Shown: positions 1 to 64,000 of the stretch, piece by piece
How the letters are laid out: every line of letters begins with the position of its first letter
How positions within the stretch are numbered: the first letter of the stretch is position 1
Assembly: GCA_007693855.1 (NCBI GenBank)
Contig: RECU01000056.1
Span: forward strand, 1 to 64,000
Direction: 5' to 3'
Length of the DNA: 64,000 bases
DNA from: Gammaproteobacteria bacterium
GTDB taxonomy: Bacteria > Pseudomonadota > Gammaproteobacteria > Steroidobacterales > PWYM01
Made by a program: the position numbers and the translations under genes
The notes under the pieces: generated by a model
What the model saw: only the letters and a program-made list of their open reading frames with translations
Databases searched by the model: none
Told to the model about the DNA's origin: nothing

Positions 1-1497
1 GTCGACCTCGACACCGTCAAGCTGGTCGACGACAAGCTCCTCAACAAGCATCGCGTGCTGCCTTTGCTGCGACGCGGCAAGCGTATGTTCGTCGCCGTCT
101 CCGACCCGACCAACCTCCAGGCCGTCGACGAGATCAAGTTCCAGACCTCGCTGTCCATCGAGCCGGTGGTGGTCGAGGAGGACAAGCTCGAGCGGCGCCT
201 GAGTTCGGTGATGGAGGCCGCCGACACCAGCATGTCGGCGCTGGCCGATGACGATCTCGATCTCGACGGGCTGGACATCTCCTCCGACGAGGACGATGAG
301 GGCGGTGAGGCGGTCTCGCGCGCGGATGTCGAAGATGCGCCCATCGTGCGCTTCGTCAACAAGGTGCTGCTGGACGCCATCAAGAAAGGCGCCTCGGACA
401 TCCACTTCGAGCCCTACGAGAAGAAGTTCCGCGTGCGCATGCGCCACGACGGGGTTCTGAAGGAGGTCGCCTCCCCGCCCGTGCAGCTGGCCATCAAGGT
501 CACCGCGCGCATCAAGGTGATGTCGCGGCTGGACATCGCCGAGCGCCGCGTGCCGCAGGACGGCCGCCTGAAGATGCGGCTCTCCAAGAACCGCGCCATC
601 GACTTCCGCGTGAACACCTGCCCGACGCTGTTCGGCGAGAAGGTGGTCATGCGTATCCTGGACCCCACCAGCGCCACGCTGGGCATTGACGCGCTGGGCT
701 ACGAGGAGCCGCAGAAGAACCTCTACATGGCGGCGCTGGCCAAGCCCTACGGCATGATCCTGGTGACCGGGCCGACCGGCTCCGGTAAGACCGTCTCGCT
801 GTACACCGGCCTGAACATCCTGAACACCCAGGAGCGCAACATCTCCACCGCCGAGGACCCGGCGGAAATCAACATGCCGGGCGTCAACCAGGTCAATGTC
901 AATCCGAAAGTGGGACTGACCTTCGCCTCGGCGCTGAAGGCCTTCCTGCGCCAGGATCCGGACGTGATCATGGTCGGTGAGATCCGTGATCTCGAGACCG
1001 CCGAGATCGCCATCAAGGCCGCGCAGACCGGCCACCTCGTGCTCTCCACGCTGCACACCAACGACGCGCCGAAAACCCTGACGCGCCTGGTCGACATGGG
1101 CGTGAAACCCTATGCGATCGCCTCCACCGTGAGCCTGATCATCGCCCAGCGCCTGGCGCGCAAGCTCTGCTCGCACTGCAAGGAGCCCGCGGAGATCCCG
1201 AAAGAGGCCCTGCTCAAGGAAGGCTTCACCGAGGCCGAGGTCGACGCAGGCGTCACCATTTACCGCCCGGTGGGCTGCAATATGTGCACCGATGGCTACA
1301 AGGGACGGCTTGGCATCTTCCAGGTGCTGCCGGTCACCGAAGAAATTGGCCGGATCATCATGGCCGGCGGCAACGCCATGCAGATCGCCGACCAGGCACG
1401 GGCCGACGGCATCATGGACCTGCGCCAGGCGGGCCTGAAGAAGGTGCGCGACGGGCTGACCAGTCTCGAGGAAATCAATCGCGTCACCATCGAGTAG
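1..1497 (+). CDS. pilB: Type IV pilus assembly ATPase PilB (5' partial)
   Basis: The reading frame is open from base 1, so the true start lies upstream. The visible 498 residues are the end of the N-terminal domain (…HRVLPLLRRGKRMFVAVSDP) and the whole motor. A Walker A motif (GPTGSGKT, bases 769-792), a GEIRD Walker B/Asp-box region near base 976, a His-box (LSTLHTND) and the paired CxxC zinc motif (CSHC…CNMC) are all visible. PilB is the cytoplasmic hexameric ATPase that powers pilin polymerisation. An acidic Asp/Glu-rich linker separates the N-terminal domain from the motor. pilC and pilD follow on the same strand, the usual pilBCD order. The missing N-terminus is an artefact of the window edge, not a truncation. 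Confidence 0.96.
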   Translation, partial: VDLDTVKLVDDKLLNKHRVLPLLRRGKRMFVAVSDPTNLQAVDEIKFQTSLSIEPVVVEEDKLERRLSSVMEAADTSMSALADDDLDLDGLDISSDEDDEGGEAVSRADVEDAPIVRFVNKVLLDAIKKGASDIHFEPYEKKFRVRMRHDGVLKEVASPPVQLAIKVTARIKVMSRLDIAERRVPQDGRLKMRLSKNRAIDFRVNTCPTLFGEKVVMRILDPTSATLGIDALGYEEPQKNLYMAALAKPYGMILVTGPTGSGKTVSLYTGLNILNTQERNISTAEDPAEINMPGVNQVNVNPKVGLTFASALKAFLRQDPDVIMVGEIRDLETAEIAIKAAQTGHLVLSTLHTNDAPKTLTRLVDMGVKPYAIASTVSLIIAQRLARKLCSHCKEPAEIPKEALLKEGFTEAEVDAGVTIYRPVGCNMCTDGYKGRLGIFQVLPVTEEIGRIIMAGGNAMQIADQARADGIMDLRQAGLKKVRDGLTSLEEINRVTIE

Positions 1498-1597
1498 CGC
1501 CCACGCCGCGATCGGCTAAACTGTGAGCGATGCCCGCGCGGGGCCTTTGGCCGCCGCGCACAATTCATGACAGACCCATCCTTCAGGACCATCGGCC

Positions 1598-2815
1598 ATG
1601 GCACAGAGCGCCACCGTCAAGGACATCCCCTTCACCTGGGAAGGCAAGGACCGCAAGGGCAAGACCCAGCGGGGCAAGCTGATTGCCAAGTCGGAGGCCG
1701 AACTCAAACAGCAGCTGCGAAGCCAGGGCATTGTCGCCACCAAGGTGCGCAAGCAGAGCACGCTGTTCCAGAAGAAGGGCAAGATCACCCCGCAGGACAT
1801 CGCCATCTTCAGCCGCCAGCTGGCCACCATGCTGGCTGCCGGCATCCCGCTGGTGCAGGCCTTCGACATCGTCGGCAATGGCCACGACAACCCCGCCATG
1901 CAGAAGCTCCTGCTGGCGGTGAAGCAGGACATCGAGGGCGGCACCAACCTGGCCGATGCGCTGGCCAAGCACCCCCTGTATTTCGACGATCTGTTCGTGA
2001 ACCTGGTCGCCGCCGGCGAGCAGGCCGGTGCGCTGGAAACGCTGCTCGACAAGATCGCCACCTACAAGGAAAAAACCGAGGCGCTGAAAAAGAAGATCAA
2101 GAAGGCCCTGACCTACCCGGCCGCCGTCGTGGTGGTGGCGATCGTCGTCACCGCCATCCTGCTGATCTTCGTCGTGCCCCAGTTCGAGGAGCTGTTCACC
2201 GGCTTCGGTGCGGACCTGCCGGCGTTCACGCGCATGGTCATCGACCTCTCGCAGTTCATGCAGGCCCAAGGCTGGATCATCCTCGCCGCCGTGGTCGCGG
2301 CCGGCTACACCTTCATGTATTTCAAGAAACGCTCGCGCGCCTTCCGCCAGACGCTGGACCGGATCTCGCTGAAGCTGCCGGCCATCGGGCCGATCCTCGA
2401 GAAATCCGCCATCGCCCGCTACTCGCGCACGCTCGCGACCACCTTCGCCGCCGGCGTGCCGCTGGTGGAGGCGCTGGAGTCGGTCTCGGGCGCCACCGGC
2501 AACATCGTCTACGAAGACGCGGTGATGCGGATGCGCGACGAGGTGGCCACCGGCACCCGGCTGCAGCGCTCGATGGAAAACACCGGCCTGTTCCCCAACA
2601 TGGTGGTGCAGATGGTCGCCGTCGGCGAGGAGTCCGGTTCGCTGGACGAGATGTCCTCGAAAGTCGCCGACTTCTACGAGGCGGAAGTCGACAACGCGGT
2701 GGACAACCTGAGCGCCCTGCTGGAGCCGGCCATCATGTCGATCCTCGGCATCCTGGTCGGTGGCCTGGTGGTCGCCATGTACCTGCCGATCTTCCAGATG
2801 GGCCAGGTGGTCTGA
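1598..2815 (+). CDS. pilC: Type IV pilus inner-membrane platform protein PilC
   Basis: The product is 405 residues, the normal PilC length. It has two copies of the GspF/T2SSF domain (about residues 70-190 and 270-395) and three membrane segments: near 175-200 (VVVVAIVVTAILLIFVV), near 225-245, and at the C-terminus (ILGILVGGLVVAMYLPIF). PilC is the platform on which PilB and PilT act to add or remove pilins. The ATG at 1598 has AGGA nine bases upstream, and the protein begins with the family-typical short polar region before the KGKITPQDIAIFSRQLATML segment. It lies 100 bp after pilB; that gap contains a TAAACT hexamer that could be a weak -10 element, but no clear promoter. Confidence 0.97.
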   Translation: MAQSATVKDIPFTWEGKDRKGKTQRGKLIAKSEAELKQQLRSQGIVATKVRKQSTLFQKKGKITPQDIAIFSRQLATMLAAGIPLVQAFDIVGNGHDNPAMQKLLLAVKQDIEGGTNLADALAKHPLYFDDLFVNLVAAGEQAGALETLLDKIATYKEKTEALKKKIKKALTYPAAVVVVAIVVTAILLIFVVPQFEELFTGFGADLPAFTRMVIDLSQFMQAQGWIILAAVVAAGYTFMYFKKRSRAFRQTLDRISLKLPAIGPILEKSAIARYSRTLATTFAAGVPLVEALESVSGATGNIVYEDAVMRMRDEVATGTRLQRSMENTGLFPNMVVQMVAVGEESGSLDEMSSKVADFYEAEVDNAVDNLSALLEPAIMSILGILVGGLVVAMYLPIFQMGQVV

Positions 2816-2852
2816 GCGCGGCGCCTGCGCGCGCCAGGCGTCCGGTCGACCG

Positions 2853-3731
2853 ATGCTCTCACTGCTGCAGGCCAACACCCCGCTGCTGCTCGGGGTGACC
2901 CTGCTGCTCGGCCTGCTGGTCGGCAGCTTCCTGAACGTGGTGGTCTATCGGCTGCCGATCATGCTGCAGCGCGAGTGGGCCACGCAATGCGCGGAGCTCC
3001 GCGAGGAGCCGCTGCCTGAGCACACGCCGGCGCGCTTCAACCTGCTGGTGCCGGCCTCGGCCTGCCCGGCCTGCGGCACGCCCATCCGCCCCTGGCACAA
3101 CATTCCGGTGATCTCCTGGCTGCTGCTGCGCGGGCGCTGTGCGCACTGCGGCACGTCCATCAGCCGGCGCTATCCCCTCGTCGAGGCGGCCACGGCGCTG
3201 TTCAGCCTGGCGGTCATCTGGCAGTTCGGCGCCACGGCCGAGGGCGCCGCGGCGCTGCTGTTCACCTGGACGCTGATCGCCGCCAGCCTGATCGACTTCG
3301 ACACCACCCTGCTGCCCGACAGCCTCACCCTGCCGCTGATGTGGGCGGGCCTGCTGCTCGCGCTCACCGCCGGCGGCGCCGGCCTGTTCGCCGACCTGCC
3401 CTCGGCGGTCATCGGGGCGGCGGCCGGCTATCTCATCCTCTGGAGCATCTACTGGCTGTTCAAGCTGGTCACCGGCAAGGAAGGCATGGGCTATGGCGAT
3501 TTCAAGCTGCTCGCCGCCATCGGCGCCTGGCTGGGCTGGCAGTTCCTGCCGCAGGTCATCCTGCTTTCCGCGGTGGTCGGCGCCGCGGTCGGCATCACGC
3601 TGATGGTCTTCCGCGGCCGCGATCGCGACATGGCGATTCCGTTCGGCCCCTACCTCGCCGCCGCGGGCTGGATTGCGCTGGTCTGGGGCGAGCAGATCAA
3701 CCGCCTCTATCTCGGCGCCACGGGGCTGTAA
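2853..3731 (+). CDS. pilD: Prepilin peptidase / N-methyltransferase PilD
   Basis: This 292-residue polytopic protein cleaves the prepilin leader and methylates the new N-terminus at the cytoplasmic face of the inner membrane. It shows the two CxxC pairs of the zinc-binding insert (CPAC, CAHC) and both peptidase aspartate regions: DFDTTLLPD and GMGYGDFKLLAAIG (the second is the conserved GxGD/FK signature of type IV prepilin peptidases). The ATG at 2853 places LLLGLLVGSFLNVVVYRLP correctly as the first membrane segment; upstream in-frame starts would lie inside pilC. It is the third gene of the pilBCD run and is followed 46 bp later by coaE. Confidence 0.97.
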   Translation: MLSLLQANTPLLLGVTLLLGLLVGSFLNVVVYRLPIMLQREWATQCAELREEPLPEHTPARFNLLVPASACPACGTPIRPWHNIPVISWLLLRGRCAHCGTSISRRYPLVEAATALFSLAVIWQFGATAEGAAALLFTWTLIAASLIDFDTTLLPDSLTLPLMWAGLLLALTAGGAGLFADLPSAVIGAAAGYLILWSIYWLFKLVTGKEGMGYGDFKLLAAIGAWLGWQFLPQVILLSAVVGAAVGITLMVFRGRDRDMAIPFGPYLAAAGWIALVWGEQINRLYLGATGL

Positions 3732-3777
3732 TGCCGCGGCCTGGCACACGGTGACACAGACCCGAGAGACGGCACCC

Positions 3778-4377
3778 ATGCGCGTCGGCCTGACCGGCGG
3801 CATCGCCAGTGGCAAGAGCACCGTCGCCCAGGCCTTCGAGGCGCTGGGGGTGAGTGTCATCGACACCGACGTGATCGCCCGCGAAGTGGTGGCCCCCGGC
3901 AGCCCGGCGCTGGCCGAGATCCGTGAGGCCTTCGGCGAGGCGGTGCTGGAGGCCGCGGGGGGGCTCGACCGGCGGCGCATGCGCGAGCTGGTGTTCGCCG
4001 ATGCCGCGCGTCGCCGCCAGCTCGAGGCCATCCTGCATCCGCGCATCCGTGCCGCCACGCTGGCGCGGGCGGACGCGGCCCCCGGGGATTACGTGGTGAT
4101 CGCCGTGCCACTGCTGGTCGAGACCGGCTTCGACCGGCTGGTCGCGCAGGTGGTGGTGGTGGACTGCCCGGAGGCGCTGCAGCTCGCGCGGCTGATGCAG
4201 CGAGACGGCCAGGACGAGGCGGCCGCCCGGCGGATGCTCGCCGCCCAGACCAGCCGCGAGGCCCGGCTGGCGCGCGCCGACCATGTGATCGACAACTCGG
4301 GCACCCTGGCCGAGACGCAGGCCCAGGTCGCCGCCCTGCATGCCGAACTCCGGGCCGCCGCAGATCGGATTTGCTGA
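3778..4377 (+). CDS. coaE: Dephospho-CoA kinase
   Basis: CoaE phosphorylates the 3'-hydroxyl of dephospho-CoA, the last step of coenzyme A synthesis, in the cytoplasm. The 199-residue product begins MRVGLTGGIASGKSTVAQAF, which contains the P-loop GGIASGKS, followed by the conserved DTDVIAREVV substrate region. The length matches the family. The ATG at 3778 is chosen because the glycine-rich P-loop normally starts within the first ten residues; a longer reading frame begins inside pilD. pilD-coaE linkage is common in gammaproteobacteria. The small zinc protein gene yacG, often nearby, is not between coaE and zapD. Confidence 0.97.
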   Translation: MRVGLTGGIASGKSTVAQAFEALGVSVIDTDVIAREVVAPGSPALAEIREAFGEAVLEAAGGLDRRRMRELVFADAARRRQLEAILHPRIRAATLARADAAPGDYVVIAVPLLVETGFDRLVAQVVVVDCPEALQLARLMQRDGQDEAAARRMLAAQTSREARLARADHVIDNSGTLAETQAQVAALHAELRAAADRIC

Positions 4378-4406
4378 GGCTCCCTCCTGCATAGCAGAAT
4401 AGCCGG

Positions 4407-5210
4407 ATGCACGAGCCCGCGCCGCGCGCAGAGGTGGCCACCGGCACAGCACCGATGGTCGAGTACGAGCAGCCGCTGACCGAGCGGATGCGCACCTTCC
4501 TGCGCCTGGAGTTCCTGTATCAGCAGGCGGTGTTCCATGGCGAGGACGTGAGCGACTGGGGCAGCCGTGCGGCGGTGATGAGCCTGCTGGACATCCTCGC
4601 CATCCTCGCCCGCGGCGACCTGCGCTCGGAGGCGCTGAAAGAGCTCGAGCGCCACGCCGAGGGCCTGCGCCGCTACCAGCGCCAGCCCGGCGTGGACCTC
4701 GGCCGGCTGACCTCACTGCTGCACACGGTCGAGGAGCTGCGCGACGGCCTGAACGCCAGCGGCTCGAATTTCGTGCAGCAGCTGCGCGAATCCGAGTTCC
4801 TGAGCGCGATCAAGCACCGCAGCGCCATCCCGGGGGGCACCTGCGTGTTCGACCTGCCGGACTACACCTACTGGCTCAGCCGCGGCGAGGACGAGCGCCA
4901 GGCGCAGCTCGAGGACTGGCTGGCCATCCTGCGCCCGCTCTGCGATGCGGTCACCGAAATCCTCTGGCTCACCCGCGAGAGCGCGCGGCCGAGCCGGCAG
5001 CTCGCCGCCGGCGGCATGTACCAGCAGGCGCTGGAGCGCAACCAGACCCCCAACCTCATCCGCGTGCTGATGCCGCGCGATGTCGATCTCTACCCCGAGA
5101 TCAGCGGCGGCCAGCACCGCTTCACCGTGCGCTTCCTTCGCTGGTCAGGGACCGGCCAGCGGGCCCGCCAGACCGATGAGGACATCGAGTTCCTGCTGGC
5201 GCTATGTTGA
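4407..5210 (+). CDS. zapD: Cell division protein ZapD
   Basis: ZapD (YacF) cross-links FtsZ filaments at the division ring. The 267-residue frame carries the family pattern YEQPLTERMRTFLRLEFLY near the N-terminus and the central LxxDILAILARGDLRSE…KELERHAEGL helix. It ends in DEDIEFLLALC, resembling the short Cys-terminated tail of ZapD proteins. The ATG at 4407 gives a 16-residue polar extension before the conserved start; an in-frame ATG at 4455 (MVEYEQPL…) fits most ZapD proteins better and may be the real start. The gene lies 29 bp after coaE. Its stop codon overlaps the ATG of the next gene (ATGTTGA), implying translational coupling. Confidence 0.93.
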   Translation: MHEPAPRAEVATGTAPMVEYEQPLTERMRTFLRLEFLYQQAVFHGEDVSDWGSRAAVMSLLDILAILARGDLRSEALKELERHAEGLRRYQRQPGVDLGRLTSLLHTVEELRDGLNASGSNFVQQLRESEFLSAIKHRSAIPGGTCVFDLPDYTYWLSRGEDERQAQLEDWLAILRPLCDAVTEILWLTRESARPSRQLAAGGMYQQALERNQTPNLIRVLMPRDVDLYPEISGGQHRFTVRFLRWSGTGQRARQTDEDIEFLLALC

Positions 5211-5956
5211 ACGCTGACCGGCGCAATATCGTCTGCATGAAGTGGGGTACCAAGTTCCCCGCCTCCGACGTCAACCGCCTGCGCGCCATGGTGCGCCGCC
5301 ATCTGGCCACGCCGCACCGCTTCGTCTGCTTCACCGACAACCCCGAAGGCCTCGACACGGACATCGACGCCCGTCCGCTGCCCGACGTGGGCTGGGAGGA
5401 TCAGCCGGACATCAATACGCACGGCTGGCGCAAGGTCGGACTGTTCGGCGAGACGCTGGCCGATCTCGAGGGCCAGGCGCTGTATCTCGACCTGGACGTC
5501 GTGATCGTCGACGCCCTGGACCCCTTCCTCGAGGGTGACACGGCCTTCAAGGTCATCAAGGACTATCGGCCGGTGCGCTGGCGGGGCGACGGTTTCGTGG
5601 GCAATACCTCGGTGATGCGCTTCGAGATCGGCGCCCATCCGGAGCTGCTCGAGCGCTTCCGCCGCGAGTTCCCGGCCATCCGCGACGCCCTGCGCAACGA
5701 GCAGGAATACCTGTCGCACTACTTCCACGAGCGCGGCCTGCTCGAGCACTGGCCGACCGCATGGTGCCCGAGTTTCAAGCGTCACTGTGTCGGCGTGGGC
5801 CCGCTCACCTGGCTGCGCACCCCCAGCATCCCTTCAGGCGCGCGGGTGATCGTGTTTCATGGCAGCCCGAAACCCGAAGAGGCCCTCGAGGGCCGTGGCG
5901 GCAAGTGGTATCGCCATATCCGCCCCACCCCCTGGATCCGCGACCACTGGGGCTGA
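5204..5956 (+). CDS. Putative GT-A-type glycosyltransferase (function unknown)
   Basis: This 250-residue soluble protein has an N-terminal IVCMKWGTKF segment, a RFVCFTDNPEG strand typical of nucleotide-sugar-binding folds, and a DxD-like metal motif in LYLDLDVVIVDALDPF (about residues 86-101). These suggest a GT-A-fold glycosyltransferase related to GT8-like proteins, but donor and acceptor cannot be read from the sequence. There is no signal peptide or membrane segment. The ATG overlaps the zapD stop; an in-frame ATG at 5237 is an alternative. Its last 100 bases overlap, on the opposite strand, the end of the Nudix gene. The position next to zapD is unusual, and any link to division or envelope sugars is inference. 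Confidence 0.8.
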   Translation: MLNADRRNIVCMKWGTKFPASDVNRLRAMVRRHLATPHRFVCFTDNPEGLDTDIDARPLPDVGWEDQPDINTHGWRKVGLFGETLADLEGQALYLDLDVVIVDALDPFLEGDTAFKVIKDYRPVRWRGDGFVGNTSVMRFEIGAHPELLERFRREFPAIRDALRNEQEYLSHYFHERGLLEHWPTAWCPSFKRHCVGVGPLTWLRTPSIPSGARVIVFHGSPKPEEALEGRGGKWYRHIRPTPWIRDHWG

Positions 5957-6762
5957 GGCTGCCCGCGAGGGCACACCGGCCATGGCCGCGCGGGCCGCGT
6001 CTCGAACACCAGCCCGCGGGCCTCCGCACCACGCAGCAGCGCCAGTGCATGGCGTCCGCGCCGCAAGGGCCAGCAGCCGAGATCGGCATCCGCCAGCGGC
6101 AGGCGGCGTCGCGCCGGGCCGTGCGCCGCGACGCCCTGCGGCGGGACGTCCGGGGCGCGGCGTTGCCGCACGGCCACCGGATGTCCGGCGGCGCGGCAGG
6201 CCGCCAGCCAGCGTGCGCGCAACGCAGCCCCCTGCCGGCCCACCGGGGCGCCGGCCACCACCAGGCTGACCCCCGGGCCCTGCGTCACCGACAGCCCGGC
6301 GGGCGGTTGCAGGCGGCGCGGGCGGCCCGCCCTGCGCCAGCGGCGGCGACAGCCGTGCAGCCAGAGCCATAGTGCCAGGCGGCGGTTGGCCGCCAGCAGC
6401 GGCAGATCGAGCAGTTCGGCGGGCTGCAGCCACGCCCAGGCCTGGCCCTCCCGGGCGACCGGGGCGCCGGCCCAGTCGGTCACCCACCAGAAGTCCAGCG
6501 CGACGCGCCGGCCGGGGTAGACATACTCGAAGGCGACCAGCGGGGCAGCACGCGCCAACGTCAGCCCCAGTTCCTCCTCGAGTTCGCGGGCCAGCGCCTG
6601 GCGGCGACGCTCACCGGGCTCGCGCTTGCCGCCGGGAAACTCCCACAGGCCCGCATGATCCCGTCCCGCCGGGCGCTGGGCCAGCAGCACGCGCCCGTCG
6701 TCGCGCACCAGGATGCCGGCAACGACGGCCAGGGCGCGCGCCTGCCCCCCGGGGGCGCTCAC
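5857..6762 (-). CDS. Nudix hydrolase (MutT-like) with degenerate C-terminal TMP-synthase-like region
   Basis: The first ~130 residues are a clean MutT-type Nudix domain. The box follows GX5EX7REUXEEXGU exactly (GGKREPGE at 45-51, RELEEELGL at 59-67), preceded by LLAQRPAG and GLWEFPGG. Such enzymes sanitise 8-oxo-dGTP. Gammaproteobacterial relatives often carry a C-terminal thiamine-phosphate-synthase-like (TenI) half. Here residues ~150-265 are Arg/Ala-rich and only faintly resemble it (GLSVTQGPG…, GVAAHGPARRRLPL…). The last ~33 residues are antisense to the glycosyltransferase gene, so the domain looks eroded and its end lost. The GTG start at 6762 overlaps the stop of the upstream HDOD gene (GTGA). 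The Nudix call is firm; the extent of the functional C-terminus is uncertain. Confidence 0.82.
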   Translation of the reverse strand: MSAPGGQARALAVVAGILVRDDGRVLLAQRPAGRDHAGLWEFPGGKREPGERRRQALARELEEELGLTLARAAPLVAFEYVYPGRRVALDFWWVTDWAGAPVAREGQAWAWLQPAELLDLPLLAANRRLALWLWLHGCRRRWRRAGRPRRLQPPAGLSVTQGPGVSLVVAGAPVGRQGAALRARWLAACRAAGHPVAVRQRRAPDVPPQGVAAHGPARRRLPLADADLGCWPLRRGRHALALLRGAEARGLVFETRPARPWPVCPRGQPQPQWSRIQGVGRIWRYHLPPRPSRASSGFGLP

Positions 6763-7991
6763 CCGGCGGCGGCGGCCGGCGACTCGGTGGCCGCCGCGCG
6801 GCCCCGCGCTAGCCGGCGCAGGGTGCGCGCGAACTCGTCACTCTCCAGGATCGCTGGCAGGCGCTGCAGCGGCGGGCGGGCCAGGTAGGCCTGAAACTGG
6901 AAGAACTCGGCCACGCACTCGTCGCCAAGGTCGATCTGCCCGGGCTCCTGGATTCGACCCAGCACCACGCCTTCGGCGATCCGCGCACAGGCATAGCCCA
7001 GGGCCAGGCGGGCATCGCGCTCGCCCACCGGGCTCGGCACGCGGCGCACCAGCACCCGGTTGAGATCGCGCACGTCCTCGCGGATACCCTCGGGCAGCTC
7101 CCAGGCCTCCATCAGCAGCTGGCCGATCACCATGGCATTGGCCCCCAGCGAAAACTGCTCGGCGGTCGTGCGTTCGGCCAGGCCAAGCGCCCACTGGCGG
7201 CTTGCCGTCTCCCCGGGCAGCAGCCGCGGCACGACGAAATCGCCGAGGAAGGACAACACCGTCTGCGTCGAGGTGGCGCTGAGATCGCGGATGCCGAGTT
7301 TCGGGGCCAGCGCTTCGACCAGTGCCACGGCGATGGCGCCGACATCGAGCAGCTGCGACTGGAAGCGCCGCAGCTCCGGGTCCTTGCCGGTGAGGGCCTC
7401 TTCCATGGCGAACTGCAACGCCATGTTGCGCACCGCGTTGCAGCCCAGGTAGGTGATCGCATGGGCCACACTGCTGATCGGCGAGCGCAGCCCGTAAAAC
7501 GGCGAGTTGACGCGGCCGATGATCCGCGCGGTCAGCACCGGTTCGCAGACCAGCAGTTCGGTGAGCGCCCGCGGCGAGGCATCTTCCATGAACTCGGGAG
7601 ACATCAGCTGCTGGACCGAGCGCGGCGGCACGGACACGCCGGTCAGGCGCTGGCGCAGACGCTCGAGCTCATCGGGCGCCAGCATGTCGACTTCGAACAG
7701 GTCGAAGGCGAGGGTCGGATGCGCCTCCTCCGCGGCCGCTGGGCCCGCGTCTGCCGCCCCGGCCCGGCCGCCGGTCAGCAGGTTGTCGTACGCCCCGGTA
7801 CTCAGGGCGGCGCGGGAAGACAGGCGCTCGGCCGACACCGGCGCTGGGGTATCCGTGGCCTGTGGCCGGGCCTTGCGCGACGGCGGGCGCGGCGCCTCGA
7901 CGGTGGCCCCGTGACCGGCCCGAGGGCGCAGCAGCAGCCACAGGCCAACGAGGGCTGCGGCAGCGGCGAAAAAAGCGATGGCGGCGTTCAT
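6759..7991 (-). CDS. Membrane-anchored HDOD-domain protein
   Basis: The 410-residue protein begins with one hydrophobic segment (residues ~4-22, IAFFAAAAALVGLWLLLRP), then a Pro/Ala/Arg-rich linker to about residue 90. It ends in an HDOD domain with the diagnostic pattern LLVCEPVLTARIIGRVNSPFYG, followed by ISSVAHAITYLGCNAVRNMAL. HDOD proteins are HD-domain relatives usually lacking the full metal-binding His-Asp set, and act as signalling adaptors in regulation, motility or stress. The anchor would place the domain at the cytoplasmic face of the inner membrane. It lies 85 bp downstream of secA on the same strand and its stop overlaps the Nudix start, so the two are probably co-translated. 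The specific role is unknown. Confidence 0.85.
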   Translation of the reverse strand: MNAAIAFFAAAAALVGLWLLLRPRAGHGATVEAPRPPSRKARPQATDTPAPVSAERLSSRAALSTGAYDNLLTGGRAGAADAGPAAAEEAHPTLAFDLFEVDMLAPDELERLRQRLTGVSVPPRSVQQLMSPEFMEDASPRALTELLVCEPVLTARIIGRVNSPFYGLRSPISSVAHAITYLGCNAVRNMALQFAMEEALTGKDPELRRFQSQLLDVGAIAVALVEALAPKLGIRDLSATSTQTVLSFLGDFVVPRLLPGETASRQWALGLAERTTAEQFSLGANAMVIGQLLMEAWELPEGIREDVRDLNRVLVRRVPSPVGERDARLALGYACARIAEGVVLGRIQEPGQIDLGDECVAEFFQFQAYLARPPLQRLPAILESDEFARTLRRLARGRAAATESPAAAAG

Positions 7992-8076
7992 GCCCGGAAT
8001 ATCGGCCGCCCACCGGGCAAACTTGAATGCCGCGGGCGCACATCGCCTCGTGCGGCACAGGCTGCGTGCGGTCTGC

Positions 8077-10866
<2,790 letters not shown>

Positions 10867-11003
10867 AATGTTGTTCCCGATCGGCTGGCGCGCGGCGAGG
10901 CGACTGCGGCCGCATGCGGCCGTCGCGCTTGAGGCCGTCTATTGTATTGACAACGACACGGCCGGGAAACCGGGGTTCCCTGATCGCGGTCGTGGATGGG
11001 TGC
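10867..11003 (-). promoter_or_regulatory. Putative secA promoter/leader region
   Basis: This 137-bp gap between the M23 gene and secA (both read leftwards) holds a TACAAT hexamer on the minus strand (10946-10941), five of six matches to the -10 consensus. The -35 at 17 bp (TTTCCC) is weak. A perfect 16-bp palindrome (CGGCCGCATGCGGCCG, 10907-10922) lies between this -10 and the TTG start, and could form a leader hairpin or be an operator. Function is inferred from position only. Confidence 0.4.
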
Positions 11004-11939
11004 TCAGCGCCGCGCCTGGATGTAGGGCAGCGGGTCAACCTGGCGGCCGTTGAGCAGCACTTCGAAGTGCAGATGCGTGCCGGTGGCGCGGCCGGTCGAG
11101 CCCATCAGGCCGATCACCTGGCCCTTGCGCACCGTATCGCCCACCTCGACAAGGTTTTCCTGGTTGTGCGCATAGCGCGTGACATAGCCGTTGCCATGGT
11201 TGATCTCGACCATCCGCCCGTACCCATAGCGGCTGCCGGCAAAAATGACCACGCCGTCACCGGCGCTCAAGATTTCAGTGCCGGGGCGACCGGCGAAGTC
11301 CAGCCCCCGGTGCATGGCCGGGCGGCCGGTGAACGGATCGGTGCGCCGGCCAAAGCGCGAGGAAATCCAGCCGGCTGCCACCGGGCGGGCTTCCGGCTGC
11401 ACGCGCGCCCTGAGGTTACGGTCCAGCAGCAGATCCTCAAGGACGCTGAGCTGGGTCTGACGGTCCTGCAGCTGGGTTTCGAGCTCGTCGATCATGCGCA
11501 GCACGTCGGCCAGCTCGTTGCGCCCGGATTCACCAGCGAGCCAGTCCTCAGGGCCACCGAGACCCGGCGCACGGGTGAAGTCGAACTCCCCATCTTCCAG
11601 CTCGGCCATGCCGGTCAGCCGCTGGCCGAGGGCATCGAGTCGGATGACGTGGGCGTTCATCTGCGCAAGCCGGTGCGCCAGGGCATCAAGATGCTCATGG
11701 GCCTGCGCACGCAGCCCCTCCAGCTCGCGCGACTGCTGCTCGAGTTGCGTCTGCCAGACCCCATGGGCCGACCCGGGACGCGTTTCGGCCATGTGCAGCC
11801 CGGTGGTGAGCCCGGTGTAAAACAGGCCACCGAGCAACGCCAGCACGCCGACGCCGCCCAGGGCGAAGGTTCTCGCCCCGTGGAGGTCATACTGGCGCAG
11901 ACGCCGGTCGCGGCGCGAGAAGACCAGCAGCTTGATCAC
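11004..11939 (-). CDS. M23 family peptidoglycan endopeptidase
   Basis: This 311-residue single-pass inner-membrane protein faces the periplasm. A basic N-terminus (about 1-25) precedes a hydrophobic segment (~27-47), a coiled-coil-rich region (~60-180; LEQQSRELEGLRAQAHEH) and a C-terminal LytM/M23 domain. The zinc motifs HRGLDFAG (HxxxD) and HLHFEV (HxH) are intact, along with the GYGRMVEINHGNGY and YAHNQ segments, so it should be an active endopeptidase or EnvC/NlpD-like activator with a working metal site. A coiled coil plus LytM domain beside lpxC and secA is also the arrangement in Pseudomonas. It starts back-to-back with the DciA-like gene. Confidence 0.93.
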   Translation of the reverse strand: MIKLLVFSRRDRRLRQYDLHGARTFALGGVGVLALLGGLFYTGLTTGLHMAETRPGSAHGVWQTQLEQQSRELEGLRAQAHEHLDALAHRLAQMNAHVIRLDALGQRLTGMAELEDGEFDFTRAPGLGGPEDWLAGESGRNELADVLRMIDELETQLQDRQTQLSVLEDLLLDRNLRARVQPEARPVAAGWISSRFGRRTDPFTGRPAMHRGLDFAGRPGTEILSAGDGVVIFAGSRYGYGRMVEINHGNGYVTRYAHNQENLVEVGDTVRKGQVIGLMGSTGRATGTHLHFEVLLNGRQVDPLPYIQARR

Positions 11940-12136
11940 GGGGCCACCGCGGGCGCGGCTCGCGCGCCGGAGTCAGACATCATGCGTTCGGTAACCCCGC
12001 TGTCGTAGGTGCAACACCCGTAGACCGGAAGCTTTGCGTCGACGCCTTTCGGCGGCTTTGCCATTGTCGCGGATTTGAATATGCCCAAGAATGACTGCTC
12101 AGGCCGAGACCGGGTTCTCGTTTGCGTTGCTCGGTC

Positions 12137-12469
12137 ATGCTGTTCGAGGTCCCTGCTGTGCGTCAAAAGAAGCTGTCTTCCCTGAATCGCCTCATCACCG
12201 ACGGCGACGGCCGTCTCGCCGACCTTGCGCGCGAGGCTGCCCGGCGCAGCGCCCAGACCCGCGGCCTCGTCCAGGTGCTGCCCACCGGACTGCGCGAGCA
12301 TGTCCGGCACCTGAGCGTCGCCGCTGACGGCACCGCCGTGGTCACCGTGGACAGCGCAGCCTGGGCGAGCCGCCTGCGCTATGACCCTGGCGCCGTGCTC
12401 GATGCGCTGGCCGCAGCCGGCATCTCGGCACAGGCGCTGCAGGTCAAGGTCCGACCGCAGCACTCCTGA
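12137..12469 (+). CDS. dciA: DUF721/DciA-like protein
   Basis: This short protein of about 100-110 residues matches DUF721 (DciA). A weakly conserved N-terminal helix is followed by LPTGLREHVRHLSV, then the signature strand-helix block TAVVTVDSAAWASRLRYDPGAVLDAL. DciA is the helicase operator that loads DnaB in bacteria lacking DnaC. The start is uncertain: ATG 12137 is taken, but GTG 12158 has a GAGG eight bases upstream and gives MRQKKLSSLNRL…. It diverges from the M23 gene and converges on lpxC, leaving only 49 bp. The gene order lpxC, DUF721, M23, secA is shared with Pseudomonas, which supports the call. Confidence 0.82.
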   Translation: MLFEVPAVRQKKLSSLNRLITDGDGRLADLAREAARRSAQTRGLVQVLPTGLREHVRHLSVAADGTAVVTVDSAAWASRLRYDPGAVLDALAAAGISAQALQVKVRPQHS

Positions 12470-12518
12470 ACCCGGCGATCTGCGCCAGGCCCGGGCATGT
12501 CTTCCCCCGAAATCTGTT

Positions 12519-13433
12519 TCAGCCGACGAGCGCACCCTGCGGGCGATACCCCCGAGGGGCCCGCCGGGCATCGTCGAAGACCACCTCTTCCCAGCACTCC
12601 GGCTGGGCGTGCAGCGCCAGCAGCAGCCGGTTGTTCAGCTCGTGGCCCGACTTGTAGCCGGTGTACTCGCCGAGCAGGCTGTGGCCGAAGAGGTAGAGAT
12701 CACCAATCGCATCGAGGATCTTGTGACGCACGAATTCGTCTTCGTAGCGCAGGCCCTCTTCGTTGAGGATGCGGTAATCGTCCAGCACGATGGCGTTGTC
12801 TATGCTGCCGCCGAGCGTGAGGTTGCGGGCGCGCAGCGCCTCGATGTCGCGCATGAACCCGAAGGTGCGGGCGCGGCTGACCTCACGCAGAAAACTGGTG
12901 GTGGAGAAATCGACGGTGGCCCGCTGCGGGTGGCGACGGAACACGGGATGGTCGAAATCAATCTCGAAATTGACGCGGAAGCCGTCGTAAGGCTCGATGC
13001 GGGCCCACTTGTCGCCGTCGCTCACTTCCACCGGCTCGGTGATGCGCACGAAACGCCGCGGCGCGGTCTGCACCTCGATCCCGGCAGACTGGATGAGAAA
13101 GACGAAGGGCGCGGCACTGCCGTCCATGATCGGCACCTCGGCGGCGCCAAGATCCACGAACAGGTTGTCAATCCTGAGCCCGGCGAGGGCGGACATCAGA
13201 TGCTCGACCGTCGCCACGCGGGCATCCCCCTGTACCAGGGTCGTCCCCAGCATGGTCTCGGCCACCAGCCGCGCGTCGGCCCGAATGTCCACGGGCGGCT
13301 CGAGGTCGACCCGTCGGAAGACGATGCCGGTATTGGCCGGCGCCGGGCGCAGGGTCATGTAGACCTTCTGACCCCCATGCAGCCCCACGCCCGTGGCGCG
13401 GATTGCGGTCTTCAATGTTCTCTGTGCAAGCAT
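12519..13433 (-). CDS. lpxC: UDP-3-O-acyl-N-acetylglucosamine deacetylase
   Basis: LpxC is the zinc deacetylase that commits UDP-GlcNAc derivatives to lipid A synthesis. The 304-residue protein begins [21 protein letters not shown], which aligns with the standard N-terminus and fixes the ATG at 13433 (GGAGGG seven bases upstream). Zinc ligands are visible as VEHLMSAL (His78) and [11 protein letters not shown], with the conserved [15 protein letters not shown] segment near the end. It follows ftsZ after a 257-bp gap that contains a hairpin-forming inverted repeat, so it probably has its own promoter there. The C-terminus (…[16 protein letters not shown]) is typical. Confidence 0.98.
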
Positions 13434-13644
13434 CGACAGCCCTCCGGAACGGCCTGCAGAGGCCATTCCGCGGAAATCCGCGGCATGCGACCGCGGGGAC
13501 CCGGCCCAGACGAAAGAGTGTCTGCTGTCCGGGCATTATTTGCAAAGACTTGCCGCGAATGTGACATAAAGCAGGCAAAGTCATCCACCAACGTAGCACA
13601 GCGCGGCCCGAAACGGCAACCAAGCCGTCATGGTTCGCGCCAGC

Positions 13645-13682
13645 AGGGCATCGCGCCGCGGAGGGCGGTGCGACGCGATGCC
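13645..13682 (-). terminator. Inverted repeat downstream of ftsZ, possible terminator
   Basis: The arms GGCATCGCG (13647-13655) and CGCGATGCC (13674-13682) are perfect complements, extendable to 11 bp with one bulge. The loop is 18 bases and itself contains CCGC/GCGG. It begins just downstream of the ftsZ stop on the minus strand. No U-tract follows, so intrinsic termination is uncertain; it may instead be an RNA processing or attenuation structure between the dcw operon and lpxC. Confidence 0.45.
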
Positions 13683-13690
13683 TGCCCGGT

Positions 13691-14854
13691 TCAGTCGGCC
13701 TGCCGGCGCAGAAACGCCGGGATATCCAGCAGGTCCTCTGCGCCCTCTTCGGCCGGCGGGAAGTTCTCGCCCACCGCCCGCTTGCGCTGGAAGGTCGGTT
13801 GCTCGAGCACCTTGTAGTTCGGCTCCGCCGAGGCCGAGCGGCGGACCATCCGCACCGGCTGCTGCACGGCGGCCGGCCGCGGCTGCGCCTGCACCGCCGG
13901 CTGACCGAGACCCGTGGCGACGACGGTCACGCGGATCGAATTGTCCATCTCCGGGTCGATCACCGTGCCGACCACGACGGTGGCGTCATCGGAGGCGAAC
14001 TCCCTGATGGTCTCACCCACTTCCTGGAACTCGCCGATGGACAGGTCCATGCCGGCGGTGACGTTCACCAGGATGCCGTTGGCGCCGGCGAGGTTGATGT
14101 CCTCGAGCAGCGGGCTGGAGATCGCCGCCTCGGCCGCCTCACGCGCGCGACCCTCACCGCTGGCCACGCCCGAGCCCATCATCGCCATGCCCATCTCCGA
14201 CATGACGGTGCGCACGTCGGCGAAGTCGACGTTGATCAGGCCTGGACGGGTGATCAGCTCGGCGATGCCCTGGACGGCCCCCTGCAGCACGTGATTCGCC
14301 GCCTTGAAGGCATCGAGCAGCGTGGTCTCGCTGCCAAGGACACTCAGGAGTTTCTCATTGGGAATGGTGATCAGCGAGTCGACGTACTTGCCGAGCTCGG
14401 CGATGCCCTGGTTGGCGACGTTGGAGCGCTTCGAGCCTTCCATGCCGAAAGGCTTGGTGACCACGGCCACGGTCAGAATGCCCATCTCCTTGGCCAGCTG
14501 TGCCACCACCGGGGCCGCCCCGGTGCCGGTGCCGCCGCCCATGCCGGCGGTGATGAACAGCATGTCGGCACCCTCGATCACCTCCTGGATGCGATCGCGG
14601 TCTTCCATGGCGGCCTGGCGGCCGACATCGGGGTTGGCGCCGGCGCCCAGCCCCTTGGTGATGTTGCAGCCGATCTGCAACGCCGTGCGCACCTGGGCCG
14701 ACCGCAGCGCCTGCGAATCGGTGTTGGCGCAGATGAAATCGACGCCCTCGATCCCCGAGTGCATCATGTGTGCGACGGCATTGCCGCCGCCGCCGCCAAT
14801 GCCGATGACCTTGATCACGGCATTCTGGCTGTACGCATCCATCAGTTCGAACAT
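13691..14854 (-). CDS. ftsZ: Cell division GTPase FtsZ
   Basis: FtsZ polymerises into the cytokinetic ring. The 387-residue protein has the GTP-binding signature GGGTGTG (106-112), the N-terminal [13 protein letters not shown] loop, and the T7 loop ([11 protein letters not shown]). A Pro/Gln/Arg-rich linker leads to the conserved tail [13 protein letters not shown], the peptide bound by FtsA, ZipA and ZapD. Length and motifs are normal. It lies 28 bp downstream of ftsA and is the last division gene of the dcw cluster. The distance to lpxC and the hairpin at 13645-13682 suggest that the main dcw transcript ends here. Confidence 0.99.
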
Positions 14855-14882
14855 GGTTGTTGCCCTCCTCGTGTAGAGACTC

Positions 14883-16133
14883 TTAAAAATTCCCTTGGAA
14901 CCAGGCCTTCATGCGCTGCCACACGCCACGAAGCCCTATGCCCCCTTCGCTGCTGGCCACCGGCCGGTCGATGTTGGCCTTGCCATACAGCAGCAGGCCC
15001 ACGCCGGTCGCATGGATCGGGTTACGCACAACGTCAGACAGACCCATCACCCACTGCGGCACGCCCAGGCGCACTGGCATGTGGAACACTTCTTCGGCGA
15101 GTTCTACGGCGCCTTCCATCTTGGCGCTGCCGCCGGTCAGCACGATGCCGGCGGCGATCATCTCCTCGAAGCCGGAGCGGCGAAGTTCATCGCGCACCAG
15201 GCAGAACAGCTCCTCGTAGCGCGGCTCGACGATTTCGGCCAGCGTCTGGCGTGCGAGCCTTCGCGGCGGACGATCACCGACGCTGGGCACCTCGATGGTC
15301 TCGTCGGGGTTGGCCAGCTGCGAGAGTGCACAGGCGTACTTGATCTTGATGTCTTCGGCGTACTGCGTGGGCGTGCGCATGGACACGGCGATGTCGTTGG
15401 TGACCTGGTCGCCGGCGATCGGGATCACCGAGGTGTGGCGGATGGCACCGCCGCAGAACACCGCCATGTCGGTGGTGCCGCCACCGATGTCGACGATGGC
15501 CACCCCGAGTTCTTTCTCATCCTCGGTGAGCACCGCGTAGGCCGAGGCGAGCTGTTCCAGCACGATGTCATCGACCCGCAGACCGCAGCGCTCCACGCAC
15601 TTGACGATGTTCTGTGCGGCGCTTTCGGCACCGGTCACCATGTGCACCTTGGCTTCCAGGCGCACGCCCGACATGCCGATGGGCTCGCGGATGCCCTCCT
15701 GGCTGTCGATGATGAATTCCTGCGGCAGGATGTGCAGGATCTTCTGGTCAGCCGGGATGGCCACGGCGCGCGCCGCGTCGATGACCCGCTCGACATCACC
15801 GGCCACCACCTCCTTGTCGCGAATCGCCACGATGCCGTGGGAATTGAGGCTGCGCACATGACTGCCGGCGATGCCTGCATACACCGAGTTGATCTCGCAG
15901 CCGGCCATCAGCTCGGCCTCTTCGACCGCGCGCTGGATGGACTGCACGGTCGACTCGATGTTGACCACCACGCCTCGCTTCAGGCCGCGCGAGGGATGCG
16001 AGCCGATGCCGATGACCTCGAGGCTGCCGTCCTCGCCAATCTCGCCCACGATGGCGACCACCTTGGAGGTGCCGATATCCAGCCCGACCACGAGCTTCTG
16101 ATCCTGCCGACGGTTACGCATGGGCATATCCAT
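14883..16133 (-). CDS. ftsA: Cell division actin homologue FtsA
   Basis: FtsA is an actin-fold ATPase that tethers FtsZ to the inner membrane. The 416-residue product carries the phosphate-1 motif [16 protein letters not shown], phosphate-2 [13 protein letters not shown], adenosine motif [11 protein letters not shown]-like ([12 protein letters not shown]), and a C-terminal amphipathic membrane-targeting helix ([17 protein letters not shown]). The ATG at 16133 has GGGGAC upstream; in-frame ATGs at 16127 and 16121 are possible alternatives. It lies 74 bp after ftsQ and 28 bp before ftsZ, the conserved ftsQAZ arrangement. Confidence 0.98.
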
Positions 16134-16207
16134 GGTGTCCCCGTCGCCGGATTGCGGCCGGCGCCTGGCGCACGCCTGCGTCGCAGGCGTGCAGCGTGCT
16201 GCTGCCG

Positions 16208-17008
16208 TTATCCATTACCTTCTCCCTGGTCACTCGACCGGGCCAGCGCACTGCCAGCCCAGCCGACCGAAAAGCCGTTGCTGTAGCGCATGTCGACGTA
16301 ACTGATCTCGGCCATCCGCGGCGCGAGCACACCGCCCGCCGCAGCGAGAAACCGCTCGATGCGCGCGTCGACATCGCGCCGGCCGAGACGGACCTCGACA
16401 CCGCTGTCGAGCATCAGCCGCCAGGCGCCCCGCGCGTCCATCTCCACTTCCACCACCTGCCAGCCGAGTTCGAACAGCTGTTCGCGCAGCCGCAGATAGC
16501 GCTCGGCAACCAGACCCTGAGCGCCGTCCGGTCCGGCGAGCTTTGGCAGCTCCGGCGGCAGGTGTCGGGCCTGCTCGACGAACAGCTCGCCACGTACGTT
16601 CAGCAGACCGGCCTCGCCCCAACGCGCCGCCGGCACCTGCTCGACCACCCGCACGGTCAGCGTGTCCGGCCAGCGCCGGCGGACCTGGGCGGTATCCACC
16701 CAGGGCGCCGTCTCCAGGCGGGTCTGCATGCCCCGCAGATCTGCCGAGAAGAACCCGCGACCGATGTCGCCGACGAGCTCGGCCTCGACTTCCAGGGCGC
16801 TGACGCGATGAAAACTGCCCTCGATCTCGATGGCCCGGATGGGCTGATCGAGTGTCAGCACGGCGGCTTCGAACACCAGCCAGGCCGTCGCGCCGAGGCC
16901 CAGCAGCCAGGCTGGAATACGCCAGTCGATGCGGATCTGCGGCCGCGGCAGGCGCGGCAGCGGCAGCGGCCGGGGCTCGCGCCGGCGCCGGTTAGTCTTC
17001 CTGCGCAT
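16208..17008 (-). CDS. ftsQ: Cell division protein FtsQ
   Basis: FtsQ is a bitopic divisome scaffold that links FtsB/FtsL to FtsK and FtsW. The 266-residue protein has a very basic cytoplasmic tail (MRRKTNRRRREPRP), one membrane segment (~IPAWLLGLGATAWLVFEAAVL), a POTRA domain (IRAIEIEGSFHRVSALEVEA…) and the β domain with the PWVDTAQVRRRWPDTLTVRV motif. The ATG at 17008, with GGGGAGGGG just upstream, is preferred over a longer frame. It starts 17 bp inside the end of ddl, so translation is probably coupled. Confidence 0.96.
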   Translation of the reverse strand: MRRKTNRRRREPRPLPLPRLPRPQIRIDWRIPAWLLGLGATAWLVFEAAVLTLDQPIRAIEIEGSFHRVSALEVEAELVGDIGRGFFSADLRGMQTRLETAPWVDTAQVRRRWPDTLTVRVVEQVPAARWGEAGLLNVRGELFVEQARHLPPELPKLAGPDGAQGLVAERYLRLREQLFELGWQVVEVEMDARGAWRLMLDSGVEVRLGRRDVDARIERFLAAAGGVLAPRMAEISYVDMRYSNGFSVGWAGSALARSSDQGEGNG

Positions 17009-17975
17009 CAGCCCCTCCCCGGTACCCTGCGGCACCCTTGAAGCTGGTCTCCAGCACCCGCCAGGCGAGCTCGTCGAAGTCGATCCCCGCCGCCGCGGCC
17101 GCCATCGGCACCAGCGAGTGGTCGGTCATGCCCGGCACGGTGTTGACCTCGAGCACCTGCGCCCGGCCGGCGGCATCGAGCATCAGGTCGACCCGGCCCC
17201 AGCCGCAGGCACCCACGGTCTCGAACGCCGCGAGCGCCAGCGCCGCAAGATCGCGTTCGGCGGCCGCCTCGAGGCCGCAGGGGCAGTGATAGCGGGTGCT
17301 GTCCGCGTGATACTTGGCTTCGTAGTCGTAGAAGGCGCGGGGCGTCTCGATGCGGATCACCGGCAGCGCCTCGCCCTGCAGCAGCGCCACGGTGTACTCA
17401 CCGCCCGAGAGGAAGATCTCGGCCAGCACGCTGTCGTCATACCGCAGGGCCGCCGCGATCGCGCCCGGCAGGTCCTCGGCGCGGTCCACGCGGCTCATGC
17501 CGACGCTGCTGCCCTCGCGGGCGGGCTTGACGAACAGGGGCAGGCCGAGCGTCTCGACCACCGTGTCGGCGCGGGTCCCGGCATCGACCACCAGAAACGG
17601 TGCCGTCGGCAGACCGGCACCGGCCAGCAGCTGCTTGCTGCGCAGCTTGTCCATGGCGATGGCCGAGCCGAGCACATCACTGCCGGTGCAGGCCACGCCC
17701 TCGGCGGCCAGCCAGCCCTGGATCGTGCCGTCCTCACCGCCGCGACCGTGCAGTGCGTTCCAGGCCCGGGCGAAGCCGCCCTGGCGCAGCACCGCCAGAC
17801 CGTCGTCACGGGGATCGACGGGATGGGCATCGATGCCGCGCGCCCGCAGCGCCGCGAGCACGGCGCGGCCGCTCGACAGCGACACGGCGCGCTCCGCGGA
17901 GTCGCCGCCGAGCAGCACGGCGACGCGGCCGAACTCTTCCGGGGTGCGGACCGCCTGGCGCCCCCGGGGACTCAT
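16992..17975 (-). CDS. ddl: D-alanine-D-alanine ligase
   Basis: Ddl joins two D-alanines for the peptidoglycan stem peptide. The 327-residue protein shows the ATP-grasp core: VAVLLGGDSAERAVSLSSG at the N-terminus, the FVKPAREGSSVGMSRV loop, and the metal-binding EVNTVPGMTDHSLVP near the C-terminus. The serine-containing loop and HGRGGEDG are intact. The start overlaps the murB stop by four bases. The position between murB and ftsQ is the standard dcw (DdlB-type) place. Confidence 0.97.
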   Translation of the reverse strand: MSPRGRQAVRTPEEFGRVAVLLGGDSAERAVSLSSGRAVLAALRARGIDAHPVDPRDDGLAVLRQGGFARAWNALHGRGGEDGTIQGWLAAEGVACTGSDVLGSAIAMDKLRSKQLLAGAGLPTAPFLVVDAGTRADTVVETLGLPLFVKPAREGSSVGMSRVDRAEDLPGAIAAALRYDDSVLAEIFLSGGEYTVALLQGEALPVIRIETPRAFYDYEAKYHADSTRYHCPCGLEAAAERDLAALALAAFETVGACGWGRVDLMLDAAGRAQVLEVNTVPGMTDHSLVPMAAAAAGIDFDELAWRVLETSFKGAAGYRGGADAQED

Positions 17976-18865
17976 GTCGTCTCCCCCACGATGCGTACTT
18001 CGTGGGTCAGCTCCACCCCGTGAACCTCGGCCACCCGGCGCTGCACGTGATCGATCAGCGCTTCGATGTCGGCGGCGGTGGCGGTGCCGGTGTTGATGAT
18101 GAAGTTGGCGTGCTTGGGCGAGACCTGGGCACCGCCGATCAGGTGTCCCTTGAGACCTGCCGCCTCGATCAGGCGGGCGGCATGATCGTCCGGCGGATTA
18201 CGGAACACCGAACCGCAGGAGGGCAGCCCCAGGGGCTGGGTCTGCTTGCGCCGGGCCATCAACGCCTGCACCCGTTCGCGACTGGTCTCAGGGTCTTGAC
18301 GAAACCGGAACACGGCGGCGAGAAACCACTCGCCGCCCGGGCGGATCACGCTGCGGTAGCCGACGGTGAAGTCGCCGGGCGCGCGCTCGTGCACCTGCCC
18401 CTGGCGGTCGATGGTGGTCACCGACTCCACGAACGACCAGGTCTCGCCGCCATAGGCGCCGGCGTTCATCGCCAGTGCGCCACCGACGGTGCCGGGGATG
18501 CCGGCAAAGAACTCCGCCGGGCCGAGATGGTGGCGCACACAGTGGCGGGCGAGCACCGTACAGGGCACGCCGGCACCGACCTGCAGTCGGCGGGCGTCGA
18601 GGCGACGGACCTCGCTCAGCAGACCCGTGGTGTTCACCACGAGCCCCCGCAGGCCGCCATCGCGGACCAGCAGGTTGCTGCCAAGACCGCACCAGAACAC
18701 CGCGACCTCGGGCGGCGTTGCCGCCAGCATCGCCGCGAGATCCTCGATGCTCGCCGGACGGAAGAAGTACTCGGCCGGCCCGCCGACGCGCCAGGAGGTG
18801 TGCCGCGCCATCGGTTCCTCGAAACGCAGCTCGCCCTGCGGGCGGAAGTCGATGGCGGGACTCAT
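17972..18865 (-). CDS. murB: UDP-N-acetylenolpyruvoylglucosamine reductase
   Basis: MurB is the FAD/NADPH enzyme that reduces enolpyruvyl-UDP-GlcNAc to UDP-MurNAc. The 297-residue protein has the FAD-binding [15 protein letters not shown] and [20 protein letters not shown] segments, and the catalytic-serine motif [11 protein letters not shown] followed by [12 protein letters not shown] and [10 protein letters not shown]. This is the compact form lacking the extra loop of the E. coli enzyme (type II). It overlaps murC upstream and ddl downstream by four bases each. Confidence 0.97.
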
Positions 18866-20280
18866 GCGCGCGCCTCCGCCAGCGCGGCCACACGGGCCGG
18901 CAACTCGGGCGCCAGCGCGCCGATACTGCCGGCGCCGAGCGTCAACACCACCTCGCCCCCGCGCAGCAGCGGGGCGAGGTGCTCGGGGAGTGCGTCGAGG
19001 CTGTCCACGAACAGCGGCTCGACGCGGCCGTGGCCACGCACGGCACGGCTGATCGCCCGACCGTCGGCACGCGGAATCGGCGCCTCGCCGGCCGCGTAGA
19101 CCTCGGTGATCAGCAGCGTATCGACCTCGGCCAGCACGGCCGCGAAGTCATCCAGCAGGTCGCGGGTGCGGGTATAGCGGTGCGGCTGGAACACCACCAC
19201 CAGCGGGCGCGCGGGCCAGGCGACCCGGGCCGCGGCAATGGTGGCTGCGATCTCGGTGGGGTGATGCGCGTAATCGTCGACGAAGGTTACGGCGCCGCCA
19301 GGCAGGGGGATCTCACCGAGCTGCTGGAAGCGGCGATCGATCCCCTGGAAGCCGGCCAGCGCACGGCCGATCGCCTCGGGGGCGACGCCGAGATCGAGGC
19401 CGACGCCGATCGCCGCCAGCGCGTTGCGCACGTTGTGCAGACCCACCAGGTTCAGCGTGACCGGCAGCCCCTCGGTCAGGCCCTCGGCCAACACCGTGAA
19501 GTGGGTACTCAGCCCCTCGGCGCGGATATCGACGGCGCGCACGTCGGCATCCTCGGCCAGACCGTAAGTGATCACCTGGCGCCCCACTTCGGGGAGTACG
19601 CCGCGGGTCGGGGCATCGTCGACACACAACAGCGCCGCCCCGTGAAACGGCAGGTTGTGCAGGAAGTCGATGAACGCCTGACGGAGCCTGCCGAAGTCGT
19701 CGTCGTAGGTGGCGAGATGGTCGGCATCGATGTTGGTGACGACCGCGAGCATCGGCTGCAGGTGCATGAACGAGGCGTCGCTCTCATCGGCTTCAGCGAC
19801 GAGATAGCGCCCCTCACCGAGGCGCGCGTGGCTCGAGGCGCTGGCCAGCCGTCCGCCGATCACGAACGTCGGGTCCAGCCCGCCCTCGGCCAGGACGCTG
19901 GCGATGAGGCTGGTGGTCGTGGTCTTGCCGTGCGTCCCGGCCACCGCGATGCCGAAGCGAAAACGCATCAGCTCGGCCAGCATCTCGGCCCGCTTGACCA
20001 CGGGAATGCGCCGGCGCATGGCCTCTGCCACCTCCGGGTTATCCGTCGCCACGGCGCTGGAGACCACCACCACGTCGGCCTCGCCGAGCTGGTTGGCCCG
20101 ATGGCCGAGATGGATCTCCGCGCCGAGCCTGTGCAGGCGACGGGTCACCTCGCCCTCGCGCAGATCACTGCCCTGCACCCGGTAGCCCAGGTTCAGCAGC
20201 ACCTCGGCAATACCGCCCATACCGGCCCCGCCGATGCCGACGAGGTGGATGCGATCGACCCTGCGCATGCGCTCGCTCAT
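18862..20280 (-). CDS. murC: UDP-N-acetylmuramate-L-alanine ligase
   Basis: MurC adds L-alanine to UDP-MurNAc. The 472-residue protein has the N-terminal Rossmann motif [18 protein letters not shown], the ATP-binding [13 protein letters not shown] loop, the EADESDASF motif, and the [10 protein letters not shown] segment of the C-terminal domain. Length is standard. The annotated start ([18 protein letters not shown]) overlaps the murG stop by four bases. A second ATG three codons in (MRRVDR) is an alternative. Confidence 0.98.
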
Positions 20281-21350
20281 GCGTCCGCCTCCCGCGCAAG
20301 CAGCACGTCGGCGACTGCGGCCGCGGCCTCCGGCCGGGCGAACCGGCGCGCCGCCTCGGCCATGGTCTGCAGACCGTCACGCCGTTCCATCAGGCGCGCG
20401 AGCGTCGCGGCCAGCGTGGCGGTATCCAGTCCCGACTCGGGCAGCAGGACGGCCGCGCCGGCCTCGACCAGGGCCCGGGCATTGCCGGTCTGATGGTCGT
20501 CGACGGCGTATGGGAAAGGCACCAGCACCGCCGGCAGGCCGGCCGCCGCCAGCTCGGCGACGGTCAACGCGCCGGCACGGCAGACCACCAGCTCGGCCCA
20601 GGCATAGGCGGCCGCCATGTCATCGATGAACGGCACGATGTCGGCGGCCACGCCGGCCGCCCGATAGGCCGCCTGCGCAGCCTCGAAGGTCGCCTGACCG
20701 GCCTGGTGACGCACTTCGCACGGCGCATCCAGGCTCGCCAATGCCTGCGGCACGGCCTCGTTCAGCGCCCGCGCACCCTGGCTGCCGCCGAGCACCAGCA
20801 GCCGCAGGGCGCCATGGCGGGCATAGCGCGCCGCCGGCAGGGGCTGCGAGAACAGCTCGGTACGCACGGGGTTGCCGACCACCTGCGCCTCGACGCCGCG
20901 CCCGAACGCTTCGGCGAAGGCGCAGAGCACGTGGTCGGCCACCCGCGCCAGCCAGCGGTTGGTCAGCCCTGCGACCGAGTTCTGCTCGTGGATGACCAGC
21001 GGGATGCGAGCGAGCCAGGCGGCGATGCCGCCGGGGCCGGCAGCGTAGCCGCCCATGCCGAGCACGGCCCGCGGGCGCACCCGGCGCAGCACACCGCGGG
21101 CCTGCCACACCGCGCGCAGCAGGATGAACGGTGCGCGCAGACGGGTGAGCAAGCCCTTGCCGCGCACGCCACCGACCTCCAGCCACTCGATCGGCAGACC
21201 CGCCGCCGGCACCAGCCGCGACTCGATGCCACGGCGGGTGCCGAGCCAGACCACGGGCACGTCACGGCGCGCCAGCTCCGTCGCGACCGCCAGCGCGGGG
21301 AACACGTGCCCGCCCGTGCCGCCAGCCATGATCAGCACCGGGGCGGTCAT
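20277..21350 (-). CDS. murG: UDP-GlcNAc:lipid I GlcNAc-transferase MurG
   Basis: MurG converts lipid I to lipid II at the inner face of the membrane. The 357-residue protein begins [20 protein letters not shown], containing the glycine-rich GGTGGH donor loop, and carries the second G-loop [19 protein letters not shown] and the [23 protein letters not shown] motif (GT-B fold, GT28). The ATG at 21350 overlaps the ftsW stop by four bases. A longer frame continuing to 21857 is only an out-of-frame read through ftsW and is not used. Confidence 0.98.
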
Positions 21351-22543
21351 GCCGCGCGCCCCGCGCGCCGGCGCCTGGGGGGCGGGGGTGGCTGCTCCGG
21401 CTCGCCGACCGCAAGCTCGTGACGGATCCGCAGCAGCAGCCCGATCGCCGCCAGCGTGACGATCATGCTGCTGCGGCCGTAGCTCACCAGCGGCAGGGTC
21501 AGCCCCTTGGTGGGCAGCAGCCCCATGTTCACGCCGATATTGATGAAGGCCTGCAGCCCTAGCCAGACGCCGATCCCCAGCGCCACGTAGGCGGCGAACG
21601 GCCGCTCGGCGCGGGCACAGGCCTGGCTCAGGGTGAAGCAGCGGATCACCACAGCAGCGAACAGGCCGATGGTGACCAGGGTGCCGACCAGCCCGAACTC
21701 CTCGGCCAGCACCGCGAACACGAAGTCGGTGTGCGCCTCGGGCAGGTAGAACAGCTTCTGCACGCTGCTGCCGAGGCCCACGCCGAACCACTGGCCGCGA
21801 CCGATCGCGATCAGCGACTGGGTCAACTGGAAGCCGGCGTCCAGCGGATCGGCCCACGGGTCCATGAAACTGGTCAGCCGGGCCAGCCGATAGGGCGTGG
21901 TCACCGCCAGCGCCACCAGCGCAGCGGTGGCGGTGGCCGCCACCAGCAGAAAATCGCGTAACCGTGCGCCACCGACAAACAGCAGGGCCACAGCAGTCAC
22001 CACCAGCACGGTCGCGGCACCGAAATCAGGCTGCATCAACAGCAGGGCGGCCGCCAGGGCAACGAACACCATGGGCCGCGCAAAGCCGGCAAAACTGCTG
22101 GCCAGCGCATCCTGTCGACGCACCATGTAACCGGCCAGGTAAATGATCATCAGCAACCGTGCCGGCTCCGAGACCTGCAGGTTGATCCCGGCCAGCCGCA
22201 GCCAGCGGGTCGCGCCGTTCACGGTGACACCGACGCCGGGCAGCAGCACCACCACCAGCATGGTCAGTGCACCGGCGAGCACCAGGAAACTGAACCGCTG
22301 CCACAGCCGCATGGGAATCAGCAGGGCGACCGCGGCCAGACCAATCCCCATCCCCAGGGCGAGCAGCTGACGATAGAGGTAGGCCAGCGGTGTCTGGAAC
22401 TCCCGCTCGGCGATGGTGACCGATGCCGAGGCCAGCATCACCAGGCCGATACCAAGGATCGCCAGGGTCAGCGAGAGCAGCACACCGTCGAGCTGCCAGT
22501 GCCCGAGGCGCAGCGTCCGCGGCGTGGCCAGTACGGCACTCAT
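21347..22543 (-). CDS. ftsW: Peptidoglycan glycosyltransferase FtsW
   Basis: FtsW is the SEDS-family polymerase of septal peptidoglycan, working with FtsI. The 398-residue protein has about ten membrane segments, the NGATRWLRLAGINLQVSEPARL motif split across a loop, and the GLLPTKGLTLPLVSYGRSSM segment. The family consensus there is SYGGSS; here the second Gly is Arg (codon within 21467-21484). The C-terminal tail is an unusual run of prolines and arginines ([14 protein letters not shown]). Both ends overlap neighbouring genes by four bases (murD upstream, murG downstream). Confidence 0.97.
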   Translation of the reverse strand: MSAVLATPRTLRLGHWQLDGVLLSLTLAILGIGLVMLASASVTIAEREFQTPLAYLYRQLLALGMGIGLAAVALLIPMRLWQRFSFLVLAGALTMLVVVLLPGVGVTVNGATRWLRLAGINLQVSEPARLLMIIYLAGYMVRRQDALASSFAGFARPMVFVALAAALLLMQPDFGAATVLVVTAVALLFVGGARLRDFLLVAATATAALVALAVTTPYRLARLTSFMDPWADPLDAGFQLTQSLIAIGRGQWFGVGLGSSVQKLFYLPEAHTDFVFAVLAEEFGLVGTLVTIGLFAAVVIRCFTLSQACARAERPFAAYVALGIGVWLGLQAFINIGVNMGLLPTKGLTLPLVSYGRSSMIVTLAAIGLLLRIRHELAVGEPEQPPPPPRRRRAGRAA

Positions 22544-23925
22544 GGCCGCGCCTCCAGCACCGCGGTGGCGAACGCCAGGCCGCGGGCCCGGTAGTCGGTA
22601 TACATGTCGAGACTGGCGCAGGCGGGGGACAGCAGCACGGTGTCGCCAGGGCGCGCCAGCGTGCGGGCGGTGGCCACCGCCTCGTCCATGTCAGCCACGC
22701 GATGGAGGGGCGCGACCGCGTCGAGGGCGGCCGCCAGCAGCCCGGCATCACGACCGAGCAGGACGATACCGCGGGTACGACCGGCCAGTGCCTCGGCCAG
22801 CGGGGTGAAGTCCCGGTCCTTGGCCACTCCGCCGGCGATCAGCACCAGCGGGCCGTCGAGGCCCTGGACCGCAGCCAGCGTGGCGCCGAGGTTGGTGCCC
22901 TTGGAATCGTTGATCCAGGTCAAGCCGTCGTCGGAGGGCACGCGCTCGCAGCGATGCGGCAGACCACGGAACGCGGCCAGCGCCTGCACCGCATCCTCGA
23001 CCGCGGTGCCGGCCGCCTCGGCCAGCGCCAGCGCCGCAAGGGCGTTGGCGACGTTGTGACGCCCGCCGATACGCAGCGCCGAAGCCGCCAGCAGCGGGGT
23101 GGCACCGCGGCACAACCAGGGCGCTCCGTCGACCTCACGCAGGCCGTACTGTCCGGCCTCCGGCTCGCCCAGAGTGAACTCGAGGCAATCGCGGGCGGCC
23201 GGCACCATCGCCATGACCAGCGGATCATCGAGGTTCACCACGCAGGTCTCCGCGTGGTCATAGATGCGCGACTTCAGGCCCGCGTAATGCTCCAGGCTGC
23301 CGTGACGGTCGAGATGATCGGGGCTCACGTTGAGCACCACGGCCGCCCGCGCCGGCAGTCGCGCCGTCTGCTCGAGCTGGAAGCTCGAGACTTCCAGCAC
23401 ATAGAACTGCGGAACCTCACCGGTGAGCAGCTCAAGCGCCGCGGGGCCGAGATTGCCACCGGCCTTGGCGCTCATGCCGCCGGCGTGGAGCATCGCCGCC
23501 ACCAGCGTCGTGACCGTGCTCTTGCCATTGGTACCGGTGATGGCGACCACCGGCGCCTGGGCCTCGGCGATGAACAGGTCGAGCTCGCCCTGCACCGGAA
23601 GACCGCGCGTCCGTGCCTCGGCCAGCAGCGCGAGCGTCGGCGAGAGCCCGGGCGAGACGATCACCCGGTCGACCCGCTCGAGCAGCGACGAGGTGAACTC
23701 ACCGAGCCGCAACCCCTGCTCACCCAGCAGACTCTGCAGCTGGGCCGCGGCGGGCGGCGCCTCGCGGGTGTCGGCCACCACCACCGACAGCCCCCGGCTG
23801 CGCAGAAAGCGCGCGCAGGCCAGGCCCGTGACGCCGGCGCCAAGCACCAGGCTGCGCGGGCGCGTGCCGGATCGGGCAGCGTCTCGGGGCGGGCGGCGGA
23901 CCGGCGTGTCGGCGACAGAGGTCAT
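22540..23925 (-). CDS. murD: UDP-N-acetylmuramoylalanine-D-glutamate ligase
   Basis: MurD adds D-glutamate to UDP-MurNAc-L-Ala. The 461-residue protein carries [19 protein letters not shown] (UDP-binding), the ATP loop [18 protein letters not shown], the [10 protein letters not shown] motif, and the C-terminal [11 protein letters not shown] and GGVAKDRDF segments. An N-terminal extension of about 25 residues rich in Arg/Pro precedes the first β-strand. Start and stop overlap mraY and ftsW by four bases each. Confidence 0.98.
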
Positions 23926-25004
23926 CGGATCTTCAGACTCGCCAGGCCGATGAGCACGAGGATCACCGTGATGATCCAGAACCGCACGATGACCTTCGGC
24001 TCGGCCCAGCCCTTGAGCTCGTAGTGGTGGTGCAGCGGCGCCATGCGGAACACCCGCCGACCGGTGGTCTTGTAGGAGATCACCTGGATCATCACCGAGA
24101 CGGTCTCGATGACGAACACGCCGCCCATGATCAGCAGCACGATCTCCTGGCGTACGGTCACCGCGACCACGCCCAGGGCGGCGCCCAGCGCAAGCGCACC
24201 GACATCGCCCATGAACACCTGCGCGGGATAGGTGTTGAACCAGAGAAACCCGAGCCCTGCGCCAGCCAGCGCGGCACAGAACACCAGCAGCTCGCCCGTG
24301 CCGGCGACGTAAGGAATATCGAGGTAGGCCGCGAAGTTCACGTTACCGGCGGCATAGGCGAACACCCCGAGCGCCGCCGCCACCATGACCGTCGGCATGA
24401 TGGCCAGGCCGTCCAGGCCATCGGTGAGATTGACGGCGTTGGAACTGCCGACGATGACCAGCCAGACCAGCGGAATGTAGAGCAGCCCGAGCGGCAGCAG
24501 CAGGTCGGGGAAATAGGGGATCAGCAGCGAGGTCTCCACCGGCCCGGTGGCGGTGGTGTAGAGGATCACGGCAGCCACCAGCGCGACCACCGTCTGCCAG
24601 AACATTTTCCAGCGAGCGATCAGCCCACGGGTGTCGCCGAGCACCAGCTTCTTGTAATCGTCAATGAACCCGATCACGCCGAAGGCCAGCGTGGTGAGCA
24701 GCACGATCCACACGTAGCGGTTGGACAGGTCCGCCCACAGCAGCGTCGCCACGGCGATGGCCACCAGGATCAGCGCCCCGCCCATGGTCGGCGTGCCCGC
24801 CTTGGGCAGATGCGACTGGGGTCCCTCGGCACGCACCTGCTGACCGATCTGGCGGCGGGTCAGGCGGCGGATCATCGCCGGTCCGAGCAGCAGCGAGAAC
24901 GCCAGCGCGGTCAGCGCGCCGAGAATCGCGCGCATGGTGATGTAGCCGAACACGTTGAAGCCGGAGTAGAAGCGGGTGAGGTATTCGGTGAGGTAGAGCA
25001 GCAT
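23922..25004 (-). CDS. mraY: Phospho-N-acetylmuramoyl-pentapeptide transferase MraY
   Basis: MraY transfers phospho-MurNAc-pentapeptide to undecaprenyl phosphate, forming lipid I. The 360-residue, ten-helix protein has [10 protein letters not shown], the catalytic aspartate motif [19 protein letters not shown], the [14 protein letters not shown] loop and the [14 protein letters not shown] motif. The ATG at 25004 ([19 protein letters not shown]) is the family-typical start, two bases after the murF stop. Longer in-frame readings lie inside murF and are rejected. Confidence 0.98.
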
Positions 25005-25006
25005 CG

Positions 25007-26380
25007 TCAGCTCCCCGTCCGGGCATCGGGGGCGATCAGGCGCGCCACCAGGCGATCGAGGCCGGCCGCGCGCGACGCCTTGACCAGCACCGTGGTGCCC
25101 GGGGCGAATTCGGGCACGAGCAGGGCCTCGGCCTCGTCGAGATCGGCGGCGACACGTCCGGCGGCACCGAAGGCTGCGGCAGCCGCCGCGGCCAGCGGGC
25201 CGATGCACAGCAGCCCGTCGAGGCCCGCCGCCCGCGCGGCCTGCCCCAGCTCGGCATGCAACGCCTCGGCCTGCTCACCGAGCTCACCCATGTCGCCCAG
25301 CACCAGCCAGCGCCGCCCGGGCAGCGCCGCCAGCGTGGCGATGGCGGCGCGCACGGAACCGGGATTGGCGTTGTAGCTGTCATCGAACACCACCGCACCG
25401 CCGCGCCCGGCCAGCGGCTGGAGCCGTCCGGCGGGGTTGCGGCAGGTCGCCAGGCCGGTCTTGACGTCAGCAAGACTCGCGCCCGCCGCCACGGCCGCCG
25501 CCGCCGCGCCCAGCGCGTTGCGCACGTTGTGCTCGCCGGCCATCGGCAGCTGCACGTCACCCTCGCCCAGCGGGCAGACCAGGCGGAAGTAGAGCCGGGG
25601 CGCGACTGCATCGCCGGCGCTGCGGACGTCACGCGCCGTGAATTCGGCTTCCGCCTCGAGGCCGAAACGCACCACCGGGCGCCGGGCGCAGTACTCCAGC
25701 CACAGCGGCGCATAGCGATCATCGGCATTCACCACCGCCGTGGCATGCTCGGGCAGTTCCCGGAACAGCTCGCCCTTGGCCTGGGCCACCCCATCGAGCG
25801 AGCCGAAGCCCTCGAGGTGCGCAGGCCCGGCGTTGGTCACCAGTCCTACCGTCGGCTGGACCAGCGTGGTCAGCCGGGCGATCTCACCGGCATGGTTCGC
25901 ACCCATCTCGACCACCGCAGCGCGGTGCCGACGCGCCAGTCGCAGCAGCGTGAGTGGCACCCCGATCTCGTTGTTGAGGTTGCCGCGTGTGGCCATCACC
26001 GGGCCGCGCTCGGCCAGGATCGCGCGCAGCATCTCCTTCACGGTGGTCTTGCCGTTGGAGCCGGTCAGCCCGATCACCGGCCCGGCGAAGCCCCGGCGCC
26101 AATGGGCCGCCAGCCGTTGCAGGGCCTGCAGGGGGTCGGGCACCAGCACCTGGGGCACCGGCGCATCGACCGCGCGGCCCACCAGTACGCCGGCGGCACC
26201 GGCAGACCGGGCGATCTCGACGAAATCATGACCATTGAAGCGTGGCCCGACGAGCGCCACGAAGAGGTTGCCGCGGGTGAGCGTGCGGGTATCGATCGAC
26301 ACACCATCGAACGCGCTGTCCGGCCCGATCAGCTCACCCCCGGTGACCAGCGCCACTTCCGCGAGCGTATGCAGCGTCAT
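25007..26380 (-). CDS. murF: UDP-MurNAc-tripeptide-D-Ala-D-Ala ligase
   Basis: MurF adds the D-Ala-D-Ala dipeptide to the stem peptide. The 457-residue protein has the N-terminal [17 protein letters not shown] (UDP-binding) motif, the ATP loop [32 protein letters not shown]-like ([15 protein letters not shown]), and [15 protein letters not shown]. It uses the product of the nearby ddl gene. It overlaps murE by four bases and precedes mraY by two. Confidence 0.98.
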
Positions 26381-27885
26381 CGCAGTGCCTCCAGCACATC
26401 CCGGACGACGTCGGCATCGCTGAACGGCAACACCTGATCGCCGACCTGCTGGCTGCGTTCATGGCCCTTGCCGGCGACCAGCACCACGTCGCCCGCGCGG
26501 GCCTCGCCGATCGCGGTCGCGATCGCCGCCCGCCGGTCGCGGATCACGCGGGCGCCACGGGCGCCCGCACCCCGCTGGATGGCCGCGATGATCTGCTCGG
26601 CATCTTCACCACGCGGGTTGTCATCGGTGAGGATCACTTCGTCGGCCAGGCGTGCAGCCACCTCGCCCATCAACGGCCGCTTCTCGCGATCGCGCTCACC
26701 GCCACAGCCGAAGACGCAATACAGTCGTGCGCGTGGCCGCTGCTCACGCAGCGCCTCCAGCGCGCGCTCCAGCGCATCGGGCGTGTGGGCGAAGTCGACG
26801 ATCACCAGCGGCGCGTGTCCCGCGCCGCCGAAACCCTGCATGCGTCCCGGCGGCGGCGCCACACGGGCCAGCCGGGCGGCGGCCCGGTCGGGGGGCAGGC
26901 CCAGCGCCACCAGGATGCCGAGCGCGAGCGCAAGATTGCCGGCGTTGAAACGCCCTACCAGCGGACTCTCAAGCTCACCATGCGCCCCATCCAGCGACCA
27001 CGCCAGCGTCAGTCCGCCGCTCGCCGAGGGTGCCGCCCGGGCCACCAGCCGGCGACCGGCGCCCCCACCAAACCCGTTCAGTGACACTGCAAGCGGCGAG
27101 ACGCCGGCGGGTAACGCGGCGAGCAGCCGCGCGCCCTGGGGGTCATCCGCGTTGATCACCGCCCATTCGAGACCCGGCCAGGCGAACAGCCGCGCCTTGG
27201 CCGCGGCATACGCTTCGAGGCTGCCGTGGTAGTCGAGATGCTCGTGGCTCAGGTTGGTGAACGCGGCCACCCGCAGACGCACGCCATCCAGGCGCGCCTG
27301 GTCGAGGGCATGCGACGAAGCCTCGAGCGTGCCATGCCGACAGCCCGCAGCGTGGGCGTCCGCCAGCCAGCGGTGCAGCGTGATCACGTCGGGCGTGGTG
27401 AGCGTCGCGGCGGCGAGCGCCGCGGGCCGCCCGCGCCCCAGCGTACCCACGTAGGCGCAGGGGTGGTTGTCCGCTTCCAGGGCGCGGGCGACCAGCCAGG
27501 CCACGGTGGTCTTGCCGTTGGTGCCGGTGACGGCGGCGAGCGCCATCCCGGCCGACGGCTGACCGAAAAACCGATCGGCCATCATGCCCAGCCGCGCGCG
27601 CAAAAGCGGCGCGCGGATCCCGGCCACGGTGTCCGGCAGCCGCGGCGGGGCAATGTTCTCCGCCGGCTCCCAGGCCACCGCCGCGGCACCCCGCGCGAGC
27701 GCCTCCTCCAGATGGTCCAGCCCGTGGCCGCTGCGCCCGGCAAGCGCCACGAACAGTCCACCCGGCTGCACGTCGCCACTGTGCAGGGTGAGGTCCTGCA
27801 CCCGCACATCGGCCAGCGGGGCGGGGCAGTCGCTGAACAGCGCGCCAAGCGTCATGCCGATGTCGGGCCGCAGGGCGGACATCAT
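26377..27885 (-). CDS. murE: UDP-MurNAc-L-Ala-D-Glu:meso-diaminopimelate ligase
   Basis: MurE adds the third stem-peptide residue. The 502-residue protein contains the ATP loop AVTGTNGKTTVAWLVARAL, the NLSHEHLDYHGS motif and, in the C-terminal domain, DDNPRGED. The DNPR tetrapeptide is the known mark of meso-diaminopimelate specificity, so the peptidoglycan is predicted to be the A1γ (DAP) type. The start at 27885 (MMSALRPD…) overlaps the ftsI stop by four bases; the next codon is also ATG. Confidence 0.98.
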   Translation of the reverse strand: MMSALRPDIGMTLGALFSDCPAPLADVRVQDLTLHSGDVQPGGLFVALAGRSGHGLDHLEEALARGAAAVAWEPAENIAPPRLPDTVAGIRAPLLRARLGMMADRFFGQPSAGMALAAVTGTNGKTTVAWLVARALEADNHPCAYVGTLGRGRPAALAAATLTTPDVITLHRWLADAHAAGCRHGTLEASSHALDQARLDGVRLRVAAFTNLSHEHLDYHGSLEAYAAAKARLFAWPGLEWAVINADDPQGARLLAALPAGVSPLAVSLNGFGGGAGRRLVARAAPSASGGLTLAWSLDGAHGELESPLVGRFNAGNLALALGILVALGLPPDRAAARLARVAPPPGRMQGFGGAGHAPLVIVDFAHTPDALERALEALREQRPRARLYCVFGCGGERDREKRPLMGEVAARLADEVILTDDNPRGEDAEQIIAAIQRGAGARGARVIRDRRAAIATAIGEARAGDVVLVAGKGHERSQQVGDQVLPFSDADVVRDVLEALR

Positions 27886-29612
27886 GGCCCCACCCCGGCG
27901 CGGATGATGCGCTGACTGTCCTGCGCAGGCAGCTGATCGGGTGGCACGGCGAGCAGGCGCAGGGCATCGGAGACGATCTGCCCGAACACCGGCGCGGCCA
28001 CCTCGCCGCCATAGAACCCACCGGCCCGGGGTTCGTCGATCACCACCGCCACCGCCAGGCGTGGATCACTGGCCGGGGCGAGACCGGCAAACAGGGACAG
28101 GTGGCGCGTCTCCGAATACCCGCCAGCCACGGCCTTGCGCGCAGTGCCGGTCTTGCCGGCCACGCTGTAGCCCTGCACCGCGGCGCGGTTGCCGGTGCCG
28201 GCGGGGGTCACCACCGCCTCCATCATCTGCATCACCGCCGCCGCGGTCTCGGCGCTGAGCAGCCGCTCCCCCGCCGGCGCCTCATCCAGCGCCACCAGCG
28301 AGATGCCCCGCGCCACGCCACCGGCGCCGATCAGCGCATAGGCCTGGGCGAGCTGCAGGGTGGTCATCGACAAGCCGTAACCGAAGGCCATGGTGGCCTG
28401 GCCGACGGGTCGCCACAGCGTATGGTGATGCAGCAGTCCTGCGGACTCGCCCGGGAACCCCGAGCTGGTCGGCCGCCCGAGGCCGAAGCGATCCAGCACC
28501 TGCCACATCTCCAGCGGCTCGAGATCCATCGCCACGCGCACGGCACCGACATTGCTCGATTGGGCCATCAGGGTGGTGAGGTCGATGCGACCGAGGTTGC
28601 GCCGATCCTCGATACGGCGGGCACCCACCTGCGTGAAGCCTGGCGCGGTATCCACCCAGGCATCGGCCCGGTAACGCCCGGACTCCAGCGCGGCGGCGAC
28701 GATCAGCGGCTTGAACGCCGAGCCCGGCTCGAAGATGTCGGTGGCGGCGCGATTGCGATAGCGGTCGACGGCAAACTGCGAGCGGTCGTTGGGGTTGTAG
28801 GCCGGCTGGTTGACGATGGCGAGCACCTCGCCGGTGCGCACATCGAGCACCACCGCCGAGCCGGAAATCGCATCGTGCCGGGCCACCGCCGCCTTGAGCT
28901 CGCGGTAAGCGAGATACTGCAGGCGCAGGTCGATACTGGTGCGCAGGGTCCGGCCGGGACGTGCCGGGCGGACACTCTCGACATGCTCGATCACCCGGCC
29001 GAACCGGTCACGCAGCACGCGTTTGACGCCCGGTTCGCCTCGCAGCCACGGATCGAAAGCAAGCTCGAGCCCCTCCTGGCCGCGGTCGTCGATATTGGTG
29101 AAGCCCAGCAGGTGGCCACTGACCTCGCCAGCCGGGTAATAGCGGCGGTATTCGCGCTGCAGGTGCACCCCGGGAAGCTGCAGCGCCATCACCCTCGCGG
29201 CCTGGTCGGGGCGCATATGCCGGCGCAGGTACAGGAATTCACGATGGGTGTTGCTGGTGAGCTGACGCGCCAGCCACTGGGGATCGCGTTCAAGTGCACG
29301 CGCGAGCTCGGGCAGCCGTTCGATCGCCACCGTCAGCTCGCGCGGGTTGGCCCAGACGCTGTCCACCGGCGTACTCACGGCCAGCGGCTCACCATGACGA
29401 TCGACGATCGGACCGCGGTGCGCGGCGATCTCGGCACGCCGGATATGCCGGGCGTCGCCCTCGGCGGTCAGGAAGGCGTTATCGATCACCTGGAGCTCCA
29501 CGGCACGCACGCACAGCACCACGGTCGCGATCACGAACCCGCCGAGCACGAACAGGCTGCGTCTGCGGAAACGCTGGGCGTCGACCGTTTCCCGGCGTGG
29601 GCGGCGGGCCAT
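27882..29612 (-). CDS. ftsI: Septal peptidoglycan transpeptidase FtsI (PBP3)
   Basis: FtsI is the class B penicillin-binding protein that cross-links septal murein with FtsW. The 576-residue protein has a short basic cytoplasmic tail, one membrane anchor (~18-38), the pedestal domain (RGPIVDRHGEPLAVS) and the transpeptidase domain with SAFK (Ser298-Lys301), SSN (352-354) and KTG (487-489). All catalytic motifs are intact. It follows ftsL by one base and overlaps murE by four, consistent with strong translational coupling. Confidence 0.98.
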   Translation of the reverse strand: MARRPRRETVDAQRFRRRSLFVLGGFVIATVVLCVRAVELQVIDNAFLTAEGDARHIRRAEIAAHRGPIVDRHGEPLAVSTPVDSVWANPRELTVAIERLPELARALERDPQWLARQLTSNTHREFLYLRRHMRPDQAARVMALQLPGVHLQREYRRYYPAGEVSGHLLGFTNIDDRGQEGLELAFDPWLRGEPGVKRVLRDRFGRVIEHVESVRPARPGRTLRTSIDLRLQYLAYRELKAAVARHDAISGSAVVLDVRTGEVLAIVNQPAYNPNDRSQFAVDRYRNRAATDIFEPGSAFKPLIVAAALESGRYRADAWVDTAPGFTQVGARRIEDRRNLGRIDLTTLMAQSSNVGAVRVAMDLEPLEMWQVLDRFGLGRPTSSGFPGESAGLLHHHTLWRPVGQATMAFGYGLSMTTLQLAQAYALIGAGGVARGISLVALDEAPAGERLLSAETAAAVMQMMEAVVTPAGTGNRAAVQGYSVAGKTGTARKAVAGGYSETRHLSLFAGLAPASDPRLAVAVVIDEPRAGGFYGGEVAAPVFGQIVSDALRLLAVPPDQLPAQDSQRIIRAGVGP

Positions 29613-29613
29613 C

Positions 29614-29904
29614 TCAGGGCTCCCCGGAGACGATCATGATGTCTTCAGGCCGTGGGGAACGCATCATCAGCTCGCGGCGCACCACCGCCTCGATGCGTCC
29701 ATGGGTGGCCAGCGCGCCCTGCTCGATCTGCAAGCGACCCCAATCGACCTGCAGACGGTCACGCTCGGACTCGAGCCGTTGCAGCTCGATGAACAGCTGA
29801 CGCGACTCATGGCGGGCAGTGACGCCGGCAAGCGCCGAGACCACGACGGCTGCAAACAGCAGCACGATCACTGCCAGATCGAACAGCAGACCGCCCATGC
29901 GCAT
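29614..29904 (-). CDS. ftsL: Cell division protein FtsL
   Basis: FtsL is a small bitopic divisome protein that forms a coiled coil with FtsB. The 96-residue product has an N-terminal membrane segment (~LLFDLAVIVLLFAAVVVSALAGV), then a leucine-rich coiled coil (RQLFIELQRLESERDRLQVD) and the WGRLQIEQGALATHGRIE signature. ATG 29904 is used. GTG at 29910 overlaps the rsmH stop (GTGA) and would add two residues. Its place between rsmH and ftsI is diagnostic despite low sequence conservation. Confidence 0.95.
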   Translation of the reverse strand: MRMGGLLFDLAVIVLLFAAVVVSALAGVTARHESRQLFIELQRLESERDRLQVDWGRLQIEQGALATHGRIEAVVRRELMMRSPRPEDIMIVSGEP

Positions 29905-29906
29905 GC

Positions 29907-30830
29907 TCACAGGCGCTCCGCCGCGCGCAGCACGGCACTGCGGGCGCGCGGGTTGCGCGCCAGTTCCGCCTCGCCCGCACGCACCGCGCGGCCGATCAGC
30001 CTGAGCGTGGGCCGGGCATGGTCCGGCATGTTTGGCAGGCCGGCGTACACCGGGTCCGGGCGACTGCGATTCCGCAGGAAGCGCTTGACCATGCGATCCT
30101 CCAGGGAATGGAAGCTGATCACGCACAACCGCCCGCCCTGCACCAGGAGGTCGGCCGCCTGGGCCAGCACCGTCTCGAGCACTTCGAGCTCACGGTTGAT
30201 GAAGATACGGATCGCCTGAAAGCTCCGGGTCGCGGGGTGCTTGCGCTCGCGATGGCCGGGCAGTGCCGCCGCCACCAGAGTCGCCAGGCGCCCGGTGGTC
30301 GTGATCGGCGCCTCGGCGCGTGCCGCGACCAGCTGGCGGGCGATCCGGCGCGCATGGCGCTCCTCGCCATAATCGCGCAGGACCTCGGCGATCTCCTCCG
30401 GGGAGGCGACCGCCAGCCAGTCTGCGGCACTGGGTCCGGCGTGTGGATTCATGCGCATGTCCAGTGGCCCGTCTGCCTGAAAACTGAAACCCCGCGCCGG
30501 ATCGTCGAGCTGCGGTGAAGACACCCCGAGATCCAGCAGCACGCCATCCACACCCCCCTCGCCCAGCGCCTCTGCAGCCAGCCCCGCCAGGTCGGCAAAA
30601 TTGCCGCGGCGGATCAGTACCCGAGGATCCCCGCCCAGCCGGGCCTCGGCATCGGCCACCGCCGCCGGGTCCTGGTCGATGACCAGCAGCCGGCCGGCGT
30701 CGCCCAGCTGCGCCAACAGCGCCGCGGCATGGCCACCGCGACCGTACGTCGCATCGATGTAGCGTCCTCCGACGCGCGGCAGGAGCGCCTGAAGAACCTC
30801 TTCAAGCAGAACCGGGACATGCATCGTCAT
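29907..30830 (-). CDS. rsmH: 16S rRNA (cytosine1402-N4)-methyltransferase RsmH
   Basis: RsmH (MraW) methylates N4 of C1402 in 16S rRNA with S-adenosylmethionine. The 307-residue protein begins MHVPVLLEEVLQALLPRVGG-like after a two-residue extension. It contains the SAM motif DATYGRGGHAAALL, the LDLGVSSPQLDDPARGFSF loop and the C-terminal ISFHSLEDRMVKRFLR signature. It lies eight bases after mraZ and two before ftsL. RsmI, which methylates the same nucleotide's ribose, is encoded just upstream beyond rnpB. Confidence 0.98.
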   Translation of the reverse strand: MTMHVPVLLEEVLQALLPRVGGRYIDATYGRGGHAAALLAQLGDAGRLLVIDQDPAAVADAEARLGGDPRVLIRRGNFADLAGLAAEALGEGGVDGVLLDLGVSSPQLDDPARGFSFQADGPLDMRMNPHAGPSAADWLAVASPEEIAEVLRDYGEERHARRIARQLVAARAEAPITTTGRLATLVAAALPGHRERKHPATRSFQAIRIFINRELEVLETVLAQAADLLVQGGRLCVISFHSLEDRMVKRFLRNRSRPDPVYAGLPNMPDHARPTLRLIGRAVRAGEAELARNPRARSAVLRAAERL

Positions 30831-30838
30831 GGCCCGGC

Positions 30839-31294
30839 TCAGAGCGACAGGTGCTCGAGTTCAGCCGGCAGGTCGGGCCTGTCGTCATCCTCCGCAGCCA
30901 GCCATTCATCGCGGCGCGCATTCCAGCGCGCCTCGTCCCACAATTCGAACTTGTTGCCCTGGCCGATCAGCATCGCCTGGCGCTCAAGCCCGGCGAATTC
31001 CCGCAGTTCGCGGGGCAGGAGCAGCCGGCCATTGCCGTCCATCTCCAGTTCCGCGGCATAGCCGACCATCAGGCGCTGCAGACGGCGGGCCTGCTTGTTG
31101 AGACTGGGCAGACGCACAAGCTTGCGTTCAATCTCCTCCCAATCGGGCAGCGGATACATGAGCAGGCAGTAATCACGGTCCACGGTGACGACCAGCTGAC
31201 CGTCACACCGGGTCTGAATGCGCTCGCGATAGCGCGTGGGGACGGCAAGCCGCCCCTTGGCATCCAGCGTGACTTTGGTGGCTCCCCTGAACAT
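30839..31294 (-). CDS. mraZ: Transcriptional regulator MraZ
   Basis: MraZ is the AbrB/SpoVT-fold repressor that controls its own dcw operon. The 151-residue protein begins MFRGATKVTLDAKGRLAVP and contains the second copy of the motif, ELEMDGNGRLLLPRELREFA. Both DxxGR elements are present. The ATG at 31294 is fixed by this standard N-terminus. It is the first gene of the dcw cluster; three MraZ-type boxes and a strong promoter lie directly upstream. Confidence 0.97.
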   Translation of the reverse strand: MFRGATKVTLDAKGRLAVPTRYRERIQTRCDGQLVVTVDRDYCLLMYPLPDWEEIERKLVRLPSLNKQARRLQRLMVGYAAELEMDGNGRLLLPRELREFAGLERQAMLIGQGNKFELWDEARWNARRDEWLAAEDDDRPDLPAELEHLSL

Positions 31295-31315
31295 GTGCGC
31301 ATCCGGGCGTGGCGA

Positions 31316-31340
31316 ACCCTGTTTTCCCACTTTTCACCAC
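31316..31340 (-). promoter_or_regulatory. MraZ operator (three 10-bp-spaced boxes)
   Basis: On the minus strand the boxes read GTGGT (31340-31336), GTGGG (31330-31326) and AGGGT (31320-31316), spaced exactly 10 bp centre to centre with A-rich five-base spacers. Known MraZ operators are tandem GTGGG-type repeats with five-base spacers, so MraZ should bind one DNA face here. The boxes lie just downstream of the -10 element, over the expected transcription start, fitting autorepression. The third box is degenerate. Confidence 0.8.
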
Positions 31341-31348
31341 TTTGAGAC

Positions 31349-31378
31349 ACTATAGGGAGCGCGCGCACTCGGTGTCAA
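31349..31378 (-). promoter_or_regulatory. dcw cluster promoter upstream of mraZ
   Basis: The minus strand reads TTGACA (31378-31373), an 18-bp spacer, then TATAGT (31354-31349). That is a perfect -35 and a five-of-six -10 for the housekeeping sigma factor, rare in DNA this GC-rich. Transcription should begin near 31342, about 50 bases before the mraZ ATG, passing straight through the MraZ boxes. Confidence 0.82.
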
Positions 31379-31610
31379 CCGCGGACCATAGTTATTTTTT
31401 GTTTTTCGACAAACACTTAGAGCGGTATACCGAGAGGATCTCGCGGCCGGAAACCCTGCTCGCGAAACTGTAAAACAGGGAGTTACGTCAGCTTCCTAGA
31501 TTTCCGTGGAGATTCCCAAGGGCGGGCTGACGCGCGGCACCGGGGTTCAGGCACACCGGGGGAAGCCTCGGGCGAGACGTCCGGGACACTGACGACAGGG
31601 GGAGCAAAGT

Positions 31611-31972
31611 GGGGAGCCGGCCTGTAAGCCGGGTTCTGTCGTGGACAGTCATTCATCTGGGACCCGTGTCACCACGGGCCTCGAGCGACCTACCCGGGAG
31701 CACGCAGGGCCGGCGTTGCGGCGCGAACGCCGCGGCTCCCCTATTTGGTCTTGCTCCGGGTGGGGTTTGCCCTGCCACGGCTGTTACCAGCCGCGCGGTG
31801 CGCTCTTACCGCACCATTTCACCCTTACCGTCGCGAACGACGGCGGTATATTTTCTGTGGCACTTTCCGTGGGCTCGCGCCCCCCAGGCGTTACCTGGCA
31901 CCCTGCCCCAGGAGCCCGGACTTTCCTCCCCGCGGCCAGGCCGCGGCGCGACTGTCCGGCCGACTCCCCGTG
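31611..31972 (-). ncRNA. rnpB: RNase P RNA (bacterial type A)
   Basis: On the minus strand the conserved blocks appear in order: a 5' P1 strand (GGGGAGUCGGCC, near 31970), GGAGGAAAGUCCGGGC (31929-31914), the GGUGAAAU…GGUGCGGUAAGAGCGCACCG block (around 31830-31795), the ACAGAAAA element, and the 3' ACAGAACCCGGCUUAC (31639-31624). P1 closes with GGCCGGCUCCCC at 31620-31611. This is the catalytic RNA that matures tRNA 5' ends. It begins about 10 bases after the rsmI stop; the order rsmI-rnpB-mraZ is also found in Pseudomonas. The ends are set from P1 pairing and may be off by a few bases. Confidence 0.96.
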
Positions 31973-31979
31973 GGACAGC

Positions 31980-32843
31980 TTACTCCTCGCCAGACTCCCG
32001 GTCATCTCCCGGCGCACCCTGCAACCAGCGGCGCAGCCGATTGGGCCGCGCGCCGGTGATCGCGGCGGTCAGGCGCACGGCCTCGCGGGGCGGCAATTGC
32101 GCGGCGACCAGCGCCAACACGCGCCTGGTCTCGTGCTCCTCGGCCGCTACCTCGGGGGCCCCCGCCACCACCAGCACACATTCGCCACGGGCAGGCACCT
32201 CCCCCGCCGCCACGGCCGCCGCGAGCTCGGCGAGCGGCCCATGCAGCACCTGCTCATGCAGCTTGGTCAGTTCACGTGCGAGCGTCGCCTCGCGTGCCGC
32301 ACCAAGCCCGGCGACAAGATCAGCCAGCGTCTCGGCGAGCCGGTGGATAGCCTCGTAGAACACCAGGGTGCGCGTCTCGGGCGCCAGGATCTCGAGCCGC
32401 GCCCGCCGCGCCGCCTGGCGCGCGGGCAGAAAGCCCTCGAACACGAACCGATCCGTCGGCAGGCCGGCCACCGACAGGGCCGCGACCGCGGCGCAGGCCC
32501 CCGGCACCGGCGAGACCCGGTGCCCGGCCTGCAGCGCCGCACGCACCAGCAGATAGCCCGGATCGGAAATCAGGGGCGTGCCGGCATCGCTGACCAGCGC
32601 CAGGGACTGGCCAGCCGCGAGGCGCGCCAGCAGAGGCCCCAGGCGGGCCATTTCATTGTGTTCATGCAGGGAAACCAGCGGGACAGACAGGCCCAGACGT
32701 GATAGCAATTGGCCGGTGCGCCGGGTATCCTCGGCCGCGACCGCGTCGACCGTTGCCAGCGTGTCGCGCGCGCGCGCCCCGAGGTCGCCCAGGTTGCCGA
32801 TCGGCGTGGCAACGACGAACAGAACTCCCGTGGATCCGGTCAA
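31980..32843 (-). CDS. rsmI: 16S rRNA (cytidine1402-2'-O)-methyltransferase RsmI
   Basis: RsmI adds the 2'-O-methyl to C1402 of 16S rRNA. The protein shows the tetrapyrrole-methylase-fold motifs LFVVATPIGNLGD, AEDTRRTGQLL and ALVSDAGTPLISDPGYLLV. No ATG fits the family start; the TTG at 32843 has AGGAG correctly spaced upstream and gives 287 residues, close to the E. coli length of 286. A longer frame to 32909 would run through the divergent promoter region and is rejected. It diverges from lpoA with 86 bp between. Confidence 0.95.
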   Translation of the reverse strand: MTGSTGVLFVVATPIGNLGDLGARARDTLATVDAVAAEDTRRTGQLLSRLGLSVPLVSLHEHNEMARLGPLLARLAAGQSLALVSDAGTPLISDPGYLLVRAALQAGHRVSPVPGACAAVAALSVAGLPTDRFVFEGFLPARQAARRARLEILAPETRTLVFYEAIHRLAETLADLVAGLGAAREATLARELTKLHEQVLHGPLAELAAAVAAGEVPARGECVLVVAGAPEVAAEEHETRRVLALVAAQLPPREAVRLTAAITGARPNRLRRWLQGAPGDDRESGEE

Positions 32844-32929
32844 ACGGAGTCTCCTGCTGAGATGGAGGCGTCGAGTCTGACAGCGAACGCGCGGCCTCGC
32901 AGCACCCAAGAATTCCGGAGGACAGCCTC

Positions 32930-34843
32930 ATGACCCTGGCACAGGCTTTTCCCAGGCGGCTTGCCGCCCTCGCCCCCCTCGCCGCCGTGCTGCTGCTGGC
33001 AGGCTGCGGGGACCTGCCGCTCGCGCGTGATCCGAGCGCGTTTCAGGCCGCCGAACAGCGGGCGGCCCTGCTGGCGGAGAGTGGCCAACACCTGGACGCG
33101 GCGAGGGAATATGCGCGGCTCGCCAACGAGGGTCTGCCAGACCAGCGCACGCGCATGGCGGCGCTGGCCGCCGACCAGTACCGTCGCGCTGACCGACCTG
33201 ACGACGCCCGCCGGCTGCTGCCGGCTGCCGCCGAGGTGACCGGGCGCGAGGCGCGGCTGGCCTGGGCCCCGGTGGCCGCACGGCTGGCCCTGGAGGACGG
33301 CGCACCGGAACGCGCGCTCGCGGCCCTGCGCAGGCTGCCCGAGGGCCTGCCGCCGGAGGTCGCGCGGACAACGCTGGCCCTCGAGGCCGAGGCGCACTTC
33401 GCCCTGGGCGCCCCCAGGGAGGGCGTGCTGGCACTGCTCGCGCGTGAGCGGCTGCTGCCCGACGAGAGCGCACGACTGGCCAACCATCGGCTGATCTGGC
33501 GGGGACTGCAGGCGGCGCGAAGCGCCGTGCATGACAGCGCCCGCGAACCCACCGATGATCCCGTGCTGGCCGGTTGGCTCGCGCTTGGCCCGGTGGCGGC
33601 TGACGCCGCCCGCAACCCCTTCGGGGTGGCGGCGGCCATCAGCGCCTGGCGGGAGCGCCATCCGGGCCACCCGGCGATCAGCCTGGGCCTGGTCGACGAG
33701 CTGCTCGCCGGGTACCGGAGCCTGATGGCCTATCCCCAGCGCATCGCGCTGATCCTGCCGCTGAGCGGTCGCCAGGCAGGCGTCGGCCTGGCTGTGCGCG
33801 ACGGCTTCATGGCCGCCTACTTCGAGCACCGGCCCGATGACCAGCCGCGCTCCGAGATCCGGGTGTACGACTCCGGCGACCAGCCCGTGGGCGTGCTGTA
33901 TCGCACCGCCATCCAGGACGGCGCGGATTTCATCATCGGGCCACTGCTGCGCGAGGAGGTGGAGGCCATCGCACCGCTGGCCGGACAGGTGCCGACGCTG
34001 GCGCTGAACCGGCTCGGCCAGCCCGGCGAAGCGCCCAGCGGGCTGTTCCAGTTCGCCCTCGCGCCGGAGGACGAAGCGGCCCAGGTGGCCCGCTTCGCCA
34101 GCCAGCGCCACGGCGGCCGGGCCATCGCGCTGATCCCCGAGGACGACTGGGGCAGACGCATGCTGGCAAGCTTCAGCGAAGCCCTGGAGGCCAGCGGCGG
34201 GCGACTGCTGGAGTTCACCACCTATCGGCCCTGGGAACAGGACCACTCCGGCGCGATCACCCGCGCGTTGCACCTCGACCAGAGCGAGGAGCGCCGGCGA
34301 CGCCTGGCCGCACTCGCGCGCACGCGCCTGGAATTCCAGCCCCGGCGGCGACAGGATGCCGATTTCCTGTTCCTGGCCGCCCGTGCGGAACAGGCCCGGC
34401 AGATCCGGCCGCAACTGCGGTTTTTCTTCGCCGGCGAGCTCCCGACCTACGCGCCTTCAGCGGTGTTCCAGCCCGGCGGCGGCAGCGACGGCGATCTCAA
34501 CGGCATCATCTTCCCGGATGCCCCGTGGCTGGTCGATCCGGATGAGGCCATGCGGGCGCTGCGCGCGGGTATCGAGCGCTACTGGCCAGGGCGCGGTGAT
34601 CGCCTCGGGCGACTGTATGCCATGGGCTTTGACGCCTACCGCCTGGTCCCGCTGCTGTTCGCAGGCGTCCCGGAACACGGGCTGGCAGCGGTGGAAGGCA
34701 TGAGCGGGCGTCTCGAGGTCGGGGCGGATGGCCTGGTGTCGCGCGAACTCGCCTGGGGCGAGTTCCGCGGTGGCCGACCAGTCCCGCTGGCCCCGACGCA
34801 ACGCGGCCCGCAACCTGTCCCGCAGGTCGGCGCCACGCGGTGA
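32930..34843 (+). CDS. lpoA: Penicillin-binding protein activator LpoA (LppC family lipoprotein)
   Basis: LpoA is an outer-membrane lipoprotein that reaches through the periplasm to activate PBP1A. The 637-residue protein has a lipoprotein signal peptide with lipobox LLAGC (Cys near residue 26). A helical TPR-like N-terminal half (~30-260) precedes a C-terminal periplasmic-binding-protein-like half (IALILPLSGRQAGVGLAVRDGFMAA…, FIIGPLLREEVEAIAPLAG). Divergence from rsmI and a four-base overlap with yraN match the E. coli rsmI/lpoA-yraN arrangement. No diaA or dolP follows. Confidence 0.94.
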   Translation: MTLAQAFPRRLAALAPLAAVLLLAGCGDLPLARDPSAFQAAEQRAALLAESGQHLDAAREYARLANEGLPDQRTRMAALAADQYRRADRPDDARRLLPAAAEVTGREARLAWAPVAARLALEDGAPERALAALRRLPEGLPPEVARTTLALEAEAHFALGAPREGVLALLARERLLPDESARLANHRLIWRGLQAARSAVHDSAREPTDDPVLAGWLALGPVAADAARNPFGVAAAISAWRERHPGHPAISLGLVDELLAGYRSLMAYPQRIALILPLSGRQAGVGLAVRDGFMAAYFEHRPDDQPRSEIRVYDSGDQPVGVLYRTAIQDGADFIIGPLLREEVEAIAPLAGQVPTLALNRLGQPGEAPSGLFQFALAPEDEAAQVARFASQRHGGRAIALIPEDDWGRRMLASFSEALEASGGRLLEFTTYRPWEQDHSGAITRALHLDQSEERRRRLAALARTRLEFQPRRRQDADFLFLAARAEQARQIRPQLRFFFAGELPTYAPSAVFQPGGGSDGDLNGIIFPDAPWLVDPDEAMRALRAGIERYWPGRGDRLGRLYAMGFDAYRLVPLLFAGVPEHGLAAVEGMSGRLEVGADGLVSRELAWGEFRGGRPVPLAPTQRGPQPVPQVGATR

Positions 34844-35199
34844 ACGCCGGCCAGCGCTGGGAAGCGCATGCGCTGGCCCATCTGCAGGCGGCGGGGCTGA
34901 TCCTCGAGTGCCGCAATCATCACTGCCGCCTGGGCGAGATCGATCTGGTGATGCGTGACGGCGCCACCCTGGTGGCCGTCGAGGTCCGCTATCGGCGCGG
35001 TACCAGCCACGGGGGCGCCGCCGCGTCGGTCACCCGGACCAAACAACGCCGTGTGGCGCTGGCGATGCGACACTACCTGATGGGCCGAGGCGGCCCGCTG
35101 CCGGCGGTGCGTTTCGACGTGGTGGCCCTGAGCGGCCCGGCAGAGCGGCCACGGATCGAGTGGCTGCGCGCGGCCTTCGACGCGCCCTCGGGACATTGA
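34840..35199 (+). CDS. yraN: YraN family protein (UPF0102)
   Basis: This 119-residue protein has the restriction-endonuclease-like core of the UPF0102 family: GQRWEAHALAHLQAAGLIL, then CRLGEIDLVMRDGATLVAVEVRYR, which holds the E…D…ExR catalytic-type residues, and the VRFDVVAL strand. The biochemical role is unsettled; a nuclease or Holliday-junction function is suspected from the fold. The GTG start (34840) overlaps the lpoA stop (GTGA). It converges on sspB with 31 bp between. Confidence 0.93.
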   Translation: MNAGQRWEAHALAHLQAAGLILECRNHHCRLGEIDLVMRDGATLVAVEVRYRRGTSHGGAAASVTRTKQRRVALAMRHYLMGRGGPLPAVRFDVVALSGPAERPRIEWLRAAFDAPSGH

Positions 35200-35230
35200 G
35201 GCGCAGCTGTCCGCGCGTCGCACGCTCCGG

Positions 35231-35659
35231 CTATTTGACGATCTTGAGGTGCGCGCGTCGGCCGTCGCCGCCTTCGGTGGTCGAGTCGCCGCCGTCGGCG
35301 CCATCGAGACCGCCCGGGGGTCCGTCCGGATCGGGCGGGCCATCCGGGCCATCTTCATCGGTGAACAGCATGCCCTGGCCGGTTTCCCGAGCGTAGATAC
35401 CCAGCACCGCCGCCATGGGCACGTGCACATGCTGCGGCTGACCCCCGAACCGCGCATTGAACGACAGCGCGTCATTGCCCATGGCCAGTCCGTGCGTGGC
35501 CGACAGGCTGACGTTGAGCACGATCCTGCCGTCGGATACGAACTGCCGCGGCACGTCGACGCCAGGCTGTTCCGCGTCAATGACGACATGCGGCGTGAAC
35601 GCGTTATCCGTCATCCACTCGTGCATGGCCCGCAACAGGTAGGGACGTCGGGAAGTCAT
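35231..35659 (-). CDS. sspB: ClpXP protease specificity-enhancing factor SspB
   Basis: SspB delivers ssrA-tagged proteins to ClpXP. The 142-residue protein has the SspB fold start (TSRRPYLLRAMHEWMTDN), the FNARFGGQPQHVHVPMAAVLGIYARETGQGM substrate-binding region (in two parts), a long Asp/Gly/Pro-rich linker of about 40 residues, and the C-terminal ClpX-docking peptide AHLKIVK. ATG 35659 is chosen over an upstream in-frame start because SspB normally begins within a few residues of this motif. It follows sspA by 25 bp. Confidence 0.95.
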   Translation of the reverse strand: MTSRRPYLLRAMHEWMTDNAFTPHVVIDAEQPGVDVPRQFVSDGRIVLNVSLSATHGLAMGNDALSFNARFGGQPQHVHVPMAAVLGIYARETGQGMLFTDEDGPDGPPDPDGPPGGLDGADGGDSTTEGGDGRRAHLKIVK

Positions 35660-35684
35660 GGTCCGTGACACCGCCGGGCGGCGG

Positions 35685-36284
35685 CTAGAGTCTGAGCTCT
35701 TGTTCCAGCTCTGTCAGGCTGTGCTGGAATGATGGGCGCGAAAATACCGTGTCCATGTACCGGTGAATCGGCTTGAGCTTGGGCGGCAATTCCACCCCGT
35801 AAGCGGGCAGACGCCAGAGGATGGGCGCGATCGTGCAATCGACCAGCGAGAATTCATCGCTGAGGAAAAACGGTTTGGCGGCAAAGATCTCGGCGCTTGA
35901 GACGATGCTCTCGGTCAGGATCTTCCGTGCCCGTCCGGCCTTGCGACCGTCGCTGGCCTGGTCGATATCCTCGGCCAGACCATACCAGTCCTTCTCAATC
36001 CGGAACAGCGCGAGCCGGAACTGGGCGCGGGTGACCGGGTCGACCGGCATCAACGGCGGATGCGGAAACCGCTCGTCGAGATACTCGATGATCACGCGGG
36101 AGTCATACAGCACCAGCTCCCGATCGACCAGCGTCGGCACCGTGTTGTAAGGATTCAGGTCGAGCAGGTCTTCCGGCAGGTTGTCCGCATCGACATAGAC
36201 GATGTCCATGCCGATGCCTTTTTCGCGGAGCACCAGGCGGGTGCGGTGGCTCCAAGGACAGATGGAACTTGAGTACAGCGTCAT
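35685..36284 (-). CDS. sspA: Stringent starvation protein A
   Basis: SspA is a glutathione-S-transferase-fold protein that binds RNA polymerase and reprograms transcription in starvation and acid stress. The 199-residue product begins MTLYSSSICPWSHRTRLVLREKG. It contains NPYNTVPTLVDRELVLYDSRVI (thioredoxin-like half) and a helical C-terminal half ending SFQHSLTELEQELRL. Length and order (petC-sspA-sspB) are the common gammaproteobacterial arrangement, 55 bp after petC. Confidence 0.96.
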   Translation of the reverse strand: MTLYSSSICPWSHRTRLVLREKGIGMDIVYVDADNLPEDLLDLNPYNTVPTLVDRELVLYDSRVIIEYLDERFPHPPLMPVDPVTRAQFRLALFRIEKDWYGLAEDIDQASDGRKAGRARKILTESIVSSAEIFAAKPFFLSDEFSLVDCTIAPILWRLPAYGVELPPKLKPIHRYMDTVFSRPSFQHSLTELEQELRL

Positions 36285-36339
36285 ATCGCGACTGCCGCGG
36301 CCGGCGACCGCCCGGGGGTTGCCGCCGGCCGCGCCGCGA

Positions 36340-37068
36340 TCACTTGACGTCCCGCCAGACTTCGCGCTTGTACAGCCAGGACAGCACGAGGAAGATCAGC
36401 AGAAAGGCGATCACCATCGTGCCGATACGCTGACGCTCGACCTGGATGGGCTCGCCCACGTAATCGAGGAAATTCACGAGGTCACGCACCGCCCGGTCGT
36501 ACTCCTCCGGACTCATGCTGCCGGCACGCAGCTGCTCGAAACCCGTCCAGTCGCCGTTGTCGTCGTAGACGGCACGCTGCAGCCCCTGCAGCTCCCACAG
36601 CACATGCGGCATGCTGGTCATTTCCAGCACCTTGTTGTTGCTGTTGCCGTTCTCATCGACATAGAACGTCCGCAGGAAAGTGTACAGGTAGTCTGTGCCC
36701 CGCGAGCGGGCGATCAGCGACAGGTCAGGTGGCATCTTGCCGAACCACACTTCGGCATCGCCGCCGGGCATGGCGATCTGCATGGTGTCGTGAATCGACT
36801 CGCCGGTGAACATGAGATTGTTCATCACCTGTTCTTCCGTGAGCTGCAGATCCCGTGCAATGCGGTTCCAGCGCATGAACTGTGCCGAGTGACAGCCCAG
36901 GCAGAAGTTCATGTACAGCTGGGCACCGCGCTGCAACGAGGCGACATTACGCACGTCGTTGTTGGCGCGATCCAGGGGAATCGATGGCCCTGCGGCCAGG
37001 CTGGTCACGGGCGTGAGCAACACGCCCGCCGCCACGACCGCCAGCAGTTTGCGCGTCAGTTCATGCAT
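36340..37068 (-). CDS. petC: Ubiquinol-cytochrome c reductase cytochrome c1
   Basis: Cytochrome c1 of the bc1 complex passes electrons from the Rieske protein to soluble cytochrome c. The 242-residue protein has a signal peptide (~1-25, VVAAGVLLTPVTSLAAG), one CxxCH heme site (CLGCH), an axial-Met region (WFGKMPPDLSLIARSRG) and a C-terminal membrane anchor (MVIAFLLIFLVLSWLYKREVW). It overlaps petB by eight bases. Confidence 0.97.
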   Translation of the reverse strand: MHELTRKLLAVVAAGVLLTPVTSLAAGPSIPLDRANNDVRNVASLQRGAQLYMNFCLGCHSAQFMRWNRIARDLQLTEEQVMNNLMFTGESIHDTMQIAMPGGDAEVWFGKMPPDLSLIARSRGTDYLYTFLRTFYVDENGNSNNKVLEMTSMPHVLWELQGLQRAVYDDNGDWTGFEQLRAGSMSPEEYDRAVRDLVNFLDYVGEPIQVERQRIGTMVIAFLLIFLVLSWLYKREVWRDVK

Positions 37069-38320
37069 GGTACACCACCCTCTCCGGCACCGGCTTCGTC
37101 TTTTCCATGCTCGTGTAGATCGGCATGAACAGGAAGAACGCGAAGTAGATGACCGTGAAGATCTGCGTCAGGATCAGGTAGAAACCGGTGGCGGGCATGA
37201 GGCCCAGCCAGCCCAGCACCACGAAGCTCACTGCGAACAGCCCGAGCGCGACCTTGTACTGCCAGCCGCGATAGCGGATCGACTTCACCTTGCATCGATC
37301 CAGCCAGGGCAGGAAGAACAGCACCATCACCGCCGCACCCATGAGGATCACACCGCCGAGCTTGTCCGGCACCGCGCGGAGGATCGCGTAGAACGGCGTG
37401 AAGTACCACACCGGATGGATCGCCTCAGGCGTGACCAGCGGATCGGCCGGGTCGAAATTGGCCGTCTCCAGGAAGAACCCACCGGCGGTCGGCGCGAAAA
37501 ACACCACCAGCGAGAACAGGATCAGGAAAATCGTGATGTACACGACGTCCTTGTAGGTGTGGTAGGGGTGAAAGGCAACGCCGTCCACCGGCACACCGCG
37601 TGCATCCTTGTTTTCCTTGATCTCGACCCCGTCCGGACTGGAGGAACCCACCTCGTGGAGCGCAATGATGTGCAGCACCACCAGGAACACCAGCACCAGC
37701 GGCAGCGCGATCACATGCAATGCGAAGAAGCGGTTGAGTGTGATGTCGGAGATGAAGAAATCGCCGCGGATCCACTCCACCAGGGGCTCACCGATCAGCG
37801 GCAGCGCACCGAACAGCGAGATGATCACCTGCGCGCCCCAATAGGACATCTGGCCCCAGGGCAGCATGTAGCCGAAGAACGCCTCGGCCATCAGCGCCAG
37901 GTAGATCAGCATCCCGAGAATCCACACCAGCTCGCGAGGCTTCTTGTAGGACCCGTAGAGCAGTGCGCGAAACATGTGCAGATACACCACCACGAAGAAC
38001 GCCGAGGCGCCGGTGGAGTGGATATAGCGGATCAGCCAGCCGTACTCCACATCGCGCATGATGTATTCGACCGAGGCGAACGCCTCCGTGGCCGATGGCT
38101 TGTAGCTCATCGTCAGGAAGATGCCTGACACGATCATGATCACCAGCACGAACATCGACAGCACGCCGAAGCCGTACCAGAAATTCAGGTTCTTGCTCGC
38201 GTAATACTCGGTGATGTGTTCCGCCAGCAGTTTCTGCAGCGGAAAGCGTGCGTTCACCCACTCGTTCAGGCGGCCAGCCGCCCCGAGCTTCCGTGACACC
38301 TCCGGCTGTGTAGCACTCAT
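37061..38320 (-). CDS. petB: Ubiquinol-cytochrome c reductase cytochrome b
   Basis: Cytochrome b is the quinone-handling core of complex III. The 419-residue protein has eight predicted membrane helices, paired heme histidines in helices B and D (HSTGASAFFVVVYLHMFRALL and ALHVIALPLVLVFLVVLHIIA regions), the Qo-site PEWY-equivalent written here as HPVWYFTPFYAILR, and GYMLPWGQMSYWGA. The Qo tetrad PVWY replaces the commoner PEWY, as in some other bacterial bc1 complexes. It follows petA by two bases. Confidence 0.97.
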   Translation of the reverse strand: MSATQPEVSRKLGAAGRLNEWVNARFPLQKLLAEHITEYYASKNLNFWYGFGVLSMFVLVIMIVSGIFLTMSYKPSATEAFASVEYIMRDVEYGWLIRYIHSTGASAFFVVVYLHMFRALLYGSYKKPRELVWILGMLIYLALMAEAFFGYMLPWGQMSYWGAQVIISLFGALPLIGEPLVEWIRGDFFISDITLNRFFALHVIALPLVLVFLVVLHIIALHEVGSSSPDGVEIKENKDARGVPVDGVAFHPYHTYKDVVYITIFLILFSLVVFFAPTAGGFFLETANFDPADPLVTPEAIHPVWYFTPFYAILRAVPDKLGGVILMGAAVMVLFFLPWLDRCKVKSIRYRGWQYKVALGLFAVSFVVLGWLGLMPATGFYLILTQIFTVIYFAFFLFMPIYTSMEKTKPVPERVVYHA

Positions 38321-38322
38321 GA

Positions 38323-38916
38323 TCAGACCTCCGTATCCAATCCGACTACGATCGTGTTGTCATCCGTGAATGTATACGGCGGAACCACCAGATTGGTTGG
38401 CGCCGGCACGCCCGAATACACCCGCCCGGCAAGATCGAAGGTCGATCCGTGGCAGGGGCAGAAGAAGCCGCCACGCCAGTCCGGGCCAAGATCCGCCGGC
38501 GCCACTTCGAATCGCTCCAGCGGCGCGCAGCCCAGGTGGGTGCAGCTGCCGATCAGGACGAGGAACTCCTCGCGCACGGACCGATGGGTGTTGCGGGCAT
38601 ACTCGGGCTGCTCCGACTGCCGGGACTCGGGATCGCGCAGCCCGCTGACCACCTCGGGCATGGTCAGCGTTTCGAGCATGTCCTGGGAACGACGCAAGAC
38701 CCAGACCGGGGTACCGCGCCACTCGACCTTGAGCAGACCGCCAATCTCCAGGCGGCCGACATTGATCTCGACCGGTGCGCCGAGCGCCATGGCGCGGGCA
38801 CTGGGGCGCCACGAGGCAAGAAAGGGATAGGCGACGAAGCCAACGCCCACCAGACCCATTACGCCCGTCGCGACGCCCAGAAAATGGCGCCGCCTGTTGT
38901 CTGTATCGTCAGTCAT
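38323..38916 (-). CDS. petA: Ubiquinol-cytochrome c reductase Rieske iron-sulfur subunit
   Basis: The Rieske protein carries a [2Fe-2S] cluster between cytochrome b and c1. The 197-residue product has a Tat-like N-terminus (RRRHFLGVATGVMGLVGVG) that doubles as its membrane anchor, and the two cluster loops CTHLGC and CPCHGS. ATG 38916 has GGAG at good spacing; an earlier ATG would add four residues. It is the first gene of petABC-sspAB, behind a TATAAT promoter 250 bp upstream. Confidence 0.97.
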   Translation of the reverse strand: MTDDTDNRRRHFLGVATGVMGLVGVGFVAYPFLASWRPSARAMALGAPVEINVGRLEIGGLLKVEWRGTPVWVLRRSQDMLETLTMPEVVSGLRDPESRQSEQPEYARNTHRSVREEFLVLIGSCTHLGCAPLERFEVAPADLGPDWRGGFFCPCHGSTFDLAGRVYSGVPAPTNLVVPPYTFTDDNTIVVGLDTEV

Positions 38917-39244
38917 CTGGCACTCCATGTCGTCTGCCGGGCGCGGAACACAACCTGTCCCGCGATGTCATCGCCCGGCCGACCATGCGCGAAAGCCTCA
39001 TTCCAGTTGCACGGCCCACGGCAACTGTCCCTGATTCCGACACCCCGGGCGGTGACGCGCCGAGACGCGTCGCCGATAGATGCTGCAGAGCGACTCCGTC
39101 CCTGGAGCACCCGGCAGCCGACGGACGTCGCCATGGACTGGCAACGCGCGGCATCGGAACCTCGCGATTATACACAGGCTGGAAAACGGGTGGCCACCAT
39201 CGGAGACTGCCATCTGTCCCCCAGGGACGGCTAAACTGGCGGAC
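38917..39244. other. Divergent petA/degS intergenic region
   Basis: This 328-bp gap separates the divergent petA and degS genes. It holds the petABC promoter (-10 at 39167-39172) and a candidate TAAACT -10 for degS near 39230. A 7-bp inverted repeat (CAGTTGC 39004-39010, GCAACTG 39021-39027, ten-base loop) lies in the long petA leader. No coding frame is convincing here. Confidence 0.65.
39167..39190 (-). promoter_or_regulatory. petABC-sspAB promoter
   Basis: The minus strand carries a perfect TATAAT (39172-39167) in otherwise very GC-rich DNA, with TGGCCA (four of six matches to TTGACA) 18 bp upstream. Transcription from here leaves a leader of roughly 250 bases before the petA ATG, long enough for post-transcriptional control. 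Confidence 0.6.
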
Positions 39245-40315
39245 GTGAAACGCCTGCTGAGAGTGCTCGCCTGGACCGCCCGCGCGGTGGTTGCTGGACT
39301 TGCCGTCGCGTTCGTGGCGGTCCTGCTGCGCCCGGAACTGCTGCAGACTCCGCCTCCCGGCGGGCCGGAGGGCTGGAGCGCGGCGGTCGCGCGCGGCGCG
39401 CCGGCCATCGTCAGCATCTACACCGTCGGCCATGACACGCTGGCCTGGCCCGGGAGTCCTGGTCTCGGCTCAGGCGTCATCCTCAGTCGCGAGGGCCATG
39501 TCGCCACCAACTGGCACGTCATCGAGGGCTCGACCGACATCCGCGTGCGCCTGGCCGACGGGCGCGAGGCGGTGCCCAGGCTGCTCGGCGCCGATCCCGA
39601 AACCGAACTGGCACTGCTGGCCATCGACCTGCCGAACCTGCCGGTGATCCCGCTCGGGCGCTCGGCGACACTGCAGCCAGGCCAGGTGGTGCTCGCGGTG
39701 GGCAACCCCTTCGGCCTGTCCCAGACGGTCACGCAGGGCATCGTCAGCGCCTTGGGCCGGGGTGCACTGGGCGTCACCACGTTCGAGGACTTCATCCAGA
39801 CCGATGCGGCGATCAATGTCGGCAACTCCGGCGGCGCACTGCTCGACACCCGCGGACAGCTGGTGGGCATCAACACGGCCGCCGTGGGCCCGGCATCGCC
39901 GGGGGCGCTGGCGGAGGGTATCGGCTTCGCCATTCCGGTGGATCTGGTGCTCGAGGTCACCGACCAACTGCTGCGCCATGGACGCGTGATCCGCGGCTGG
40001 CTTGGGGTCGAACCTGTCGACCTCGCCCCGGCCCGCGCGGCGCTGCTTGGCCTGGCGCGCGGGACCAGCGGGGTGGAGCTGATCGGCATCGCCCCCGGCA
40101 GCCCCGCCGAGGACGCCGGCCTGCGTCCAGGGGACGTGCTGCTGTCGCTGGACGGTCAGCCCCTCGGCGACAGCCGGGCGGCGCTGGCACAGGTCGCCGC
40201 GCGTGCCCCGGGCGAGCTTGTGCGCCTGGAGGTCATGCGCCGTGGCGAGCGGTTCCTGGTCGACAGCAGGCTGGGCGAGCGCCCGCCCGTGCCGCAGGCC
40301 CTGCCTGCCCCCTGA
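39245..40315 (+). CDS. DegS/AlgW-type periplasmic serine protease
   Basis: The 356-residue product has an N-terminal membrane anchor (~8-28, ARAVVAGLAVAFVAVLL), a trypsin-like domain with the triad in NWHVIEGS (His), ETELALLAID (Asp) and VGNSGGALLD (Ser), and one C-terminal PDZ domain (GVELIGIAPGSPAEDAGL). One PDZ plus an anchor indicates the DegS/AlgW class, which senses misfolded outer-membrane proteins and starts cleavage of the anti-sigma-E factor RseA/MucA. GTG 39245 is the only start consistent with the anchor. algW also lies near the petABC genes in Pseudomonas. Confidence 0.92.
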   Translation: MKRLLRVLAWTARAVVAGLAVAFVAVLLRPELLQTPPPGGPEGWSAAVARGAPAIVSIYTVGHDTLAWPGSPGLGSGVILSREGHVATNWHVIEGSTDIRVRLADGREAVPRLLGADPETELALLAIDLPNLPVIPLGRSATLQPGQVVLAVGNPFGLSQTVTQGIVSALGRGALGVTTFEDFIQTDAAINVGNSGGALLDTRGQLVGINTAAVGPASPGALAEGIGFAIPVDLVLEVTDQLLRHGRVIRGWLGVEPVDLAPARAALLGLARGTSGVELIGIAPGSPAEDAGLRPGDVLLSLDGQPLGDSRAALAQVAARAPGELVRLEVMRRGERFLVDSRLGERPPVPQALPAP

Positions 40316-40368
40316 GCCTGCCCGGAGCCTGCCCGGAGCCTGCCCGGAGCCTGCCTGGAGCCTGGGCG
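40314..40368. repeat. 11-bp tandem repeat, five units
   Basis: The unit GAGCCTGCCCG is repeated from 40314: three identical copies, then GAGCCTGCCTG and GAGCCTGGGCG. The first unit includes the last bases of the protease stop codon. The array fills the gap between two convergent genes (the protease and murA). An AGGCC-TTCA-GGCCT hairpin follows at 40370-40383 across the murA stop. It may work as a two-way transcription barrier; copy number is probably variable. Confidence 0.85.
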
Positions 40369-40375
40369 GAGGCCT

Positions 40376-41871
<1,496 letters not shown>

Positions 41872-42003
41872 GATTCTCCGGGCCTCCTTGCGCCTGGTCT
41901 CTCCATCATGGCGGCAAGTGTAGCGTACGCCGGCGCTCACCGGCCTCCCCGGCGCTGCTATTCTGCGGGCTACCGAATCGCCTGCCGGAGCCCCGCAGCC
42001 CCC

Positions 42004-42981
42004 ATGCTCAGCCAACTCGCCCTGATCGCCGGGGGCCTTGTCCTGCTGCTGTGGGGCGCGGAACGCTTCGTCGCCGGGGCATCGGCCAGCGCGCGCCTGC
42101 TTGGCATGTCCCCGCTGCTGATCGGCCTGACCATCGTCGCTTTCGGCACCTCGGCGCCGGAGATCATGGTCTCCGCCGCCGCGGCGCTGGACGGCAGCCC
42201 CGGGCTTGCGGTGGGCAATGCGGTGGGCTCGAACATCGCCAATATCGGCCTGGTGCTCGGCGTTGCCGCACTGCTCGCGCCCCTGCAGGTCCAGGACGGG
42301 CTGGTCCGCCGGGAACTGCCGCTGCTGCTGCTGGCCAGTGTGCTCTGCCTGGTGCTGCTGCTCGACGACCACCTTGGGCGGCTGGACGGCGTCCTGCTGC
42401 TCGCCGGCCTGGTAGCCCTGCTGGCCTGGTTCGTACGCGTCGCCCGGCGCCCCGGCGAGACGCCGCCGACGGTGGCCAGCACCGGTGCGGCCACGGCCGC
42501 GGCCGCGCAGTTGCCCATGGGCCGCGCCCTCGCCTGGCTGCTGATCGGCCTCATCACCCTACTGGCCGGCGCACACCTGGCCGTGATGGGCGCCCAGGCC
42601 CTGGCACTGACGCTGGGCATCGACGAACTGGTGGTCGGTGTCACCGTGCTGGCCGTCGGCACCAGCCTGCCGGAGCTGGCCGTCACCGCGGTGGCCGCGC
42701 TGCGCCGCGAGCATGAACTGGCCCTGGGCAATATCGTCGGCTCCAACCTGTTCAACCTGCTCGCCGTGATCGGCACGGCAGGCCTGATCGGCCCGGCGCC
42801 ACTCTCGCCGGGCGTGCTGACCTTCCACTATCCGGTAATGCTGGGCTTCACCGTGGCCCTGTTCCTGATGGCCTACAACTGGCGCGGCGGCGGCGGCGGC
42901 AGGATCAACCGGCGCGAGGCGGTTGTCCTGCTGATCGCCTTCCTGGTTTACCATGGCGGGGTGTTGACGGAACTGAGCTGA
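42004..42981 (+). CDS. Calcium/sodium antiporter (YrbG family)
   Basis: The 325-residue inner-membrane protein has about ten helices and the two inverted α-repeats of the CaCA superfamily: GLTIVAFGTSAPEIMVSAAA with GNAVGSNIANIGLVLGV, and GVTVLAVGTSLPELAVTAVA with GNIVGSNLFNLLAVIG. These acidic, Ser/Gly-rich repeats form the ion site. Calcium or sodium is inferred from the family. The gene sits immediately before kdsD (one-base overlap), the yrbG-kdsD order of E. coli. The ATG at 42004 begins the first helix. Confidence 0.94.
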   Translation: MLSQLALIAGGLVLLLWGAERFVAGASASARLLGMSPLLIGLTIVAFGTSAPEIMVSAAAALDGSPGLAVGNAVGSNIANIGLVLGVAALLAPLQVQDGLVRRELPLLLLASVLCLVLLLDDHLGRLDGVLLLAGLVALLAWFVRVARRPGETPPTVASTGAATAAAAQLPMGRALAWLLIGLITLLAGAHLAVMGAQALALTLGIDELVVGVTVLAVGTSLPELAVTAVAALRREHELALGNIVGSNLFNLLAVIGTAGLIGPAPLSPGVLTFHYPVMLGFTVALFLMAYNWRGGGGGRINRREAVVLLIAFLVYHGGVLTELS

Positions 42982-43970
42982 TGCCCCTGACCGACGCCTT
43001 CAATCCCGAACGAATCCAGGCCCTGGCCCGCGAGGTGCTGAGCACCGAAGCACGGGCCATCGACGCCCTGGTGCAGCGGGTCGGCGCGCCCATCGTGGAA
43101 GCCTGCCGCCTGTGTCTGGAGAGCCGCGGACGGCTGGTGGTGCTGGGCATGGGCAAGTCCGGGCACATCGGCGGCAAGATCGCCGCCACGCTGGCAAGCA
43201 CCGGCACCCCGGCGTTTTTCGTCAATGCCGGCGAGGCCAGCCACGGTGATCTGGGCATGATCACCGGCGAGGATATCGTCCTGATGGTGTCGAATTCCGG
43301 CGAAACCCCGGAGATCATCGCCATTCTGCCCATGATCAAGCGCCTCGGGGTCGACACCATCGGGCTGATCGGACGCCCGCAATCCACCCTGGCGCGCGCC
43401 GCCACCATCAACCTCGATGTCAGCGTCGACCAGGAAGCCTGCCCGCTCAACCTGGCCCCGACCGCAAGCACGACGGCGACCCTGGCGATGGGCGATGCGC
43501 TGGCCGTGGCGCTGCTCAGCTCGCGCGGTTTCACAATCGAGGATTTCGCCCGCTCGCACCCCGGCGGCATGCTCGGGCGCAGGCTGCTCCTGACGGTGGG
43601 CGAGCTGATGCACACCGGCGAGCAGGTGCCACGCGTGCGCCCCGACGCCCCCGCGGCCGACGGCCTGCTGGAGATGACCCGGCGCGGACTCGGCATGACG
43701 GCCATCGTCGACGACGATGGCGCGCTGCTCGGAATCTTCACCGATGGCGACCTGCGCCGCGCGCTGGACCGTCGCATCGACGTGCACCAGGCGCGCATGG
43801 CCGAACTCATGACCCGCGGCTGCCGCACCATCGGACCGGATGAACTGGCTGCCGCCGCGGTGGAAGTCATGCAGAGCCACAAGATCAACGCCCTGCTGGT
43901 GGTGGACGCCACCCACCGACTGATCGGCGCGCTGAACGTGCATGACCTGATGCGCGCCGGGGTGATGTAG
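42981..43970 (+). CDS. kdsD: D-arabinose-5-phosphate isomerase
   Basis: KdsD converts ribulose-5-phosphate to arabinose-5-phosphate, the precursor of Kdo in the LPS core. The 329-residue protein has an N-terminal SIS domain (VVLGMGKSGHIGGKIAATLAS…NAGEASHGDLGMI) and two C-terminal CBS motifs (GMTAIVDDDGALLGIFTDGDLRRAL; INALLVVDATHRLIGALNVHDL). Length and order are standard. It overlaps the antiporter by one base and touches kdsC. Confidence 0.98.
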   Translation: MPLTDAFNPERIQALAREVLSTEARAIDALVQRVGAPIVEACRLCLESRGRLVVLGMGKSGHIGGKIAATLASTGTPAFFVNAGEASHGDLGMITGEDIVLMVSNSGETPEIIAILPMIKRLGVDTIGLIGRPQSTLARAATINLDVSVDQEACPLNLAPTASTTATLAMGDALAVALLSSRGFTIEDFARSHPGGMLGRRLLLTVGELMHTGEQVPRVRPDAPAADGLLEMTRRGLGMTAIVDDDGALLGIFTDGDLRRALDRRIDVHQARMAELMTRGCRTIGPDELAAAAVEVMQSHKINALLVVDATHRLIGALNVHDLMRAGVM

Positions 43971-44465
43971 GTGCTGCCGCGGGCTGCGGATATCCGCCTG
44001 GTCGCCTTTGACGTGGACGGTGTGTTCACCGACGGCCGGCTGCTGTTCGGCGACGATGGCGCGGAGTACAAGGTGTTCCATGTGCGCGATGGTCACGGCA
44101 TCCGCCGTCTGGCGCGGGCAGGCATCACGCCCGCGGTGATCTCGGGCCGCGCCTCGGATGCCGTCACCCGCCGCATGCAGGAACTCGGTGTCGAACATGT
44201 GTTCCAAGGTGTGTCCGACAAGGTCGCGGTGTTTGACGGCCTGCTCGCCGAACTTGGGCTCGACCCCGCACAGGCGGCCTTTGTCGGCGATGATGAACCG
44301 GATCTCGCGGTGATGGCGCGGGCGGGACTGGCGATCGCAGTGGCCGATGCGCATGCGCAGGTCCGGGCCGCGGCGGACTGGACCACCTCGGCGCCCGGCG
44401 GCCTCGGCGCCGTCCGCGAGGTCTGCGATCTGCTGGTGGCCGCCAGGGAGGAGGCCAGAACATGA
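43971..44465 (+). CDS. kdsC: 3-deoxy-D-manno-octulosonate-8-phosphate phosphatase
   Basis: KdsC is the HAD-superfamily phosphatase that releases Kdo. The 164-residue protein has the HAD motifs DVDGVFTDG (nucleophile Asp in LVAFDVDG), ISGRAS, and FVGDDEPDLAVM. In the last of these, DDEPDL stands where many KdsC proteins have DDxxDL, which is compatible. The GTG start follows the kdsD stop directly. It overlaps lptC by four bases. Confidence 0.97.
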   Translation: MLPRAADIRLVAFDVDGVFTDGRLLFGDDGAEYKVFHVRDGHGIRRLARAGITPAVISGRASDAVTRRMQELGVEHVFQGVSDKVAVFDGLLAELGLDPAQAAFVGDDEPDLAVMARAGLAIAVADAHAQVRAAADWTTSAPGGLGAVREVCDLLVAAREEART

Positions 44466-45028
44466 GCGCGCTTCTGCTGCAGCCGAGAACCTGGCTGATC
44501 ATGCTCACGGTGGCCGCCGCGATCACCTGGTGGATCGTGCGCAACGACGAACCACGCGAAGCGCTGCCAGTGGCCACCGACACGACGCCGACCGGGTTCT
44601 ACATGCGCGGCGCCCGGTTGATCGGCCTCGGCGAGGACGGTCAGGTGCTCTACCGGTTGCATGCGGCGTTCGGCACCCAGACCACGGAAGACGAGCCGAT
44701 CGCGCTCAGTGAAGTGACGGTGGATTACGCGCCGACCGCCGAGGTGCCCTGGCGTATCGAAGGCGGTCAGGCGGAAGTCACGCCGGACCGGGCCCACATT
44801 CGCCTGTTCGGCGGCGTGGTCGCCACCAGCACCGGCAATACCCAACCGCCGGCAGTGATCCGCAGCGCCAGTCTCGCGCTCGATACCGAAACCCAGATCG
44901 CCTCGACGCGCGACGAGGTCCACATCGAAACACCGGAGGGCAGCCTGCAGGGGGTCGGCATGACGGCCTGGCTGCGTGAAGACCGGCTGCGACTGGAATC
45001 CAGGGTCCATGGCACTTTCACGCCCTGA
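44462..45028 (+). CDS. lptC: LPS export protein LptC
   Basis: LptC is a bitopic inner-membrane protein that receives LPS from LptB2FG and hands it to LptA. The 188-residue product has a membrane segment (~10-26, WLIMLTVAAAITWWIV) and a periplasmic β-jellyroll with the family pattern GFYMRGARLIGLGEDGQVLYRLHA and a final YxTPEG-like IETPEGSLQGVGM. It lies between kdsC and lptA with overlaps on both sides. Confidence 0.95.
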   Translation: MSALLLQPRTWLIMLTVAAAITWWIVRNDEPREALPVATDTTPTGFYMRGARLIGLGEDGQVLYRLHAAFGTQTTEDEPIALSEVTVDYAPTAEVPWRIEGGQAEVTPDRAHIRLFGGVVATSTGNTQPPAVIRSASLALDTETQIASTRDEVHIETPEGSLQGVGMTAWLREDRLRLESRVHGTFTP

Positions 45029-45635
45029 CCTCATGGCCGGGCTCGCCGCGGCGGTGCTCTGCGCCGTGATGCTGCTGTCGCCGGTGGGCAGCCGCGCACA
45101 GGTGGCACTGGACCCGACCCTGCCGATTTCCCTGGATGCCGACACCTCGGACTTCGATCGCCGCCGGAACATCGTGGTGTTCACCGGCCTGCGGATCTCC
45201 CAGGGACCGCTGCAGATCCGCTCGGAGCGGGCGCAGGCCAGTCAGATCGATTTCGAAAACGCCGTCTGGGACTTTTTCGACAACGTGCAGATCGACCTCG
45301 ACCAGTCCAGCCTGGTTGCCGACGAAGCCCGCCTGGCCTTCATCGGCTATCGCCTGGACACCGCCGTGGCCACTGGCAACCCGGCGGTGTTCGAGGATCC
45401 CGGCACCGCCTCCGGAAAACTCGTCCGCGGCCGCGCCGGGCGGATCGAATATGACGTGAGCAACGGCATCATCCGCCTCACCGAGGGGGCCTGGCTGGCC
45501 GAGGGCGCCAACGAAATCACCGGTGCAACCCTGGTCTACAACCTGCAGGAAGAGCGTGTGCTCGCCGAGGGCGACGGCGAGCGGGTGCGGATCACCATCC
45601 AGCCCCCCGCCTCCCGCGAGACGCCGACACCATGA
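45009..45635 (+). CDS. lptA: LPS transport periplasmic protein LptA
   Basis: LptA forms the periplasmic bridge of the LPS transport machine. The protein has a signal peptide (~1-30, [21 protein letters not shown]) and the OstA/LptA β-jellyroll: [20 protein letters not shown], then [29 protein letters not shown] 45009 overlaps lptC by 20 bases and gives 208 residues; ATG 45033, after the lptC stop, would also leave a working signal peptide. The stop overlaps lptB by four bases. Confidence 0.95.
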
Positions 45636-46378
45636 GCGGCAACGACACTCCGCAGAGCACCCTGGTCGCGGAAGACCTCGCCAAGCAGTATCGCCTGCGC
45701 AAGGTGGTCGACGGCATCTCCATGACCATCAACAGCGGCGAGGTGGTCGGCCTGCTGGGCCCCAACGGTGCAGGCAAGACCACGGCGTTTTACATGATCG
45801 TCGGCCTGATCCCCTGTGATCGCGGCAGCATCCGTATCGACGGGCGCGACGTCACCCGCCTGCCGATGCACAAGCGCGCACGCCAGGGCCTCGGCTACCT
45901 GCCCCAGGAAGCCTCGGTCTTCCGCAAACTCAGCGTGGCGAACAACATCCGCGCCATCCTGCAGACGCGCGAGGATCTCGACCGCGCCGGCCGGGAGCGT
46001 GTCCTGGAAGAACTGCTGGAAGAACTGCACATCGGCCATGTCCGTGACAGTCTCGGCATGAGCCTCTCGGGCGGCGAGCGCCGGCGGGTGGAGATCGCCC
46101 GGGCCCTGGCCGCCGACCCGCGATTCGTGCTGCTCGACGAGCCTTTCGCCGGCGTCGACCCGATCTCCGTGCTGGACATCCAGCGGATCATCCGCCACCT
46201 CGCCGGCCGCGGCCTGGGTGTACTGATCACGGACCACAACGTGCGCGAGACGCTGGGCATCTGCCAGCGGGCCTATATTCTCAACGCCGGACAGCTGATC
46301 GCGGCCGGCACACCCAGCGAAATCCTCGCCAACCAGCAGGTGCGCGAAGTCTACCTTGGCGAGGATTTTCGTCTGTAG
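45632..46378 (+). CDS. lptB: LPS export ABC transporter ATPase LptB
   Basis: LptB powers LPS extraction from the inner membrane. The 248-residue protein has Walker [11 protein letters not shown]-loop YLPQEASVF, signature [15 protein letters not shown], Walker [14 protein letters not shown] and the switch His in [10 protein letters not shown]. All are intact. It is the last lpt gene here and is followed after 40 bp by rpoN, the conserved lptB-rpoN junction. lptF and lptG are not in the window. Confidence 0.98.
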
Positions 46379-46418
46379 AATGGTCTGAGGAACTTCGCCA
46401 CAGGCCACCACGCACTCG

Positions 46419-47867
46419 ATGCTCAAGACCTCGCTGCAGCTCCGGCTGGGACAGCAGCTCACCATGACGCCGCAGCTGCAGCAGGCCATCCGCCTGCTGC
46501 AATTGCCGGTCATCGATCTCCAGGCGCAGATCCAGGAAGCGCTGGAGACCAACGTCATGCTCGATGCTGAAGAGCCGGCAGAACCCACCGGGGACGCCGC
46601 CGAGGAGCGACGTGAGGCGAGCGAGACCCCGGCCGCCGAGAGCACCGACGCCGAAGAGCCCTACCTCGACGTCGAGACCAGTGACTCCGCGGACTGGTCG
46701 GACGACATCAGCGCCGGCCCCGCCGACAGCCCCCGCAGCCGCAGCGACGGCAGCGAGCAGATGGAGTTCGCCGACCGCTCGGGCGAAAGCCTGCACGACC
46801 ATCTGCGCTGGCAGGTACAGATGGAAAACTTCGACCCGCGGTCACGGGTGATTGCCGAGGCCATCATCGATTCGATCAACGACGATGGATATCTCGCGGC
46901 CACGCTGGACGACCTGCAGGCCACGCTGGCGCCCGAGGTGGTCGCCGACGAGGACGAGATCGAGGCGGTCCTGCACATGGTGCAGCGGCTGGACCCTGCC
47001 GGTATCGCCGCGCGCAGCCTCGCTGAATGCGTGCTGCTGCAGCTGGCGCAGCTCGCGCCCGACACCCCCGGACTGGCGGCCGCACGACGGCTGGCGACGG
47101 AACATCTGGACCTGCTGGCCGAGCAACAGCTGCCGGCGCTGCGCCGCCGCCTGCGCATCGACGAGATGGAGCTCGCCGCGGCGATCAGCCTGGTGCGCGG
47201 CTGCCATCCGCGCCCCGGCGCCATCATCCAGCCGGCTGCGCCCGATTACGTGGTCCCCGATGTCTTCGTACGCAAGATCGATCGACGCTGGATCGTGGAA
47301 CTGAACGCAAGTTCCTTCCCCCGCCTGAGCGTCAACCAGACTTACGCCGGCGCCCTCGGCCGGGGCAGCGGCAACGACGTGCTGCGGGGCCAGTTGCAGG
47401 AGGCGCGCTGGCTGATCCGCAGTCTCGAAATCCGCAACGAGACACTGCTCAAGGTGGCCAGCTGCATCGTCGAGCGCCAGCAGGGCTTTCTGGATCACGG
47501 CGACGAGCACATGAAACCGATGGTGCTCAAGGACGTCGCCGAGGCGGTCGCCATGCACGAATCGACCATCTCGCGCGTGACCATGAACAAGTACATGCAC
47601 ACGCCGCGCGGGATCATCGAGTTCCGGCACTTCTTCTCGAGCCAGGTCGGCGGCGAGGACGGCGATGCCCAGTCCTCGACGGCCGTGCGCGCGAAGATCC
47701 GCAAGCTGATCGGCCAGGAGCCCCGCGGCAAGCCACTCAGCGACAGCAAGCTGGCCGAGCTGCTGAGCGCGGACGGCGTGCAGGTCGCGCGCCGCACCGT
47801 GGCGAAGTATCGGGAAGCCATGCACATCCCATCGTCGAGTGAACGCAAGCGCATGAATATGCGATGA
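46419..47867 (+). CDS. rpoN: RNA polymerase sigma-54 factor
   Basis: Sigma-54 directs RNA polymerase to -24/-12 promoters that need AAA+ activators. The 482-residue protein has the Gln/Leu-rich region I (LKTSLQLRLGQQLTMTPQLQ), an acidic region II, the core-binding and helix-turn-helix domains (DVAEAVAMHESTISRVTMNK), and the RpoN box ARRTVAKYREAMHIPSS. Length is typical. In this cluster it heads the rpoN-hpf-ptsN-rapZ group linked to nitrogen-PTS control. pilB-type pilus genes elsewhere in the window are often sigma-54 linked, but no -24/-12 site was identified. Confidence 0.98.
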   Translation: MLKTSLQLRLGQQLTMTPQLQQAIRLLQLPVIDLQAQIQEALETNVMLDAEEPAEPTGDAAEERREASETPAAESTDAEEPYLDVETSDSADWSDDISAGPADSPRSRSDGSEQMEFADRSGESLHDHLRWQVQMENFDPRSRVIAEAIIDSINDDGYLAATLDDLQATLAPEVVADEDEIEAVLHMVQRLDPAGIAARSLAECVLLQLAQLAPDTPGLAAARRLATEHLDLLAEQQLPALRRRLRIDEMELAAAISLVRGCHPRPGAIIQPAAPDYVVPDVFVRKIDRRWIVELNASSFPRLSVNQTYAGALGRGSGNDVLRGQLQEARWLIRSLEIRNETLLKVASCIVERQQGFLDHGDEHMKPMVLKDVAEAVAMHESTISRVTMNKYMHTPRGIIEFRHFFSSQVGGEDGDAQSSTAVRAKIRKLIGQEPRGKPLSDSKLAELLSADGVQVARRTVAKYREAMHIPSSSERKRMNMR

Positions 47868-47931
47868 TCTAGTCATCATCGGGAAAACCCGGCGCCGGAG
47901 ACCTACCGGCCCAGCCCAACAGGAGTGGAAC

Positions 47932-48255
47932 ATGCAAATCAACATCACCGGCCACCACGTCGACCTCACCGACGCTCTGCGCGACTATGTCAACACCAAG
48001 TTCGAGCGGGTCGTCAGGCATTTCGACAATGTGACGGACATCCACTGCATCCTCACGGTCGAGAAGCTGCGCCACAAGGCCGAGGCGACGATGCTGGTGA
48101 CCGGTGCGCGCATCCATGCCGATGCTGTCGAAGACGACATGTACGCCGCGATCGACGGGCTGGTCGACAAGCTCGACCGGCAGGTCAAGAAGCACAAGGA
48201 AAAGCTCAACGATCACCACGCCCGCGACGCCCAGAAAGCCCGCTACAGCGACTGA
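47932..48255 (+). CDS. hpf: Ribosome hibernation promoting factor HPF (short form)
   Basis: HPF binds the 30S decoding centre and promotes 100S dimers in stationary phase. The 107-residue product (MQINITGHHVDLTDALRDYV…) has the S30AE fold with AEATMLVTGARIHADAVEDDMYAAID and a basic C-terminal helix (KLDRQVKKHKEKLNDH). It lacks the long C-terminal domain, so it is the short gammaproteobacterial form. AGGAG lies correctly before ATG 47932. The 64-bp gap after rpoN has a small CGGG-AAAA-CCCG hairpin. Confidence 0.97.
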   Translation: MQINITGHHVDLTDALRDYVNTKFERVVRHFDNVTDIHCILTVEKLRHKAEATMLVTGARIHADAVEDDMYAAIDGLVDKLDRQVKKHKEKLNDHHARDAQKARYSD

Positions 48256-48301
48256 GCATCCTGCCAGGGAACTCGCTGGGACAGCTGGCTTCCAACACGT
48301 C

Positions 48302-48781
48302 ATGGACGTTCGCAAACTGCTGACCCCGGAGCGGGTGCTGGGCACCGCCCACGCGCGCAGCCGCAAACATGCCCTGGAGATGGTCGGTGAGGTGTTCTCG
48401 CGCGCGACGGGCGGCGCCCTCTCCGGCACCCAGGCCTTCGATGCCATGATGGCCCGTGAGCGGCTGGGCTGCACCGCTCTGGGTGATGGCGTCGCCATGC
48501 CGCATGGACGGGTCGCCGGCATCAGCGAGGCGATGGCTGCGTTCCTGCGGCTCTCGGAACCCGTGGACTTCGACACCCCTGACGGCACGCCCGTGGATCT
48601 GGTCTTTGCCCTGCTGGTCCCGGAAGACCGGGAGGCCTGCCAGAGCGAGGAACTTGCCGAGCTGTCGCGCATCTTTGCCGATCGTGAGTTTCGGCGGATG
48701 CTGCGCGCGGCGGGCAACGCCCATGCGCTGTTCGAGCTCTTCCCGGGCGCCGGCGCGGCCGCATCCGCGTCGACCGGCTAG
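48302..48781 (+). CDS. ptsN: PTS nitrogen regulatory protein EIIA-Ntr
   Basis: PtsN is the terminal phosphoacceptor of the nitrogen PTS, regulating potassium transport and sigma-E/LPS responses. The 159-residue product has the EIIA-type fold with the phosphorylatable His68 in GDGVAMPHGR, then DLVFALLVPEDREA and LAELSRIFADREF. The ATG at 48302 begins the family-typical MDVRKLLTPERV. The neighbours hpf and rapZ are conserved partners. Confidence 0.96.
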   Translation: MDVRKLLTPERVLGTAHARSRKHALEMVGEVFSRATGGALSGTQAFDAMMARERLGCTALGDGVAMPHGRVAGISEAMAAFLRLSEPVDFDTPDGTPVDLVFALLVPEDREACQSEELAELSRIFADREFRRMLRAAGNAHALFELFPGAGAAASASTG

Positions 48782-48802
48782 ACCGGTGCCGAGGGTTCTA
48801 GC

Positions 48803-49672
48803 ATGCGCCTGATCATCGTCAGCGGACTCTCCGGCTCCGGCAAGAGCGTTGCGCTGAACATGCTCGAAGACCTCGGCTTCTACTGTATCGACAACATCCC
48901 GGTCGCCCTGCTGCGTACGCTGGTCGAGCAGACGGTTGCCACCGGCGAGGCCACCTGGGAACGCACGGCTGTGGGTATCGATGCGCGCAGCCGCCCGGCG
49001 GATATCGCCGATCTCCCCCAACTCGTCACCGCGCTGCGTGAACGCGGCGTGGGCTGCGAGGTGCTGTTCCTGCACGCCGATGCCGACGTGCTGCTGAAGC
49101 GCTTCGGTGAAACCCACCGCAAGCACCCCCTGCTGGTCTCCGGCAGTTCACTGCGCGACGCCATCCAGCGGGAGGTCGAACTGCTCGGCCCGGTGATCAA
49201 CATCGCCGACCTGACGATCGACACCACCCGCACCAGCGTCTATGACCTGCGTGACGCCGTGCGCCGACGCATCGCCGATCGCGAGCTCGACGCCCTCTCA
49301 CTGATGATCGAGTCTTTCGGCTACAAGCACGGCCTGCCTTCGGATGCCGATTTCGTGTTTGACGTGCGCTGTCTGCCGAACCCCTACTGGGAACCCCAGC
49401 TGCGTGGACTCGACGGCCGCGACCCGGAAGTGGCCCGGTTTCTCGAAGCACAACCGCAGACACGGGAACTGCTGGAAGATATTGTCGGCTTCCTCGAGAA
49501 ATGGCTGCCGCGCTACGAGGACGTGAAGCGCACCTACATGACCGTGGCCATCGGCTGTACCGGCGGCCAGCATCGCTCGGTGTTCATCACCGAACGCGTC
49601 GCCGCGCGTCTCGGCAGGCGCTATACGCACATCCTGACCCGCCACACCGAGCTGCCCGGACCACCAGGTTGA
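48803..49672 (+). CDS. rapZ: RNase adapter protein RapZ
   Basis: RapZ is a P-loop protein that controls glucosamine-6-phosphate synthase in E. coli by guiding RNase E to the sRNA GlmZ. The 289-residue product has Walker A GLSGSGKS (residues ~8-15), DNIPVALL, and the C-terminal kinase-like domain with KRTYMTVAIGCTGGQHRSVF. It follows ptsN by 21 bp. The Npr gene (ptsO), often next, is absent; the two receptor genes follow. Confidence 0.96.
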   Translation: MRLIIVSGLSGSGKSVALNMLEDLGFYCIDNIPVALLRTLVEQTVATGEATWERTAVGIDARSRPADIADLPQLVTALRERGVGCEVLFLHADADVLLKRFGETHRKHPLLVSGSSLRDAIQREVELLGPVINIADLTIDTTRTSVYDLRDAVRRRIADRELDALSLMIESFGYKHGLPSDADFVFDVRCLPNPYWEPQLRGLDGRDPEVARFLEAQPQTRELLEDIVGFLEKWLPRYEDVKRTYMTVAIGCTGGQHRSVFITERVAARLGRRYTHILTRHTELPGPPG

Positions 49673-49719
49673 CCCCTGGCCCGGGGGACTGCGGAGACTT
49701 TGCGCCCCGCATGCTTGAA

Positions 49720-49732
49720 GTTATATTATAAC
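49720..49732. promoter_or_regulatory. Zur-box-like palindrome upstream of receptor 1
   Basis: GTTATATTATAAC is a perfect inverted repeat (GTTATA-T-TATAAC). It matches the core of gammaproteobacterial Zur boxes (GTTATAATATAAC type), is very A/T-rich in a GC-rich background, and lies 58 bp before the ATG of the first TonB-dependent receptor. Zinc-dependent repression by Zur is the natural inference; no zur gene is in the window. Confidence 0.75.
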
Positions 49733-49790
49733 TCCCATTGTCTCCCTGAAGACCCGTGAGCCCATCGCGGGCACCAAGGCCTGCACCAGG

Positions 49791-51992
49791 ATGAACAACC
49801 GCAACCGCCTGGTCCTGACGGTGGCGGCCGTCGCCGTTGCCGCCACGGCCACCGCCGAAGACCGTCCACTCGACGAGCTGATCGTAACCGGCACGGCGTT
49901 CGGCGCACGCAGCGCCGATGAACTGGTCCAGCCAGTGAGCGTACTGCACGGGGATGAACTCGCCCGCAGGCTCGCAGGCTCCCTCGGGGAAATCCTCGAT
50001 GGTATCCCCGGCGTGGCGAACGCCGATTTCGGTCCGGGGGTCGGACGCCCGACGGTGCGCGGCCAGCAGGGCTCACGGGTGGTGGTGCTCGACGACGGGC
50101 TTCCGGTCGCCGACGTCTCCGGCGAGGGCGTCGACCACGCCGTGGCCATTGATGGTCGTGGCGCCGCACAGATCGAGATCTTCCGCGGCCCCATGACCCT
50201 GCTCTATGGCAGCGGCGCGGCCGGGGGCGTCGTGAATGTCGGGAGCTTCCGGTTCCTGCCGGATTTCGCCCCCTCGAGTTTCGCCCGCCTGGACGCCAGC
50301 TACTCGCCCAACGGCCGTGACCGCCAGCTCGACCTGCAGGCCGAGCATGCCCTGCACGAGACCTTTGGCCTGCGTGGCGCCCTCGGTGTTCGCCGCAGCA
50401 GCGACTTCTCCATCAGCGGCTTCCAGGAAATCGACCAGACCGAAGGCCGGCGCGGCCGCCTCCAGAACAGCAGCATCAGCACCGACACCGCCTCGCTCAC
50501 CGGCCTGTTCCGCCAGGACTGGGGCCACATCGGCCTTGGCGGCAGCCGCTGGCGTACCGACTACGGCATCCCCGAGGTGTTCGATCCCCAACGTCTTCGC
50601 GGCGACGGCGCCGACGAATTCGAGCGGGTGACCGCCGATTACGATCGGCTCGATCTGCGCGCCGAAATCCTCGCGCCGCTGCCGGGATTCACCAGTCTGC
50701 GACTCAAGTCCGCATGGACACGCTTCGAGCAACAGGAAACCGAGTTCGAATTCAGCCGGGACACCGGGGCACTCGAGGACCTCGAGGTGGAGGTGGAATT
50801 CGAGAACCGCGAGCTGCAAGGCCGCCTGGACCTGGTCCACGCGCCGCTCGCCGGCTGGCAGGGGGTCATCGGCTTGACCTTCGCGGATCGCGATTTCGTA
50901 GCCGATGTCCCCGACAGCGAAGAGGAGTCGTTCTACATCCGTCCGAACCGCACGCGTACCGTCGCGGCGTTCCTGGTGGAGGAGCGGGCGACGCGCTTTG
51001 GTCAGATCGAGCTCGGCGGGCGCTTCGAACGTGAGCGCAGCCGGGCCGAAGACCTGGGCCGCCTGGCCGACGGTGGCGTCACGACCCCTGACGGCGCACT
51101 GGTCACCCGCCCGGAGCAGCTGCCGACGCGGACGACGACACCGGTGAGCCTGTCAGCCGGCGCCCTGGTGCGACTCGGCGAAGGACATCGCCTCCGCCTG
51201 GCCACCAGCCGCGCCCAGCGCACCCCCTCGGCAGAACAGCTGTATGCCTTCGGGCGCCACGCGGCCGCGGGGACCTGGGAAATCGGAGATCCTGACCTCG
51301 CCCGGGAAACCTACAGCAATTTCGAAATCAGCCTCGAACGCCACCTCGGTCGACTCCGCTACGATCTCACGGTGTTCTACAACCGCGCCGATAACTACAT
51401 CTTCCTCGCCTCCGAGGATGACGGCAACGGCAATCCCGTATTCGTCAACGACATCGGTAACCGCGCCGGCGAAGGTGCCACCGTCGGCTGCGCGCCTGGA
51501 GACGGCGGGCTCTGCCGCCTGCGCAACCAGCTGGTCATCAACGAGCAGGCCGATGCCGAGTTCTATGGCGCCGAACTCGCCGGCAGCTTTCAGCTGACCG
51601 ACGGCGCCGTGCCGCTGACGCTGCATTTCAGCGGGGATCTCGTGCGCGGCCAGCTGCGCGAGGGCGGCAATCTGCCGCGCATCACCCCGGCGCGCGCCGG
51701 CGTCGGTCTGGCCAGTCGCTGGCAAGGGCTCGACCTCCGCGCAGACCTGCAGCGCATCACGCGCCAGAATCGCGTCGCCTCGGCCGAAAGCCCCACGGCC
51801 GGTTTCAACCTGCTGTCGCTCGATCTCGCCTGGGCGCTGCCCGGCACCGGCGCCGAGACCACCGTTTATCTGCGCGCGCGCAACCTCCTCGACGAAGACG
51901 GCCGTCGCCACCAGAGCTTTTTCAAGGACGACGCACCGATCATCGGCCGCGCCGTCTACGTGGGCTTCCGCAGCCAGCTCGGCGGACGCTGA
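49791..51992 (+). CDS. TonB-dependent receptor 1 (putative zinc uptake, ZnuD-like)
   Basis: The 733-residue outer-membrane receptor has a signal peptide (~1-22, ending ATATAED), a TonB-box region (DELIVTG), the plug domain with RPTVRGQQGSRVVVLDDGLP and IEIFRGPMTLLYGSGAAGGV, and a 22-strand barrel. The plug resembles ZnuD-type receptors, and the upstream Zur-like box points to zinc or a zinc complex. The extracellular loops are not His-rich. They contain a Cys-x7-Cys pair (CAPGDGGLC). The protein ends …FRSQLGGR instead of an aromatic residue. It is a tandem paralogue of the next gene. Substrate is inference. Confidence 0.85.
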   Translation: MNNRNRLVLTVAAVAVAATATAEDRPLDELIVTGTAFGARSADELVQPVSVLHGDELARRLAGSLGEILDGIPGVANADFGPGVGRPTVRGQQGSRVVVLDDGLPVADVSGEGVDHAVAIDGRGAAQIEIFRGPMTLLYGSGAAGGVVNVGSFRFLPDFAPSSFARLDASYSPNGRDRQLDLQAEHALHETFGLRGALGVRRSSDFSISGFQEIDQTEGRRGRLQNSSISTDTASLTGLFRQDWGHIGLGGSRWRTDYGIPEVFDPQRLRGDGADEFERVTADYDRLDLRAEILAPLPGFTSLRLKSAWTRFEQQETEFEFSRDTGALEDLEVEVEFENRELQGRLDLVHAPLAGWQGVIGLTFADRDFVADVPDSEEESFYIRPNRTRTVAAFLVEERATRFGQIELGGRFERERSRAEDLGRLADGGVTTPDGALVTRPEQLPTRTTTPVSLSAGALVRLGEGHRLRLATSRAQRTPSAEQLYAFGRHAAAGTWEIGDPDLARETYSNFEISLERHLGRLRYDLTVFYNRADNYIFLASEDDGNGNPVFVNDIGNRAGEGATVGCAPGDGGLCRLRNQLVINEQADAEFYGAELAGSFQLTDGAVPLTLHFSGDLVRGQLREGGNLPRITPARAGVGLASRWQGLDLRADLQRITRQNRVASAESPTAGFNLLSLDLAWALPGTGAETTVYLRARNLLDEDGRRHQSFFKDDAPIIGRAVYVGFRSQLGGR

Positions 51993-52051
51993 AGCCGCGC
52001 GCCAGCAGGGTCGTTCGGGCCTGGGCCCCTGTGCCGGCTTGGAAGTCGGAC

Positions 52052-52064
52052 GTTATATTGTTAC
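52052..52064. promoter_or_regulatory. Degenerate Zur-box-like site upstream of receptor 2
   Basis: GTTATATTGTTAC keeps one full half-site (GTTATA) and a partly matching second half (TGTTAC against TATAAC). It lies 81 bp before the second receptor's ATG, in a short A/T-rich patch. It resembles the perfect site before receptor 1 and may bind Zur more weakly. Confidence 0.55.
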
Positions 52065-52145
52065 TATTTCTGACTTGCAAATCGGCGCACCCGGTCCAGG
52101 GGTGCGGCCTCTTTGAATATCGTCCAAATCCACAGGGAGTGTCCG

Positions 52146-54377
52146 ATGTCGAGGATGATCACCCGACGGCTGCCCGCCGTCCTCGCCGCCAGCGTACTGG
52201 CCCCGATCGTGCTGCAGAGCGCCCAGGCGCAACAGCCCGCCGACACCCGCGTCCTCACCGAAATCATCGTCACCGCCGACCCCATTGGCGGCCGGACCGC
52301 CGACGAGCTGATCCAGCCGGTTAGTGTGCTGCACGGTGACGAGCTCGCCCGCAGGCTCGCAGGCTCCATCGGCGAGATCCTCGACGGCCTCCCCGGCGTG
52401 GCCAACGCCGACTTCGGCCCAGGGGTCGGCCGACCCACCGTGCGCGGCCAGCAGGGCTCGCGCGTGGTCGTGCTCGATGACGGCCTGCCCGTCGCCGACG
52501 TCTCCGGCGAGGGCGTCGACCACGCCGTCGCCATCGATGCCCGCGGCGCCGAACAGATCGAGATCTTCCGCGGCCCCATGACCCTGCTCTACGGCAGCGG
52601 CGCCGCCGGCGGTGTCGTCAACGTCAGAAGCTCACGCTTCCTCCCAGACTTCGCCCCCTCCAGCTTCGCGCGCCTGGATGCCAGCTATTCCCCCAACGGC
52701 GATGACCGTCAGGTCGACCTGCAGTTCGAACACGCCCTCGACGAGGCCTTCGGCCTGCGCGGCGCGCTTGGGCTGCGCCGCAGCAACGACTTCTCCATCA
52801 AGGGCTTCCAGGAGGAAGACCAGACCGAGGGCCGGCGCGGACGCCTGCAAAACAGCAACCTCAGCAGCGACACCGCCTCGCTTACCGGCATGTTCCGCCA
52901 GGACTGGGGACACATCGGCCTGGGCGCCAGCCGCTGGCGCACCGATTACGGCATCCCCGAAGTCTTCGACCCGCAGCGCCTGCGCGGCGATGGCTCCGAT
53001 GACTTCGAACGCATCACCGCCGATTACGAGCGCATCGACCTGCGCGCCGAAATCCTCGATCCCCTGCCCGGCTTCACCACCCTGCGGCTCAAGTCCGCCT
53101 GGACCCGCTTCGAACAGCAGGAATCCGAGTTCAAGTTCAACCGCGCCGACGGCAGCTTCCGCGAAGCCATTGTCGAGGCCGAGTTCCAGAACGATGAGTT
53201 CGACACCCGCATCGACCTGGTGCACGCGCCCATCGCCGGCTGGCAGGGCGTGCTGGGTCTGCAGTTCTCGGATCGCGACTTCTTTGCCGACGACCCGCGT
53301 GGCGCCGATCGGGGCTTCTACGTGCGCCCGAACCGCACGCGAACCAGCGCCCTGTATCTGGTCGAGGAACTGCGCACGGGGTTTGGCCGTCTTGAATTTG
53401 GCGGCCGGATCGAACGCACCGCCAGCCGGGCCGACGACGTCATCGGCTCGCGCGTCGAGGGCGTCACCCAGGAAGACGGCAGCTTCCTGCCCCTGCCCGA
53501 GCAGCTCGACCGGCGTCGCGACACGCCGCTGAGCCTCTCCGCCGGCAGCATCATCGACCTCGACGAGGCCCACCATCTGCGGGTGGCGCTGACCCGCGCG
53601 CAGCGCATGCCTTCGGGCGAACAGCTCTACGCCTTCGGCCGGCATGCCGCGGCCGGCACCTGGGAGGTCGGCAACCCCGAGCTCGACCGCGAAACCTACA
53701 CCAACTTCGAACTCGGCATCGACCGCCACCTCGGGCGCCTGCGCTACGATTTCACGGTCTTCTACAACCGCGCCGACGACTACATCTTCCTCGCCTCCGA
53801 GGATGACGGCACCGGCAACCCCGTGTTCGTCAATGACATCGGTAACCGCGCCGGCGAAGGCGCCGCCGCCGACTGCGCGCCTGGTGCCGGCGGCCTCTGC
53901 CGCCTGCGCAACCAGCTGGTCACCAACCAACAGGCCGACGCCGAGTTCTACGGCGCCGAACTCGCCGGCAGCTTCCAGCTCGTCGAGGGCCCCGTGCCGC
54001 TGACCCTGCACGTCAGCGGCGACCTGGTGCGCGGCAAGCTGCGCGACGGCGGCAACCTCCCGCGCATCACCCCCGCGCGCGCCGGCGTCGGCCTGGCCAC
54101 TCGCCTGGAGGGGATCGACATGCGCGTCGACTTCCAGCGGGTCGACCGCCAGAGCCGCATCGGCGAGGCGGAGAGCACCACCGATGGCTTCAACCTGCTC
54201 TCGCTGGATCTCGCCTGGCAGCTTCCCGGCACCGGCACCGACACCACGCTCTACCTGCGCGGGCGAAACCTCCTCGACGAGGACGGCCGCCGCCACCAGA
54301 GCTTCTTCAAGGATGACGCACCGATCATCGGCCGCGCCTTCTACCTCGGCTTCCGCACCCAGCTCGGCGGACGCTGA
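52146..54377 (+). CDS. TonB-dependent receptor 2 (putative zinc uptake, ZnuD-like)
   Basis: This 743-residue paralogue of receptor 1 has its own signal peptide (~1-31, ending SAQAQQP) and TonB-box region (LTEIIVTADP). The plug is nearly identical to receptor 1 (…RPTVRGQQGSRVVVLDDGLP), and the C-terminus is almost the same, ending FRTQLGGR. Differences concentrate in extracellular loops, for instance DDPRGADRGFY against DVPDSEEESFY. The Cys-x7-Cys loop is kept (CAPGAGGLC). ATG 52146 has AGGGAG well spaced. Both receptors look intact, so they may differ in ligand or affinity. Confidence 0.85.
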   Translation: MSRMITRRLPAVLAASVLAPIVLQSAQAQQPADTRVLTEIIVTADPIGGRTADELIQPVSVLHGDELARRLAGSIGEILDGLPGVANADFGPGVGRPTVRGQQGSRVVVLDDGLPVADVSGEGVDHAVAIDARGAEQIEIFRGPMTLLYGSGAAGGVVNVRSSRFLPDFAPSSFARLDASYSPNGDDRQVDLQFEHALDEAFGLRGALGLRRSNDFSIKGFQEEDQTEGRRGRLQNSNLSSDTASLTGMFRQDWGHIGLGASRWRTDYGIPEVFDPQRLRGDGSDDFERITADYERIDLRAEILDPLPGFTTLRLKSAWTRFEQQESEFKFNRADGSFREAIVEAEFQNDEFDTRIDLVHAPIAGWQGVLGLQFSDRDFFADDPRGADRGFYVRPNRTRTSALYLVEELRTGFGRLEFGGRIERTASRADDVIGSRVEGVTQEDGSFLPLPEQLDRRRDTPLSLSAGSIIDLDEAHHLRVALTRAQRMPSGEQLYAFGRHAAAGTWEVGNPELDRETYTNFELGIDRHLGRLRYDFTVFYNRADDYIFLASEDDGTGNPVFVNDIGNRAGEGAAADCAPGAGGLCRLRNQLVTNQQADAEFYGAELAGSFQLVEGPVPLTLHVSGDLVRGKLRDGGNLPRITPARAGVGLATRLEGIDMRVDFQRVDRQSRIGEAESTTDGFNLLSLDLAWQLPGTGTDTTLYLRGRNLLDEDGRRHQSFFKDDAPIIGRAFYLGFRTQLGGR

Positions 54378-54431
54378 GCGCAGGCGCAACGCCCGCGCGC
54401 AACCAGGACAGCGAATCTGGGGCCTCGTCTT

Positions 54432-54463
54432 CCGTCTCACCCACGGTGCCGTGGGTGAGACGG
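54432..54463. terminator. Bidirectional hairpin terminator between receptor 2 and the patatin gene
   Basis: A perfect 13-bp stem (CCGTCTCACCCAC, 54432-54444; GTGGGTGAGACGG, 54451-54463) closes a six-base loop. It sits between the convergent receptor 2 stop and patatin stop. No strong U-tract follows on either side, though GAGTTTC lies just after it on the plus strand. Stem length and position favour a shared terminator. Confidence 0.65.
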
Positions 54464-54470
54464 GAGAGTT

Positions 54471-55685
54471 TCAGGTCTCCTCCAGCAGGCCGCGGCGAAG
54501 CGGCTCGGGCGCCTCGAGCTCTGCCATCTCCTCAGCAAACAGAAAGGCCTCGAGTTCATCGCGCCGGGCCATGGCGTCCTCGTAGCCCAACGCCATGAGT
54601 TCACGCGTGAACCCGGATTCGAACAGCAGGTAGCTCAACAGCTGCGCGCCGCCACGATTGCTGGCCCCCACCCCGCGCAACAGCGCGCGGACGCTCCGCG
54701 GCAGCTCACCCGCGTGGCGCTGGGCGATGTCACGGATGTCATGGCTGGGCGTGAACAGCAGGGTGTCGATGCGCCGCAGCCGACCAGGCGGCCCCTGTAG
54801 GGCGGTCCCCGGTGGCAGCTGCGCCAGCATCCGGTTGATGCGGGTGAGGCGCTCGAGGTCGGCATACAGGCTGTCCATGAACAGACTGTCGAGCAGGTAG
54901 CCGGCCAGTTCGCCGAAACCGGGATACGGAGGATTCGCGTCGGCCGCAGGCTCAGGATCGGGTTTCTCGTCGCGAATCCCGACCACGCACAGCCGCTGCG
55001 CGCCCAGGTGAATCGCTGCCGACAGCGGGGCCGACTGGCGGACCGCGCCATCACCATGCCATTGTCCATCGATCCAGACCGGCGGGAACACCAGCGGCAC
55101 GGCGGCACTGGCCAGCACGTGCTCCAGGCTGAGGTCAACCGCGACGCCGGCGCGCCGGGCCCGCTGCCAGCCCATGAGCTCCGGGCGGCCCTGGAAAAAA
55201 GTCACCGAGCGGCCCACGCCGTAGGCGGTCGTGGTCACGGCAAGTGCGTCGAGCTCGCCGCGTCGCAGGGACTCGGCGATCCGAGGGAAACTGATCTCGC
55301 GCGCGAGCAGCGCCTCCAGCGGCGAGTAGTCCAGCAGCGACTTCGGGTTGTGCCGACCGATGCCGCCGGCGACCAGTGTCGCCAGCCAGCGCAGGCTGGA
55401 GCGCAGCATGGTCCGGGTGTCGGTGCGATAGACGTGATGTGCGCGGAAGTTCCGCCAGACCTCGGCCAATTCCCGGCTCGCCACCTCGAAACGCCGTGCC
55501 CGGGCAGCGAGCACCGCGGCATTGATCGCACCGGCCGAGGTGCCGGTGATCACGCCGAAGGGATTGCGCGCGCCGCGCGGCAGCAGTGCGGCCACCGCCT
55601 GCAGCACGCCCACCTGGTAGGCTCCGCGGGCGCCGCCACCCGGCAGGATCAGCGCCCGCCGGATCCCGTCGCCCGCCACGCTCAC
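54471..55685 (-). CDS. Patatin-like phospholipase
   Basis: The 404-residue protein has an N-terminal patatin domain with the oxyanion loop GGGARGAY (~17-23), the nucleophile elbow GTSAG (Ser50) and the catalytic Asp in GDGAVRQ (Asp212). So the Ser-Asp dyad is intact and lipid acyl hydrolase activity is predicted. The C-terminal ~140 residues are helical without a recognised domain. No signal peptide is visible, so action at the inner leaflet is likely. The GTG start overlaps the VWA gene stop (GTGA), the third gene of a moxR-VWA-patatin operon. Confidence 0.9.
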   Translation of the reverse strand: MSVAGDGIRRALILPGGGARGAYQVGVLQAVAALLPRGARNPFGVITGTSAGAINAAVLAARARRFEVASRELAEVWRNFRAHHVYRTDTRTMLRSSLRWLATLVAGGIGRHNPKSLLDYSPLEALLAREISFPRIAESLRRGELDALAVTTTAYGVGRSVTFFQGRPELMGWQRARRAGVAVDLSLEHVLASAAVPLVFPPVWIDGQWHGDGAVRQSAPLSAAIHLGAQRLCVVGIRDEKPDPEPAADANPPYPGFGELAGYLLDSLFMDSLYADLERLTRINRMLAQLPPGTALQGPPGRLRRIDTLLFTPSHDIRDIAQRHAGELPRSVRALLRGVGASNRGGAQLLSYLLFESGFTRELMALGYEDAMARRDELEAFLFAEEMAELEAPEPLRRGLLEET

Positions 55686-56902
55686 GGCGCGGGTTCCGGC
55701 GCCCCGGCGAGCGCGGTCACCGCCACGGGCCGGCGCAGCCCCTGGATGCTCTCGTCGAGCCCGCGCAGCGTGAGCGGATACATGCGCTCATCCATCAGCT
55801 CACGGGTCATCTGTATCGAGGGCGTGTAGCCCCAGCGCTGCTCGGGCTCCGGGTTCAGCCACACCGCGTGCGGATAGGCGCGCAGCAGCCGGTTCAGCCA
55901 CACCTGGCCGGGTTCGTCATTCCAATGCTCCACGCTGCCGCCGGGATAACTGATTTCGTAGGGGCTCATGGTCGCGTCACCGACGAGGATCAGGCGGTAG
56001 TCGGGGCCGTACTTGCGCATCACCTCGGTCAGCGGAATCCGTTGGGCATGCCGGCGCCGGTTGTCCTTCCACACGCTCTCGTAGATGAAGTTGTGGAAAT
56101 AGTAATACTCCAGGTGCTTGAACTCCGCGCGAGCCGCCGAGAACATCTCCTCGCAGACCCGCACGTGGTCGTCCATCGACCCGCCGACATCCAGGAACAG
56201 CAGGACCTTCACCGCATTGTGCCGCTCCGGCTGCATGCGGATGTCCAGCAGGCCGGCATTCCTGGCCGTCGATTCGATGGTGCCCGGCAGGTCGAGCTGG
56301 TCGGCCGCGCCCTCGCGCGCGAAGCGCCGCAGCCGACGCAGGGCGAGCTTGATGTTACGCGTGCCGATCTGAACGGAATCGTCGAGATTGCGGTATTCAC
56401 GCTTCTCCCAGACCTTCACCGCACGCCGGTTGCCCCCCTTGCCACCGATCCGCACACCCTCCGGATTGAATCCGGAGTGCCCGAAGGGCGAGGTACCCCC
56501 CGTGCCGATCCACTTGTTGCCGCCATGGTGCTGGTCGTCCTGCTCGCGCAGCCGCTGTTGCAGCGCCTCCATGAGCGCCTCGAACCCGCCCATGGACTCG
56601 ATCTTCTGGCGCTCCTCCTCGGAGAGCAGCAGTTCCGCCTGGCGCTGCAGCCAGTCCTGGGGCACCTCGGCGGAGAAGGCCTGGAACAGCTGTTCGATGC
56701 CCTTGAAATGCGCAGCGAACACCTGGTCGAAGCGGTCGAACAGCGCCTCGTCCTTGATCAGTGTCGCCCGGGCAAGAAAGTAGAACTCATCCACCGAGAC
56801 GCTGGCCACGCGAGCGCGCAGCGCCTCGAGCAGCGTCAGGTACTCGGTGATCGAGACCCTGAGCCCGGCCTTGCGCAGCAGGAAAAAGAACTCAGCGAGC
56901 AT
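55682..56902 (-). CDS. VWA-domain protein (CoxE-like) partner of the MoxR ATPase
   Basis: The 406-residue cytoplasmic protein has an N-terminal helical domain (MLAEFFFLLRKAGLRVSITE), a Gly/His-rich middle (HHGGNKWIGTGGTSPFGHSG) and a C-terminal von Willebrand A domain. The metal-ion site reads FLDVGGSMDDH, so the usual DxSxS has Gly at the first Ser, a pattern seen in CoxE-like relatives. Such proteins pair with MoxR AAA+ ATPases as chaperone-like complexes. ATG 56902 overlaps the moxR gene by 11 bases. Confidence 0.9.
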   Translation of the reverse strand: MLAEFFFLLRKAGLRVSITEYLTLLEALRARVASVSVDEFYFLARATLIKDEALFDRFDQVFAAHFKGIEQLFQAFSAEVPQDWLQRQAELLLSEEERQKIESMGGFEALMEALQQRLREQDDQHHGGNKWIGTGGTSPFGHSGFNPEGVRIGGKGGNRRAVKVWEKREYRNLDDSVQIGTRNIKLALRRLRRFAREGAADQLDLPGTIESTARNAGLLDIRMQPERHNAVKVLLFLDVGGSMDDHVRVCEEMFSAARAEFKHLEYYYFHNFIYESVWKDNRRRHAQRIPLTEVMRKYGPDYRLILVGDATMSPYEISYPGGSVEHWNDEPGQVWLNRLLRAYPHAVWLNPEPEQRWGYTPSIQMTRELMDERMYPLTLRGLDESIQGLRRPVAVTALAGAPEPAP

Positions 56903-57743
56903 TGCGCCGGTGCATGAACGCGAGCTGCTCGAACAGATGCACATCCTGCTCGTTCTTGAGCAGTGCCCCATGCAGTGGTGGGATGGCGCGCTTGTCCGAG
57001 GCGCGCAGCGCCTCGGGCGGGATATCTTCGGCCAGCAGCAGTTTCAGCCAGTCCAGGAGCTCGGAGGTCGAGGGCTTCTTCTTCAACCCGGGCACTTCAC
57101 GCACCTGGTAGAAGGCGTTCAGCGCCTCGCGCAGCAGCTCCTGTTTAAGCCCCGGGTAATGCACTTCGACGATGCTCTGCATGGTCTCGGCATCGGGGAA
57201 GCGGATGTAGTGGAAGAAACAGCGGCGCAGGAAGGCGTCCGGCAATTCCTTCTCGTTGTTGCTGGTGATGATGATGATCGGACGGTGCCGCGCCCGCACG
57301 GTCTCCCCGGTCTCGTAGACGGTGAATTCCATCTGGTCGAGTTCCCGCAACAGATCGTTCGGAAACTCGATGTCGGCCTTGTCGATCTCGTCGATCAGCA
57401 GCACCGGCTGGACCTCGGAAGTGAAGGCCTCCCAGACCCGCCCCTTGCGGATGTAGTTGCCGATGTCCTTGACGCGATCGTCGCCCAGCTGGGAGTCGCG
57501 CAGGCGGGCCACGGCGTCGTATTCGTAGAGGCCCTGCTGGGCCTTGGTGGTGGACTTGATGTGCCACTCGAACAGCGGGCGTTCCAGCGACCGCGCCACC
57601 TCCTCGGCCAGCTGGGTCTTGCCGGTGCCGGGTTCCCCTTTCACCAGCACAGGCCGACCGAGGGTAATGCCCGCGTTGACCGCCATCATCAGGTCTTCGG
57701 TGGCGACGTAGCGTTCCGTGCCTGCAAATCGTGCGCTGCTCAT
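56892..57743 (-). CDS. MoxR-family AAA+ ATPase
   Basis: The 283-residue protein has Walker A VKGEPGTGKTQL, Walker B LLIDEIDKAD, sensor 1 TSNNEKEL and an arginine-finger-like FLRRCFFHY. It lacks extra domains, as usual in the MoxR group, which remodels or activates client proteins with a VWA partner. ATG 57743 is chosen; an in-frame TTG at 57755 adds four residues but sits too close to its GGAGG. It begins 30 bases after the pyk stop and could be read from the glycolytic operon or its own promoter. Confidence 0.92.
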   Translation of the reverse strand: MSSARFAGTERYVATEDLMMAVNAGITLGRPVLVKGEPGTGKTQLAEEVARSLERPLFEWHIKSTTKAQQGLYEYDAVARLRDSQLGDDRVKDIGNYIRKGRVWEAFTSEVQPVLLIDEIDKADIEFPNDLLRELDQMEFTVYETGETVRARHRPIIIITSNNEKELPDAFLRRCFFHYIRFPDAETMQSIVEVHYPGLKQELLREALNAFYQVREVPGLKKKPSTSELLDWLKLLLAEDIPPEALRASDKRAIPPLHGALLKNEQDVHLFEQLAFMHRRNAR

Positions 57744-57773
57744 GGTGTCAGACAAACCTCCGTGTCGTGAGGG

Positions 57774-59249
57774 TCACAGTGTAGCCGTGACCTCGAGGAT
57801 CTTCATCGCATTGGTGCGGCCGGACACACCACGCAGATCGCCCTTGGTGAAGATCACGCGATCCCCGACCTGGACCAGCTCGCGGCGCAGCAGCTCATCG
57901 AACACGCAGCGGTAGACGCTGGCGGCATCCGTCCCTGCCGGCGTGAACTCCACCGGGTAGACCCCCCGGTAGAGCGTGACGCGTCGACCGGTCGCCGCAT
58001 GGGGCGTGAAGGCATAGATGGGAATATCACTGCGGATACGCGACATCCAGCGGGTGGTCGCCCCTGATTCGGTCAGGGCGATGATGGCGCGCACGCGAAG
58101 GTGATTGGCGGTGTACATCACCGCCATGGCGATGGCCTCGTCCACGCGCTCGAAGCGGTCGTACATGCGGTGGCGGGCGCGGCCGCGCTCGGTCAGGTGT
58201 TTCTCGGCGGCGACACAGACCTCTGCCATGGCCTCGATCGCCCGCACCGGATAACGGCCGACCGCGGACTCGGCCGACAGCATCACCGCGTCGGTGCCAT
58301 CCATCACGGCATTCGCCACGTCCGAGACCTCGGCCCGGGTGGGCAGTGCGTTGCTGATCATCGATTCCATCATCTGCGTCGCAGTGATGACGATGCGATG
58401 ACGGTCACGACTGCTGCGGATCATGCGCTTCTGGATGCCCGGCAGCTCGGCATAGCCCATCTCGACGCCGAGATCGCCGCGCGCCACCATGATCACGTCA
58501 CAGGCCCCCAGCAGTGCCTCGAGATTGCGCACCGCCTCGACGCGTTCGATCTTGGCCACCAGCCGCGCGTCGGACCCGGCCTCGCGCAGCAGGCGCCGTG
58601 CCTCCTCCAGATCGGCGGCATCGCGCACGAAAGACACCGCCACGTAGTCGAGACCGAGCTCCGCCGCGCTGACGATGTCTTCACGGTCCTTGTCGGTCAG
58701 CGCCGGCGCGGACAGCCCGCCGCCGAGGCGATTGAGCCCCTTCAGATCCTTCAGCGTGCCGCCGGTGCGCACCCGCGTCTCGATCCGGCGGCCCCGCAGC
58801 GCCGTGACCTCCAGCACGATCTGGCCGTCATCCAGCAGCAGCGTGTCGCCGACATGCAGGTCTTCGGCGAGCTGGGCGTACGCCAGGCCCACCGCCTCAG
58901 GCGTGCCGGCGGCGGCGTCGATGTCCGGGTCCAGCGCAAAGGCTGCGCCATCCTCGAGTGTCACCTCACCCTCGGCGAAGCGCTGGATGCGGAGCTTGGG
59001 GCCCTGGAGATCGCCGAGAAGACCCACATGAGCGCTGCAGGCCGCCGCCGCGGCGCGCACGGCCTCGACGCGCCGGGCGACCTCACCGGGACGACCATGG
59101 GAGAAATTGATGCGGGCCACATCCATGCCCGCGCGCACCATCGCCTCGAGCACTGTCGGATCATCGGTGGCCGGCCCAAGGGTCGCGACAATCTTGGTCC
59201 GCCGGCGGACCGGGTGCACCGGCGCCGAGTCGTTCGCCACGTCGCTCAT
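57774..59249 (-). CDS. pyk: Pyruvate kinase
   Basis: Pyruvate kinase makes pyruvate and ATP from PEP. The 491-residue protein has RRTKIVATLGPATDD, the ARINFSHG loop, the active-site VARGDLGVEMGYAELP with its Lys-containing VAKIERVEAV, ITATQMMESMI and the AESAVGRYP motif. ATG 59249 has AGGAGAGG upstream. It ends the tkt-gap-pgk-pyk run. An fba gene, often next, is not here. Confidence 0.98.
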   Translation of the reverse strand: MSDVANDSAPVHPVRRRTKIVATLGPATDDPTVLEAMVRAGMDVARINFSHGRPGEVARRVEAVRAAAAACSAHVGLLGDLQGPKLRIQRFAEGEVTLEDGAAFALDPDIDAAAGTPEAVGLAYAQLAEDLHVGDTLLLDDGQIVLEVTALRGRRIETRVRTGGTLKDLKGLNRLGGGLSAPALTDKDREDIVSAAELGLDYVAVSFVRDAADLEEARRLLREAGSDARLVAKIERVEAVRNLEALLGACDVIMVARGDLGVEMGYAELPGIQKRMIRSSRDRHRIVITATQMMESMISNALPTRAEVSDVANAVMDGTDAVMLSAESAVGRYPVRAIEAMAEVCVAAEKHLTERGRARHRMYDRFERVDEAIAMAVMYTANHLRVRAIIALTESGATTRWMSRIRSDIPIYAFTPHAATGRRVTLYRGVYPVEFTPAGTDAASVYRCVFDELLRRELVQVGDRVIFTKGDLRGVSGRTNAMKILEVTATL

Positions 59250-59292
59250 GCTGCACCTCTCCTGCGTCCCGGGCGCCGCCCGGGACACGATG

Positions 59293-60477
59293 TCAGTCCT
59301 GCCGTTCTGCCGCACGTGCCTCCAGCATGTTTACCGCCGGCAGCACCTTGCCCTCGAGCAATTCGAGAAACGCGCCGCCGCCGGTGGAAATATACGATAC
59401 CTGGTCAGCGATGCCGAACTGCTCGACCGCAGCCAGGGTATCGCCGCCGCCGGCGATCGAGTAGCCCGGGCTGGCGGCGACGGCTTCGGCAATCGCCTGC
59501 GTCCCGGCCGCAAACGCCGGGAATTCGAACACGCCGACCGGGCCGTTCCAGACGATGGTGCCGGCGCCATGCAGGATGTCGGCATAGGTGGCGGCGGTGC
59601 GCGGGCCGACGTCAAGAATCATGTCCTCGGCGCCGACTTCCTCTGCCGCGCAGGTCCGGGCCGGGGTGTCGGCAGAGAATTCCGCGCCGACCACCACGTC
59701 GGCAGGCAGTGGGATGGCCGCAGCGCCGAAGTCACCGTCCAGCAGCTGTCGGGCAAACTCCAGCATGTCCGGCTCGTGCAGGGACCGCCCCACCGGACAG
59801 CCCCGGGCCGCGAGCAGGGTGTTGGCAATGCCGCCGCCGACGATCAGGGTATCGACCATCCCGGCCAGCGTCTTCAGGACCTCGAGTTTGCCCGAGACTT
59901 TCGCGCCACCCACGATGGCTACGAACGGCCGGGCCGGGGCCTCCAGGGCACGCCCCAGCGCCTCGAGCTCGCCGGCGAGCAGTGGCCCGGCGCAGGCCAG
60001 CGGCGCAAATCGGGCCACCCCATGGGTGCTGGCCTGGGCCCGATGGGCCGTCCCGAAGGCATCCATCACGAACACATCGCACAGCGCCGCCATGCGCCGC
60101 GCCAGGGTCTCGTCGTCGCGCTTCTCGCCGACATTGAAACGCACGTTCTCACAGAGCACGACCTCGCCATCGGCGAGCTCGACCCCGTCCAGCCAGTCGC
60201 GCACCAGCCGCACCGGGCGCCCCAGCAACTCACCAAGTCGCGCCGCCACCGGCGCCAGCGAATACGCCTCGTCGAACTCGCCCTCGACCGGTCGACCAAG
60301 GTGCGAGAGCAGCATCACCCGCGCGCCTTTCTCGAGCGCCTCGCGGATGGTCGGCAGGGACGCGAGCAGACGCGCATCGCTGCTCACCCGGCCATCGCGC
60401 ACCGGCACGTTGAGATCCTGGCGGATCAGCACCCGCCGACCCGCCAGCTCGAGATCGCGCATCCGCAACACTGCCAC
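59293..60477 (-). CDS. pgk: Phosphoglycerate kinase
   Basis: Pgk interconverts 1,3-bisphosphoglycerate and 3-phosphoglycerate. The 394-residue protein has the substrate-binding [29 protein letters not shown], the hinge [13 protein letters not shown], and the nucleotide-binding [13 protein letters not shown] near the C-terminus. The GTG at 60477 is used; an ATG five codons in (60462) is an alternative. It lies 28 bp after gap and 43 bp before pyk. Confidence 0.98.
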
Positions 60478-60505
60478 CTGCCTGCCTCCGTCGTCGACGC
60501 CGGCC

Positions 60506-61513
60506 TCAGAGGGCGGCCATCACCTTGGCGGTGTCGAGCATGCGGTTGGAGAAGCCCCACTCGTTGTCATACCAGGCGCAGACCTTCACCAGCTTCCCGC
60601 CAATGACCTTCGTCAGGCTCGCGTCGTAGGTGGAGGACGCCGGATCGTGGTTGAAGTCGATCGACACCAGCGGCGCGTCGGTGTACGCCAGCACGCCCTT
60701 GAGCTCGCCCTCGGCGGCCGTCTTCAGCAGCGAGTTGATCTCCTCGACCGTGGTGTCGCGCCCGGCGGTAAAGGTCAGGTCCACCATCGAGACGTTGATG
60801 GTCGGCACGCGCACGGCAAAGCCGTCCAGCTTGCCGGCGAGATCCGTCAGCACCAGGCCGACAGCCGCGGCGGCACCGGTCTTGGTGGGGATCATCGACA
60901 TGGTCGCGGAACGCGCGCGACGCAGATCCGAGTGATAGACGTCGGTGAGCACCTGATCGTTGGTGTAGGCGTGAATCGTGGTCATGATGCCCTGCACCAG
61001 GCCGATCGCCTCGTGCAGCGGCTTGACCATGGGCGCCAGGCAGTTGGTGGTGCAGGAGGCATTGGAGACGACGGCATCGGCCGCGGTGAGCGTGTCATGG
61101 TTCACGCCGTAGACGATGGTCGGCAGGTCCTTGCCGGCCGGCGCCGAGATCAGCACCTTCTTCGCGCCGCCTGCCAGGTGGGCCGAGGCCTTGTCCTTGC
61201 TGGCAAAGAACCCCGTGCACTCCATGACGATGTCCACCCCGAGCTCACCCCAGGGCAGCTTGGCCGGATCGCGCTCGGCGAACACCCGGATGCGGTCGCC
61301 ATTGACGACCATGTGATCGCCATCGACGCTCACCTCACCGGGGAACTTGCCGTGCGCGGTGTCGTAGCGCGTGAGATGGGCGTTGGTGTCGGCATCACCC
61401 AGGTCGTTGATGGCGACGATCTGGAACTCGTCGGTGCGTCCGCCCTCGTAGAGCGCCCGCAGCACGTTGCGACCGATGCGGCCGTACCCGTTGATTGCGA
61501 CTTTTACAGCCAT
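60506..61513 (-). CDS. gap: Glyceraldehyde-3-phosphate dehydrogenase (type I)
   Basis: The 335-residue protein oxidises glyceraldehyde-3-phosphate. It has the nucleotide-binding [30 protein letters not shown] (an Asp after the second strand, favouring NAD), the catalytic [12 protein letters not shown] and the S-loop [12 protein letters not shown]. The C-terminal [12 protein letters not shown] is conserved. The gene lies between tkt and pgk, so a glycolytic or Calvin-cycle role is more likely than erythrose-4-phosphate dehydrogenase, though the latter family is close. Confidence 0.97.
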
Positions 61514-61551
61514 GGTGCTTCTCCCTCTGCAGTCTCTGTCAAGTGGACGCG

Positions 61552-63585
61552 TCAGGCGAGCAGCGCCTGCGCGCGCGCCACGACATTGTCCACGGTAAAT
61601 CCGAAATGCTCGAACAGCTGACCGGCCGGCGCCGATTCGCCGTAGCGGTCCACGCCAATGACGTCACCGGTCTCGCCCACATAGCGGCGCCAGTATTCGC
61701 TCACGCCCGCCTCCAGGGCCAGCCGGGGCACCCCTGGCGGCAGCACGCTGTCGCGGTAGGCCGGATCGCAGCGATCAAAGCGCTGGTTGCAGGGCAGGGA
61801 GACCACACGGGTGGCCACGCCGCCTGCCGCCAGTGCCTTGGCGGCGTCCACCGCCAGCCCGACCTCCGAACCGGTCGCCAGCAGCACCAGCGCCGGTGCG
61901 CCCTCGCCCTGGTCGCACAACACATAGCCGCCGCGGCGAATCGCCTGGAGCTGTGCGGCGTCACGCGGCTGGTGCGGCACGCCCTGGCGGGTGAACACCA
62001 GTGCGGTCGGGCCGTCCACCCGTTCGATGGCATCGATCCACGCCGCCATCGACTCCACCGCATCGCAGGGGCGCCACACGGTGAGATTCGGAATCAGCCG
62101 CAGGCTCGCCAGATGCTCGACCGGCTGGTGCGTCGGGCCATCTTCGCCCAGGCCGATCGAGTCATGCGTGAACACCATCACCTGCCGGATGCGCATCAGT
62201 GCAGCCATGCGCAGCGCGTTGCGGGCGTAATCCGAGAAGGTCAGAAAGGTGGCGCTGTAGGGCACCAGCCCACCGTGCAATGCGATCCCGTTGCAGATCG
62301 CCGTCATGGCAAACTCACGCACGCCAAAGTAGACGTAGTTGCCGGCCTGGTCGGCGGCGCTGATCGGCCGCGAGCCCTGGTGCAGTGTCAGGTTGGAGCC
62401 GGCGAGATCGGCCGAACCGCCGATCAGTTCCGGCAGGCGCGGGGCAAGCGCATTCAGCGCCTGCTGCGAGGCCTTGCGAGTCGCGACGTCCGCGCCCCGG
62501 GCATCGGCCTCGGCCAGCGCGCCGGCAGCGGTCTCGGCCCAGTCCTGCGGCAGCTGACCGGCCATGCGCCGGCTGAACTCGGCCGCAAGCGCCGGATGGT
62601 CGGCGGCGTAGGCATCGAAGCGCTGCTGCCAGTCGGCCTCGCGGGCCGCGCCCGGGGCGCGCGCGTCCCAGCCCTGGGCCACCTCGGGGGGGATCTCGAA
62701 CGGCGCGTGCGGCCACTCCAGGGCCACGCGGCTGGCGGCGATTTCCTCGGCGCCCAGCGGCGCACCATGCGTCGCCTCGCTGCCGGCCTTGGTCGGCGCC
62801 CCGAAACCGATCACGGTCTTGCAGCAGATCAGCGTCGGGCGGGTGGTGTCGGCGCGGGCCGCCTCGATCGCCGCGCGGACCGCGGCGGCGTCGTGGCCGT
62901 CGACGTCGGGGATCACCTGCCAGCCATAGGCCTCGAAGCGGCGCGGCGTGTCGTCAGCAAACCAGCCGGCCACCTCGCCATCGATGGAGATGCCGTTGTC
63001 ATCATAAAAGCACACCAGGCGACCGAGCCCGAGCGTGCCGGCCAGTGAACAGGCTTCGTGCGAGATGCCTTCCATCAGGCAGCCATCGCCAAGGAACACC
63101 CAGGTCCAGTGATCGACGATCTCGTGGCCGGGGCGGTTGAAGGTCGCGGCCAGCACCCGCTCGGCCAGCGCCATGCCGACGGCATTGGCCACGCCCTGGC
63201 CCAGCGGGCCGGTCGTGGTCTCGATCCCGATCTGCGGGTCGTACTCCGGATGCCCGGGTGTGCGCGAGCCCAGCTGGCGGAATGCCCGCAGCTCATCCAT
63301 CGGCAGCGGATAGCCCGAGAGGTGCAGCAGCGCATACAGCAGCATCGAGCCATGGCCATTGGAGACCACGAAACGGTCCCGGTCGGCCCAGCGCGGGTTG
63401 CCGGGGTTGTGCTTCAGCACATCGTTCCAGAGCACTTCGGCGATATCCGCCATGCCCATGGGCATGCCCGGATGGCCGGAGTTGGCCTGTTGCACGGCAT
63501 CCATGCTGAGAAAGCGCACGGCATTGGCGAGCAGGCGTCGGTCGGGCCGCGACAGTTCGGCGGCCGTGGAGATAGTGTCAGTCAT
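61552..63585 (-). CDS. tkt: Transketolase
   Basis: Transketolase moves two-carbon units between sugar phosphates in the pentose phosphate or Calvin cycle. The 677-residue protein has [18 protein letters not shown], the thiamine-diphosphate motif [13 protein letters not shown]…[15 protein letters not shown], and the C-terminal domain with [10 protein letters not shown]-like ([17 protein letters not shown]). It is the first gene of tkt-gap-pgk-pyk and diverges from metK. Confidence 0.98.
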
Positions 63586-63740
63586 CGGGTCTGCCAGGCA
63601 GTGAGCTTGCGCCCCGTCGTGCGGCGCTTGCGGCCCGCACCGGGGGGTGGATTCTCTCAGATGGCGCCGCGCAGCCGCAACTTGGCCGCCGGCCAGGTCC
63701 TGCCCGCGACCGGCACAGGCGGGGCTGGCGGCGGCCCTCG

Positions 63741-63790
63741 AAAGCGGCTATCATTTACGAATATCAACTTTCCTTTATATTCAATTCCAG
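63741..63790. promoter_or_regulatory. A/T-rich promoter/operator region between tkt and metK
   Basis: An A/T-rich island in the 267-bp tkt/metK gap holds the inverted repeat GAATAT (63759-63764) and ATATTC (63777-63782), 12 bp apart, with TATCAT and TTTATA hexamers that could serve as -10 elements. It is the only A/T-rich stretch in the gap, so it probably carries the metK promoter and perhaps a repressor site. The rest of the gap is GC-rich with no coding frame. Confidence 0.45.
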
Positions 63791-63852
63791 CCACGTGACC
63801 CTCTCCCTGCGCGCTGCGCTGCGCCACCGGGGGGCGTCGCCGGGGAGCCTCG

Positions 63853-64000
63853 ATGAGCCGCACCTACCTGTTCACCTCCGAATCCGTGTCTGAGGGTCAC
63901 CCGGACAAGATGGCCGACCAGATCTCGGACGCCGTGCTGGATGCCATTCTCGCTGAGGACCCGCGTGCCCGCGTGGCCTGCGAAACCCTGATCAAGACCG
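63853..64000 (+). CDS. metK: S-adenosylmethionine synthetase (3' partial)
   Basis: The first 49 codons are visible before the window ends. The sequence [20 protein letters not shown] followed by [20 protein letters not shown] is the invariant MetK N-terminus, with the His of GHPDK that acts in catalysis. MetK makes S-adenosylmethionine from methionine and ATP. GGGGAG precedes the ATG at 63853. The gene diverges from tkt; its 3' part lies outside the window. Confidence 0.97.

Follow-up and report, generated by a model that had tools for sequence, protein, structure and literature searches.

A tandem pair of predicted ZnuD-type zinc receptors behind putative Zur boxes in a little-studied gammaproteobacterial genus

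In Neisseria ZnuD, the zinc ion is held by the residues Asp99, His100, Glu340 and His499 (PMC4557270), and in Acinetobacter baumannii ZnuD1 and ZnuD2 are both induced by zinc chelation (PMC3516566). The boxes of ZnuK, ZnuL and ZnuM in Caulobacter were verified by gel shift and lacZ, and the verified Zur boxes of this organism include degenerate ones that share the core (PMC4176598). For E. coli Zur, the skeleton RNNNYxxxRNNNY was found (PMC4219657), and the yciC/zigA GTPase is listed as a frequent Zur target (PMC6103462).

Here, we analyzed a window of 64,000 nucleotides (the whole stretch of DNA examined, contig RECU01000056.1 of assembly GCA_007693855.1) with two TonB-dependent receptor genes in tandem. 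They very probably represent a tandem-duplicated ZnuD-type outer-membrane zinc receptor, with both copies repressed by zinc-bound Zur; repression, zinc as the substrate and TonB dependence are what we infer for the pair. A sequence-only reading had described two intact tandem receptors with near-identical plugs and C-termini but different outer loops, the first behind a perfect and the second behind a half-degenerate palindrome, and this description holds. Receptor A (49791-51992, plus strand, 733 aa) and receptor B (52146-54377, plus strand, 743 aa, counted from ATG; an in-frame TTG upstream, at 52113, is also in the ORF list) are both whole and share 76% identity in the protein alignment. 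They differ at 14 of 131 positions in the plug and at 0 of 23 in the last extracellular loop, while loops L4-L6 are 65% different and the remaining loops 15%. Within the region of the pair, an Rfam search gave 0 matches and a promoter scan, uninformative as such, 0 sigma-70 matches. A weak terminator-like hairpin (52034-52049, plus strand) lies directly before the second palindrome, such sites being no more numerous in this region than expected by chance.

The first palindrome, box 1 (49720-49732), is exactly GTTATATTATAAC and is separated by 58 bp from the start codon of receptor A. Box 2 (52052-52064, GTTATATTGTTAC) precedes receptor B and has two mismatches. In shuffles of the second intergenic stretch, a site with at most two mismatches appeared in only 0.1% of cases. 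Searching the genome for palindromes, we found the exact form GTTATANTATAAC twice, compared with 0.0001 expected copies (3.28 Mb, first-order Markov model). The two perfect boxes lie before receptor A and before a DUF1826 gene followed by a ZigA-type zinc GTPase (679 bits against a cut-off of 600). A genome scan with a Zur weight matrix, which had been proposed together with the sequence-only reading, was carried out with a matrix made solely from sites of relatives, the own genome being excluded from its building, and covered sites with up to two mismatches from GTTATANNATAAC. Box 1 ranked first and box 2 fourth among the own-genome candidates. In its core, the box agrees with the Zur box described for gammaproteobacteria, AATGTTATAWTATAACATT (PMC3516566).

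The palindrome was also examined in the same-genus genomes (G001 was taken as L034, G002 as L033 and G003 as L035; alignments). All four carry a Zur-like gene that is closely preceded by a box (GGTATAATATAAC or GATATACTATAAC) and followed by merC, two of the four have DUF1826-zigA with a perfect box, and three have znuD with a box. In the sister species (L034), the same tandem is found at the same place, after rapZ and before a patatin gene; the box of its receptor A (L034 5869, GTTATACTATAAC) has the same position and perfect form as box 1, and that of its receptor B (L034 8195, GTTATACTGTTAC) shows the same deviations as box 2. Since there are two perfect copies in the genome against an expectation of 0.0001, the second one standing before DUF1826-zigA, and since zur, zigA and znuD of relatives have variants of the box in front of them, we assign both palindromes as predicted Zur boxes. 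A further near-perfect box, GTTATAAAATAAC, was seen at L027 7354-7366 (G000 C41:73353), where an uncharacterised ORF of about 200 aa begins (6709-7380, minus strand).

The two forms of the box raise the question of whether they set different induction thresholds, with receptor B released earlier by its weaker site. This would be an addition to the duplicated, Zur-repressed receptor and not an alternative to it, and we consider it possible but on balance rather unlikely. The two deviations in box 2 and their retention in the sister species speak for it, as does the induction of Bacillus subtilis Zur regulons in waves (PMC5007448). On the other hand, box 2 retains every position needed by E. coli Zur, namely the RNNNYxxxRNNNY skeleton, which was kept in 19 of the 19 sites examined, a count partly forced by the search pattern; all deviations at position 9 among these sites are purine for purine. 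Moreover, Zur affinity in E. coli could not be predicted from matrix scores, the best-scoring site being among the weakest binders (PMC4219657), and operator affinity did not explain the order in which early and middle genes are induced in B. subtilis (PMC5007448).

A Zur protein, on whose presence the sequence-only reading depended, was looked for in the genome. Three FUR-family genes were found, one Fur and two Zur-like paralogues. For both paralogues E. coli Zur is the best NCBIfam match; the scores of 83 and 93 do not reach the cut-off of 167, the ORFs used being short at the N-terminus owing to contig ends and start choice. One of them, searched against the PDB, matches Zur-type chains. 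In agreement with that reading, neither zur nor an ABC importer nor a metallochaperone is among the ORFs listed at 44-60 kb, and all three exist elsewhere in the genome: an AztABC-type zinc ABC importer, a COG0523 GTPase and a WD40 protein lie on contig C7, adjoining one zur gene, behind GTTATATAGTTAC, and zinc-chaperone GTPases are present on contigs other than that of the pair. The zur paralogues are located at the ends of the G000 contigs C5 and C7 (L026, L025). Their first 55 bp are identical, with 97% identity over 108 bp; past this 5' part they diverge (proteins 78% identical), and both contigs end there, a pattern that would fit a duplication, or the gain of a zur-azt island, as the cause of the break in the assembly. 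C7 might also be misbinned, its GC content being 61.9% compared with 68.6% in the window.

In the relatives, the inner-membrane part of the route seems to differ between members of the genus. A search for ZnuA-family binding proteins found none in G002, G003 and G004, which are drafts of 87-94% completeness. The same three genomes all have the Zur-like gene, and G002 and G003 a znuD-type receptor. G001 contains a ZnuA-family binding protein, a different one. An ATPase encoded divergently from zur in relatives was examined as a ZnuC candidate and proved to be FtsE/LolD-like.

To classify the receptors, we combined domain models, structure comparison and ligand positions. The Pfam plug and barrel domains are above cut-off in both. 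Models were predicted with a mean pLDDT of 86.7 for A and 85.9 for B, and the model of A has 22 strands, with short inner turns alternating with longer outer loops. ZnuD is the top NCBIfam model for both receptors (A 266 bits, B 289 bits); the cut-off of this model, NF038289, is 950 bits and seems to be set for close ZnuD orthologues, a narrow group. Judged by their sequences, A and B are thus relatives of this narrow group and not members of it, the model being of the kind 'exception'. For receptor A, the best solved structure in a sequence search of the PDB is ZnuD (4rdr), and the best Foldseek match of its model is 4rdt (E 8.6e-49, TM 0.87 by target length).

The four ligands D99, H100, E340 and H499 of ZnuD correspond to D115, H116, E316 and H490 in A and to D125, H126, E326 and H500 in B, and all four positions are among the 24 invariant columns of a multiple alignment of 35 related receptors drawn from the class. 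E316 was placed by this alignment, in which the Y-x-H-x-E of relatives is aligned with F-x-Q-x-E, the His of the motif being replaced by Gln in this pair. Taken together, the best curated match of both receptors, the best solved structure for A and the four zinc ligands invariant in 35 receptors classify both as ZnuD-type by sequence and model.

It had also been proposed that the loops lack the His-rich stretches of classical ZnuD and that the ligand may be a zincophore. The first point was borne out, as loop 3 contains 0 His in both A and B, but the second was not supported. Import of a zinc-chelate instead of the free ion, with the missing His-rich loops reflecting such a ligand, is improbable, because all four buried ion ligands are invariant. 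The loop 3 His count ranges from 0 to 9 among the 35 ZnuD-like receptors, most of them having none or few, so that a loop 3 without His is no indication of a zincophore, and His-rich clusters in this loop were not taken as defining the ZnuD type. Should any receptor here serve a metallophore, the better candidate is encoded at L025 283-4451 (contig C7), where a PepSY protein, a siderophore-type TonB receptor and a DUF1636 protein follow one another downstream of the Zur-like site GTTATAACGTAAC. With the ion pocket intact, the zincophore was rejected as the leading idea. Haem or iron receptors behind a Fur or other site are more improbable still and were rejected on model scores and box context: both receptors have weaker matches to haem receptor models, ZnuD itself was formerly annotated as a haem receptor (PMC4557270) and the genome has a Fur gene, but ZnuD scores at least 160 bits above all haem models and the palindrome, with its Zur-type core, recurs before zur and zigA.

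With Zur-like proteins present, boxes that match the Zur sites of relatives and receptors of the ZnuD kind, the duplicated zinc uptake route under Zur put forward in the sequence-only reading is retained as a prediction. At low cytoplasmic zinc, Zur would leave the boxes and both receptors would be made. Each would bind external Zn2+ in a buried Asp-His/Glu/His pocket between the plug and the barrel loops; using TonB energy, the zinc would be released to the periplasm, where the AztABC-type ABC importer could take over, and the COG0523/ZigA chaperones would act in the cytoplasm.

The history of the pair is best seen in L4-L6. In these loops, the A orthologues differ by 28% and B differs by 24% from a single-copy relative, another same-genus genome with only one receptor at this place, compared with the 65% between A and B. 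By this sequence comparison, the ancestral loop type is the one seen in B, and A is derived, with L4-L6 loops that would have changed and then remained so in two species. Between A and B, nonsynonymous and synonymous proportions stand in a ratio of 0.59 over alignment columns 321-480, compared with about 0.2 for the plug and its neighbours. In the C-terminal part, the synonymous distance between A and B (0.42) is like that between the A orthologues (0.45), although the duplication predates that split, which fits gene conversion in the flanks; tree supports for the mosaic are moderate in part. The pocket loops and the plug seem to be kept alike by purifying selection and probably by gene conversion too. 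The class-wide survey scored two candidates per genome, and tandem copies elsewhere are not reliably countable from it.

Given the strong difference in L4-L6, the copies may have diverged in substrate handling and possibly face different zinc sources. That copy A now serves a different zinc source or complex, with a new L4-L6 set kept in two species and one pocket type behind two outer filters, pocket and plug being held alike by selection and gene conversion, is a tentative idea that we regard as doubtful.

With this predicted pair, ZnuD-type zinc uptake would also be found in a gammaproteobacterial genus that has received little study and is represented here by metagenome-assembled genomes. 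As a system it is nothing out of the ordinary, being of the already known ZnuD type, and its modest twist is the loop divergence, which makes it a neat test case: two natural paralogues that share one pocket but carry different loop sets could reveal what outer loops do in zinc receptors, and with two conserved forms of the box it becomes possible to test whether the form of a Zur site sets the order of induction.

Among known systems, Caulobacter crescentus likewise has several Zur-repressed TonB receptors, ZnuK, ZnuL and ZnuM, with GTTAY...RTAAC boxes (PMC4176598). However, it is alphaproteobacterial, its receptors are encoded by the separate genes CC1517, CC0214 and CC0663 and are not tandem paralogues, and znuK adjoins an ABC system, unlike the pair described here. 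A single strain of A. baumannii also has a pair of ZnuD-type receptors with Zur boxes, ZnuD1 and ZnuD2 (PMC3516566), but they are not in tandem and one is plasmid-borne. Neisseria meningitidis ZnuD (PDB 4RDR, 4RDT, 4RVW) resembles the pair in its TonB receptor fold, the four zinc ligands and the Zur box in front; at 26% identity, the receptors analyzed here differ from it in the Gln that replaces the His of Y-x-H-x-E, in a loop 3 without its two His-rich clusters and in their arrangement as two tandem copies.
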